Positions 1-50,195 of a stretch of 50,195 nt of DNA are shown here, in pieces (the first letter of the stretch is position 1; every line of letters begins with the position of its first letter). The DNA is from Candidatus Magasanikiibacteriota bacterium (GTDB lineage Bacteria > Patescibacteriota > Patescibacteriia > Magasanikbacterales > GWA2-37-8): assembly GCA_009694865.1 (NCBI GenBank), contig SICD01000003.1:1-50195 (forward strand), in the 5' to 3' direction. The position numbers and the translations under genes were made by a program. The notes under the pieces are model-generated. The model saw only the letters and a program-made list of their open reading frames with translations. It ran no database searches and had not been told where the DNA came from.

Positions 1-1133
1 TCCCCAAAACTATAAAAACGATACTTTTCTTTAACCGCTTCTTGATAACACCGCAAAATAAATGATCGATCGCCGACAAACGCCGCGACGAGCATCAACA
101 ATGTGGATTTTGGTAAATGAAAATTAGTAATAAGAGCGTCCACGATTTGGAATTTAAATTCGGGGGTGATGAAAATATTGATGTCGCCGGTGTAGGGTTG
201 GACTACGCTCCCACCACCCCCCACGGCTGCGGCCGCCCCTCCTCGGGCAGGAGGGGACAATAACGCCGCCCCTTCTAACGTGCGCACCGTCGTCGTCCCC
301 ACCGCCACCACGCGCCTCCCCTCTTGTTTCGCCTGATTGATCAAATCCGCATTCTTCGCCGTAATTTCCACCCATTCACTGTGCATTTTGTGATCTTCAA
401 CGCGCTCCGTTTTAACGGAGAGGAACGTGCCAAGGCCAACGTGAAGTGTCACCTCCGCAAACTGCACACCTTTCTTTTCTAATTTCTCAATCAACTCCGG
501 CGTAAAATGAAACCCCGCCGTTGGCGCCGCCACCGACCCTTCGTGCTTAGCGTACACCGTTTGGTACAACTCATCGAGATTCCCCCTCGAGGGGGGATTT
601 TGAATATACGGCGGCACCGGCACCTCACCATACAAATTCGCCTTCGCTCTGACCGCAAGATCGTCCTCCGCAAATTGCATAAGTATCGTTCCGTCCTTTT
701 CTTTCAACATCACCTCGGCTTCAAAATCGGAGGCAAACCGTATCTTCATCCCCAAACGGAGCTTTCGCCCCGGCTTCGCCAACACCTTCCACACGTATTT
801 ATTTTCCATTGGCCGCACCAAAAAAATTTCCACCGGACTGGAATTTATAAATTTTCCGGTGACATGCAGTTTGGCTTCCCGAGCGTCATCAATATCGTCT
901 GCTGGAATATCCAACAAAATTTCCCCGCGTAGCCGCGCCTTAAAAACTTTCGTATTATTCCACACCAACAAATCCCCTTCCTGGAGATAATTGATGATGT
1001 CAAAAAAATATTTGTGCTCAATTTTATGTACATCTTTGTCTATAACCATCAAACGCGAAATATCCCGGGGTTCAACGGGAGTTTGAGCGATTAAATCGGG
1101 GGGTAGGCTATAGTCGAAATCGGAAGTTAACAT
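1..1133 (-). CDS. queA: S-adenosylmethionine:tRNA ribosyltransferase-isomerase QueA (3' end beyond window start)
   Basis: Manual minus-strand translation from ATG at 1133: MLTSDFDYSLPPDLIAQTPVEPRDISRLMVIDK...GDLLVWNNTKVFKARLRG...HEGSVAAPTAGFHFTPELIEKL...HVGLGTFLSVKTERVEDHKMHSEWVEI...ITNFHLPKSTLLMLVAAFVG. Absent from the ORF track because it is open at the window edge. Confidence 0.95.
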   Translation of the reverse strand, partial: MLTSDFDYSLPPDLIAQTPVEPRDISRLMVIDKDVHKIEHKYFFDIINYLQEGDLLVWNNTKVFKARLRGEILLDIPADDIDDAREAKLHVTGKFINSSPVEIFLVRPMENKYVWKVLAKPGRKLRLGMKIRFASDFEAEVMLKEKDGTILMQFAEDDLAVRAKANLYGEVPVPPYIQNPPSRGNLDELYQTVYAKHEGSVAAPTAGFHFTPELIEKLEKKGVQFAEVTLHVGLGTFLSVKTERVEDHKMHSEWVEITAKNADLINQAKQEGRRVVAVGTTTVRTLEGAALLSPPARGGAAAAVGGGGSVVQPYTGDINIFITPEFKFQIVDALITNFHLPKSTLLMLVAAFVGDRSFILRCYQEAVKEKYRFYSFG

Positions 1134-1181
1134 AACAATTTCCCGTACCACGTATCCCATATCCCGTACTCGAAACGTTGG

Positions 1182-1254
1182 GGTACGTGATACGGGTTAT
1201 GGGTTATGGGTTATGGGTTACGAGTTACGGGTTACGAGTTACGGGTTACGGGAT
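1182..1254. repeat. Degenerate 7-bp tandem repeat (GGGTTAT / GGGTTAC / GAGTTAC)
   Basis: gggttatgggttatgggttatgggttacgagttacgggttacgagttacgggttacggg read directly, preceded by an inverted cgtatcccatatcccgtac arm. Confidence 0.85.
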
Positions 1255-2090
1255 CACAAATACTTCTTATTCGCATTATGTTCCTCCAACGTCTTACCAT
1301 AATACATCTTTCCATCCCGCCCGCTCAAAAAATACCAATATTCATTTTTCTCTGGAGAGAGAGCGGCCTTAATCGATTCTAACCCCGGGTTAGAAATCGG
1401 CCCCGGCGGAAGCCCCGGATATTTATACGTATTCCATGGAGAATCCATATCACGTTCCTTGTTAGTAGTAAACACATCGCCAGTTCTGTCAACCGCATAA
1501 TGCACGCTGGAGTCAACCTGCAAGGCCCAGCCACGCCTGACGCGCCGCCACAAAATATCAGCCACCTTAGTGCGGTCTTCGTCGTGCTTTACTTCTCTCT
1601 CAACAATGCTCGCCATCGTAATTATTTCATGCACACTCGCCCCGCTTTTATTAACCGCCTTGTATATATCGGCCGTGAACTGTTTATCACGCTCCTTAAT
1701 TAACTTCTTAATAACATCCTCTAAGCGAGCATCCGCAAACACGCGGTAGGTCTCTGGCGCCAAATACCCTTCATAGCTAATGTTGCGCTCTTTAAATTGA
1801 GTTATTGATGTATCCAGTTCAATATGTGGGCCACGATTCGCCACCATCCGGTAATCCCGAGCAGGCTCGCCTGTGATTCTATAAACATCGTCTGTGGTAG
1901 ACGCAAATCCCTTTAACACCAAATATTCCGCCACCTGCCGCAAATTCCACCCCGGAATAATTGTTATAGTCACTTCCGGGCGAGGCGGAATAGGAATATA
2001 TACGGGATGAAAATGACGATATATTTTAAAAACAAAAAAACTGCCTCCGACGAAGAATATGAGAAGAAGGACTTTAGCGCGCAAGGACAT
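1254..2090 (-). CDS. mltG: Endolytic transglycosylase MltG (YceG-like)
   Basis: 278 aa, N-terminal TM; YEGYLAPETYRV, ASIVEREV, LQVDSSVHYA, YPGLPPGPISNPGLESIKAAL motifs. Confidence 0.93.
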   Translation of the reverse strand: MSLRAKVLLLIFFVGGSFFVFKIYRHFHPVYIPIPPRPEVTITIIPGWNLRQVAEYLVLKGFASTTDDVYRITGEPARDYRMVANRGPHIELDTSITQFKERNISYEGYLAPETYRVFADARLEDVIKKLIKERDKQFTADIYKAVNKSGASVHEIITMASIVEREVKHDEDRTKVADILWRRVRRGWALQVDSSVHYAVDRTGDVFTTNKERDMDSPWNTYKYPGLPPGPISNPGLESIKAALSPEKNEYWYFLSGRDGKMYYGKTLEEHNANKKYL

Positions 2091-2096
2091 AGTTTA

Positions 2097-2228
2097 AAAA
2101 TCCAAATTACAAATTTCAAATCAAATCCAAAATCACAATATCAAAATTTATAATATTGCTTTTCCGCCCAAGGCGGATCCGCCTTTGGCGGAGAGCTTGA
2201 TTTGAAATTTGGAATTTGTTATTTGACA
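2097..2228. repeat. AT-rich palindromic intergenic element (CAAATTTCAAATCAAATCC / TTTGACATTTG type), with an internal CCGCCCAAGGCGGATCCGCC palindrome
   Basis: Self-complementary; similar copies at 17704, 43034 and 44984. Confidence 0.7.
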
Positions 2229-2914
2229 TTTTCACCCCAGTTTTCTCTCGCCCACTCAAGCCGCTCCGGCACACCAATATCTATCCACGGCTTATCGGAT
2301 TCGTACACAAAAAGATTTTTCATTTTAGGGAAAACATCGTATTCAATACTAAAAGCTTTTTCGGCTAGGAAATATTTTTTCGCTCCAAAGTTAAAAATAT
2401 AAATTCCTCCGTTTTGGTAACCCGGTTTGTGCACCCCTTCTTTTTCTTTAAATTTCGTGAGATGAAAATGCGTATCATATTCCAAAGTGCCATAGCTGGC
2501 TACGTCTTTTACCTTGGCCCCCAAAATAATCCCGTTGCTATCGGGAGGTAAATATTTCGTCATATCGGCCAAATCCACGGTAGTCAAAACATCTCCGTTC
2601 AAAATTATTGTTGATTCGTCTGGTTTGGTTACATATTCCCAAGCATGTTTTATCGCGCCTCCTGTTCCCAAACGTTCCTGTTCAACGGCATAAGTAAAAG
2701 TTACGCCATTTAAATGTAGGCCAACGCGCTCAAACAACACCTCCGACAAATGCCCGGCCGCTAAGACTACTTCAGTTATCCCGATCCCTTTTAATTTTTC
2801 TAACTGCCACTCCAAAACCGTCTTGCCTTTTATTTCCAGCAAGATTTTAGGAGTATCTTTGGCAATTTCGCCGAGGCGTGTAGACAGACCTCCGCACAAA
2901 ATAATGGCGTTCAT
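2219..2914 (-). CDS. Sugar-phosphate nucleotidyltransferase (NTP_transferase family)
   Basis: MNAIILCGGLSTRLGEIAKDTPKILLEIKGKTVLEWQ...TIILNGDVLT...; 231 aa. Confidence 0.88.
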   Translation of the reverse strand: MNAIILCGGLSTRLGEIAKDTPKILLEIKGKTVLEWQLEKLKGIGITEVVLAAGHLSEVLFERVGLHLNGVTFTYAVEQERLGTGGAIKHAWEYVTKPDESTIILNGDVLTTVDLADMTKYLPPDSNGIILGAKVKDVASYGTLEYDTHFHLTKFKEKEGVHKPGYQNGGIYIFNFGAKKYFLAEKAFSIEYDVFPKMKNLFVYESDKPWIDIGVPERLEWARENWGENVK

Positions 2915-2920
2915 ATGAAT

Positions 2921-3448
2921 TTACGACAACATCACCAAAACATAATAAGCACCCGTTGCGACCAAACCAGCCACGGCCATTCCACCCACGATATCAAAAG
3001 GATAATGAACGCCCGCGTACACCCGCCCCCAAGAAACCCATAACGCGAGCGGCCCGAGCCCATAGGCAAACGGCAAGTGAAATATCACCGCCATAAAAAA
3101 AATAAGCCAGGCCGACATACCGTGATCGGAAGGAAATGATTTCCAATTCATAAGCGGGGTAAACAAAAGTTTGCTTTCCGTGTGTGTCATATGCGGACGC
3201 GGCTCACGAACAATAAGACCAATAAAAAGATCCAAAAACCACCCCGCCGTCCAAGTAGTTCCCAAAAACAAAATCGGTATAATGACTGCCCGTTTGCTAG
3301 GGAGATAGGCGAACAGGTCGACGATCACAAACCATACCAGCATGGCCACTACCACCAATTCCGCCCCGGCCCGACCAAAGGCATCCAACCATTTGCTCGT
3401 GCCAACCAAGGCATTAATTCTTTTAAATAAACGGACATTAAAATTCAT
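2921..3448 (-). CDS. PAP2 superfamily phosphatase
   Basis: SFPSDHGMSAWLIF and WGRVYAGVHYPFDIVGG motifs, multiple TM segments. Confidence 0.88.
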   Translation of the reverse strand: MNFNVRLFKRINALVGTSKWLDAFGRAGAELVVVAMLVWFVIVDLFAYLPSKRAVIIPILFLGTTWTAGWFLDLFIGLIVREPRPHMTHTESKLLFTPLMNWKSFPSDHGMSAWLIFFMAVIFHLPFAYGLGPLALWVSWGRVYAGVHYPFDIVGGMAVAGLVATGAYYVLVMLS

Positions 3449-3604
3449 ATGATTTTACGAAATCATGCGATTTAACGAAATTGTGCCGAGTAACGTCCAC
3501 TAAAGCTCGGCCCGCGCAACGTCCTTTGAGGCGCGGCGTCGCATGGTTTCACCCATTCTACCATTGCTCGTCTCCCCTGACAAGACCGCAAATTGCCCAA
3601 AAAC

Positions 3605-3633
3605 TTGAAAAATAAACCGTATTTTGCTACACT
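3605..3633 (+). promoter_or_regulatory. Putative sigma70-type promoter for tRNA-Ile
   Basis: TTGAAA-N17-TACACT just upstream of the tRNA. Confidence 0.55.
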
Positions 3634-3646
3634 AGCGGCACCTCAA

Positions 3647-3719
3647 GGGCCTGTAACTCAGCGGTTAGAGTGCCACCCTTATAAGGTGGAAGTCGATGGT
3701 TCGATTCCATCCAGGCCCA
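3647..3719 (+). tRNA. tRNA-Ile (anticodon UAU)
   Basis: Folds by hand: acceptor GGGCCTG/CAGGCCC, anticodon arm CCACC-CTTATAA-GGTGG, T-arm GATGG-TTCGATT-CCATC. Confidence 0.92.
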
Positions 3720-3722
3720 CTT

Positions 3723-4847
3723 ATGAACAAAGACAAGAAAATAGTTGTCGCAAAAACCCACACCGGCGAACGCCTGGATCTTTTTTTAACTAAAAAATTA
3801 CGCCTCTCGCGCTCCCAAGTTCAAAAACTCATTGCACAAGAACAAATTACCCTCAAAGGAGCGTTGCCTAAAAAAATGGGTAGTGTGGTACGCACAGGCG
3901 ACTCTATTGTTGTCATTTCGAGCGGAGCGGAGCGCAGTCGAGAAATCTCGCCGTCAATACGAGATTCCTCCACTCGTCGCTTGGGCTCCTCGGTCGGAAT
4001 GACAACGCCAACGACGCGTGCAGTTGCCGAAACCCCCGATTACGTCGTCATTAACAAACCCACCGGTCTGCTCGTGCACCCGACCCAAGCAAAAGAAACC
4101 AACACGCTCGTAGCCTGGCTAATAAAAAAATATCCCAAAATTAAAAAAGTTGGCGATCATCCCCTCCTTACCAAGGAGGGGCGGGGGGTGGTTACCGAGG
4201 CCAAGACCTTTCGTCCTGGGATTGTCCATCGCCTCGATAAAGAAGCCTCCGGACTAATGGTGGTGGCAAAAACACAACCAATGTTTGATCTGCTGAAAGA
4301 CCAATTTAAAAATCGAACGATTGAAAAAGAATATTGGGTATTGGTACACGGAAGCGTCTCTAAAGATTGGGACATTCTTACCTTCCCGATTGCCCGCTCC
4401 GAGACGCACGAGAGAATGGCCGCTCGACCGCTCACGGCTTCGCAAACGACGGCAAACCCCTCTGTATCTCTTCTTGGTAAGGGGAGAATCGCGCAACCCC
4501 CTCCTTTCCAAGGAGGGGTGGGGGTGGTTGCCGAGGATGCTGGTGCCAAGGACGCCAAAACCGAATTTTTTGTCGAAAAACGTTTTGTTAATTTTACCCT
4601 GCTTCGTGTTATAATTCACACCGGCCGCATGCACCAAATCCGCGTCCACATGCTCGCGTACAATCACCCGCTGGTAGGCGACCCTTTGTACAAACAAATA
4701 AAACGTAAAAGTAAATGGGATGAAAAATTAGGTAGAATGTTCTTACATTCCACCAAATTATCATTTACCGATTTAACCGGTGAACGACAGACGTTTGAAT
4801 CGCCATTGCCGGAAGAGTTGGAGAAATTTTTAAAAACACTTTCATAA
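3723..4847 (+). CDS. RluA-family 23S rRNA pseudouridine synthase (S4 domain plus catalytic domain), carrying repeat-derived insertions
   Basis: LDLFLTKKLRLSRSQVQKLI (S4), DYVVINKPTGLLVHP, GIVHRLDKEASGLMVVAKT, HTGRMHQIRVHMLAYNHPLVGDPLY; start set at MNKDKK, 3 nt after the tRNA. Confidence 0.93.
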   Translation: MNKDKKIVVAKTHTGERLDLFLTKKLRLSRSQVQKLIAQEQITLKGALPKKMGSVVRTGDSIVVISSGAERSREISPSIRDSSTRRLGSSVGMTTPTTRAVAETPDYVVINKPTGLLVHPTQAKETNTLVAWLIKKYPKIKKVGDHPLLTKEGRGVVTEAKTFRPGIVHRLDKEASGLMVVAKTQPMFDLLKDQFKNRTIEKEYWVLVHGSVSKDWDILTFPIARSETHERMAARPLTASQTTANPSVSLLGKGRIAQPPPFQGGVGVVAEDAGAKDAKTEFFVEKRFVNFTLLRVIIHTGRMHQIRVHMLAYNHPLVGDPLYKQIKRKSKWDEKLGRMFLHSTKLSFTDLTGERQTFESPLPEELEKFLKTLS

Positions 4848-4878
4848 GTAAAAAGAGGCCTGTGGCCTCTTTTTACTT
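4846..4878. terminator. Bidirectional intrinsic terminator
   Basis: aagtaaaaagaggcc-tgt-ggcctctttttactt, perfect 15-bp stem. Confidence 0.9.
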
Positions 4879-5625
4879 TCCTATCCAATGAATATAATTC
4901 TTCTCAAGACAGGCGTACCCCATATTCAAGGCATACCCAAGTAACCCCGCGACAAAAATTGCCGCATAGAGCGTAGGCGTTTCGTACACCAGCTGCGCGT
5001 CTTGCATAATGCGCCCAATACCCAACGCGCTACCGCCGATCGACATTTCTCCAAGTACCGTGAGGATAAGCGAAAACGAAATCGCGAGCCTTAACGCGGT
5101 AGATAGATTCGGCAACACTTCCGGCAACACCACCGAAAAAAATAATTGTGTCCGCGACAACCCCAGGCTCTTCCCTACCAACCGTCGCGTTGGTGAGCAG
5201 TTCACCAAACTCATCATTGTGCTCACCGCCATCAGAAGCCCAACGATAATAATAATCAAAATTAATCGCGCCGCGTCTCCAATACCAAATAAAAGTAAGA
5301 GCAACGGAATAAATGCCGATGCCGGAATTGAACGAAAAAAATCTACCCACGGAAAAAGCACGCGCCGCATGGTTGGTATTAAACCAAGTAGCGAACCAAA
5401 GATAACGCCGAGAGTAACGCCGCTAACAAGCCCAGCAATAAAACGTAAAAACGTGAAACTAACCGCTGCCAAACCTTGTGGTGTGATAAAAAATTGTAGC
5501 ACCGCGCCAGCCACCGCAACGGGCGTCGGAATAAGCAAGCGGCTGATACCACCAAAAAGCACCAGCATTTCCCAAAGTGCTAAAAAAACAATCACCGAAA
5601 TGATAAAACCTAAACGTTGGCGCAT
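4873..5625 (-). CDS. ABC transporter permease (SsuC/TauC/ThiX-type)
   Basis: 250 aa, TM-rich; FFRSIPASAFIPLLLLLFGIGDAARL and the ...VVLPEVLPNLSTALRLAISFSLILTVLGEM EAA-loop region. Confidence 0.88.
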   Translation of the reverse strand: MRQRLGFIISVIVFLALWEMLVLFGGISRLLIPTPVAVAGAVLQFFITPQGLAAVSFTFLRFIAGLVSGVTLGVIFGSLLGLIPTMRRVLFPWVDFFRSIPASAFIPLLLLLFGIGDAARLILIIIIVGLLMAVSTMMSLVNCSPTRRLVGKSLGLSRTQLFFSVVLPEVLPNLSTALRLAISFSLILTVLGEMSIGGSALGIGRIMQDAQLVYETPTLYAAIFVAGLLGYALNMGYACLEKNYIHWIGK

Positions 5626-6341
5626 AAAAATCCTTGTAAATGCTGAAACGCCTCACGATAAACCACATCAAACGCCGGTGTGCCAACAAGCTTGCTCCGC
5701 CCCAATCGCGGCAAAGGTGTTTTTACTTCCGCTACAATTTTACCGGGACTCGGGGAAAGAATAATAATCCTATCAGCCAAAAGTATTGCCTGCTCGAGCG
5801 TATGTGTCACCAACACCGTTGTCATTGGCCGCGTTGCCAGCACAGTAAGAAGCCGTTCCACCACCAAAAGACTGGTATAATAATCCAAAGCCGCGAATGG
5901 TTCATCCAACAAAAACAATTCCGGTTCCTGCGCCACGGCCCGGGCAATGGCCGTAAGTTGCGCGAGCCCGCCCGAAAGTTGATACGGATATTTATCGCAG
6001 TACTTTGTTAAACCAAGCATGGTCAATATCTCCTCTCCTCGTTCGTGAGTGTTATGAGCCCCGCGAATGGCCATTTTCACATGCTGTTCTACTGTCTGCC
6101 ATGGAAAAAGCGATTCGATCACATTTTGAAAGACAAACCCAACCGGCCGAGCGGGGCGAGAAATTTTTCCAGCCGTTGGCGCCTCAAACCCGGCCAACAT
6201 TTTTAGGAGCGTTGACTTACCGCAACCATTGGGTCCCATGATGGCCACAATTTCGCCAGGATTTACCGACAAAGAAATTCCTTCGAGCACCCGATGGCTA
6301 CCATAATTTTTTGAGACTCCTGCAAATTCTATCATACACAC
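5610..6341 (-). CDS. ABC transporter ATP-binding protein (SsuB/TauB type)
   Basis: Walker A GPNGCGKSTLLKML, signature LSGGLAQLTAIARAVAQEPELFLLDEPFAALD. Confidence 0.93.
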   Translation of the reverse strand: MCMIEFAGVSKNYGSHRVLEGISLSVNPGEIVAIMGPNGCGKSTLLKMLAGFEAPTAGKISRPARPVGFVFQNVIESLFPWQTVEQHVKMAIRGAHNTHERGEEILTMLGLTKYCDKYPYQLSGGLAQLTAIARAVAQEPELFLLDEPFAALDYYTSLLVVERLLTVLATRPMTTVLVTHTLEQAILLADRIIILSPSPGKIVAEVKTPLPRLGRSKLVGTPAFDVVYREAFQHLQGFLCANV

Positions 6342-6359
6342 TTACTTGTTTGCGCATCT

Positions 6360-7334
6360 CTACAAAGAGAATGCCCCTTTCACATCCACCGATTTTTTTA
6401 ATTGTTTATCGTTATATAATAGGTCCGCCTCTTGTTGAACAGGTTCAAGCTTAATTTCCGTTTGCTTTATAAAGTATGGCAAACGAATGCTATCTAGCAC
6501 TCCCGCTTCAAACGGTAAAAACTTCGCAATTGCTGCTCTCGTTTCGGCCGGGTGACTATTAATAAAATCAATTGTTTCATCAGTCGCCTCTACTAGCGCC
6601 TTAGCCACGTCAGGGCGTTCACGTTTAAATCGCCCTGCCATAACACTCGCGGCATTAGGAAAATTAGGCATGACAAATTTATCAAAAAGTCCGCTTTCAA
6701 GAACACGGGTGGTATGTTGGGATTGGCCAATAGTGGCGAGCGGTTCGAGAACAATTACTGCCGCAACCTGGCCCGAGGCAAGCGCCGCGAGTTCAAGTTC
6801 AGGATTCATCTGCACCAATTCGGCCTCTTCGGGTTTAAAGAATGAGCTAACAGTCTTGCGGTACAAATACTGGGCCGTGGAGCCTTGAAAGGCTCCCACT
6901 TTTTTACCACGCAGATCAGCGATTGTGGCAATGGTTGAACTGGGCGTTACCAATAGATACGCGAGCGGCGCCACCGGCGTTTCATTCACTAGGCTAAAAG
7001 CAACCAACTCACCAGGCGATTTATCTTGTATTGTTAAAATAAGCGGGATGTTTACTCCACCAAGCGCAGCATCAACGCTACCGCCAATGAGTGCGTCCGT
7101 GAGCTGGTTAGTAGACGCAAACTGCACGGTTTTAACATCTAAACCATATTTCTCAAAAATTTTTTGTTCGATCCCCACAAACACGGGGGCATACAAATCG
7201 TGCGTACGGTAACCGATTATCACCGTCTGCGGCGCTACTGTTACCAACGACTCCGATTTTGTTTTAAACAAACCAACGGCAGCGATGGCCACAATGGCCA
7301 CAGCGGCAATCCCCATCCAAAGTTTTTTGGACAT
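6360..7334 (-). CDS. ABC transporter substrate-binding protein (NMT1/THI5-like; SsuA/ThiY superfamily)
   Basis: GYRTHDLYAPVFVGIEQKIFEKYGLDVKTVQFASTNQLTDALIGGSVDAAL..., IADLRGKKVGAFQGSTAQYLYRK. Confidence 0.87.
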   Translation of the reverse strand: MSKKLWMGIAAVAIVAIAAVGLFKTKSESLVTVAPQTVIIGYRTHDLYAPVFVGIEQKIFEKYGLDVKTVQFASTNQLTDALIGGSVDAALGGVNIPLILTIQDKSPGELVAFSLVNETPVAPLAYLLVTPSSTIATIADLRGKKVGAFQGSTAQYLYRKTVSSFFKPEEAELVQMNPELELAALASGQVAAVIVLEPLATIGQSQHTTRVLESGLFDKFVMPNFPNAASVMAGRFKRERPDVAKALVEATDETIDFINSHPAETRAAIAKFLPFEAGVLDSIRLPYFIKQTEIKLEPVQQEADLLYNDKQLKKSVDVKGAFSL

Positions 7335-7348
7335 ACGAGTTTGAGTTA

Positions 7349-7366
7349 ACCTGCTCTATGGCAGGT
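7349..7366. repeat. Short hairpin upstream of the ABC operon
   Basis: ACCTGC-TCTATG-GCAGGT perfect 6-bp stem. Confidence 0.5.
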
Positions 7367-7515
7367 AGGAATAAAATTTAAATTAGTTTTTATATTTCCT
7401 CCTCTCACCACTCAAATTTTTGAGAAGTCAGAGGAAGTGCCAGGGCAGTGCTGGCGGGTGTTTGATGCGCGGGAGTGCGCAGGCTGCCAGGGGATTCCGA
7501 CGGTAATCCGCCGTC

Positions 7516-7551
7516 GGTCGGAAAAAAGGAGCGACTGGAGCACCTCGCTCT
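7516..7551 (-). terminator. Intrinsic terminator of the beta-propeller gene
   Basis: Minus strand GAGCGA-ggtgctccag-TCGCTC followed by CTTTTTTCC, immediately after the stop codon. Confidence 0.65.
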
Positions 7552-8490
7552 TTAGAACTCCACCTTCCAGACGAATCCGAGCTTGAAGTCGCACACGTAC
7601 ATGCAGCTTCCGTCCGGGTGGAACCGCACGCAGCTCGGCTCACCGAAGCCGCACGCCACCGGCGGAACGAAGCGCATGTCGTACTTTTTGGTGACGCCAT
7701 CGGCATCGTGCGGCACGACCTTGACGCACTCGCCGCCGCGCTCAGCGACGTAGAGGTGGCCGTTCGTGGGGTGGGTGATCATGCCGAGGGGCTTCTTCAG
7801 GCCGTTGGCCAGAAACGGCATGTTGGGCGACCAGCTCGTGTGGTTCGTGATGTCGAAGACGGTCCCGAGACCGGCGTGGAGGTACAGCATCTTGCCCTGA
7901 TAGCCGACCGCCGTCCAGCAACCGCAGTCGCCCGCCTTGTTGCCGTTCATGCTCATCACGTACGGCATCTCGCGCAGGCCGTTGGGGAAGCCACGAACGC
8001 GGATCTTGTCCTCGCTGAAGCATCCACCCTCCTCCATGCGCACGAGTCCGTTCTCGAGCTGCACCGGTCCCGAATCCTCTCCCCCGCTGAAGGTGCAGAA
8101 CACCTCGCCCTGGTAGGAGAGCAAGCCGTACGGCCCCGGCACGCCAGCGAAGAACACGGGCGCCTCCATGGCGTCACCACCCTTCGTGATGTCCAGCACC
8201 ACGCCCCGACCCGTGTCGGAGATGAGGGTGCGGTTCCCCTGGTAGTTGGTGAGGAGCCCCGCCGGGTGGCGGAGATTCCAGGCGAACGGCTTGGCCCCGC
8301 GCATGTTGCCACCCTCGGTTACGTCCACGACGTAGCCGCCGCCGAAGGCGCTTGCGAGGAGCCGGCCATCCGGCGTCCACTCCATGTGCGTGATGCCGTG
8401 GACGCTGTGCGCGTGAATGGTCACGCGCTTGGGAGGGCGCAACGCCTCCTCATCGGGGGACAGACGAAAATCGAAGCTGAGATCGCCCAT
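7552..8490 (-). CDS. NHL/SMP-30-like beta-propeller protein, GC-rich, probable lateral acquisition
   Basis: 312 aa; repeated blades (HGITHMEWTPDGRLLASAFGGGYVVDV, HPAGLLTNYQGNRTLISDTGRGVVLDI, PLGMITHPTNGHLYVAERGG, PSCVRFHPDGSCMYVCDF); SD AGGAGG-like sequence upstream. Confidence 0.75.
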   Translation of the reverse strand: MGDLSFDFRLSPDEEALRPPKRVTIHAHSVHGITHMEWTPDGRLLASAFGGGYVVDVTEGGNMRGAKPFAWNLRHPAGLLTNYQGNRTLISDTGRGVVLDITKGGDAMEAPVFFAGVPGPYGLLSYQGEVFCTFSGGEDSGPVQLENGLVRMEEGGCFSEDKIRVRGFPNGLREMPYVMSMNGNKAGDCGCWTAVGYQGKMLYLHAGLGTVFDITNHTSWSPNMPFLANGLKKPLGMITHPTNGHLYVAERGGECVKVVPHDADGVTKKYDMRFVPPVACGFGEPSCVRFHPDGSCMYVCDFKLGFVWKVEF

Positions 8491-8618
8491 CGTTTTCCTC
8501 CAGGTACAAGATTGATCGCTCGCACGAGGCGAGGTTCACTGCCTGATTGCAGAGAACGTTTTACTATACCCCTAAACCAAACAAACGCCAATACTATCGA
8601 CAAAAGATATTAACATAC

Positions 8619-8647
8619 TTGACAAAATAGCTAGAATAAGGTATAAT
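8619..8647 (+). promoter_or_regulatory. Consensus sigma70 promoter
   Basis: TTGACA-N17-TATAAT. Confidence 0.85.
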
Positions 8648-8744
8648 AAGAGTATTAAAATGTTGTCGGAAATATCGGCGTTTATTTGGCCAAACGGGCC
8701 TCACCCTCCGTCCCCCTCCTTGAGGAGAGGGGAAAACACATCAT

Positions 8745-9473
8745 ATGAAATTAGACACTATCCTCCAAACCTTCGGCCTGAAACCAAAAGAAGCCGCTAT
8801 CTATTTGGCCACTTTAGAATTGGGTTCCGGGTCAGTCCAAAAAATTGCGAGCAAGGCCGGTGTGATTCGTTCTACTACCTACGAAGTACTCGAAGTACTG
8901 CGCGAAAAAAGTTTGGTTACCACATTTTTAAAAAAACACATTCGTTACTATAGCGCCGAGGATCCAAACCAGATAGTACATTTTGCCGAAAGCCGGGTCG
9001 CCACTCTTAAAGAAGCCCTACCCGAACTCAATGCCTTGGTAGGCAAAAATCGCCGCCGACCAACGGTGCGATTCTATGAGGGCAAGGAAGAAATGGGAAT
9101 TGTATTCAACGAAATCCTCACTGAGGCTGACACGCTTATTGGTCTTAGCTCCACCGACGATTTGTTCCGTGAAATGGGCGAGGTACATAAACATTTTTTA
9201 GCCAAGCGCATAGCCAAAAAAATCCCGCTACGCGTTATTTTGCGTGACACACCCTTTGGACGCGAACGCCAACGTAAAGGGCCCCAAGAATTACGCGATG
9301 CCAGACTGATGAGCGCGGAGCAATCGTTTCACGGGCAAATGTATACTTGGAAAAATAAATTTGCTCAATTCTCGTTTAAAGATGATTTTGTCGCGGTTGT
9401 TACCGAAAGCAAAGAATTAGCCGACATGCAACGCGCCTTGTTTGAAAATTTGTGGGCCCTGCTACCTCGTTGA
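8745..9473 (+). CDS. TrmB-family transcriptional regulator
   Basis: MKLDTILQTFGLKPKEAAIYLATLELGSGSVQKIASKAGVIRSTTYEVLEVLREKSLVTTF winged HTH; 242 aa. Confidence 0.85.
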   Translation: MKLDTILQTFGLKPKEAAIYLATLELGSGSVQKIASKAGVIRSTTYEVLEVLREKSLVTTFLKKHIRYYSAEDPNQIVHFAESRVATLKEALPELNALVGKNRRRPTVRFYEGKEEMGIVFNEILTEADTLIGLSSTDDLFREMGEVHKHFLAKRIAKKIPLRVILRDTPFGRERQRKGPQELRDARLMSAEQSFHGQMYTWKNKFAQFSFKDDFVAVVTESKELADMQRALFENLWALLPR

Positions 9474-9500
9474 CACCTGCATTAATTACGGCTACAATAA

Positions 9501-9536
9501 CGCAATCGCGTTTAGGATTTAGAAATTAGTGCTTAG
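9501..9536 (+). repeat. 36-bp leader repeat, copy 1
   Basis: CGCAATCGCGTTTAGGATTTAGAAATTAGTGCTTAG; 34/36 identical to 10622-10657. Confidence 0.9.
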
Positions 9537-9561
9537 TCTTTATTTTTTAATAAAATTATAT

Positions 9562-10605
9562 ATGGAAGAATTTACCATCAAAGGCCTGGCAAAAATCAAC
9601 AACGAACGTAACCCTCCTGCCACTGATGTGGCAGAAACAGATCCTAACTCTAGCCAAGAAACAGCCGACAATCAAGCGGGTGAAACACCAGAAACCACCT
9701 ATGAAGCAAAAACCGGCCAAAATTTATTAAATTTGGAATTAAAGGCGAGGGACGAAAAAAGACGCGGCGAATTTGCTTTCTCACTAGAACAATTCGCGCG
9801 CATGGGCGGTCAACAACTGGTTGATCTGTTTGGCGTTGAAAACGTGTCCGATGCCCTTGATTCTTTTACAATAGATTTAAAACGCGCCCGTGAACCAAGT
9901 CTGTTAGATTTAGTCAGAAAATTAGAACCGGACAAAACCAAACGATCAGAGATATATCAAACCATTACCAAGCAAGCTGAAGACGCCGCTACTGCGTTTC
10001 AGCCATGGACACGTACGGCTAGCCAAAACTATTCTGATGCCGCCCCTAGCCCCGGATTTGCGCACTCGATAAAAATGCACATGGAAGCTTGCCGCACCCT
10101 TGATTCTGTTCTCGGCAGCCTTGGCAATATCGGAGGCAAAATACTAGATACTTTGCCAATCGGGTTTAGAATTAAAGCTGAACATCAAGGCGGTATTGGG
10201 TTTTTAAAGGACACTCTAGAACAGGACGGCACTGCCAAAACCTTAGACGTCGCCATTTCTGAATTGCGTGGTGACATTGCTACGGATGAGAGAGGTCGCA
10301 TTTCTGAAGCAATCAGAATGTTAACCGAATTGAACGAATGCATCCAGCGCCAAGAGGAAATGATTGATACCGCCGCCTGGGAAACAATTCGCCCGTCGGT
10401 AGAAAACATTGGTAAACTTATGAAAGATTCGGCCGGTAGTGAGCTCGAAGAAAATATCAGTCTCAGCGTAGCCGAAAGCATGATGAAAGAATTAGCACAA
10501 TTACGCCAACTTACCAACAAACAAAAAAACACCGCTACCGCCGAATTACACGCTTTAAAACAACGCGCCGAAATGGTTGCGCGACCGTATCACGCTATTC
10601 CATAA
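9562..10605 (+). CDS. Hypothetical protein
   Basis: Long ORF, MEEFTIKGLAKINNERN..., predominantly helical/hydrophilic. Confidence 0.75.
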   Translation: MEEFTIKGLAKINNERNPPATDVAETDPNSSQETADNQAGETPETTYEAKTGQNLLNLELKARDEKRRGEFAFSLEQFARMGGQQLVDLFGVENVSDALDSFTIDLKRAREPSLLDLVRKLEPDKTKRSEIYQTITKQAEDAATAFQPWTRTASQNYSDAAPSPGFAHSIKMHMEACRTLDSVLGSLGNIGGKILDTLPIGFRIKAEHQGGIGFLKDTLEQDGTAKTLDVAISELRGDIATDERGRISEAIRMLTELNECIQRQEEMIDTAAWETIRPSVENIGKLMKDSAGSELEENISLSVAESMMKELAQLRQLTNKQKNTATAELHALKQRAEMVARPYHAIP

Positions 10606-10621
10606 AAAATCGCCACACTAT

Positions 10622-10657
10622 CGCAATCACGTTTAGAATTTAGAAATTAGTGCTTAG
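10622..10657 (+). repeat. 36-bp leader repeat, copy 2
   Basis: CGCAATCACGTTTAGAATTTAGAAATTAGTGCTTAG upstream of gmk. Confidence 0.9.
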
Positions 10658-10670
10658 AAATTTTTAATAT

Positions 10671-11237
10671 ATGGGTCTCCTCGTTGTCATCTCCTCCCCC
10701 TCCGGCGGCGGCAAAGACGCGGTTATCAATGCTCTGCTTGAACGGTTTTCCAACTCCGCGCGCTTTGTCACCACCACCTCGCGTCCGCCCCGCCCCGGCA
10801 ACCAAGAAGGCGTGGATTATCATTTTATTACTTCTGAAGAATTTGCGGCCAAAATTAAGCACAGCGATTTTATTGAATATAATCTTTATGCCGGGCATTA
10901 TTATGGAACGGAGAAAAGCCGTTTAGATGAAGCTCTTGAACGTAACAAACTCGTCCTCACGCAAATTGAGGTGAATGGCAAACACAATCTCGACAAAGCG
11001 AATATCCCCCACTTGGCTGTTTTCCTCCTCCCCGAAAGTTTAAACGTTCTTCGCCACCGCATTGAAAAACGCGGCGGGGTATCCGAAACTGACCTCAAAG
11101 AACGCCTGGCGATTGCGGAAAAAGAAATTGCTGCCTCGGGCGACTATGACTACCGCATTGTGAACGCCGAAGACAAATTAGACGAAACCATTGAAAAAAT
11201 AGCGGAAATAATCAAATCTCATTTATCCGGAAACTAA
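10671..11237 (+). CDS. gmk: Guanylate kinase
   Basis: MGLLVVISSPSGGGKDAVINALLERF, TTTSRPPRPGNQEGVDYHFIT, EYNLYAGHYYGTEK. Confidence 0.95.
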   Translation: MGLLVVISSPSGGGKDAVINALLERFSNSARFVTTTSRPPRPGNQEGVDYHFITSEEFAAKIKHSDFIEYNLYAGHYYGTEKSRLDEALERNKLVLTQIEVNGKHNLDKANIPHLAVFLLPESLNVLRHRIEKRGGVSETDLKERLAIAEKEIAASGDYDYRIVNAEDKLDETIEKIAEIIKSHLSGN

Positions 11238-11241
11238 ACCC

Positions 11242-11270
11242 TTGACGGAAAGTAGGAAATAGGCTAGAAT
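11242..11270 (+). promoter_or_regulatory. Putative rplS promoter
   Basis: TTGACG-N17-TAGAAT. Confidence 0.65.
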
Positions 11271-11285
11271 AGGGCAGTTATTTTG

Positions 11286-11369
11286 GGATAATGCGAATGG
11301 CCTTGAGGCTCACGAATCTTGCGAATATATTAGCATCATTCGTGGCGCACGAGCGCATTCGCATTATCC
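11286..11369 (+). repeat. Long inverted repeat in the rplS leader
   Basis: GGATAATGCGAATG ... CATTCGCATTATCC (14-bp perfect arms) with an inner CACGAAT/ATTCGTG pairing. Confidence 0.85.
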
Positions 11370-11390
11370 AAATCCATTGTAATAAATTAT

Positions 11391-11738
11391 ATGTCTGACA
11401 CAAATAACCAAACCGCCGACCAAAAGCAAACTTATAAACCAGGAATGGTAGTGCGCGTGCACCAAAAAGTGAAAGAAACCAACACCAAAGGCGAAGAAAA
11501 AGAACGTATTCAAATTTTTGAAGGGTTGATTATTGCCGCCAAACACGGCTCTGAAATTGGTGCCACTATCACCGTGCGCAAGGAAAGCGACGGCGTTGGC
11601 GTGGAACGCATCTTCCCCTTACGTTCGCCCGTAATTGATAAAATTGAAATCGTCCGCCAGTTCCAAGTCCGCCGCGCTAAATTAAACTTCATTAAAAATA
11701 CCGACTTTAAACGCAAAATGAAGGAAGTGAAGAAATAG
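11391..11738 (+). CDS. rplS: 50S ribosomal protein L19
   Basis: YKPGMVVRVHQKVKE...RIQIFEGLIIAAKHGSEIGATITVRKESDGVGVERIFPLRSPVIDKIEIVRQFQVRRAKL. Confidence 0.96.
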   Translation: MSDTNNQTADQKQTYKPGMVVRVHQKVKETNTKGEEKERIQIFEGLIIAAKHGSEIGATITVRKESDGVGVERIFPLRSPVIDKIEIVRQFQVRRAKLNFIKNTDFKRKMKEVKK

Positions 11739-11770
11739 ATTTAGACTGATGTGGCGAGGATTTAAACAGA

Positions 11771-11805
11771 TTATAAAATCCGAGTAGTAAGCTCGGATTT
11801 TATAA
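11771..11805. terminator. Bidirectional intrinsic terminator
   Basis: ttataaaatccgag ... ctcggattttataattttttc. Confidence 0.85.
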
Positions 11806-11813
11806 TTTTTTCA

Positions 11814-12242
11814 CTATTCTTTATTATGCCAAGCGCTTTTTATGGCCACTTCAACCTCACTCTTATCCACGACTGAAGTAAATTCATTTTCCTCTAAAAC
11901 CACACTCAATATTCTACCTATCTCAACTGCCTGAGGCGAACTAATCCATGTACTATAATCTTTTAACACTCCCATTGCTTTTGCCTTTTCACCTGCCGAC
12001 ACACTTTTCTTTGCCTCCTTAGATAGTTCATCGGCACCGTCTTTGTATTTTTCTACGGTCGGCAAATCGCTCAACATTTCTAAATATTTTTGGCCCTGTT
12101 CTGCCTCTTTGCCTCGTTCATACTGAGCGTGAAACTCACCGCCACCAAAAGCTCCAACTAACCCCAACATTAAAGCCAGTCGTTGGACGGCCGGTGGCAG
12201 CTTTTTCTTTTCAACATAACTTAAAACTTGCTCTTTGCTCAT
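11814..12242 (-). CDS. Hypothetical protein
   Basis: Likely start MSKEQVLSYVEKKKLPPAVQRLALMLG; the upstream part of the tracked ORF reads through a terminator and a GTCAT-type repeat. Confidence 0.6.
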   Translation of the reverse strand: MSKEQVLSYVEKKKLPPAVQRLALMLGLVGAFGGGEFHAQYERGKEAEQGQKYLEMLSDLPTVEKYKDGADELSKEAKKSVSAGEKAKAMGVLKDYSTWISSPQAVEIGRILSVVLEENEFTSVVDKSEVEVAIKSAWHNKE

Positions 12243-12322
12243 ATTTTGATTAATTAAAAATAAAAACTCCTTATCCAAATAGTACTCTCTCTCTCTCTGG
12301 ATTGCAAGCAAAGCCTGTGGAC

Positions 12323-12346
12323 AAAAAAAACGCCCAAAGGGGCGTT
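12323..12346 (-). terminator. Intrinsic terminator of uvrA
   Basis: Minus strand ACGCCCCTTTGGGCGTTTTTTTT. Confidence 0.88.
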
Positions 12347-12380
12347 GTGACAATGTGACAATGTAACAATTGGACGATTG

Positions 12381-12425
12381 AGCGGACAGAGATTCCTCGT
12401 CGCCGCGAAGCTCGCTCGGAATGAC
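12381..12425. repeat. GTCAT-type palindromic element (partial)
   Basis: ...gagattcctcgtcgccgcgaagctcgctcggaatgacaattg. Confidence 0.6.
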
Positions 12426-12435
12426 AATTGAAAAA

Positions 12436-15249
12436 CTACAAATACCGTCCCGTCCAACTTTTTTTATTTTTCTTAATATCCGCCGGCGTGCCTTCAACCA
12501 CCACTTCCCCGCCTTTGGTTCCGCCCTCGGGACCTAAATCAATCACCCAATCGCTACAGCGAATCACATCGGTATTATGCTCAATAATCACCACCGAATT
12601 GCCTTTGCTCACTAACTGACGAAGCACGCGCATTAATCGCTTGGTATCTTCAAAGTGAAGTCCGGTGGTAGGCTCATCTAAAATATACAACGTCTTGCCG
12701 GTGGAGGCGCGGGATAATTCTTGCGCGAGTTTAATGCGCTGGGCTTCACCGCCCGAAATGGTCGTGGCCGGCTGGCCCAATTCCACGTAACCCAAACCAA
12801 CTTCACGCAAAACATTTAATTTATCGGCAATCGCCGGAAATTCACTAAAAAAACTGTGCGCTTCTTCCACCGTCATCTTTAACACATCGGCAATGTGTTT
12901 ATTATGATAGTGAATTTCCAGCGCCTCTTGATTGTAACGGAGCCCGCCGCATTCCACACATTCCACATACACATCAGACAAAAATTGCATGGGGATGCGT
13001 ACATAGCCTTCACCGGCGCAGGCCTCACATCGACCACCTTTAACATTAAAACTAAATTTGCCCGCGTCATACGCCCGCATGCGCGCTTCCGTTAGCGAAG
13101 CAAACACATCACGAATGAGCGTAAACACACCAGTGTAGGTCGCCGGGTTACTACGTGGCGTGCGCCCAATGGGGCTTTGATCAATCGCGATCACCTTATC
13201 AATATTACCCAGCCCCTTAATTGTTTTGTGGGCACCAGGCTCCTCTTTGGCGCGGTAAAAATATTTAGATAAAGCTTTGCCTAAAATATCAATAATAAGA
13301 GTCGATTTCCCCGATCCGGAAACACCCGTAATCGACACCAACTTGCCTAACGGAATTTCAACATCAATATTTTTTAAATTAAAAGCGCTGGCGCCAATAA
13401 TACTTATTGATTTGCCAAGTAATTTCTTGGCCGCGGATTTTTTGGGGTAGAGCTCACTTAAATCCGCCTCCCCAAATAAATAATCAGCGGTGAGGGAATG
13501 TTGGCCGTTAGGCGTTTTGCCTTTAGCGGCAATTTTTTTAAAATCAGCTAACGTACCGGCGGCCAACACCTCGCCGCCATATACTCCCGCCCCCGGACCA
13601 ATATCAATTAAATAATCAGCGGCCAGCATCATAGCCGGATCGTGTTCCACAACGATGACAGAATTGCCTAGATCGCGCAAATATTTAAGTGTGTCAATAA
13701 GCTGTTGGTTATCACGCGGATGAAGACCTACCGAGGGCTCATCTAAAACATAAATAACACCGGTCAAACCAGCCGATAACTGCGATGCCAACCGCACGCG
13801 CGTCACCTCGCCACCCGACAAGGTGTTCATCGAACGAATTAAACTCAAATACCCCAAACCAACTCGCTCCAAATTTTCTAAACGCGGAATAATTTCTTTA
13901 ATCACCGGCTCTATTACTTCTATCTTGTCACCTTTAATCTTGTTAAGCGCCATAAGGCATTCCGTAACGCTTAAGTTGGAAAGTTCGGCAATAGTAAACT
14001 CCCCCACCCGCACCGCCAAGGATTCCGTCCGAAGGCGCTTGCCCTGGCAAATAGGACAAATTTTTTCCCGCATGTATTGTTCAATTTCTTTACGAACGTA
14101 ATCGGACGTGGTATCCAAATGCTTTTGCATTAAGTCGGGAATCACTCCGGCGAAACTCACTTTCTTATTCTCAATTTGGTATTGCTCTTCACCACTGCCG
14201 TACAAAATAATATCCAAAGTTTTCGAGGGTAAATCGGCCACCGGAATATGTGTAGAAAACCCGTGCCGTTCCGCCACGGCGGCCAGCATTTTTTGGTATA
14301 AACTTTGGTTGCCGGTAATTCTCGTCCACGGCTGAATGGCCCCCTCGGCCAGCGTCAGGCGGTTATTCGGGATAACCAAATTAGGATCTACTTCCATGGT
14401 AACACCCAAACCTGTGCACCGCGGGCAGGCCCCGTAAGGGCTATTAAAACTAAAACTCCGCAAATCAAGCGCCGGCAAAGCTTTACCGCACCGCGAGCAC
14501 AAACCAACCGTAGCAAACATATAATTCACGTCATTCGCGGCAATCATCACGAGCCCATTCGTGAGCTCCAAGGCCACTTCAATATAGCGGGTCGGATCCT
14601 CCTTTTTAATATCGACAATTTTACCAATCAAAAGTTCCACCGTGTAGTTGGTTTCGGCGGCAAAATAAAAACTAGCAAAATCATTAATTTTAAGAAGTTC
14701 TCCGTCAACTCGCACCCACTCATAACCAGATTTCTCTACCGTCTCGAGGAGCGCTTTAGCATCAACTCTGGTACCGCGAACGAGCGGCGCGTAAATCAAC
14801 ATTTCCTTGGCCGCGCGCGCGAGTTCTCGCGCTTTAGCGCTAATCGCCCCCGCCGAATACACATCTACCGCCACATGGCAATCGGGGCAATGTTGCACTC
14901 CGGCGCGCGCGAATAACAATCGCAGATAATCATAAATCTCGGTCACCGTGCCCACCGTGGAGCGGGGGTTCTGCGTGGACATTTTTTGATCAATCGCGAT
15001 GGTGGGCGACAGCCCTTCCATCCCGTCAATATCCGGCTTATCGCGCACTTCCATAAACTGCCGTGCGTAACTGGACAGTGACTCGGCGTACCGCCGCTGG
15101 CCTTCCACATAAATAGTATCAAACGCCAAACTGGATTTGCCGGAACCGGACAAACCCGTTATCACGACCAATTTATGCTTAGGGATATCAATGGTAACGT
15201 TTTTTAAATTATGGACGCGAGCGCCCCGGATACGTAACCGATCGTGCAT
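12436..15249 (-). CDS. uvrA: Excinuclease ABC subunit A
   Basis: [65 protein letters not shown]; two ABC modules and CxxC zinc motifs. Confidence 0.98.
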
Positions 15250-15296
15250 ACTAAAAAATAACACTGGAGTAAGCAAAGTCGCAGTATACACTATAA

Positions 15297-16751
15297 TTAC
15301 TTCATAAGCAAGTCCCCGTATAAACTAGTGCGCTTCGCGTCGCAAGCCGCACCATCAACAGCGCCTGGACAATCGATATCATAAATATCAGAAGCGGCAA
15401 ACATATCAAGTCGCATGCCTTTCTTTGCGACATCAATGGGAATAAAATATTGTTGAGAAATATCTTTCGCCTTTTTCTTAAAAAATTCATCATCACCCAA
15501 ATCCTTGGCCCGATAATTGCCTCCGGCACTATCCCCCGCGTATCCTATCCAATGATTTTCATCCTTTGAATCACAATCTTCGTTCATTTCAAATTTAATC
15601 ACCATGCCCTTAGCCCCACCCGCGCCGCATTGATTTGCCGCGCTGTCAATCACCAAGCCAGATGCCACCGCATAGTAGTTTTGGAAATCAGACAACGTAT
15701 ACGTCTTGTTGTTCGCGGCTTTAACTTCATTCATGGAACCATCCTTACACGCTATCCATAATTCATGCTCACCATCGCTATGTTTAAATGCCGTATCGAC
15801 TATTTCGGGTGTTTCCCAACCTTCAGCACTAAACGGGCTGGCCACCGCCGCGAGACAACCAGAATCCGTAAATTTCTCATTAGTAATACGCCCAACAATA
15901 GCGGCTTGCAAACAGCCCTTATTACCAATCGTGCCATCATCATGTATCTCGGTACAAATATTTCCGCTTTGGCAGATATTGCCAAAACACGTTTGTTCCC
16001 CGCCATCTTTAACAAAAAACCTGCGCCCGCAGGCCATTTCTTTTTCCCAAACAGGTTTGTCCTTATTATTTACATTATAATTTAAGTTGCCTGGCAAGAC
16101 TGGCTTACTCACTTGATCCTCTTTTTCGGTTGCCAAAGCAAACTGAGTGGTTGAGGACGCTACCTCGCAAAATTGTGGCAACAAGGCTCCCGTGCGCACC
16201 ATAAACACCTGTGGCAAACGAAAACTAACCAAAGCCGGATTAAGGGAGCTTAAAATAAAGTACGACATGTAAGCCAAAAACAGCCCCATCATGGCGCCAG
16301 CAATCCGTTTTTTAGCGCTCGTAATCGCCTCACTGTTGCCGCCCGATGTTACCCACTGCATTCCCGCCACAATAATCATAGCGACCGCAATAATCGCTGC
16401 CACTCCAATGGCGTAGCGATACATAATTTGGATAAATGTTCCGACGTTGCTAAATTCGCGTTTGCCGCCAAAGGAAATTTCGGTAGTGGTTTTACCGGCC
16501 GGCAAACATTTTCCCCAGTCGGCTCCCGCGCACGGTTCTTCACCAGTTACAAAACCTTCTCTTTTATCTTTATCATTCTTCATGTCACTAGAATCTTTAC
16601 GCGTAAATTTAGCGCGTTCAGCGGCACAATCATCTTTTTTCCAACACAACGGGTTAAGCTCGGGTGGAATTTTAGTTGCTTGAGCCAACGCAAAAGTAGG
16701 AAACACAAAAAACGACAAACCAATCATTACCGCGAACAAAAAACTACGCAT
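15297..16751 (-). CDS. Secreted/membrane protein with a VirB2/TrbC-pilin-like two-TM segment and a long extracytoplasmic C-terminal domain
   Basis: Signal peptide; [65 protein letters not shown]; Cys-rich C-terminus. Confidence 0.65.
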
Positions 16752-16790
16752 AAAAATACATTTACTTTAAATTACGAACCACTCGTTTTT

Positions 16791-16919
16791 GTCATCCTGA
16801 GCGGAGCGAAGGATCTCTGGCTCACTCGTCAATATACATATAACGCCAGTAATTGATTGGTAAGCCAGAGATTCTTCCGGAGTTTACACTGAACGTAGTG
16901 AACGTGTCGTCAGAATGAC
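16791..16919. repeat. GTCAT...ATGAC palindromic element
   Basis: gtcatcctgagcggagcgaaggatctctggctca ... agccagagattcttccgg...gtcagaatgac. Confidence 0.8.
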
Positions 16920-16954
16920 AATTGGCGCGTTTCGTAATTCAAAGATATTCGTGC

Positions 16955-17716
16955 TTACTTCTCTGGCAAAATATTTTTCAAATACTCCTCCCACACATTC
17001 ATAGGTACTACTCCTTCCACTTTTTCGCCATTGACAAAAAAAGTTGGCGTGCCGCGCACCCCAAAACGCAGAGCGTCAAAATAATCGGCTTTCACCACCC
17101 GTTTCGCTTCTGGTGAGTTTAAGCAACTTTCTATTTTAATCTCATTCAAATTTGCCTGTTTGGCAAAATCGGAAATTTCTTGCGGAGTAAGAGTATCGGA
17201 AACTGTATCTTGCGAGGCATACAATAAATCGTGCACCGGCCAAAATTTGTCTTGGCGCGCGGCGCAAACAGCCAACTCGGCCAAACGGGTCGCGCCCGGG
17301 TGCGTGGATTCAACTGGAATATGCCGAATAATTAAACGAACCGTATAACCATGCTTGGCCAACAGTGCTTCCATAATTGGCGCGGCCGCCCGACAATTCG
17401 GGCATTTAAAATCCACAAATTCCACAATCGTTATGGGCGCGCCCGGCCGCCCCAAGGCCGGAGCAGTTGGCAACTCCAGCGCCACTCGATCGATGGCGCC
17501 GGCTTTAACGGTATTGCGGGAGAGCGAAGAAGTAAAATTATCCACAAATTTGTTACTAAGCCAAGCGCCGTTACCATGGCGAATTTGCCACCAATACCAA
17601 CCGGTAAAACCGCCCACTACCAACGCAATAATAACAACAAAAGCCGCGAGGCTTATTAAAACTACCCCCCACCAGCGTTGGTACCACTTTGACAAAGACA
17701 TAATTCCAAAATTCAA
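16955..17716 (-). CDS. DsbA-family thiol oxidoreductase
   Basis: N-terminal TM; ITIVEFVDFKCPNCRAAAPIMEALL (CPNC active site); RFGVRGTPTFFVNGEKVEG (cis-Pro loop). Confidence 0.9.
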   Translation of the reverse strand: MNFGIMSLSKWYQRWWGVVLISLAAFVVIIALVVGGFTGWYWWQIRHGNGAWLSNKFVDNFTSSLSRNTVKAGAIDRVALELPTAPALGRPGAPITIVEFVDFKCPNCRAAAPIMEALLAKHGYTVRLIIRHIPVESTHPGATRLAELAVCAARQDKFWPVHDLLYASQDTVSDTLTPQEISDFAKQANLNEIKIESCLNSPEAKRVVKADYFDALRFGVRGTPTFFVNGEKVEGVVPMNVWEEYLKNILPEK

Positions 17717-17820
17717 ATGTCAAATTTCAAATCAAATCCAAAGTTCAAAATTCAAAATTCAAATTTGACATTTGAGTTTTGGGCTTTATTTGACATTTGG
17801 CATTTGTCATTTGATATTCC
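17704..17820. repeat. AT-rich palindromic intergenic element
   Basis: caaatgtcaaatttcaaatcaaatcc ... tttgacatttggcatttgtcatttg. Confidence 0.75.
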
Positions 17821-17872
17821 GATCTTATTATATCATAAAACCAAAAAATGCAACACGCGGGAGGCTCGAAAG

Positions 17873-17901
17873 TTGACAAAAGAAAGAAGCTGTGTTATAC
17901 T
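17873..17901 (+). promoter_or_regulatory. secG promoter
   Basis: TTGACA-N17-TATACT. Confidence 0.8.
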
Positions 17902-17921
17902 TATTTCTACCGTTAACCTCT

Positions 17922-18146
17922 ATGAAAGAAACCATTATCTCCGTTCTCCAACTTGTTACCGCGAGCCTATTAATTATCGTTATTTTACTCCAACAAAAAG
18001 GCGCTGGTCTCGGCGGTGTGTTTGGCGGTTCCAGCAACATCTATTCTACTAAACGCGGGGTAGATAAAATACTTCATTACGCCACTGTAGTTATCGCGAT
18101 TATTTTCTTTGGCTCCTCTATTCTGCGTCTCATCGTAGCGAACTAA
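17922..18146 (+). CDS. secG: Preprotein translocase subunit SecG
   Basis: LIIVILLQQKGAGLGGVFGGSSNIYSTKRGVDKILHYATVVIAIIFF. Confidence 0.92.
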   Translation: MKETIISVLQLVTASLLIIVILLQQKGAGLGGVFGGSSNIYSTKRGVDKILHYATVVIAIIFFGSSILRLIVAN

Positions 18147-18180
18147 CCCTCGCGTTTCTTCTCTTCACTCGTCTTCCTTC

Positions 18181-20115
18181 TTGTTTGTGATTTTAAAACG
18201 AACAAAAAAACCAATCATTTCAACGACCGGACTTGATAAAAAATTAGTCGGCCGTCTCCGCTCTCGGATCCTGCCCGGACTCAAACAATTTAAATATCTC
18301 TCCGCTTTTCTTACGGCGCGAGAAAAACAAATTGTTCTTGGCGCGCTCGCAGTCATTATTATTACCAGTCTCGCCTGGGGTATATTATTTATCAAACATC
18401 ACCTGGTGAGCGGAGCCGGCCAGGGCGGCGCCTACTCCGAAGCGCTGGTCGGACAACCAAAATATCTTAATCCGCTATTCGCGAACGTGAGCGACATCGA
18501 CAGCGATCTCACCAGCCTTACCTATTCCGGTTTATTCGGATATGATGCCAACCAAAAACTGGTACCGATATTGGCAAAAAATATTACCACTAGCCCAGAC
18601 GGGAAAACGTATGACATCGAGATAAAAGACGGCGTAAAATGGGGAGATGGTGAAAATTTAACCGCTGATGATGTATTATTTACTTTTGAAACCGTTCAGA
18701 ACCCTGAAGTGGGCAGCCCGCTCTTTTCCAGCTTCCAAGGAATAAAAATAAAAAAAATCGACCAATCCACCATCCGTTTTACGCTTAAAGAACCCTTTGC
18801 TCCTTTTCTCCACAGTTTAACAGTAGGAATTCTACCCGAGCATCTCTGGGGAAACAACGCTCCGGGCGGACTAAAACTCGCCAAAAATAATTTGGAACCA
18901 ATGGGTACTGGAGCGTGGTTGTTTGACAAATTAACCAAAGATAACACGGGCACGATTACCAGTCTTTCTCTCAAACCAAACCCTTACTACGCGGGCACAA
19001 AAGCCCATTTTAATTTTCTTACTTTTAAATTTTTCAGCGATTTTGAAGGGGCTCTCGAAGCGCTCCGAAACCAAACGGTGCTGGCACTAAGCTTTGTGCC
19101 GGCGGAAGAAAAAGATAAACTTCCTCAAAAAAATTTCACCTTCTCCAATATCCATTTACCAGAATACACCGCGCTCTTTTTTAACAACTCACAGGCTCCC
19201 CTTTTAAAAAACGACGACTTGCGCGCCGCTTTACAAATTGGCATTGATAAGAATAGCTTAATAAAAACCGCCCTCCAAGGCGAAGGTGAGGTGGTGGATA
19301 ACCCTTTGTTAGGCTCCCTTAACACCACGGAATCATCAACCATACCCCTGGCTTTTGACGTGGCGGCGGGCAACGCGCTCTTAGATAAACATTGGGCACG
19401 AATCCAGCCGGAAGAATATTTTGCCTTGCGCCAAAAAGAAATAAACACCAATACCGCGCCCACCTCAACCGCTAATTCGGCCGGAACATCAACAACGAGT
19501 GCTGAAAAACTGCTGTCGACTGCGGAAACCAACGGGTTAATCCGGGCGGAAATGACACCTGATCAAGCATTTTTCCGCAAAACAAAAGATAACAAAACCA
19601 TACGGCTAAGCATCACCACGGTTGACACTTCCGACTACCTGGCGGTAGCAAAATTAATTGTACATTTTTGGCATGCTCTTGGCATTGCGGCTGATGTTGA
19701 GGTGGTAAGCCCCAGACAAATTGGGCGCGAAATTATTAAGCCTCGCGATTACGAAATTCTGTTGTATGGTGAAATTGTGGGAGCCGATCCTGATCCGTTT
19801 CCTTTCTGGCATTCTTCCCAAATAACTTTTCCGGGGCTTAACCTAAGCCTCTACGCTAATCGTAATGTCGATAAATGGCTCGAAGACGCCCGCGTAACGA
19901 ATGACGAAAGCAAACGCGCCGCGTTATACGCGAAATTTATCAAAGCGCTTGACACCGATCGGCCAGCCATTTTCTTATATTCACCCTACTCCACCCTTGT
20001 TACTAATGCCGCTCTTAAAGGCGTACGCTTGCCAAAAGATATCGTCTCGCCGACCGGACGCTTTGCAACCTTAGCGGAATGGTATTTGAATACCACCTGG
20101 CAGTGGCAGTGGTAA
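18181..20115 (+). CDS. ABC transporter substrate-binding protein, SBP_bac_5 (OppA/DppA-like)
   Basis: QPKYLNPLFANVSDIDSDLTSLTYSGLFGYDANQKLVPILAKNITTSPDGKTYDIEIKDGVKWGDGENLTADDVLFTFE; starts with TTG or a nearby GTG. Confidence 0.9.
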   Translation: MFVILKRTKKPIISTTGLDKKLVGRLRSRILPGLKQFKYLSAFLTAREKQIVLGALAVIIITSLAWGILFIKHHLVSGAGQGGAYSEALVGQPKYLNPLFANVSDIDSDLTSLTYSGLFGYDANQKLVPILAKNITTSPDGKTYDIEIKDGVKWGDGENLTADDVLFTFETVQNPEVGSPLFSSFQGIKIKKIDQSTIRFTLKEPFAPFLHSLTVGILPEHLWGNNAPGGLKLAKNNLEPMGTGAWLFDKLTKDNTGTITSLSLKPNPYYAGTKAHFNFLTFKFFSDFEGALEALRNQTVLALSFVPAEEKDKLPQKNFTFSNIHLPEYTALFFNNSQAPLLKNDDLRAALQIGIDKNSLIKTALQGEGEVVDNPLLGSLNTTESSTIPLAFDVAAGNALLDKHWARIQPEEYFALRQKEINTNTAPTSTANSAGTSTTSAEKLLSTAETNGLIRAEMTPDQAFFRKTKDNKTIRLSITTVDTSDYLAVAKLIVHFWHALGIAADVEVVSPRQIGREIIKPRDYEILLYGEIVGADPDPFPFWHSSQITFPGLNLSLYANRNVDKWLEDARVTNDESKRAALYAKFIKALDTDRPAIFLYSPYSTLVTNAALKGVRLPKDIVSPTGRFATLAEWYLNTTWQWQW

Positions 20116-20127
20116 CGTGACCTAGTT

Positions 20128-20218
20128 TATAAAGTTATCAAGTTATAAAGTTCTCAGATTGATAAATGCCACGAGCCTCGTTCGCACTTTATAAACTTTA
20201 TAACTTTACAAACTTGTA
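20128..20218. repeat. AT-rich imperfect inverted repeat (AAGTTATAAAGTT type)
   Basis: agtttataaagttatcaagttataaagttctc ... actttataaactttataactttacaaacttgtaact. Confidence 0.75.
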
Positions 20219-20226
20219 ACTATCAC

Positions 20227-20340
20227 GGGGACGTGGCGGAATTGGTATACCCCGTCATCCGACGGGGCAGGCGCGTACGTCTCAGAAGCGTGGGGCATGC
20301 GCCCCACGCCCGGCGGATGCCGGGCGTATGGAGACAGCGT
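20227..20340 (+). pseudogene. tRNA-Leu-derived relic interrupted by two GC-rich hairpin insertions
   Basis: Segments GTGGCGGAATTGGTATAC, GCGTACGTCTCAGAAGCG and TATGGAG are identical to tRNA-Leu(CAG) at 20376, separated by 22-nt and 36-nt palindromic inserts; no T-arm or 3' acceptor. Confidence 0.75.
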
Positions 20341-20375
20341 GAATGATTATATTTTTACAAACAATTTAAAAATTA

Positions 20376-20457
20376 GGGCGAGTGGCGGAATTGGTATACG
20401 CGTACGTCTCAGAAGCGTATGGAGCAATCCTTGAGGGTTCGAGTCCCTCTTCGCCCA
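20376..20457 (+). tRNA. tRNA-Leu (anticodon CAG)
   Basis: GGGCGAG acceptor, anticodon loop CTCAGAA, long variable arm, T-arm GAGGGTTCGAGTCCCTC. Confidence 0.9.
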
Positions 20458-20504
20458 CATATCTTAAATTATTTATTTTTAATTTCTTCTCGTAAGAAAA
20501 ATTT

Positions 20505-22343
20505 ATGTTAATTCCATCAGTACCCATCCCCGAGCGCAACCTGCCATCGCGCGAACGCCGTCGTTATGGCGCCGCTACTACTCGTCGCGCCGCTTCACCG
20601 AGCCATTCCGCGCCACACTCACATCACGCCACGCCACATCTTTCGGCAACTTCCGCGACTACCGTTCCCACTCTTGGCGCTGGATTAAAACTCCGCGTCG
20701 CCGTCCTCGGCGGCTTGGAGGAAGTGGGCCGCAATTGCACCTTATTTGAATATGGTGATGATATTATTATCGTTGATATGGGTTTGCAATTCCCCGAGGA
20801 AGACATGCCCGGAATCGATTACATCATTCCAAACATGAACTATCTCAAAGGTAAAGAAAAAAATATCCGCGGCGTCATTATTACCCACGGCCACTACGAT
20901 CACATCGGTGGCATTCCCCATATTATTCCCAATCTTGGCTACCCGCCCATTTACGCTCTTCCCATCACCAACGCCATCATTAAAAAACGACAGGATGATT
21001 ATAAAGGGCTACGTCCGCTGAATATTAACAACGTCAAAATTGATGATAAATTACAATTAGGAAAATTTTCAATCGAATTTTTCCACGTCAACCACAACAT
21101 CCCCGATTCCATGGGAATTGTGGTGCGCACCCCAGAAGGTGTCGTTATTCACACTGGCGATTGGAAATTTGACTACCAACCAGTTGGTGAAGCTCCGGCT
21201 GATTTGCAAAAGCTCGCCAAAATTGGCAGTGAAGGCGTGCTCGCGCTCATGAGCGACTCCACCAACGCCGCCCAAACCGGCCACCAAATGTCGGAAACGG
21301 AAATCGGCATCAACCTCGAAGAGCTCATCGCGAAAGCCCCCGGTCGCATTATCATTGGCGCTTTTTCATCGCTATTTTCCCGTATTAAACAACTCATTGA
21401 ATTCTCGGAAAAACTCGGCAAGGTGGTGGCCATTGGCGGTTACAGCATGAAAACCAACGTGGAAATTGCCAAAGAACTGGGCTACATGAAATTCAATCCC
21501 AAAACAATTGTTGATTTACGCAACATCGATAAATACCCACCCAATAAAGTGGTGATAATTTGCAGTGGCGCCCAAGGCGAAAAAAACGCGACCTTGATGA
21601 GAATAGCGAGCGGCGAACACCGCGATATTAAGATGATTGCGAGTGACACGGTGGTGTTCTCTTCATCCGTTATTCCGGGCAATGAGCGCACCATCCAACG
21701 ACTCAAAGACACCCTCTTCCGCAAAGTCGCTGAAGTTGTTCATAACGAAATGATGGATGTGCACGCTGGTGGCCACGCCAAAGCAGACGACATTAAACTC
21801 ATGATCCGCCTCCTCAACCCCAAATACTTCATTCCCCAACACGGCAACCACTTTATGTTGCGCTACAACGGCCGTATTGCTACCAGTATGGGCATGGCGA
21901 AAGAAAATGTTTTTATTGCCGATAACGGCCAAGTAATGGAATTCCAAAAAGGCATGGGCGTTCTCACCAAAGAAAAACTCACCACCGATTATGTATTCGT
22001 GGATGGCCTCGGCGTGAGCGACGAAACCAACGTTGTTCTGCGTGACCGCCAAGTCTTGGCCGAAGATGGCATGGTAGTTATTATCGCGACAGTTGATTCT
22101 AAAACCGGCAAACTAATTCAGAACCCCGATATCATCTCCCGCGGCTTTGTCTTCCTTAAATCCAACAAAGAACTCATCGAAGACCTACGCCACCGAATCA
22201 AAAAAATGGTCATCGAATCCGACCCCCTCAACTGGGCGGATACGAACTACATTAGAAATAAAATTCGCGACTACGTGGGACAGTTCTTGTTTACGAAGAC
22301 GGAAAAGAGACCGATGATTTTACCGGTGGTAATTGAGGTTTAG
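20505..22343 (+). CDS. rnj: Ribonuclease J
   Basis: VAVLGGLEEVGRNCTLFEYGDDIIIVDMGLQFPEEDMPGIDYIIPNMNYL, ITHGHYDHIGGIPHI; low-complexity S/H/A/R-rich N-terminal extension. Confidence 0.95.
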   Translation: MLIPSVPIPERNLPSRERRRYGAATTRRAASPSHSAPHSHHATPHLSATSATTVPTLGAGLKLRVAVLGGLEEVGRNCTLFEYGDDIIIVDMGLQFPEEDMPGIDYIIPNMNYLKGKEKNIRGVIITHGHYDHIGGIPHIIPNLGYPPIYALPITNAIIKKRQDDYKGLRPLNINNVKIDDKLQLGKFSIEFFHVNHNIPDSMGIVVRTPEGVVIHTGDWKFDYQPVGEAPADLQKLAKIGSEGVLALMSDSTNAAQTGHQMSETEIGINLEELIAKAPGRIIIGAFSSLFSRIKQLIEFSEKLGKVVAIGGYSMKTNVEIAKELGYMKFNPKTIVDLRNIDKYPPNKVVIICSGAQGEKNATLMRIASGEHRDIKMIASDTVVFSSSVIPGNERTIQRLKDTLFRKVAEVVHNEMMDVHAGGHAKADDIKLMIRLLNPKYFIPQHGNHFMLRYNGRIATSMGMAKENVFIADNGQVMEFQKGMGVLTKEKLTTDYVFVDGLGVSDETNVVLRDRQVLAEDGMVVIIATVDSKTGKLIQNPDIISRGFVFLKSNKELIEDLRHRIKKMVIESDPLNWADTNYIRNKIRDYVGQFLFTKTEKRPMILPVVIEV

Positions 22344-22462
22344 ACCGACGTGCCTCGCCGAAGCCCACATGCGAAGGCGGGTGATTAAGGTGTGGGCGTG
22401 AATCAATAACTCAACCCGTACAAACATACTGGTGGAATTATTATTTTTATTCTCTACGCGAT

Positions 22463-23779
22463 ATGCGGAAACACATTGAAACTATCGCGCTTGCAGCGCT
22501 TATAGGAGGATGCGGTGTGCCCAGCACGCCAGAACAACCTATAAAACCACAGACTAACACTTCTGTTTATGAACATAAAAAAACAGTAGAAGAGAAAATA
22601 AAAAAAAATTATGAGAAAATTCTCGAGAATTACGAAAACTTGCGATCAACCAAAAAACGCCTCCAAGAAATTAAATTCACTACCGCCCAAGGAGAAGAGA
22701 CAGATGGGTTAAAAATGGTAGTGGGCATTCTCAATAAAGGATACGACCCTACAGGTGATAGTGACGCCTTGAAAAAACTTACTAATGATTATTTGCCCGG
22801 TGAAGATCCAAAAAATACATACATGCTTCGGGTGGCGCATGCTCTATGGGTAGAATCTCAAAATCTAGTTCCATGGTCTTTAAAAGATTACTCTTCCGAA
22901 CAGGTTGAACAGATGCTGCATGTCCCGGTTCGTGATGAAAAAGGGGAAATACGGATCGACGTTCGCCCCACCATGCCACTAAAAGATAAACAGGGGCACG
23001 ACTATTCTGAAGAGTGGGGTTTTCTTGAAAAGGAGACTGAATACAAGGCATATCCTCTTGCTCACAAGCTTATAGCTCATGATCAAAAAACAACGTTATA
23101 TAACATGATTAGGTGGTTAAAATCCAATGTCTTCCATGCTTATACTAATCAGGATGGCACTTCCTGGGACTGGGATCATTACGCTGACGGCAGACAACCC
23201 GATCCCTTAAAGCAGACGCTACTCAACGGAAAAGCACAATGGTTACCAGCCAATCTTGAACGTTATTTTGAAGAACGAATTTCAGGCTGTCATGAACCTG
23301 TTTTAGTGTTAGCAAACATGGCACGCTCATTAAACATCCCCGTAATGAATATCAACGTAGAAGGTCACGGTATAACGTACCTCCCTACCGAGGATCGATT
23401 TGTTCATGGTGATCATCTTTCCAACCACCCTATGGTTCCAACAGACTTGGTCCCTTTAACGCGAGCAGGTATAGCTGGTATAAAAGACGAGCCAATGCTT
23501 TTTGAAGAACAAAAAAGATTAGTGTTAGCACGCTTCAATAACGATATAACGGCTACAAATATAATTATGAGCTCTGAGATGAATAGAAAACAAAACAGTT
23601 TAGAGGTTCATACAAATGTAAATGGGTTGCCGAGCGACGAGGTGACAGCTGCCATACAAAAAGAGTTGCCACAATATGGATTAATTGCTAATAACAATAC
23701 TTATCGTTTGCAAGCTACATCCCTTTACCCAATTAGAACTCTAGAAGAGTTAAAAAAACCCGATTCAAACATTTGGTAA
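22463..23779 (+). CDS. Lipoprotein with a putative transglutaminase-like Cys/His/Asp region
   Basis: Lipobox LIGGC; SGCHEPVLVLANMARSLNIPVMNINVEGHGITYLPTEDRFVHGDH. Confidence 0.6.
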   Translation: MRKHIETIALAALIGGCGVPSTPEQPIKPQTNTSVYEHKKTVEEKIKKNYEKILENYENLRSTKKRLQEIKFTTAQGEETDGLKMVVGILNKGYDPTGDSDALKKLTNDYLPGEDPKNTYMLRVAHALWVESQNLVPWSLKDYSSEQVEQMLHVPVRDEKGEIRIDVRPTMPLKDKQGHDYSEEWGFLEKETEYKAYPLAHKLIAHDQKTTLYNMIRWLKSNVFHAYTNQDGTSWDWDHYADGRQPDPLKQTLLNGKAQWLPANLERYFEERISGCHEPVLVLANMARSLNIPVMNINVEGHGITYLPTEDRFVHGDHLSNHPMVPTDLVPLTRAGIAGIKDEPMLFEEQKRLVLARFNNDITATNIIMSSEMNRKQNSLEVHTNVNGLPSDEVTAAIQKELPQYGLIANNNTYRLQATSLYPIRTLEELKKPDSNIW

Positions 23780-23811
23780 GGATACATTAATTTTTTCTAC
23801 AATAAATTCCT

Positions 23812-24498
23812 ATGCAAAAAATATTTCTCGTCATGCTTGGCACTTTACTCCTGGCTGGAGCCGGGTGTAGTCGCCCAGCTACTCTAGCAACAGAAGATAA
23901 GGAGACAACCATAACTCCAACCCAACAAGTTGTTGCTCCAGTAAACCAACCAACAGAAAAAAACTGTGCTAACCTAGGCACGGGATGGAAATTATTTATA
24001 AGCAAGAAGCCTCGTTTGTCTTTTTGTTACCCGACTATTTGGGGTGTCCCAAAACCAGAAGAAACGACCATTAGCCCATCAGCTCGTCTAGGTACCGCCT
24101 GGCATATTAGCTTTAATACAAAAAGCGAAACCCCTCTCATTAGTATTTTTACCTCTAATTTTCAAAAGCTCGGAGATTCTGACGTGCCATCCTATTGTTG
24201 GGGCTGTATTAACCTAGCAAAGGACGAAACAGACATTCAGAAGGATCTTCTACAAGGATACTACAAACTTGGGGGAGAAAATGTGAGCTTGGAAGTTAAA
24301 AAATTAACTATCGATACCGCGCCTGCTTTAAAAACCAAAAGTAATTTTGTCTCTTGGCTTAGTCGGGATAAAATGAGTATTGTGGAGTGGTTTATTCCTC
24401 AAGCACGTTTGGGTGAGCAGACATATAATGTTGTAGTGTCGAGCGACCAAAAACAAGAGGCTGATACAGAACTATTGATAAATTCATTGGACCTATAA
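23812..24498 (+). CDS. Hypothetical lipoprotein
   Basis: MQKIFLVMLGTLLLAGAGCSRPA lipobox. Confidence 0.75.
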   Translation: MQKIFLVMLGTLLLAGAGCSRPATLATEDKETTITPTQQVVAPVNQPTEKNCANLGTGWKLFISKKPRLSFCYPTIWGVPKPEETTISPSARLGTAWHISFNTKSETPLISIFTSNFQKLGDSDVPSYCWGCINLAKDETDIQKDLLQGYYKLGGENVSLEVKKLTIDTAPALKTKSNFVSWLSRDKMSIVEWFIPQARLGEQTYNVVVSSDQKQEADTELLINSLDL

Positions 24499-24510
24499 TT
24501 TCTAGAACAT

Positions 24511-24542
24511 AAAAAATCCGAACAATTAAGCTCGGATTTTTT
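24511..24542. terminator. Bidirectional intrinsic terminator
   Basis: aaaaaatccga-acaattaagc-tcggattttttatt. Confidence 0.85.
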
Positions 24543-24653
24543 ATTCTCTCACCGCTCTCGCTCGAATTCCAAAAAAATTGGAACCCCAGCGAGTTGGAGC
24601 GATAAGAAATTTTGTTGCCTCCACGTCGCCCCCGGTCTTCCGAAGCCTCCCCG

Positions 24654-24965
24654 CTACGCCGCTGGTCGCCGACTCTTCGGCAGATCGCGATAGTGTATGC
24701 GAATTCGCGACAGCTTGATGGTCAGACGAACGTCTTTTAGCGCCGGTAGGTTGTACCAACGGTCCATGAGGCACATGAACGCGCCTCCAAACGCCAAGAG
24801 GTACAGCAGGGTGAGCGGAGCCTGCCAGCGCGGGCCATACCACTCAAAATCGAGTGAAAAAGCCACGACCGCGCCGCCGGTGAGCGACAACAGAGTCGCG
24901 AGAAAGGCCCCCCACCCTCCCACAAGCAGGCGCTCTTTCGTGGAACGAAACCAAAATTCTTCCAT
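24654..24965 (-). CDS. Small GC-rich membrane protein, hypothetical
   Basis: 103 aa with hydrophobic segments; SD AGGGAGGAG 6 nt before ATG; TTGACC-N17-TATAAC promoter. Confidence 0.65.
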   Translation of the reverse strand: MEEFWFRSTKERLLVGGWGAFLATLLSLTGGAVVAFSLDFEWYGPRWQAPLTLLYLLAFGGAFMCLMDRWYNLPALKDVRLTIKLSRIRIHYRDLPKSRRPAA

Positions 24966-24996
24966 TGGCTCCTCCCTTTAGGTTGGTGTGCTTAAA

Positions 24997-25025
24997 GTTA
25001 TAACAAACGTCCCGACTTTGGTCAA
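24997..25025 (-). promoter_or_regulatory. Promoter of the 24965 gene
   Basis: Minus strand TTGACC-N17-TATAAC. Confidence 0.7.
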
Positions 25026-25039
25026 CCAACTACCGCTGG

Positions 25040-25068
25040 TTGACAAAACAATTTAAACATGGTATAAA
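25040..25068 (+). promoter_or_regulatory. rnpB promoter
   Basis: TTGACA-N17-TATAAA, 5 nt before the inferred RNA 5' end. Confidence 0.8.
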
Positions 25069-25073
25069 ACCCC

Positions 25074-25565
25074 TGTTCATTACAGGTAATCGAGCCGCAA
25101 TTGCGGCTAGGAAAGTCCGAACACCCCCAGTTTTTATTTCGCTACCTACTGGGAAAAGGATAGTGGGCAACACCCACCGTTCCGATGGCAACATCGGAAA
25201 AGGGACAGTGGCACAGAGACAATACTACTGCGCCTCGCCGTAGCTTTAGCGGAGGCGGGAAAACCCCGCCTACGCCAAGGCTTCGGCGAGGCAAAGGAAA
25301 GGTGAAAAGTGTATGGGAGTTGTGGCCCTCGAGACCACAGCTACGATACTCCGCCCTGGAGCAATCCTTGGCGTGTGCTAAACCCTATCTGGTGCAAGAG
25401 CAGCGTCTCTCGGAGTTATTCTGAGATTCGAAAAGTTCGCTCGCTACGCCTTGCCAAAATTTTAGGACGGCGGCAAGGCTGACCCCACGAGCAATCGTGA
25501 GGCTAGATAAATGATTACCATCCCGAATAACTCGGGAAACAAAATTCGGCTTATCGCAATGAACA
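25074..25565 (+). ncRNA. rnpB: RNase P RNA (bacterial type A)
   Basis: P1 TGTTCATT/AATGAACA; AGGAAAGTCCGAACAC; ACAGTGGCACAGAGACAATAC; TGGAGCAATCC; GCTAGATAAATGATTACC; ACAAAATTCGGCTTAT. Confidence 0.93.
25232..25292. repeat. Palindromic element in the P12 position of RNase P RNA
   Basis: GCCTCGCCGtAGCtTTaGCGgAGGCGGG-aaaa-CCCCGCCTaCGCcAAgGCTtCGGCGAGGC. Confidence 0.85.
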
Positions 25566-25568
25566 AAA

Positions 25569-25597
25569 AACACCGCCCGCAAGGGTGGTGTTTTGTT
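25569..25597 (+). terminator. rnpB terminator
   Basis: aacaccgccc-gcaa-gggtggtgttttgttt. Confidence 0.8.
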
Positions 25598-25621
25598 TCT
25601 AATTCCTGCCGGCAGACTGGT

Positions 25622-26086
25622 TTATTTCCTAACTTCCTTCACTATCCTCGCCGTCTGTAGCGCCGCCTCGGATGCTTCACCCCCAACATGGAGCCGAGCC
25701 ATCGCTTGTTCTGCGTTCTCGGTCGTCACCACCCCAAACCCCACCGGCAACCCGTAATCCATCATCACCCGAAGCACACCATCACTAACCATTTTGCACA
25801 CATAATCAAAATGCGGGGTATCGCCGCGAATCACCACACCAATCGCCACCAGACAATCAAACTTCTTGGTCTCGGCCAACGCTTTCAACACCACCGGAAT
25901 TTCCACGCTACCAGCCACGCGATGAACACTAATTTTATTCACCAGCACTCCATACTCACTTAGCTTGTTCCCAGCACTCTTTAAAAGCTCCTCTGTTATA
26001 TCACGATTAAACTGCGCCACCACAATACCAACGCGATACTTTTTGGCATCGAAAATTTTAAAATCTGCTTTAGTTGATTGCTGCAT
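25622..26086 (-). CDS. ribH: 6,7-dimethyl-8-ribityllumazine synthase
   Basis: VGIVVAQFNRDITEELLKSA, VAGSVEIPVVLKALAETKKFDCLVAIGVVIRGDTPHFDYV, GFGVVTTENAEQAMAR. Confidence 0.95.
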   Translation of the reverse strand: MQQSTKADFKIFDAKKYRVGIVVAQFNRDITEELLKSAGNKLSEYGVLVNKISVHRVAGSVEIPVVLKALAETKKFDCLVAIGVVIRGDTPHFDYVCKMVSDGVLRVMMDYGLPVGFGVVTTENAEQAMARLHVGGEASEAALQTARIVKEVRK

Positions 26087-26100
26087 ATAAACTTTTATTT

Positions 26101-26190
26101 GTCATTTCGAATCCCCGTCGCAGGGGTGAGAAATCTCTGGCTCACTCAATCGTTGGTTGAGCCAGAGATCCCTCCTGTGGTCGGGATGAC
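26101..26190. repeat. GTCAT...ATGAC palindromic element
   Basis: gtcatttcgaatccccgtcgcaggggtgagaaatctctggctcactcaatcgttggttgagccagagatccctcc...cgggatgac. Confidence 0.82.
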
Positions 26191-26212
26191 AAGTGAAAAA
26201 TAATATAACAAT

Positions 26213-26788
26213 TTAACCATTTGACAATTTAGCAATATACTTCCCCACCACATCAAACTCCAAATTCACCAAATTCCCCACTCGCTTTTCCCCCATCGTC
26301 GTCCCTTTGAGCGTATACGGGATGAACGCCGCCGAAAACCAATTCGTGCCCACATCGACGACAGTCAAACTAATGCCGTCAACCGCAATCGACCCTTTCT
26401 CAACCAGAAATTTACTGTATTGTTTAGGGAAATGAACTCTGAACTCTGAACTCTGAACTCTGAACTTAGTTATCTCCCCCACCGCATCCACATGCCCCTG
26501 CACAATATGCCCATCCAAAAAATCAATTGGCCGAAGCGAACGCTCTAGATTAACTTTTTTTGGAACCTGATGCCCAAACGTCGTCCGCTTAAGCGTCTCT
26601 TCCATCAATTGTGTTTGATAAAAACCCTTCCCAACTTTCGTCACCGTCAAACACACCCCATCCGTCGCCACAGAATCTCCCGGTTTGAGTTTCCATTTTG
26701 CCGGCGTCGCAATTGTCAAAACCAATGAACCATTTTTGTGTTCATACTTTTTGACCACCGCAACTGATTGGATGATACCGGTAAACAT
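26213..26788 (-). CDS. ribE: Riboflavin synthase, alpha subunit
   Basis: MFTGIIQSVAVVKK..., GDSVATDGVCLTVT, DGHIVQGHVDAVGEI, GSIAVDGISLTVVDV. Confidence 0.95.
   Translation of the reverse strand: MFTGIIQSVAVVKKYEHKNGSLVLTIATPAKWKLKPGDSVATDGVCLTVTKVGKGFYQTQLMEETLKRTTFGHQVPKKVNLERSLRPIDFLDGHIVQGHVDAVGEITKFRVQSSEFRVHFPKQYSKFLVEKGSIAVDGISLTVVDVGTNWFSAAFIPYTLKGTTMGEKRVGNLVNLEFDVVGKYIAKLSNG
26433..26467. repeat. 7-bp tandem repeat (TGAACTC x5) inside ribE
   Basis: tgaactctgaactctgaactctgaactctgaactt; encodes KFRVQSSEFRVHF. Confidence 0.9.
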
Positions 26789-26811
26789 ACATTGAGCTTG
26801 GCCATTTTGTT

Positions 26812-26912
26812 GTCATTCTGAGTGAAACGAAGAATCTAGTTGGCTGGCGTTGATAATGAACTAGATCCTTCGCGGAGTTTATACTGAGTGGAGCGAATGT
26901 GCTCAGGATGAC
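26812..26912. repeat. GTCAT...ATGAC palindromic element
   Basis: gtcattctgagtgaaacgaagaatctagttggc...aactagatccttcgcgg...gctcaggatgac. Confidence 0.82.
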
Positions 26913-27208
26913 AATTGAAGTTGTTTTTCTATCCTCTCCATCTCCCCCTCTACCACCACCCCATCATAATCCCCCGAATGCGCCGTCACCCCCGCGTACA
27001 CCGGCGCCCGCTGGTCTAAATGCAAATTGAGAGAATAATTATCGCCTTTTTCTTCCACATACAAATGAAACCGCGGAAACAAATCGCGATCGAGCCGGCG
27101 GACAAAACTTTTTTCATGAGTTCGGCGATCCATGTGCAAGGCATAACCCAAGCGACGAATGGAACGGTCAGGGTCAGGCAGAGCCGATTGTAGAACAACT
27201 AATTGCAC
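26903..27208 (-). CDS. Hypothetical protein
   Basis: 101-aa ORF MQLVVLQSALPDPDRSIRRLGYALHMDRR... Confidence 0.6.
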   Translation of the reverse strand: MQLVVLQSALPDPDRSIRRLGYALHMDRRTHEKSFVRRLDRDLFPRFHLYVEEKGDNYSLNLHLDQRAPVYAGVTAHSGDYDGVVVEGEMERIEKQLQLSS

Positions 27209-27279
27209 AAAAATAAAGGTAGTAATAAATTTTTAAAAAAGAAAAGCCACCATGATGGTGGTTCTATTTTGTTGTTACC

Positions 27280-27510
27280 TTACTCACTGTCCAACAGCGT
27301 TTTAAACTCCTCCTTGCTTATTTGGGCTTGGCGAAGAATACTAAACAAAGTACCGAGCGGCAACGATTTATTGTGGACGGCAATGGTTATTTTTCGTCCA
27401 TCACTGTGTGCTAAACGTACATGACTGCCGGTTTGCCGCGTCACTACAAAACCACAGCGTTCCAATATTTTTATTAGCTCTTTGCCAAAAACTTGTGAAA
27501 AACCACCCAT
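27280..27510 (-). CDS. hicA: HicA-family toxin (mRNA interferase)
   Basis: GKELIKILERCGFVVTRQTGSHVRLAHSDGRKITIAVHNKSLPLGTLFSILRQAQIS. Confidence 0.9.
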   Translation of the reverse strand: MGGFSQVFGKELIKILERCGFVVTRQTGSHVRLAHSDGRKITIAVHNKSLPLGTLFSILRQAQISKEEFKTLLDSE

Positions 27511-27513
27511 ACA

Positions 27514-27774
27514 TTAAGAGGTTCCATAACTAACATGGACCGACGTTAACATAGTCCTGTCGTCAGATTCGCTCTCAACAGTTTCCCCTTCGGATACAAG
27601 AGACTTAACATGAAAAGTAATGAGTTTTTTGATATTCTCAAGTGCCTCTTCAATGGTCTCGCCCTCGTCCGCTAGCCCGAGTCCGGGGCACTGTACTGAA
27701 TAACATGGTTCGTTAGTCCCGCTTCTACTGTCCGGCATTACGATGACATTATAGCGCAAATCTTTTACTAACAT
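27514..27774 (-). CDS. hicB: HicB-family antitoxin
   Basis: YSVQCPGLGLADEGETIEEALENIKKLITFHV; adjacent to hicA. Confidence 0.88.
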   Translation of the reverse strand: MLVKDLRYNVIVMPDSRSGTNEPCYSVQCPGLGLADEGETIEEALENIKKLITFHVKSLVSEGETVESESDDRTMLTSVHVSYGTS

Positions 27775-27809
27775 AAAATAGGGTACAAAAAATTACATAC
27801 ATATAGCTT

Positions 27810-27838
27810 AGTATAATAAAAATAAAAAAAAATGTCAA
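27810..27838 (-). promoter_or_regulatory. hicBA promoter with homopolymeric spacer
   Basis: Minus strand TTGACA-TTTTTTTTTATTTTTAT-TATACT (17-nt spacer). Confidence 0.75.
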
Positions 27839-27966
27839 GGATGAATAAAACAGCAACTAAAAAATTAATTAATCGAGCCAGGTTGTCAAGTATTAAAAAA
27901 TGAAGTAAAATAAGAAGAACTAATCGAATCCGTGTAATCTTCACAAAATCCCTCTAAATCCGTGTT

Positions 27967-29394
27967 ATGAAACGTTTCGAACTCATCTTCACCTTTCTCC
28001 AACTCCCCATCGACTACCTCATGCTCCTCCTCGCTGGGGCCTCGGCCTACGCCCTCCGGTTTTCGCCATGGATTGTGGCGATTAGGCCAGTCTCTTTTGC
28101 GGCCAAGCTCTCGTGGGAGCGATATTGGCCCATTGTCGCATTAGTGGCGCTGGGCTGGCTGATTATTTTTGCTTTCTCTGGGTTATACAGTGCCAACCCC
28201 AACCGCAAACTCGCCCGAGATTTGACGCGCGTGGTGATGGCCTGCTGTACCGGTTTTTCCGCCATTACCATTTACGTGTTCTTCACCTTAGGCAAATTTG
28301 ACTCACGCTTTTTAGTGTTAGCCGGTTGGGGGCTCGCCATTATATTCGTCGCCCTGGGGAGAATGCTTTTGCACGGGTGCAAGGCGCTCCTTTACCGGGC
28401 GGGAGTCGGCCTCCGCCGCACCGTCATCATCGGCGGTGGCTCAATCGCCAACACCATCCAAAATACTTTTGCCTCACAGCGTCGATTAGGTTTTAACGTG
28501 GTAGAAACCTTCCCCCGCTTTTCCCGCACCAACGCGTCGGCCATGTTAAAATTAAAACCGGATGAAATAATTTTTACCGATCCCAAAGGCAACGAAACCG
28601 AAACCCTGGCCGCCATTGATTGGGCCAATATCCACCACATCACCTTTAAATACTCCGCCGATTTATTCGCCACCGTGTCGAGCAACATGATGGTCTCCAC
28701 CGTCGCGGGCATCCCCATTATCGAACTGCGCCGCACCCGCCTCACCGGCTGGGGTCGCATCACCAAACGCCTGTTCGACATCATCGGTGGACTGATACTT
28801 TTTACCATCTCCACTCCCCTATATTTAATTACCATCCTGATTATTTATATTGAAACCGGCCGCCCGGCCATTTACAAAAATGAACGCGTAGGGCAATACG
28901 GACACAAATTTTTCACTTTCAAATTTAGAACCATGTATCAAAAATTTTCCACCGGGCCACAATTTGGTCGCAGTGGCCAAGCGGCTTTAAAAACCGAAGC
29001 CAAACTCATTAAAACCCAAAACAGCAAATCCGGGCCAATTTATAAAATTAAAGATGACCCCAGAATCACTCCCGTAGGCCGCTGGCTCCGCAAATGGAGT
29101 TTGGACGAACTCCCACAGTTTTGGAATGTAATAAAAGGTGACATGAGCCTAGTTGGCCCCCGCCCCCATCAGCCGCGCGAAGTAGCCGGATACGAAAACG
29201 AGCACCAAGTTGTTTTTACCATCAAGCCAGGGCTAACCGGCCTCCCCCAAATTTCCGGCCGCAGTAATCTCACCTTTGAAGAAGAAATAAAGCTGGACGC
29301 GTTTTATATTGAAAATTGGAACGTGTATCTAGATTTCATAATTCTGGTTAAGACACCGTTTGTGGTCTTAAGAAAAACTGGCAGCATTGTGTGA
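27967..29394 (+). CDS. Polyprenyl glycosylphosphotransferase / sugar transferase (WbaP/WcaJ type)
   Basis: [76 protein letters not shown]. Confidence 0.93.
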
Positions 29395-29854
29395 CACGAC
29401 AACACGACAACACATCAACACGCGAAAAATTGAAAAGGAGTATGACTAAATTTCAGGATGAGCTAAAGAAAAAGATGCACCAGTACGTCAAATTGGTTTA
29501 TCACTGCACCAAAACTTTCCCCCGCGACGAGCTTTACGGTGTTACCAGCCAATTCCGACGCGCGACTCTATCGGTTATACTCAATTACATTGAAGGCTAC
29601 GCGCGTTTTAAATTGGGAACAAAATTGCAATTTTACGAAACGTCATACGGGTCGTTAAAGGAATCAAAATATTTGGTATATTTCAGTTGGACAGAAAAAT
29701 ATATTACCGAACTAAACTATAAAGAACTTGTATCGCTCGCGGACGAAATCGGTAGAATGTTATGGTCAGAAATAGAATTATTGCAAAATCAAAAATAATA
29801 TTGTCACAATACTCACGTGTTGCAGTGTTGATGTGTTAAAGTGTTGAAGTGATA
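29392..29854. mobile_element. Candidate small mobile element: four-helix-bundle gene flanked by ~30-bp imperfect terminal inverted repeats
   Basis: TGACACGACAACACGACAACACATCAACAC vs GTGTTGATGTGTTAAAGTGTTGAAGTGATA; 23/30 complementary with a 13-bp perfect core. Confidence 0.5.
29442..29798 (+). CDS. Four-helix-bundle protein (23S rRNA-IVP/S23 family)
   Basis: MTKFQDELKKKMHQYVKLVYHCTKTFPRDELYGVTSQFRRATLSVILNYIEGYARF...YGSLKESKYLVYFS. Confidence 0.87.
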   Translation: MTKFQDELKKKMHQYVKLVYHCTKTFPRDELYGVTSQFRRATLSVILNYIEGYARFKLGTKLQFYETSYGSLKESKYLVYFSWTEKYITELNYKELVSLADEIGRMLWSEIELLQNQK

Positions 29855-30975
29855 TGCGATTAGCATTAGTACACGACTACCTCGCCCAAGACGGTGGCGC
29901 CGAACGCGTCCTTAAAGCCATTCACGAACTGTGGCCCGAAGCCCCAATTTTTTTATTATTTCACGATCGCCATAAAATGCCCCACTTCGTCGCGGCCGAC
30001 ATTCGCGAATCATTTCTGGCTAAACTACCGGGCGGGCGAAGCCACTATCAATGGTTCTTACCGTGGATGCCACTCGCGACCGAGCGCCTCAACCTGAGTG
30101 ATTTTGATGTGGTGCTTTCCGCCTCCAGCCTATTTGCCAAAGGTGTTATTACCCACCCTGGGACTCTCCATATTTCGTATTGCCATACCCCGCCGCGCTT
30201 TTTGTGGGGCGGAACGCACGAATACGTGGATGAGCTTAACTATGGCCGTTTAGTAAAAACTTTTTTGCCTCCCATTATTCACCGTCTGCGGCTCTGGGAT
30301 AAAATGAGCGCGGATCGTGTTGATCATTTTATTGCCAATTCTAAAACCGTCCAAAGCCGCATTGCCAAATACTACCGGCGCGACAGCCACCTCTTGTACC
30401 CGCCCACGGACACTGCTAGTTTTACTCCCAGTTTAGATATTGGTAACTATTTTGTCGCCGGTGGCCGGCTCGTGCCCTACAAACGCCTGGACCTGGTGGT
30501 GCGGGCATTTAATCGTTTGGGTCACCCCTTAAAAATTTTTGGCACCGGCCAGGAGCTAGATCAATTGCGCGCTATGGCCAAACCCCATATTGAATTTTTG
30601 GGTAGGATTACCGACGAAGATAAAGCTAAACTACTGGCCGGAGCCATGGCGTTTATCCACCCCCAACTGGAGGATTTTGGCATTACCCCCATTGAAAGTA
30701 TGGCCGCCGGCCGACCCGTTATTGCTTATGGCGAAGGCGGCGCTACCGAAACCGTCATTCCGGGAGAGACCGGCGTGCTCTTTCCCAAACAGTCGTGGGA
30801 ATCACTTTTAGACGCCGTAGTGCATTTTGAAGAAACCGCCTGGGACCAGAATAAAATCCGCGCCCACGCGGAAAAATTTGATGTGACTCATTTTAAAAAC
30901 CGCCTCGGGCAATTCGTGAACGACCGATACGAAGAATTTAAAACCGGCCTTCGTCAGCCGGCGTTGATACGATAA
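29854..30975 (+). CDS. Glycosyltransferase family 4 (GT-B)
   Basis: MRLALVHDYLAQDGGAERVLKAIHELWP..., AFIHPQLEDFGITPIESMAAGRPVIAYGEGGATETVIPGETGVLF. Confidence 0.92.
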   Translation: MRLALVHDYLAQDGGAERVLKAIHELWPEAPIFLLFHDRHKMPHFVAADIRESFLAKLPGGRSHYQWFLPWMPLATERLNLSDFDVVLSASSLFAKGVITHPGTLHISYCHTPPRFLWGGTHEYVDELNYGRLVKTFLPPIIHRLRLWDKMSADRVDHFIANSKTVQSRIAKYYRRDSHLLYPPTDTASFTPSLDIGNYFVAGGRLVPYKRLDLVVRAFNRLGHPLKIFGTGQELDQLRAMAKPHIEFLGRITDEDKAKLLAGAMAFIHPQLEDFGITPIESMAAGRPVIAYGEGGATETVIPGETGVLFPKQSWESLLDAVVHFEETAWDQNKIRAHAEKFDVTHFKNRLGQFVNDRYEEFKTGLRQPALIR

Positions 30976-32235
30976 TCACCCCCACCCCAAAATCTTTCCA
31001 AAAAAAGTAACTACGACGGCGAACAAAATAAGTACCGCGGCCACGCGCACCACCACGCTCATCCAGCCCTTTACCACATGCTTTTCTCCCATAATTTGTG
31101 GACTCTCGGAAAAAGTAATTAAAAAATAAAAAATCACCGGCAACATAGCGCCGTTTAAATAATCGGCGTACAAGGTAAGTTTAAACAGGTTAACTTGAGG
31201 GAATAACGCGGCGCCGAGCGCAAATACCAGCTGTAGAATAAAAAAAATGTAAAACGGCCGGCCTTTTTTAAAACTGGCGTTTAATGTCCGTTCATAGCCA
31301 AACAACTCGGTAAACACGTAGGCCGTGGCCAAAGGCACAATGGTAAGGCCAAGGAGCGACGCGCCAAACAGGCCGCTGGCAAACAAGGTGCCGGCAAACG
31401 GGCCAGCCAAGGGACGAATTGCCAAAGCGGCATCATACCCGCTCGTCACTGTGAGCCGGTTAACAAACAGGGTGGCGGTAACCGACAACGCGATCATCCA
31501 GGAAAAAAAATTAGTGAGTATTGCTCCGCCCACAATTTCCACGCGCTCCTCTGGCAACTGGGTGGCATGCAGGCCTTTGTCCACAATAAAACTGCTTACA
31601 AAAAATTGGCCCCAGGCGGTAATGGTGGTACCCAGAACCGCGATAAGCGAAAACCAGTAACTAATATCCCACACATTTATCTTGCGCGGGAACACAAAAC
31701 TTTCCCGCACCGCCTCGCCCCAGTTGGGGTGCACCAAAAACGCGGAAACAACGTAGGTGAGATAAAACAAAATCATTACTAAAAAAATCCGTTGCAAACG
31801 ACGAAAATTAAATTTAATAATTGCCGCCATTAAAACAAGGCACGTTGCCACCAACCCCCATTGCCAAGGGATATTAAAAATCTGAAGAGCGGCTTTAAGA
31901 CCGCTCATGTTTTGCAAGACCACGCCTTGGTTCACAATTAAATAAAAACCAAATACCGCCACCGCTACTTTAACGCCATAACGCTCGCGAATAAGCCCGC
32001 CTAACCCCTTGCCCGTAACAATGGAAATGCGCGCGCCAATTTCTTGCGTAACTGCCAAAAGAAGCGTGGTAGGCACAATTAAATACTGCGAAGCCATACC
32101 ATACATAGCCGCCGCCACGGTATAGGTAGCCACCCCGCCTGCGTCATTATCGGCCACGGCCGTAATAAGGCCCGGACCAATAACCGCCGCCATGGCAATA
32201 AGACGCGGCCAATGGTGTTTGAGTTTGTTTGACAT
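30976..32235 (-). CDS. Nramp-family divalent metal transporter with non-canonical TM1/TM6 motifs
   Basis: GPGLITAVADNDAGGVATYTVAAAMYGM, EIGARISIVTGKGLGGLIRERYG; 419 aa, about 11 TM. Confidence 0.88.
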   Translation of the reverse strand: MSNKLKHHWPRLIAMAAVIGPGLITAVADNDAGGVATYTVAAAMYGMASQYLIVPTTLLLAVTQEIGARISIVTGKGLGGLIRERYGVKVAVAVFGFYLIVNQGVVLQNMSGLKAALQIFNIPWQWGLVATCLVLMAAIIKFNFRRLQRIFLVMILFYLTYVVSAFLVHPNWGEAVRESFVFPRKINVWDISYWFSLIAVLGTTITAWGQFFVSSFIVDKGLHATQLPEERVEIVGGAILTNFFSWMIALSVTATLFVNRLTVTSGYDAALAIRPLAGPFAGTLFASGLFGASLLGLTIVPLATAYVFTELFGYERTLNASFKKGRPFYIFFILQLVFALGAALFPQVNLFKLTLYADYLNGAMLPVIFYFLITFSESPQIMGEKHVVKGWMSVVVRVAAVLILFAVVVTFFGKILGWG

Positions 32236-32324
32236 AGTAATATACTATACACGAAACACATAGAATGACACACAAATCGCGCGTCATTGTGTAAGTATCG
32301 TGTATCATTATACGCGTATCGTGT

Positions 32325-33536
32325 TTACGCGTTCGGAACAAGATGTCGCATCACATCATCAATCGTTACCACTCCCACGAACTTGTGGTCTTTATCGAGT
32401 ACGGCCGCCGTATAAAGATCATATTTGGTCATTATCTTGATAACCTTGTTAATAGGATCATCAATTTTTAAAACCGTGTGGCGGGGCAAACGCTTCATAA
32501 TAGTTCTTAAGGCTTCTCCGGAACTCGCCAAAAGCAACCGACGCAATGATACTGACCCCTTAAACAGACCTTCCACGTCGGTAATGTACACATGAACCAA
32601 GGAACGAAGCCGTGGCGAGAGACGACGAACTTCATCAATGGTCTGCAGGACCGTCCACTCGGGCCGCGCGGCTACGTGCTCGGTAGTCATAAGGCCGCCC
32701 GCGCTATCTTCGGGGTAACTAATAAGTTTTTTAACCTTGGTGAGCTTACTACCCTGCAAATACGACAAAAATTCCTTGGCTTCCTCGCGGGGTAACATTT
32801 TTAAAAGATCAACCGTCTCATCCACCGACATTTGTTCCACAATTTTGGCGGCACGCTCCGGACCCAAATAATGGATAAGCGTCTTTTGAATATGCGGATC
32901 CATTTCCTCCAGCACGTGAGCGGCGGCTTTGGCATCTAAACTCCGCACCAGTCGGCTCCCCTGCTTTAAACTCAAATCTTCCACAATATTAGCCAGGTCG
33001 GCCGGGTGAATTTTAACCAAATCTTTTAAAATAGTATCCAATTTTAAAACCCCCTTAACCAATTGCGCGTTACGCCAATCAATCAAATTCACTTTCCACA
33101 AATCAAAAATATCCAGCCTGCCCATCCCAAGACGGCGTAAAATGCCTTTAAAACTCACGTCAATTCCTAAAACACACAACTCGTTCTCAAACGACCCTAA
33201 GCGCAAATCATTCACCCGCACCACCCGCGCGCCCTCAACGTCCACAATTTGTTCATCTAAAATATCACGGCTAAGCCACACATCACCCTCGCTGGCAATG
33301 CCTTCCGGGATGGTTTTAAACAAATGTTTTAAAGTAATTTCTTCGCGGCTGACGTTAGCTACATACGCGTAGGAAATAAAAAAACGGCGGCGCGTTCGCC
33401 GTTCCTCCATCAATAAAAATAACAGAGGCGGATATTCCCCCGAAACCGGCGCGACCACAACGTCAATAAGCCGCCCGACTTTCGTATCAGAACTATCGCG
33501 AATAGGACGTTTTAATAACTCGCTTAAATAGAGCAT
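32325..33536 (-). CDS. PRC-barrel / MgtE_N / CBS-domain protein without the MgtE channel domain
   Basis: MDPHIQKTLIHYLGPERAAKIVEQMSVDETVDLLKMLPREEAKEFLSYL, YPEDSAGGLMTTEHVAARPEWTVLQTIDEVRR, CBS repeats; ends after CBS. Confidence 0.85.
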   Translation of the reverse strand: MLYLSELLKRPIRDSSDTKVGRLIDVVVAPVSGEYPPLLFLLMEERRTRRRFFISYAYVANVSREEITLKHLFKTIPEGIASEGDVWLSRDILDEQIVDVEGARVVRVNDLRLGSFENELCVLGIDVSFKGILRRLGMGRLDIFDLWKVNLIDWRNAQLVKGVLKLDTILKDLVKIHPADLANIVEDLSLKQGSRLVRSLDAKAAAHVLEEMDPHIQKTLIHYLGPERAAKIVEQMSVDETVDLLKMLPREEAKEFLSYLQGSKLTKVKKLISYPEDSAGGLMTTEHVAARPEWTVLQTIDEVRRLSPRLRSLVHVYITDVEGLFKGSVSLRRLLLASSGEALRTIMKRLPRHTVLKIDDPINKVIKIMTKYDLYTAAVLDKDHKFVGVVTIDDVMRHLVPNA

Positions 33537-33668
33537 ACTTAGTGTATCAACAAATTACCCCTATAATAATACTCTGCAAAAAAATAAAACGCAAGACTGA
33601 TATTTTGTAAAATCCCAAAAATAGTGTATAATAAACACGTTTTATCCCTTGCTTCTAAGTCACTTTTC

Positions 33669-36101
33669 ATGCCTCGCGAAAAATCTTACCGCCAACTGCG
33701 CCGTTGCGGCACTTGCCAAAAAGCTGGCCACAACAAAGCTACTTGCCCAGAATCTGGACGAGCCTGTCCAGAGGCGCTTATAACAACACCGGCCCACCCT
33801 CGCCTCCTCATCCCAGCGCCACCGTTGAAATTTTTTGTGCATCACGTTAGCCACCCACCCGTCGCCTCTCCGCATATTATTGATACCAGAAATAGCGAAA
33901 CGAGTGTATGGAAAAACGTGAAAGCCTCGGCCCCCGAAGCTTCCAAAAAACCACTGTACCATTTTTATCACGAACTTAAACAGACTGAGAGTATCGCTGA
34001 TTACGAAACGCCAATTCCCAATTCAAAAAAAACCAGCGACAAAAAACCATCCCGCTTCACAACGCTCCAAACTAAATGGGGCGGGGTGGGCGATCGTTTA
34101 AAAGAAAAAATAAAAACCCGTTTCTCGAAACAACCGGTATTGTTTTCAAACATAAACCTACGCTGGGCAGTGCCAGTAATAGTGCTGGTTATAATAATGC
34201 CCCGCGCGGCCTGGGGCTATTTTACCAGTCTTAAAAATGACACCGAAATAATCGCCAAACACAGCCAAGCCGGTTTTATGGCACTCCAAGAATCAACCAA
34301 CGCCCTCAAACGGGCAAATTTTGAGGAGGCGGAAACTACCACGGCCGCGGCGCTCCAAAAATTTAACGAAGCCACCACCTTACTCTCCCAAAAACATCAG
34401 TGGCTCAAAACCATCGCCTCAACTTTGCCGTTTGTTGGTGAAAAAATAACAGGTCGAGAAAAATTAGTAATCGCGGGGCAAAAAATCGCGCTCGGAAACA
34501 GCTACTTACTAGATAGCCTTTCAAACGACACCACTCTCGCCTCTTCCACCATAATTAATCGCTTGAATAAAATTTTAGCCGCGGTTGACTATGCTCTTCC
34601 TAACTACCAAATGGCCCTCGAACAACTGGAGGCTGCCGATCCAAAAATCATTCCGGTGGAATACCAGACGACCTTTCAAGATATAAAAAAAATATTTGGC
34701 GCGGCGGTGCACGATGTAACGGTGTTAAGCGCTCTCAAGACCCCGCTCCGGGAATTATTGGGGGGCAATGGCCGCCGCCGCTTCCTAATTATTTTTCAAA
34801 ATCAGCATGAACTCCGCGCTACTGGTGGATTTATGGGGAGCTACGCTATTATGGAAGTAAAAAACGGACAAATTAACAGTTTCAACGTGCCGCCCGGCGG
34901 CAGTTATGATGTGCAAGGACAACTCGATACTTACCTTATTCCACCCACCCCGCTCCTCTTAAATAATAAGCGCTGGGAATTTCAAGACGCCAATTGGTTT
35001 CCCGACTTCCCCACCAGCGCCGAAAAAATACTCTGGTTTTATCGTCATAGCCGAGGAATAAGTGTGGATGGAGTAATTGCTGTAAACAGTAGCGTGCTTG
35101 AGAGAATACTCGGCGTATTTGGGCCTCTGGTCGACCATAATAGAGGCGTAACTCTGCAGGCCAAGAACTCGTTGGCCATCTTAGAAAAGATCATCGAAAC
35201 CGGCCCGGAGAAAAAAGCTAACAAACCAAAACAGATCCTCACCGACCTCGCGCCTAATCTCCTGGCCACTACTTTAAACGCTACCGGCGCGTCGCTTTTC
35301 CACTTGTTAGAAGAATGCGCCGCGGCTTTGGAGCAGAAAGAAATTCAAATATACAGCGTTGACAACGTCACCGAAGATTCAATTGCCGCCCTCGGCTGGG
35401 CCGGCGCTATTTTGCCTACCCAAGGCAACCAAGATTATCTCCTAGCAATTAATACCAACATCCAAGGAGAGAAATCAGACCGTGACATGAAACAAACTAT
35501 TAGCCACCAGTCGCTCATTCAACCCAACGGTGAAATTATAAATACGGTCACCATTACCCGCGAACACACCGGCGCTTTTGGCGAAAAACTGTACGGCACA
35601 ACCAACATTGATTACTTGCGTCTTTATGTGCCCACGGATTCCACCCTGCTTTCGGTGGGAGGATTCAGCTGGCCGGACGATGGGCTATTTCGCGCGCCTG
35701 ACCCCTGGACGCGCCCCGACTCCGATTTAATTAAAAATGAAATTGAAGTGGGAATTGATCCGCGCTCGGGCACGCGTATTACGAAAGAATTTGGCAAATA
35801 TGCTTTTGGCAATTGGATGATTACAGAACCAGGAAAAACCAGCCGTCTAGAATTTGTTTATCGTTTGCCATTTAAAGCCTTCTCCGACACAAAAACCAGC
35901 GCTTTACAACTCGTCGCGCAACGACAATCTGGCTCCGAAACATCATTTGAAAGTCAAATTATTTTTCCCGATGGCTGGGAACCAGTCTGGCAGGATGGCT
36001 CAAATTTGGTTCCTGCCTGGAACGGCGCCCATATTCCCAACCAGCCTCTAAAGCGGGACACCGTGTGGAGCTTGCTTATGAAAAAGAAATTCCTGCCATA
36101 A
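33669..36101 (+). CDS. DUF4012-domain protein with an N-terminal CCHC zinc-knuckle-like motif
   Basis: CGTCQKAGHNKATC near the N-terminus; TM; FLIIFQNQHELRATGGFMGSYAIMEVKNGQI...DANWFPDFPTSAEKILWFY. Confidence 0.85.
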   Translation: MPREKSYRQLRRCGTCQKAGHNKATCPESGRACPEALITTPAHPRLLIPAPPLKFFVHHVSHPPVASPHIIDTRNSETSVWKNVKASAPEASKKPLYHFYHELKQTESIADYETPIPNSKKTSDKKPSRFTTLQTKWGGVGDRLKEKIKTRFSKQPVLFSNINLRWAVPVIVLVIIMPRAAWGYFTSLKNDTEIIAKHSQAGFMALQESTNALKRANFEEAETTTAAALQKFNEATTLLSQKHQWLKTIASTLPFVGEKITGREKLVIAGQKIALGNSYLLDSLSNDTTLASSTIINRLNKILAAVDYALPNYQMALEQLEAADPKIIPVEYQTTFQDIKKIFGAAVHDVTVLSALKTPLRELLGGNGRRRFLIIFQNQHELRATGGFMGSYAIMEVKNGQINSFNVPPGGSYDVQGQLDTYLIPPTPLLLNNKRWEFQDANWFPDFPTSAEKILWFYRHSRGISVDGVIAVNSSVLERILGVFGPLVDHNRGVTLQAKNSLAILEKIIETGPEKKANKPKQILTDLAPNLLATTLNATGASLFHLLEECAAALEQKEIQIYSVDNVTEDSIAALGWAGAILPTQGNQDYLLAINTNIQGEKSDRDMKQTISHQSLIQPNGEIINTVTITREHTGAFGEKLYGTTNIDYLRLYVPTDSTLLSVGGFSWPDDGLFRAPDPWTRPDSDLIKNEIEVGIDPRSGTRITKEFGKYAFGNWMITEPGKTSRLEFVYRLPFKAFSDTKTSALQLVAQRQSGSETSFESQIIFPDGWEPVWQDGSNLVPAWNGAHIPNQPLKRDTVWSLLMKKKFLP

Positions 36102-36132
36102 ATTACTTACTATTTATCCTAAACAAATTAGT

Positions 36133-38034
36133 ATGACCGACGAAACTCCGCTGACCGCAAACATTCCACTCTCGAAAAATGAACCGCCCAAAAAAAAACG
36201 GGCTCCGGTTAAACGGCGCACGCCAACCAACACTAAAAAACCAGCCTCCGCGGAAAAATCAGTATCACGGTCCGAAGTTGACCAGACTCTAACGTCTTTA
36301 TATGCCAACAACAGTTCCGATAATGATGTCCGAACAATAAAAATTAAAAAATCTTCTTTCCTTGGCCGTCTCTTCTCACGTCTCTTGATAGCCGTAATAA
36401 TCATTGGACTAATTATGTGGGTTGGGACAAAATTAAACTATAATAATAAAATTACCAGCAAAGAATCAAGTCTAAAAGTTGAAATCCAAGGGCCCAGCGA
36501 AGTTGTTCTTGGCGCTGAAAATACCTTTACTGTTTTTTTTACCAACAACGATTCCGTTCCCCTAACCAATATTACCCTTAATATCAAATACCCCGGCGGT
36601 TTTGTTTTAATCTCCAGTTCTTTGCCCGCCACTAACGACAAACAGAACGAGTGGTCGCTAGGGACACTGGCCCCACACGCGGCGAGCTCTCTCACGCTCA
36701 TTGGAGCAGAATTTGCTCCCCTTGGACAAAATGAATCATGGCGAACGTTTATCAAATTTCACCCCAGCAACTTTAATTCCGAACTCCAAACCACCGCTAC
36801 ACTCCCCCTAGCAGTAAAAAGCTCCCCGCTCTCCGTAACTATCACCGGCCCCGACACAGCATCGGTTGGAAAGGATGTTGCCTATACATTTACCGTTAAA
36901 AATGACAGTAAAACACCATTTCTTAATCTCTCACTCGCGCCAGAATGGGGGGGGAATTTTTCTATCACTTCATCTACGCCGCCCTTGGTTAAAAATCGCT
37001 GGATGACTTCAGCCGTCCCTAAGGTCGGCATATTCAAACTGCTGGGTAAGTTCACTGATGCCGCCAACGCGACCAGCTCAATCTCCGCCCGCCTTTCCCT
37101 CACCCCAGAAGGCGCGGCGATGCCACTAACGGTTGGCGACGCCACCCTCTTAACAACCATCAATAAAAATAATATTGATTTAAACATGGCTATCAACGGC
37201 ATCATCGGCAATTTTTCGGCCGCTCCCGGAGACATTCTAAACACTACCGTCCGTCTAAAAAATAACAGCGACCATGATTTAAAAAATGGGATAATTTCCC
37301 TAGCCTTTGATGCTCCGGCCAATGACAAAAAACAAAGCCTGCTCGACTGGAACGAACTAATTGAACCTTACAACGCGAATGTCTTTGGCAAACAACTGGA
37401 GGGCGGACTGCGTCGCGGTACTATTTCCTGGGATAGTAAAAAAATTCCCGGCCTGGCTAAAATAAAACCCGGCGACGAAATTACCATTGATGTTCGCCTG
37501 CCCATAAAATCCGGAAAAAACTTTGATCTCTCGGCGCTGACTCAAAATACAATACTCGCGAGTGGCAGTTTCACCTACAACGGCACAACTGGCGCTGAGG
37601 AATCGCTTCTGACGAACAGCCCAGCCATTACGCTTAATTCTGATCTTGATTTGAGCGTGCAAAACAAAGTCGGAACAAACAGCGACGGCCAAAAACAATT
37701 TAGCGAACAATGGTTGCTTACCAACTCTTTCCATCAGCTTAAAAATATTACCCTCTCTGCCGATGTCTTTGGCGATGTGCTTTTTTCCTACGCCAGCTCA
37801 TCGGTCGGCGCCGGCACCGTCAACTATGACACCCCCAACAAAAAACTCACCTGGCATATTCCCGACATGCCCGTGAGCGTGGACACATTGGCGTTTCCTT
37901 TTTCCATAATTATAAACAAAAATAATCCCACCCAGAATACCCTCATCGCTAAAGTCCACGTCAGCGCCGAAGATACCGTCACCGGCCAAACTATCGATTT
38001 CTTTGGCGACGAAATTTCACTCCCTACTAACTAA
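36133..38034 (+). CDS. Membrane-anchored extracellular protein with Ig-like/CARDB-type repeats
   Basis: Single TM (LLIAVIIIGLIMWVG), then repeated GPSEVVLGAENTFTVFFTNNDSVPLTNITLNI / GPDTASVGKDVAYTFTVKNDSKTPFLNLSL modules. Confidence 0.75.
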   Translation: MTDETPLTANIPLSKNEPPKKKRAPVKRRTPTNTKKPASAEKSVSRSEVDQTLTSLYANNSSDNDVRTIKIKKSSFLGRLFSRLLIAVIIIGLIMWVGTKLNYNNKITSKESSLKVEIQGPSEVVLGAENTFTVFFTNNDSVPLTNITLNIKYPGGFVLISSSLPATNDKQNEWSLGTLAPHAASSLTLIGAEFAPLGQNESWRTFIKFHPSNFNSELQTTATLPLAVKSSPLSVTITGPDTASVGKDVAYTFTVKNDSKTPFLNLSLAPEWGGNFSITSSTPPLVKNRWMTSAVPKVGIFKLLGKFTDAANATSSISARLSLTPEGAAMPLTVGDATLLTTINKNNIDLNMAINGIIGNFSAAPGDILNTTVRLKNNSDHDLKNGIISLAFDAPANDKKQSLLDWNELIEPYNANVFGKQLEGGLRRGTISWDSKKIPGLAKIKPGDEITIDVRLPIKSGKNFDLSALTQNTILASGSFTYNGTTGAEESLLTNSPAITLNSDLDLSVQNKVGTNSDGQKQFSEQWLLTNSFHQLKNITLSADVFGDVLFSYASSSVGAGTVNYDTPNKKLTWHIPDMPVSVDTLAFPFSIIINKNNPTQNTLIAKVHVSAEDTVTGQTIDFFGDEISLPTN

Positions 38035-38967
38035 AAAATTCTTCACTAATTTTTCCGCCGCGGTAACAAATTCGTCTGTAATCCAATTAATTCGCTGATC
38101 TCGTTTAAACCAGGTCAGCTGTCGTTTCGCGTAACGCCGCGTTTCTGTCTTAATAATAACGATAGCGTCTTCAAGCGTACATTCTCCCCGCCAATAACTC
38201 CCTATTTGCTTATACCCAATACTACTCATGCTCGGCAAATTCCAATCATAACATTGCTTCATCAAAATTTCAGTTTCTCTTACCAAACCACGCCTTATCT
38301 GTTCGTCAACGCGCCCCTCCAAACGCGCTATTAGTTCATTCTTTTCCCAAGCTAGTCCAATCTGCAAAGTGTTAACCAGCGGAGCGGCCATCCGGCGCTG
38401 ATGGACGAATGATTCACCGCTCAAAATATTCACTTCCAAAGCCCGCGTCACTCGGCGTGGATTATTCATATCAACAAATTTAGCGGCTTCGGGGTCAAGG
38501 CTTGTTAAAAGCGCGCGCAAGTCCGAAAGCGGCTTCTCTTCCAAACTCCGGCGTAATTTTTTATTGGGCGCGATTTTTGGCATATCCAAATTATCCACCA
38601 CCGCCCAAATATATAAGCCGGTGCCCCCCACTAAAAACGGGATTTTGCCCCGCGCGGTAATATCTTGAATCGCCGCGCACGCCAAGGCTTTAAATTCCGC
38701 CACGCTCATCTCATACCCGGGATCAACCATGTCCATTCCATAATGCGGGATCCCCTCGACCACATATATTGCCCGCCCACCAACCGTTTGCCATTCCCCA
38801 GCGGGCTTAGCGGTACCAATATCCATCTTTTTAAAAATCTGGCGCGAATCCGCGGAAATAATTTCGCCATTAAATTTTCGCGCTAACGAAATGGCCAAAT
38901 CCGTCTTGCCAGAAGCCGTAGGGCCAAGTATAACGACTAATTTAGGAAGGTGATTTTTCATATACAC
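38017..38967 (-). CDS. miaA: tRNA dimethylallyltransferase
   Basis: VVILGPTASGKTDLAISLARKFNGEIISADSRQIFKKMDIGTAKP, FLVGGTGLYIWAVVDN. Confidence 0.96.
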   Translation of the reverse strand: MYMKNHLPKLVVILGPTASGKTDLAISLARKFNGEIISADSRQIFKKMDIGTAKPAGEWQTVGGRAIYVVEGIPHYGMDMVDPGYEMSVAEFKALACAAIQDITARGKIPFLVGGTGLYIWAVVDNLDMPKIAPNKKLRRSLEEKPLSDLRALLTSLDPEAAKFVDMNNPRRVTRALEVNILSGESFVHQRRMAAPLVNTLQIGLAWEKNELIARLEGRVDEQIRRGLVRETEILMKQCYDWNLPSMSSIGYKQIGSYWRGECTLEDAIVIIKTETRRYAKRQLTWFKRDQRINWITDEFVTAAEKLVKNFLVSRE

Positions 38968-39012
38968 ACTATTCTAATCGCCATCTGCTAAACCGTCAAA
39001 TACTCCAACCAC

Positions 39013-39041
39013 TTGACAAACGGTCAATTTTATGCTATAAT
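39013..39041 (+). promoter_or_regulatory. Consensus sigma70 promoter of the small transcription unit
   Basis: TTGACA-N17-TATAAT. Confidence 0.88.
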
Positions 39042-39052
39042 TACTCTTGTAA

Positions 39053-39102
39053 TTGGCTTAAATAAGCCAAATTAGCTAATCTTAGGTCCCTGCCTAAGCC
39101 AA
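39053..39102 (+). promoter_or_regulatory. Structured leader with two alternative helices
   Basis: TTGGCTTA (39053-39060) can pair with AAGCCAA at 39064-39070 or with TAAGCCAA at 39095-39102; CTTAGG/CCTAAG hairpin at 39081-39098. Confidence 0.6.
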
Positions 39103-39121
39103 GCTTTAATCTTTACATACT

Positions 39122-39211
39122 ATGGGAGAAGTAGCTAACCCAGCGGAAAACCAGCTCTTTAGAGTAAAAACACCTGAAGAAAAATTTTTTGACGATTCCG
39201 CTTTTAACTAA
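39122..39211 (+). CDS. Putative 29-aa small protein MGEVANPAENQLFRVKTPEEKFFDDSAFN
   Basis: ATG to TAA read directly; between a consensus promoter and a strong terminator; no competing gene. Confidence 0.5.
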   Translation: MGEVANPAENQLFRVKTPEEKFFDDSAFN

Positions 39212-39233
39212 CAGATTCTCACAACCTCTATAC

Positions 39234-39270
39234 AAAAAAATCTCTCCCGATTATTTGGGAGAGATTTTTT
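39234..39270. terminator. Bidirectional intrinsic terminator
   Basis: aaaaaatctctccc-gattattt-gggagagatttttt. Confidence 0.9.
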
Positions 39271-39272
39271 AT

Positions 39273-41027
39273 TTACCGTCTTTCTCGTATTTCTGCTTTT
39301 ACCTTTTCAATAAATTCATTCTTAACCATCTTCAATTGTTCCTCGACACCACGCACGCGTATCGTCCATTCTCCGCCTTCGAGCTCCCTGTCCCCCACCA
39401 CCACAATATACGGAATTTTTTGTTTAGCCGCATTGCGCACTTTTTTACCAATAGATTCATCAGCATCATCCATCGCAGCGCGGATACCGGCCCTCTGAAA
39501 TTCCTCCAAAAGTTTTTTGGCTCCATCCACGTGCTTTTCAGAAACCGGCGCGAGCATTACCTGCACGGGTGAAAGCCAAACCGGAAACGCGCCGGCGTAG
39601 TGTTCGATAAGAAACGCCATAATGCGCTCAATCGCTCCGATGGAAGATCGATGGACTACCACCGCCCGTTTTTCCGTTCCGTCTTCGGCGTTATATTTCA
39701 AATCAAACCGCTCTGGCATGCACAGATCATACTGCACAGTAAAGGCGGTGTCTTCCTTGCCGTTCACGTTTTTCATCTGAATATCCACTTTCGGACCATA
39801 AAAGGCGGCTTCGCCAGGCGCTTCCACAAAACGACTACCCCGAGCAGTCAAATGCTTTCGGAGCAAATCTTCTGCCTTCTCCCAACCCGCGTCATTCTTG
39901 TAATATTTTTCTGAATTGGAGCGGTCGCCGAGTGAAAGCCGATACCAATACTCGGTGCCGTGTACCAAACCAAATACGCCAGCGATATATTCAATCAAAT
40001 CTAACGCCTTGCCCACTTCCGCCACGGCTTGCTCTTCCGAAGCACAAATAATGTGGGCATCAGCGAGGCAAAATGCGCGGACTCGCTGTAAACCGGAAAG
40101 CTCGCCCGATTGTTCGTAACGATACAACTGCGCCAATTCCGCAATTCTCACCGGCAATTCGCGGTAGCTGTGCGGTTTACGGAGGTAGAGCTCAAAATGA
40201 TGCGGGCAGGTCATGGGTCGGAGCATGAATTCCTCGTCATCAATTTTTATGGGCGCGTACATGGAATCTTTATAGTGCGGATAATGCCCGGATTTTTTAT
40301 ACAAATCAAGCTTGGCAATATCCGGCGTTCTCACGTGCAAATACCCGCGACGAAGTTCCTCATCAACAATAAACCGCTCCAATTCACGCCGTATCGTGGC
40401 GCCTTTTTCCGTCCACAAGGGCAACCCTTTGCCGACGCTTTCGGAAAAAGTAAATAAATCCAGCTCCTTGCCCAATTTTTTATGGTCTCGCATTTTAGCT
40501 TCTTCCAACATCGTTAAATGTTTCTGAAGTTCATCTTTAGTTGGAAAACAGGTGCCATAAATGCGCGTCAGCATTTTATTTTTCTCACTCCCGCGCCAAT
40601 ACGCTCCTGCCACGGACATGAGTTTAAAATGTTTAATTTCATCTTTAGGGTGTTCCAAATGCCCGCCTTTGCAGAGGTCGAGAAATTCACCCTGCTTGGT
40701 TTCGGTAATCATTTTCCCCTGCATCGCAAACTCATCAATCAATTCGGATTTATAAATATTCCAAGCAAAATCTTTTTTCGCCTGCGCTACCGGCACTTCT
40801 TGAATAGCAAAAGTATCCCAAGTTTTTAAAACTTCTCGCATCTTATTTTCTATTTTCTCAAAATCTTCCTCGGAGATTTTTACCTCTCCCATATCAAAAT
40901 CCTGATAAAAACCGTCCTCTATGGAAGGGCCAATGGCATTTTGCGCGCTCGGCCAAATACTTCGCACGGAGGCGGCCAAAAGATGAGCGCAGGAGTGGCG
41001 GAGATTGTTTAGGTGTTCTTGGTCCAT
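39273..41027 (-). CDS. thrS: Threonyl-tRNA synthetase lacking an N-terminal TGS domain
   Basis: LRHSCAHLLAASVRSIWP, GPSIEDGFYQDFDM, HPKDEIKHFKLMSVAGAYWRGSEKNKMLTRIYGTCF, MRPMTCPHHFELY, ELAQLYRYEQSGELSGLQRVRAFCLADAHI. Confidence 0.97.
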   Translation of the reverse strand: MDQEHLNNLRHSCAHLLAASVRSIWPSAQNAIGPSIEDGFYQDFDMGEVKISEEDFEKIENKMREVLKTWDTFAIQEVPVAQAKKDFAWNIYKSELIDEFAMQGKMITETKQGEFLDLCKGGHLEHPKDEIKHFKLMSVAGAYWRGSEKNKMLTRIYGTCFPTKDELQKHLTMLEEAKMRDHKKLGKELDLFTFSESVGKGLPLWTEKGATIRRELERFIVDEELRRGYLHVRTPDIAKLDLYKKSGHYPHYKDSMYAPIKIDDEEFMLRPMTCPHHFELYLRKPHSYRELPVRIAELAQLYRYEQSGELSGLQRVRAFCLADAHIICASEEQAVAEVGKALDLIEYIAGVFGLVHGTEYWYRLSLGDRSNSEKYYKNDAGWEKAEDLLRKHLTARGSRFVEAPGEAAFYGPKVDIQMKNVNGKEDTAFTVQYDLCMPERFDLKYNAEDGTEKRAVVVHRSSIGAIERIMAFLIEHYAGAFPVWLSPVQVMLAPVSEKHVDGAKKLLEEFQRAGIRAAMDDADESIGKKVRNAAKQKIPYIVVVGDRELEGGEWTIRVRGVEEQLKMVKNEFIEKVKAEIRERR

Positions 41028-41052
41028 AGCGTTGAGATTTCAACTATATAAA

Positions 41053-41478
41053 TTAATTATATTCTTCATACTCAATTTTCATCCCGCCTCTCTCAAACTC
41101 CCCAACCAATTCATTTATAACCTGACCATAATTAAGAAACACCGGAATGGTAAAATTCGATCCTTCTTCTCTCGCTAATTCCACTATTTTATTTGCTACA
41201 GCCAAATATGATGGTGGGCCAGATTTTTCGAAAACAGAAAAACTGATTCTTTGTTCTATGGCTAAACGTAAATTTTCGTTAGTACAGTGCCCGCGCAACA
41301 ATTTAATACACTTAAGTTTTTGGGCCGGGCTGCCTTCAAATTTTTTTATAATTATTCTGTATTGCTTAATTGTTTCCGACTTATCTTTTGCGGAGTCTTC
41401 TCTGCGCTGTTTATTTGCTGCCTCCCTCAAGTACGCAAAAGGGTCTTCATTACGAGTAGAAAATGGTGGTTTGGACAT
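41053..41478 (-). CDS. Hypothetical protein, first gene after the T-box-like leader
   Basis: 141-aa ORF MSKPPFSTRNEDPFAYLREAANKQRRED... Confidence 0.65.
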   Translation of the reverse strand: MSKPPFSTRNEDPFAYLREAANKQRREDSAKDKSETIKQYRIIIKKFEGSPAQKLKCIKLLRGHCTNENLRLAIEQRISFSVFEKSGPPSYLAVANKIVELAREEGSNFTIPVFLNYGQVINELVGEFERGGMKIEYEEYN

Positions 41479-41495
41479 AAATAAGAGTTAAAAAT

Positions 41496-41682
41496 AAAAA
41501 AAACCCGATAAGCCTAAAACAGGCCGTATCGGGGTCTGTGATAAATCACGGACGGTTCCACCCGAAAGTTTCGCTCATTCACCAGCTGTCATCCCGACCG
41601 AAGTGCAGGGATCCCTCGACTTCGCTCGGGATGACAGTTGAATTTATTCACAGCGAGATTGGTAGTCTCGCATCAACCAGAC
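41496..41682 (-). promoter_or_regulatory. T-box-like riboswitch (predicted tRNA-Thr sensing) with terminator/antiterminator
   Basis: Minus strand: hairpin GCGAGA-CUACCAA-UCUCGC; T-box motif UCGGGUGGAACCGUCC; terminator CCCGAUA...UAUCGGG-UUUUUUUU; CCCGA can instead pair with UCGGG of the T-box motif; thrS is downstream. Confidence 0.78.
41588..41635. repeat. GTCAT...ATGAC palindromic element inside the T-box leader
   Basis: gtcatcccgaccgaagtgcagggatccctcgacttcgctcgggatgac. Confidence 0.85.
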
Positions 41683-41688
41683 TGAATC

Positions 41689-41717
41689 TACTATACAAAA
41701 TAATGAATTGACTGTCA
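41689..41717 (-). promoter_or_regulatory. Promoter of the T-box/thrS operon
   Basis: Minus strand TTGACA-N17-TATAGT. Confidence 0.78.
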
Positions 41718-41718
41718 A

Positions 41719-41762
41719 GGGATTGCCACGTCCCCCGCAGCTGCGGGGTCCTCGCAATGACA
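41719..41762. repeat. GTCAT-type palindromic element abutting the thrS operon promoter
   Basis: Minus strand gtcattgcgaggaccccgcagctgcgggggacgtggcaatccc. Confidence 0.75.
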
Positions 41763-41831
41763 CAATTGGCCGCCGCTCACAATCTTCTAATCTTTTCCGC
41801 CCGAGGCGGATCAGCCTTGGGCTGATAATCT

Positions 41832-42980
41832 TCACTGGACATTTTTTACGATCACTTTAATCTTATCCGGCACGCTCGGCGCGCTTAACATCCACGAGGG
41901 CGAAAACTTAACATCCACCTGGGCCACATGCTCCAGCCCCAAAACATAACGTTCAATATCGGCTTTTTTCTTGCTCAAAAAGTGTTCGGCGCTTAAGGCG
42001 TCCCCATTAGCCTCCAGCGTTACCCCCACATCTTGGCGGACGCTTAATTCAGCTGTGCCCTCTTTAGCGTTAAAACTAACCACCGTTACCTGCGGCGCGC
42101 CTGCGCCGGCCGCCACAAAGCGCTCGGCTCCCGCGTCAACTTTATCGGCAATTTGTTTATTTACCAAAGCGACAAGCTCGCTCGCGGTATAGCGCACCAC
42201 CACAATCGTGCTGGTACCGCTCACGGTAAAACCGGTCACTTCTTCACCGGCTTTGTGGTCAGCCTTGGCGTGGCTATCTAATACCGTTACAATCTGTGCC
42301 ATTTGATCATCGCTGTCTTTGAGACTCTTCCGAAACGCTTCTTCAACCTTTTGTTTATAGGCAAGTTCGGCGCTCTTAATATCATCGGCGCTTAAAATGG
42401 CTAAACTGGCCACGCCGCCGCTCATTGGGGCAGTACTCTCGGCAAAAATAACCTTTTGTTTGTCGGTAACCAGACCCGGAATAGTAAATGAACTGGGGGC
42501 AATATCATAGGCGGCGCCTTTTTGGTCCGCATACACCCGCGCCGTAATCTGGCCATTGGCCGGGACAGTAACACCTTCGCTTAATCGGAACAATGCCCCG
42601 CCCGGAGTGAGGAAACGCGTCGTTTTAACCAGGGACTGTGCGGTCTTGGTTTTATTAAAAATAACCACCGCGCCAGTCGCTATTCCCGCTACAGTCTTAT
42701 TGCCGGTCGGGTGAAAATCTTCGCTCCACGGAAAAATTTGAGATTGCACACTACCCACCACACTGCTCGCGGCCACCACTTTTGCGCCCACACCAACCGC
42801 CAAGGCGATGCTCTTGATGTCATTTTTCGCCACAATGGTAATGACGGCCTTTTTGGAGGTCATAAAAATAACCAGTGCCAAAAGAATAATAGTGACAGCC
42901 AAAAAAGATAAGGCAATAATTTTATAAAACTTCACCGATGGCTCCAAAGGAGGTTGAGTAGCAAGACGATACGTTATCAT
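41832..42980 (-). CDS. Membrane-anchored hypothetical protein with a baseplate-J-like region
   Basis: N-terminal TM; TTRFLTPGGALFRLSEGVTVPANGQITARVYADQKGAAYDIAPSSFTIPGL. Confidence 0.65.
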   Translation of the reverse strand: MITYRLATQPPLEPSVKFYKIIALSFLAVTIILLALVIFMTSKKAVITIVAKNDIKSIALAVGVGAKVVAASSVVGSVQSQIFPWSEDFHPTGNKTVAGIATGAVVIFNKTKTAQSLVKTTRFLTPGGALFRLSEGVTVPANGQITARVYADQKGAAYDIAPSSFTIPGLVTDKQKVIFAESTAPMSGGVASLAILSADDIKSAELAYKQKVEEAFRKSLKDSDDQMAQIVTVLDSHAKADHKAGEEVTGFTVSGTSTIVVVRYTASELVALVNKQIADKVDAGAERFVAAGAGAPQVTVVSFNAKEGTAELSVRQDVGVTLEANGDALSAEHFLSKKKADIERYVLGLEHVAQVDVKFSPSWMLSAPSVPDKIKVIVKNVQ

Positions 42981-43033
42981 AGATCAAAATACAGTAAAAA
43001 ATGATTACAATTATAGTATAACATAAAAATGCC

Positions 43034-43139
43034 AAAATCCCAATGACAAATGTCAAATCAAGCTCAAAATCCAAAAACGTGTCGTCAATTTGAACTTTGA
43101 CATTGATTTGGCATTTGAAATTTGTTATTTGAAATTCAC
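43034..43139. repeat. AT-rich palindromic intergenic element
   Basis: caatgacaaatgtcaaatcaagctcaaaatcc ... tttgacattgatttggcatttgaaatttgttatttg. Confidence 0.75.
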
Positions 43140-43140
43140 G

Positions 43141-44883
43141 TCATTCCGCCACCCGGAAAACTTCTTCAATCGTCGTAATTTTGTCCAAAGCCTTCAAAAG
43201 CCCGTCTTGCACCATCGTCACCATTCCATTTTTAACCGCCATTTCCTGGATGGTATATTCAGAAACTTTACTGCTCAAAATAACCTCTTCAATTTCTTTC
43301 GAGAGATGGAAAATTTCATAAATACTAATGCGCCCTTTATATCCCAAACCACTGCAAGCCGAGCACCCGGCGCCTTTATAAAAATGGAGATTATTTAGAT
43401 CAAACGATAGCTTTTCTTTTTCGGGCAATGCTTCCAAAATTCCTTTCACCCGCGCCAAACGTTCGGGGTCCAGCGTCTCTTCGATTTTGCAAACTTCGCA
43501 AATTCGACGCACCAAGCGTTGTCCAATCACCGCGTTAAGGGCCGGCGCGAGCAAAAACGGTTTGACCCCCATTGATAAAAACCTGGGGATAACCCCCGCC
43601 GCGCTGTTGGTGTGGATAGTGGACAGCATAAGATGACCGGTGAGCGCCGCTTGGATGGCGATTTCCGCGGTTTCTAAATCCCGAATTTCGCCGACCATGC
43701 AAATATCCGGATCTTGACGCAAAATACTGCGGAGCCCCTTGGCAAAACTATAATCATGGCTCGCGTCCACCTGGCTTTGGTTGATTCCATTCATTTTAAT
43801 TTCAATCGGGTCTTCCAAAGTAATAATTTTTACCCCAGGCTTATTTAATTCATGTAACACAGCGTACATAGTGGTAGTTTTACCACTACCCGTGGGACCA
43901 GTGGTAATAACCATGCCATTAGGACGTAAAATTTCCCGTTTTAATTCTTCGTACACTGTGCCGCGCAGACCCAGTTCATCAAAACTCACACCCTTACTGC
44001 CGCTATGCAAAATACGCATCACCACGCTCTCGCCATGAATAGTAGGCAAGGTCGAAACGCGAATATCCAGACTCCCCCCCGATAGTTGCAAAGTAACACG
44101 GCCATCCTGCGGACGATCGGTAACATTAATTTTAAGCGCCGCCAACAATTTTATGCGCGATACAAACCGTTGCCACTGCTCTTTTGGCAAATGCGCTACA
44201 TCGTGAAGGATACCATCAATACGATACCGAACGGCAATATCATCCTGCTCGGCCTCAATATGAATATCGGTAGCGTTAACCTTAAGCGCCGACGCCACCA
44301 CCAGCGTTAAAATATCGGTAATGGTAACATTGCGAAATGACTCCTCCAAACTTTGCAGATTATCCACCCCCGCCACATATTTTTCTAAATCTTCATCGGT
44401 AATAATAAAATCTTTCGAAATTGGTTTTACGATTGGTAAATTGCCATACAATTTTAAAACCCTTTCCAAACTATGCGGCGACATAAGATATGGCCTCACG
44501 GTGGCGTGAAATCGCTCGCCAAGCTGATACAAAACATCATCCAATTCCGACCGCGGCTCTACCACGCCCACCCGCATTTCTTCCGGCGTAAAATAAAAAC
44601 AGGCTATCCCCTCCGCGCGCGCCTGATTCTCGGGGATGGCTCGCAGTGCCTCCGCCGATACCGGAAACGCGCTCAAATCAATATGCGGCATCCCCAATTT
44701 ACGCGCCTCTTCCGCCACCAGTATTTCTTTTTCTTTCAAGGTAATTTCTTCCATTTTGCTCGCAAAAATTTGCTGGGCGCTGTGAGTAGTGTTGCCTTTA
44801 GCGCCCCGGGAACCGCCCGATGCTTTAGTTGGCACACCACTCTTGCTTCTGCTAATATCACTAATTGAAGGAAAATCGGACAT
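43141..44883 (-). CDS. pilB: GspE/PulE/PilB-family type II/IV pilus assembly ATPase
   Basis: GMVITTGPTGSGKTTTMYAVLHELNKPGVKIITLEDPIEIKMNGINQSQVDASHDYSFAKGLRSILRQDPDICMVGEIRDLETAEIAIQAALTGHLMLSTIHTN. Confidence 0.94.
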   Translation of the reverse strand: MSDFPSISDISRSKSGVPTKASGGSRGAKGNTTHSAQQIFASKMEEITLKEKEILVAEEARKLGMPHIDLSAFPVSAEALRAIPENQARAEGIACFYFTPEEMRVGVVEPRSELDDVLYQLGERFHATVRPYLMSPHSLERVLKLYGNLPIVKPISKDFIITDEDLEKYVAGVDNLQSLEESFRNVTITDILTLVVASALKVNATDIHIEAEQDDIAVRYRIDGILHDVAHLPKEQWQRFVSRIKLLAALKINVTDRPQDGRVTLQLSGGSLDIRVSTLPTIHGESVVMRILHSGSKGVSFDELGLRGTVYEELKREILRPNGMVITTGPTGSGKTTTMYAVLHELNKPGVKIITLEDPIEIKMNGINQSQVDASHDYSFAKGLRSILRQDPDICMVGEIRDLETAEIAIQAALTGHLMLSTIHTNSAAGVIPRFLSMGVKPFLLAPALNAVIGQRLVRRICEVCKIEETLDPERLARVKGILEALPEKEKLSFDLNNLHFYKGAGCSACSGLGYKGRISIYEIFHLSKEIEEVILSSKVSEYTIQEMAVKNGMVTMVQDGLLKALDKITTIEEVFRVAE

Positions 44884-44983
44884 ATGATTTTACTCTCGCG
44901 AGGAAAATCACTTCGCAGCGACCCACCGGGAGCGGAGAAGATTCCTCTGAAACATATAATTAAAAAATCCTAAATTCGAATAT

Positions 44984-45098
44984 CGAAATCCGAAACAAAT
45001 TTCAAATGTCAAATCAAATTCAAAACCCCAAACCCAAATTTGCCATTTAGACTTTGGATTTGATTTGACATTTGTTATTTGGATTTTGAAATTATAAT
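44984..45098. repeat. AT-rich palindromic intergenic element
   Basis: gaaatccgaaacaaatttcaaatgtcaaatcaaattc ... tttggatttgatttgacatttgttatttgg. Confidence 0.75.
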
Positions 45099-45120
45099 TT
45101 TAATCTATCACTTCGAGCAA

Positions 45121-46074
45121 CTAACGCTTCAAAATCTTGCCTGCCCAATGCGCCACCCTGCTAGCAAGCCCCTCATGGTACATATGCATAAACAAATACA
45201 TCCAAGCGCTGGTGGTAAAGGCGTTAAATATCGCTCCCAAAAATGCTATCACCAGCACAAACAAAAATACATAGGCCGCCACCGAAATCGCGAGTATGGT
45301 AAGATAACCGGTAAAACCGGCCGCCACGGAAAGAAAAAAAGAGGGAATAAGCACTAAAAATGACCCAAACCACAGAGCGGCGAAAACCAAGGCGTTACAT
45401 AAAAGCAACATAATGGAAAGCTCGAGCGATACCAGCACATGCCGGCGGAACAAATGCCAACCCTCGGCCAGCGCATCAATGAGGCCTTGATTATCTACTA
45501 TGCAATAACCTAAAGTAAAAATAGCGACGGTAGAAATAGCGAGCGCTAAAAATACTCCCGCGGCAATAACTAAAACTTGCAGAAAAAAACCCATAATGCT
45601 GATACCGCCGACGACAGCCATTAATTCAATAATGGCCCACAAAATAATGCTAAGTAACAATTTTTCTAAAACATTAATTCCTAAAATGCGCCAAAAATGT
45701 TTGACTCCTTGCCGCCAGGCGTTGTGGATGCTCAAAACGGTATGGACGTTAAAATAATGTACCGCCGTGGCAATAAGCGCCCCTTCGGCGCAGACCGAAG
45801 CGGCCACAATAAATAAAATAAGCGCGGCCACAATAAAGCTTATCCAGCCAAACCACAAAAATTGATCGGGACTCACAATATGAATCGCCCCCCACGAAGC
45901 CGGCCACCAGGAATTATCCTCAAAAAAAATTTTACTAATAAGCTGACCCAAAAAATTACTTAACCCAAACTGTCCTAAAAAAATAGATAGCAACCCCAAA
46001 ACCCACATGCTTTTGTGGTGCCACGTTAATTTCCAAGCGTGACCCAAAGCCTCGCGATAAGTTGGTTCTTGCAT
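45121..46074 (-). CDS. Polytopic membrane protein, hypothetical
   Basis: 317 aa, several hydrophobic segments. Confidence 0.7.
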   Translation of the reverse strand: MQEPTYREALGHAWKLTWHHKSMWVLGLLSIFLGQFGLSNFLGQLISKIFFEDNSWWPASWGAIHIVSPDQFLWFGWISFIVAALILFIVAASVCAEGALIATAVHYFNVHTVLSIHNAWRQGVKHFWRILGINVLEKLLLSIILWAIIELMAVVGGISIMGFFLQVLVIAAGVFLALAISTVAIFTLGYCIVDNQGLIDALAEGWHLFRRHVLVSLELSIMLLLCNALVFAALWFGSFLVLIPSFFLSVAAGFTGYLTILAISVAAYVFLFVLVIAFLGAIFNAFTTSAWMYLFMHMYHEGLASRVAHWAGKILKR

Positions 46075-46121
46075 ATACGTAAGCAGATTATGTTTGTAAG
46101 CAGATTAAGTATACCATACCC

Positions 46122-46150
46122 TTGACAAACGAGCCAAAGTACGCTAGGAT
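46122..46150 (+). promoter_or_regulatory. Promoter of the OmpA-like gene
   Basis: TTGACA-N17-TAGGAT followed by a GCTGTGTTTTAACACAGC hairpin. Confidence 0.7.
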
Positions 46151-46234
46151 ACTAAGCTGTGTTTTAACACAGCACACCCCCAAACAACCGCTTTTTCCAT
46201 AAAGTGGTTACAACCAATTTCCAAGGAGGACCCC

Positions 46235-47257
46235 ATGCCCCTGCCCACCTGCCTCGTGATTCTCGCGATCGCTCTCGCCAGCTCCACGACCAGCGGCTGT
46301 GCTTGGACCCAGACCAGCGCCAAAATCACGGCCAACCAGGTCGCGATGTCGCGCGAACACAACGAAAAGGGGAAAGCGCTCTACATCCAGGGGCGCTACC
46401 AGGAAGCGATCGTGGAATTCGAAAAAGCTTACGAAAACCTCGACGCTCCGGAGTACCTCTTCAACTTGGCGCGGGCCTACGACAGCGCGAAGCAGTACGA
46501 AGACGCTTTGCGTTTCTATCGCGCCTACCTGGCCAAGGGTACGTTGCCAGAGTCGCCCCAGCGCCAGGCGATGGTACAAAAAATCGCGGAGGTGGAGAAG
46601 TTGATCCCACCGGCGACCATACCGCCCCCGCCATCGCCCCCCGAACGAGCGCCACCCCCGCCCGTGCCCCCTGACATCGACCAGGACGGCGTGCCGAACG
46701 AACAGGACGAGTGCCGTTACACCCCGGCCGGCCAGCACCCCGACCCTCGACCGGAATTCCACGGGTGCCCCATTCGCGATCGCGATGAGGACACGGTGCT
46801 CGACCGCGAAGACGCCTGCCCCGACCAGCGTGGCGCGCCCGACCCCAACCCCAAGAAGAACGGGTGCCCTGGGTTGGTGGAAGTGCGGTACGACTACATC
46901 ACCCCCGTGGCTCACACCGCCTTCTTCGCACCAGGCAAGGACAAGCTCCTACGAAAGAGCTTCCCGGTGCTCCTAGCGGTGGTGGATGCCCTCATTGCCA
47001 GCCCCCAAATCAAAAAAATTGCCATCGAAGCCCACACAGACGGCCGCGGGAATCCAAAAAAGAACCTGGATCTCTCCGAGCGAAGGGCGATAAATGTGAG
47101 ACGATGGATTGTGGAGTCCAGTGATCGGGGAAGATTCCCAACAGCGATGGAAATGCGCGGCTACGGGGGCAGTCGGCCAGTAATGTTCAACACCACAAGG
47201 GAAGGACGCGCCAGGAACAACCGAATCGAGTTCCACATCATCGAAATGACCCAATAG
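46235..47257 (+). CDS. TPR / thrombospondin type-3 / OmpA-C (peptidoglycan-binding) lipoprotein, GC-rich, probable lateral acquisition
   Basis: Lipobox-like SGC; GKALYIQGRYQEAIVEFEKAYENLDAPEYLFNLARAYDSAKQYEDALRFYRAYL; DIDQDGVPNEQDECRYTPAG; IAIEAHTDGRGNPKKNLDLSERRAINVRRWI; SD AAGGAGGA. Confidence 0.88.
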   Translation: MPLPTCLVILAIALASSTTSGCAWTQTSAKITANQVAMSREHNEKGKALYIQGRYQEAIVEFEKAYENLDAPEYLFNLARAYDSAKQYEDALRFYRAYLAKGTLPESPQRQAMVQKIAEVEKLIPPATIPPPPSPPERAPPPPVPPDIDQDGVPNEQDECRYTPAGQHPDPRPEFHGCPIRDRDEDTVLDREDACPDQRGAPDPNPKKNGCPGLVEVRYDYITPVAHTAFFAPGKDKLLRKSFPVLLAVVDALIASPQIKKIAIEAHTDGRGNPKKNLDLSERRAINVRRWIVESSDRGRFPTAMEMRGYGGSRPVMFNTTREGRARNNRIEFHIIEMTQ

Positions 47258-47391
47258 CCTACCACCAACCCCGAGCCTGACGGAGCCTCGGGACAACGGT
47301 GGGTGATGGGCGCAATATATTAAATTAGTTCTTTAAAAGCTCCGTCATCCACTTGAGTTTGTCTCTACGAGACAATTTCCAGTGGAAACAA

Positions 47392-47426
47392 AATCCCGGT
47401 CGCCTAAGGCGACCGGGATTATTTTT
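47392..47426. terminator. Bidirectional intrinsic terminator
   Basis: aatcccggtcgcc-taa-ggcgaccgggattatttttt. Confidence 0.88.
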
Positions 47427-47434
47427 TAAAATAA

Positions 47435-48016
47435 TTATTTTATATATGACTTGGCATCTTTTATTAACTGCCGGTCAACTTCTAAACCGGCCCACGCTAC
47501 CATTTTCACGTCAGCTAAATTACTTAATGCCATATTTACGAGCACGCCCTTGGCTTTCAATAAATCAAGCCTGCTAATAAAATCTTTTTCAGACGTTCTT
47601 TCTTTGTATGCTTCCAAGACTGCCTGCATTTCCCGTTTCGTACCAGGATCAAAATCTCCACGTTCTTCTGGTTCAGCCGCCACTATTCGTAAATCGGGGC
47701 GGCGTTTTTCCTCTACCTTTTTTTCTGGTGGAGCAAATTCTAACCCACGCCCTTCCGCTTTGGCGGCATGTAACCCGCTTATAAGCATGGCGTAATCTTT
47801 GTCTCCAAAATAATTTTGGAGGAATTTCTTAACATCAGGATCCGTAATCGCCACATCAACGGTAAAACCGCGATCCGCCAAATAGTTAGCCTTATTTTGT
47901 AACGGCAATTTTCGCGTGGTATGCAAATGATCTTCTAAAATAAGTATCCGTTGCGTGATGGCATCAACCGGTTGCGCGGTATCATTAACCGCGCTAAGTC
48001 TGTCTGGAGAAGGCAT
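47435..48016 (-). CDS. Hypothetical protein
   Basis: 193-aa ORF MPSPDRLSAVNDTAQPVDAITQRILILEDHLHTTRK... Confidence 0.65.
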   Translation of the reverse strand: MPSPDRLSAVNDTAQPVDAITQRILILEDHLHTTRKLPLQNKANYLADRGFTVDVAITDPDVKKFLQNYFGDKDYAMLISGLHAAKAEGRGLEFAPPEKKVEEKRRPDLRIVAAEPEERGDFDPGTKREMQAVLEAYKERTSEKDFISRLDLLKAKGVLVNMALSNLADVKMVAWAGLEVDRQLIKDAKSYIK

Positions 48017-48037
48017 ACAATAAAAAATTAAAATAAA

Positions 48038-49918
48038 TTATTCTTGTATCGTAATCCCTGGGGCGCCACTAAACGCTTTGGTCTGCGGCACGCCCATAAT
48101 GGTTTCAATTTCCGATTGTTCCAGCGTTTCTTTTTCTAAGAGACTTACCACCATTTTTTCTAGTGTAGCACGATTTGCCTCAATTGTCTGCTTTGCCACA
48201 CCCTCTGCCTCTATCATAATTCGTTTAATTTCGGAGTCAATGGCTTCGGCGGTTTTGTCGCTATAATCACGCTCTTCGCCCGTGCGACCACCCATAAACA
48301 CCATATCTTCTTGTTCGCCAAAAGTGCGCGGTCCTAGGGTATCACTCATGCCATAACGCGTTACCATATTATGCGCAATGTGCGTGGCATTTTTAAGGTC
48401 ACTCGAAGGGCCGGTAGAAATTTGCATGTCGCCAAAAATCATTTTTTCTACCACATAACCACCCAAGGCCATGGCTAATTCATCTTTAAACTGGGCCAAA
48501 GTATGGTAATGGCGGTCGTAATCCGGCATCTTTAATGTATAACCACCAGCCTGGCCACGGGAGATAATAGAAACTTTACGCACCGGATCGGAGTGCGGCA
48601 AAAGGTAACCCACAATCGCGTGCCCGGCTTCGTGATAGGCGGTCATTTTTTTCTCATGATCAGAAATAATCCGGCTTTTGCGCTCGGGACCGAGGAGCAC
48701 TTTTTCGATACTCTCCAAAACTTCTTTCTCACCAATTTCGGTAAGCACCCGGCGCACTGCCAAAATAGCCGCTTCGTTTAAAAGATTCGCTAAATCCGCA
48801 CCGGAAAACCCAGGCGTACGTTCGGCAACTTTACGAATACTCACACCCACAGCCAACTTTTTATTACGAGCATGAATACCCAAAATTTCTTCACGATCTT
48901 TAATGTCTGGGAGATCAATCACGACGCGGCGATCAAAACGACCTGGTCGAAGGAGCGCTGGATCTAAAACGTCGGGACGATTGGTAGCGGCCATAACGAT
49001 AACACCTAAGTTAGGTTCAAACCCATCCATCTCCACTAGGATCTGGTTCAGGGTTTGTTCACGCTCATCATGCCCACCGCCCATACCGGCTCCGCGTCGG
49101 CGGCCCACCGCGTCAATTTCGTCGATGAAGACAATGGACGGAGCCGCTTTTTTGGCTTTTGCAAATAAATCACGTACACGAGAAGCGCCCACCCCCACAA
49201 ACATTTCCACAAATTCCGATCCGCTCATGTGAAAAAACGGCACGTTAGCTTCGCCAGCCACCGCTTTGGCGAGCAAGGTTTTGCCGGTACCAGGCGAACC
49301 AGTTAACAACACGCCTTTAGGAATTTTCGCTCCCATGTCGGTAAACTTTTTCTGGTCTTTTAAAAAATCCACCACTTCCACCAATTCTTCTTTGGCTTCT
49401 TTCGCGCCCGCCACATCGTTAAATGTTTTTTTGTCTTTAGCGTCTTCTGGTTTTACTTGGCGAGAGTTACTTTGTCCAAATCCCATCGCTTTGTTATTCA
49501 TCCCCTGCACACCGCGCGACATAAAATAAATTATCGCGACAAATAAAATAAGCGGCAAAATACTGGGGAGCAAATTAAGCAGCCAAAACTTCCAGGAACT
49601 TTCATCCTGCACTTCCACCGGCAGAGTCTTGCGTGCTTCATCCGTCACCCCATAATTTTTAATAATATCGCCAAACGATTCTTGCGGTTCTTTTTTCACC
49701 TGTTGTGGCTTGGCTTTATCGTCTTTCAGCGCTACTTCTAACATATCGCCCTTCACGACAATTTTTTTCACCGCGCCGGCATTAATTTCTTCCACCAGCT
49801 TGCCCACCCCAATCACCTCTGGTTTAAGGCTACTACCCCCGCGGAGCATGCTCAAAACACCCGCGATTAAAAACAGGCAGAGAAAAATAACAATAAAATT
49901 TTTAAGAAAGTTTCTCAT
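48038..49918 (-). CDS. ftsH: ATP-dependent zinc metalloprotease FtsH
   Basis: [73 protein letters not shown]. Confidence 0.98.
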
Positions 49919-50118
49919 ATAGTATTCCCCGCTGTGAGCGGGGTAGGGGTGTGTGAACCGCCGGGGGTATTAATTCACATTCTACTAAATAATTTACCAC
50001 ACAATGAAATCAACTTTACTCTATTTTCTCTAAAAATGCAAGGGTACGTTGTAGATACAAATAACGGTTACCGAAACCTATCGGGTAGATACTAATTCGG
50101 TTACCATGGTGATCATAT

Positions 50119-50195
50119 GAATATGACCACCAAAAACAACATCTACAGCGAACATTTGTCGGAATGGCTTAAAGCCAGAAAGGACAAAAAGAAAC
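50119..50195 (+). CDS. Partial ORF (5' end only), possibly transposase/integrase-like
   Basis: MNMTTKNNIYSEHLSEWLKARKDKKK... open to the window edge; preceded by short repeats. Confidence 0.3.

What the first reader, a model, noticed from the sequence alone, without database searches (positions are those of the whole stretch)
41496..41717. T-box-like riboswitch with a minimal stem I upstream of thrS in a CPR-like genome
Seen on the minus strand: TTGACA-N17-TATAGT promoter, then GUUGA-UGCGAGA-CUACCAA-UCUCGC...UCAAC. The middle triplet of the 7-nt loop is ACC (Thr). Next comes the canonical T-box motif GGGUGGAACCG, then CCCGAUA...UAUCGGG-U8. CCCGA can pair with UCGGG of the T-box motif (antiterminator) or with UAUCGGG (terminator), which is the expected T-box switch. 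Downstream are a 141-aa ORF and thrS, matching the Thr specifier. Established: T-boxes are mainly known from Firmicutes, Actinobacteria and a few other phyla, and ultrashort stem I with the codon in the terminal loop is a rare class. The UGGA bulge predicts discriminator base U73 on the cognate tRNA-Thr.
Basis: partly seen in the sequence, partly recalled or inferred. Interest (0 to 1): 0.87.

Follow-up and report, generated by a model that had tools for sequence, protein, structure and literature searches.

The report
Pared-down tRNA-sensing switch before thrS
Just upstream of the gene for threonyl-tRNA synthetase, this tiny uncultured bacterium carries a very short RNA switch that probably reads uncharged threonine tRNA and then lets the gene be transcribed; the same stripped-down design recurs across its phylum, where no such family seems to have been described.

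Summary
On the minus strand lie a TTGACA-N17-TATAGT promoter, a 6-bp hairpin with 7-nt loop CUACCAA (Thr codon ACC), an antiterminator UCGGG-UGGAACC-GUCC...GAC-CCCGA and a CCCGAUA...UAUCGGG-U8 terminator, then a 141-aa ORF and thrS. Rfam finds no T-box here. A covariance model built only from 15 relatives finds this leader as its sole hit in the window (E 2.4e-7) and in the genome (E 4.7e-6). Across 32-40 homologous leaders every helix covaries. The triplet is ACC/ACG in every clear thrS leader of this type, and GGC (Gly) in eight glyS leaders of the same design. The genome's tRNA-Thr(GGU) has U73, as UGGA predicts, as did all 52 tRNA-Thr genes read from relatives. All 32 leaders reuse the antiterminator strand in a terminator. 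Most relatives enclose the hairpin in a covarying outer helix; the window's genus has lost it, and a 52-nt repeat hairpin sits in its linker. Published ultrashort Stem I T-boxes are mainly translational and actinobacterial; these are transcriptional. New variant of a known kind; no experiment was run.

The parts
41690..41718 (-). sigma-70-type promoter TTGACA-N17-TATAGT
   Evidence: Sequence; a near-consensus promoter lies at nearly the same place (-10 end 21-34 nt before the loop) in 31 of 32 homologous leaders
41653..41671 (-). ultrashort Stem I: 6-bp hairpin GCGAGA/UCUCGC with 7-nt loop CUACCAA
   Evidence: Pair probability 0.83-0.92 in a nascent-length transcript; stem covaries in 32 leaders
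41661..41663 (-). specifier triplet ACC (Thr) in the apical loop, followed by an invariant A
   Evidence: ACC/ACG in thrS leaders, GGC in glyS leaders; pairs with anticodon GGU of tRNA-Thr
41586..41637 (-). repeat hairpin inserted in the linker between Stem I and antiterminator
   Evidence: The 26-base repeat unit has 7 matches with up to 3 mismatches in the genome, 0 for the control pattern; two of them are the two arms of this element; absent from the same-genus leader L011
41529..41565 (-). antiterminator: A1 UCGGG/CCCGA, 7-nt bulge UGGAACC (41560-41554), A2 GUCCGUGA/UCACAGAC
   Evidence: -11.6 kcal/mol; A1 and A2 covary in relatives: UCGGG/CCCGA, UUGGG/CCCAA, CUAGG/CCUAG, CUCGG/CCGAG
41496..41533 (-). 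intrinsic terminator CCCGAUA...UAUCGGG-U8 sharing CCCGA with A1
   Evidence: -17.2 kcal/mol; 3 or more of the 5 A1 3' nucleotides pair in a terminator hairpin in 32/32 leaders
41053..41478 (-). 141-aa ORF between leader and thrS, function unknown
   Evidence: ORF; no Pfam or NCBIfam hit; no convincing relative in 57 genomes
39273..41027 (-). thrS, threonyl-tRNA synthetase, presumed regulated gene
   Evidence: NCBIfam TIGR00418 646 bits; Pfam

Best explanation
A transcriptional T-box riboswitch with an ultrashort Stem I controls the thrS transcript. Shown by sequence and comparison: promoter, covarying hairpin with a Thr codon in its apical loop, covarying antiterminator with the UGGAACC bulge, a terminator that shares the CCCGA strand, and a cognate tRNA-Thr(GGU) with U73-CCA. 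Inferred: when uncharged tRNA-Thr(GGU) accumulates, its anticodon pairs with the loop triplet ACC and its free UCCA end pairs with the UGGA bulge. That holds CCCGA in the antiterminator, and RNA polymerase reads on into the 141-aa ORF and thrS. Charged tRNA cannot make the second contact, so CCCGA pairs with UCGGG of the terminator and transcription stops. There is no distal Stem I module for the tRNA elbow and no recognisable Stem II-like domain in this copy, so recognition would rest on the two ends of the tRNA. In most relatives a four-way junction (outer helix, Stem I and two small hairpins) may present the loop.
For: Model built without the window finds it alone, E 2.4e-7 and 4.7e-6. Covariation of all helices. 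Triplet follows the gene: ACC/ACG before thrS, GGC before glyS. U73 in 52/52 tRNA-Thr genes. Terminator and antiterminator share a strand in 32/32 leaders. Promoter at a near-fixed place in 31/32. T-box-like leaders before thrS in several classes of the phylum.
Against: No expression or binding data. Rfam RF00230 does not detect this leader even at E <= 10. About 25 relatives have thrS without a detectable leader of this kind, including several close thrS homologues. The full leader folds in silico into a structure other than isolated Stem I. The window copy lacks the outer junction helix, hp2 and hp3 kept by most relatives, so it could be weakened.
Confidence: 0.92

Rival explanations
1. A decayed T-box: the switch worked in ancestors, but this copy lost its junction domain and gained a repeat insertion, and now acts as a plain constitutive attenuator.
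For: Outer helix, hp2 and hp3 are missing here and in L011; repeat insertion; weak model score, 37.9 bits against 83-106 for the model's own members.
Against: Promoter, Stem I, loop, T-box bulge, A1, A2 and terminator are all intact, and L011 of the same genus keeps the same minimal design with a different A2 loop. Another leader without the outer helix, L013, keeps a 7-bp Stem I.
Confidence: 0.06
2. A translational switch: the leader mainly controls ribosome access, like actinobacterial ultrashort T-boxes.
For: Ultrashort Stem I with apical specifier is described mainly for translational T-boxes (PMC7583486).
Against: A strong hairpin followed by U8 overlaps the antiterminator strand, and such hairpins are conserved in homologues; the start codons lie downstream of the terminator.
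Confidence: 0.03
3. A constitutive terminator or leader-peptide attenuator that only resembles a T-box.
For: The 11-mer also occurs once elsewhere in the window by chance.
Against: Model E-value, covariation, codon-gene agreement and U73 agreement; no Thr-rich leader peptide was noticed in the leader (by eye).
Confidence: 0.02

Closest known systems
Canonical transcriptional T-box (Rfam RF00230, class I, e.g. thrS or glyQS of Firmicutes)
   Same: Specifier codon, T-box bulge UGGNACC in a two-helix antiterminator, mutually exclusive terminator, aaRS target
   Different: No long Stem I with internal specifier loop and elbow-binding module; no recognisable Stem II/IIA/B; the window leader is not detected by RF00230
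Ultrashort or intermediate Stem I T-boxes of Actinobacteria (class II, ileS; Sherwood et al. 2015 as cited in PMC7583486)
   Same: Specifier in an apical loop of a short Stem I; no elbow-binding module
   Different: Terminator rather than Shine-Dalgarno switch; Thr/Gly rather than Ile; relatives have an outer helix closing a four-way junction where those have Stem II; other phylum
Internal-specifier-loop T-boxes before thrS in the same Patescibacteria (e.g. L016, L019, L036)
   Same: Same gene, same GGGTGGAACCG antiterminator and terminator, ACC specifier
   Different: Longer Stem I with an ..AUGGUACCACU.. internal loop; the two types are interleaved on the thrS tree, at least 14 changes

Membership tests
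T-box riboswitch (general sense) | Antiterminator with 7-nt bulge UGGNACC | tested here: met
   Sequence, folding, covariation
T-box riboswitch (general sense) | Specifier triplet matching the downstream gene | tested here: met
   ACC before thrS; ACC/ACG in thrS leaders, GGC in glyS leaders
T-box riboswitch (general sense) | Bulge N complementary to the tRNA discriminator base | tested here: met
   UGGA with U73, 52/52 tRNA-Thr genes
T-box riboswitch (general sense) | Alternative terminator exclusive with the antiterminator | tested here: met
   Shared strand in 32/32 leaders
T-box riboswitch (general sense) | Direct binding of uncharged tRNA and response to charging | not testable with these tools
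   Needs experiment
Rfam RF00230 as curated | Score over the gathering cut-off of 93 bits | tested here: not met
   No match in the window leader even at E <= 10; homologues 22-52 bits or undetected
Class I T-box | Long Stem I with elbow-binding distal module | tested here: not met
   Stem I is 6 bp plus a 7-nt loop
Class I T-box | Stem II with S-turn and IIA/B pseudoknot | tested here: inconclusive
   Apart from the repeat the linker is about 15-20 nt on each side and shows none by inspection; relatives have two short hairpins instead. No dedicated motif model was run
Class II (actinobacterial translational, ultrashort) T-box | Specifier in apical loop of a short Stem I | tested here: met
Class II (actinobacterial translational, ultrashort) T-box | Control of Shine-Dalgarno access instead of a terminator | tested here: not met
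   A terminator hairpin shares the antiterminator strand

The most novel reading that the evidence does not exclude
Patescibacteria hold a phylum-wide, undescribed architectural class of transcriptional T-boxes: an ultrashort Stem I with apical specifier, often closed together with two small hairpins into a four-way junction by an outer helix (N3-9, a two-purine bulge, UUG...CUAA). The window's genus has pared this to one 19-nt hairpin plus antiterminator, possibly the smallest tRNA-sensing switch known, using only the two ends of the tRNA.
Probability: 0.6. Interest if true: 0.82.

Novelty: new variant of a known kind. Interest (0 to 1): 0.74.

Why it matters
The 2020 review (PMC7583486) says transcriptional T-boxes generally need a long Stem I with an elbow-binding module, and that ultrashort Stem I occurs mostly in translational ones. 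Here nature appears to have removed that module repeatedly in transcriptional leaders of one gene, sometimes with everything else between Stem I and the antiterminator. That makes the minimal requirement for co-transcriptional tRNA sensing testable with a natural deletion series. It also suggests amino-acid-responsive control in a large, mostly uncultured phylum, where it appears not to have been described and where current RNA annotation misses it.

Tried and rejected
Rfam at gathering and permissive thresholds found no T-box in the window; the permissive hits mir-M7 and RT-5 overlap the repeat hairpin and the 5' part of the leader and were rejected. The second GGGTGGAACCG at 7616 was rejected as coding chance. 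RNAalifold on the sequence alignment recovers only Stem I and A1, so the outer helix rests on pair counting: its outer pairs covary, but its UU/AA pairs never vary in A3 and so say nothing. The thrS tree was meant to date the origin of ultrashort Stem I, but the types are interleaved; leader types on that tree were assigned partly by hand. Sherwood 2015 and Vitreschak 2008 were not in the library.

Full report
Observation. The minus strand 41718-41496 holds every element named: promoter, short hairpin with a Thr codon in the loop, T-box motif, shared-strand terminator, then a 141-aa ORF and thrS. The motif alone would not suffice, since the same 11-mer occurs by chance in a coding ORF at 7616. 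Rfam release 15 reports no T-box here.

Independent test. I collected thrS upstream regions from 95 relatives and from named genomes, and built covariance model R1 from 15 relatives, window excluded. R1 finds the window leader as the only hit in 50 kb, 37.9 bits, E 2.4e-7, and the only one in its genome at E <= 0.01, E 4.7e-6. In a phylum sample 51 of 287 genomes have a hit. I read 30 hit loci; 24 carry a clear thrS match, though not every one of those is a clear leader, and others precede genes that look like glyS, valS, proS and ileS (those gene names are my reading of the N-termini).

Covariation. On the gap-free Stem I alignment of 32 leaders, 92% of cells pair against 60% in shuffles and at most 56% in slid controls; 77 cells have double changes against 20.6 expected. 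On the 40-leader alignment all six helices covary: outer helix, its inner part weakly, Stem I, a second hairpin, A1 and A2. That alignment was fitted to the structure; on the purely sequence-made A3 the result stands for Stem I, A1, A2 and the outer pairs of the outer helix, while RNAalifold alone recovers only Stem I and A1.

Specificity. The loop reads N-Y-ACC-A-R or close to it, with ACG in two cases. Leaders of the same ultrashort kind before glyS carry GGC in the loop in all seven found among 30 relatives (L353, L359, L360, L364, L368, L372, L376), and L008, upstream of a glyS, shows GGC too. So the triplet follows the gene. The window genome's tRNA-Thr(GGU) ends CAUCGGC-U-CCA; all 52 tRNA-Thr genes read in relatives have U73, and the anticodon loop AUGGUAA is constant in the 29 with anticodon GGU. 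This fits UGGA, and a duplex of the two loops (UACCA with UGGUA) has a predicted -5.6 kcal/mol.

Switch. The A1 3' strand is also the 5' strand of a terminator in 32/32 leaders. Promoters of near-consensus type stand at a near-fixed distance in 31/32, so the RNA should begin at or just before the outer helix. This points to transcriptional control.

Architecture. In most relatives the 5' end forms an outer helix of varying sequence (for example CAGA/UCUG, UUAGAC/GUCUAA, GCUUUAAAU/GUUUAAAGC), then a two-purine bulge and UUG...CUAA, and inside it Stem I and two small hairpins. Another ultrashort form, with GCGAUGA...GAGC, resembles the K-turn base of canonical Stem I (L216, glyS leaders); that comparison is from memory. 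The window and its genus-mate L011 have neither: only Stem I, a linker and the antiterminator. In the window the linker holds a 52-nt palindromic repeat whose unit occurs elsewhere in the genome; other relatives carry repeat-like inserts in the A2 loop.

Evolution. On a thrS tree of 97 proteins, ultrashort and internal-loop leaders need at least 14 changes, so the two forms have interchanged repeatedly, by loss, gain or transfer. Leader classes were partly assigned by hand, and about 25 relatives show no leader that I could detect.

Comparison with knowledge. RF00230 matches 96 of 287 sampled genomes of the phylum at E <= 0.01, but only 9 pass its cut-off, so longer T-boxes of this phylum may already sit in databases. 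The library holds no paper with both 'T-box riboswitch' and 'candidate phyla radiation', and none turned up with Patescibacteria or Parcubacteria. A 2008 survey found more than 95% of T-boxes in Firmicutes (PMC2494555). [quoted passage not shown] The library covers only open-licence papers, so prior description cannot be excluded.

Conclusion. The finding is a real, comparatively well-supported T-box riboswitch of an unusual, pared-down transcriptional type, and one member of a phylum-wide set. It belongs to T-boxes in the general sense by anatomy, but not to Rfam RF00230 by its cut-off, nor to class I or class II by architecture. Function is inferred, not measured.

Noticed in passing
window 41637-41586 and about 41765-41720: Two repeat-like hairpins (GTCATCCCGAG..GGGATC and CATTGCGAGGA..GGCAATCC types) lie in and just upstream of the leader; the first has 7 matches (up to 3 mismatches) in the genome, two of them its own arms
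   Followed up: partly
L011, L013, L017, L041, L060, L114 (antiterminator A2 loop): Several relatives carry repeat-like inserts of roughly 40-75 nt in the A2 loop of the antiterminator, as if this loop tolerates mobile repeats
   Followed up: partly
L353, L359, L360, L364, L368, L372, L376, L008: glyS leaders with ultrashort Stem I and Gly codon GGC in the apical loop, some on a K-turn-like base
   Followed up: partly
L119-L147 (e.g. L134, L126): A group of Kaiserbacteria-type genomes has ThrRS matching only from about residue 145-180 on, apparently without the N-terminal editing domain; T-box leaders lie directly upstream in several
   Followed up: no
window 39273-41027 with 41832-42980 and 38017-38967: The flanking genes are 76% and 73% identical to those of G001 but thrS only 65%, and the thrS tree separates the two: thrS may have been replaced in place under a kept leader
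   Followed up: partly
window 41832-42980: 382-aa gene of unknown family, conserved upstream of thrS in many relatives
   Followed up: partly
L050, L059, L060, L062, L041: A gene beginning like ..GPRVTLRP.. (looks like a GNAT acetyltransferase, not tested) lies between leader and thrS in some relatives
   Followed up: no
L145:2589-2907: Two adjacent model hits before thrS: a tandem T-box or one split by an insertion
   Followed up: no
window 7616-7626 (+): Chance second copy of GGGTGGAACCG inside coding sequence
   Followed up: yes
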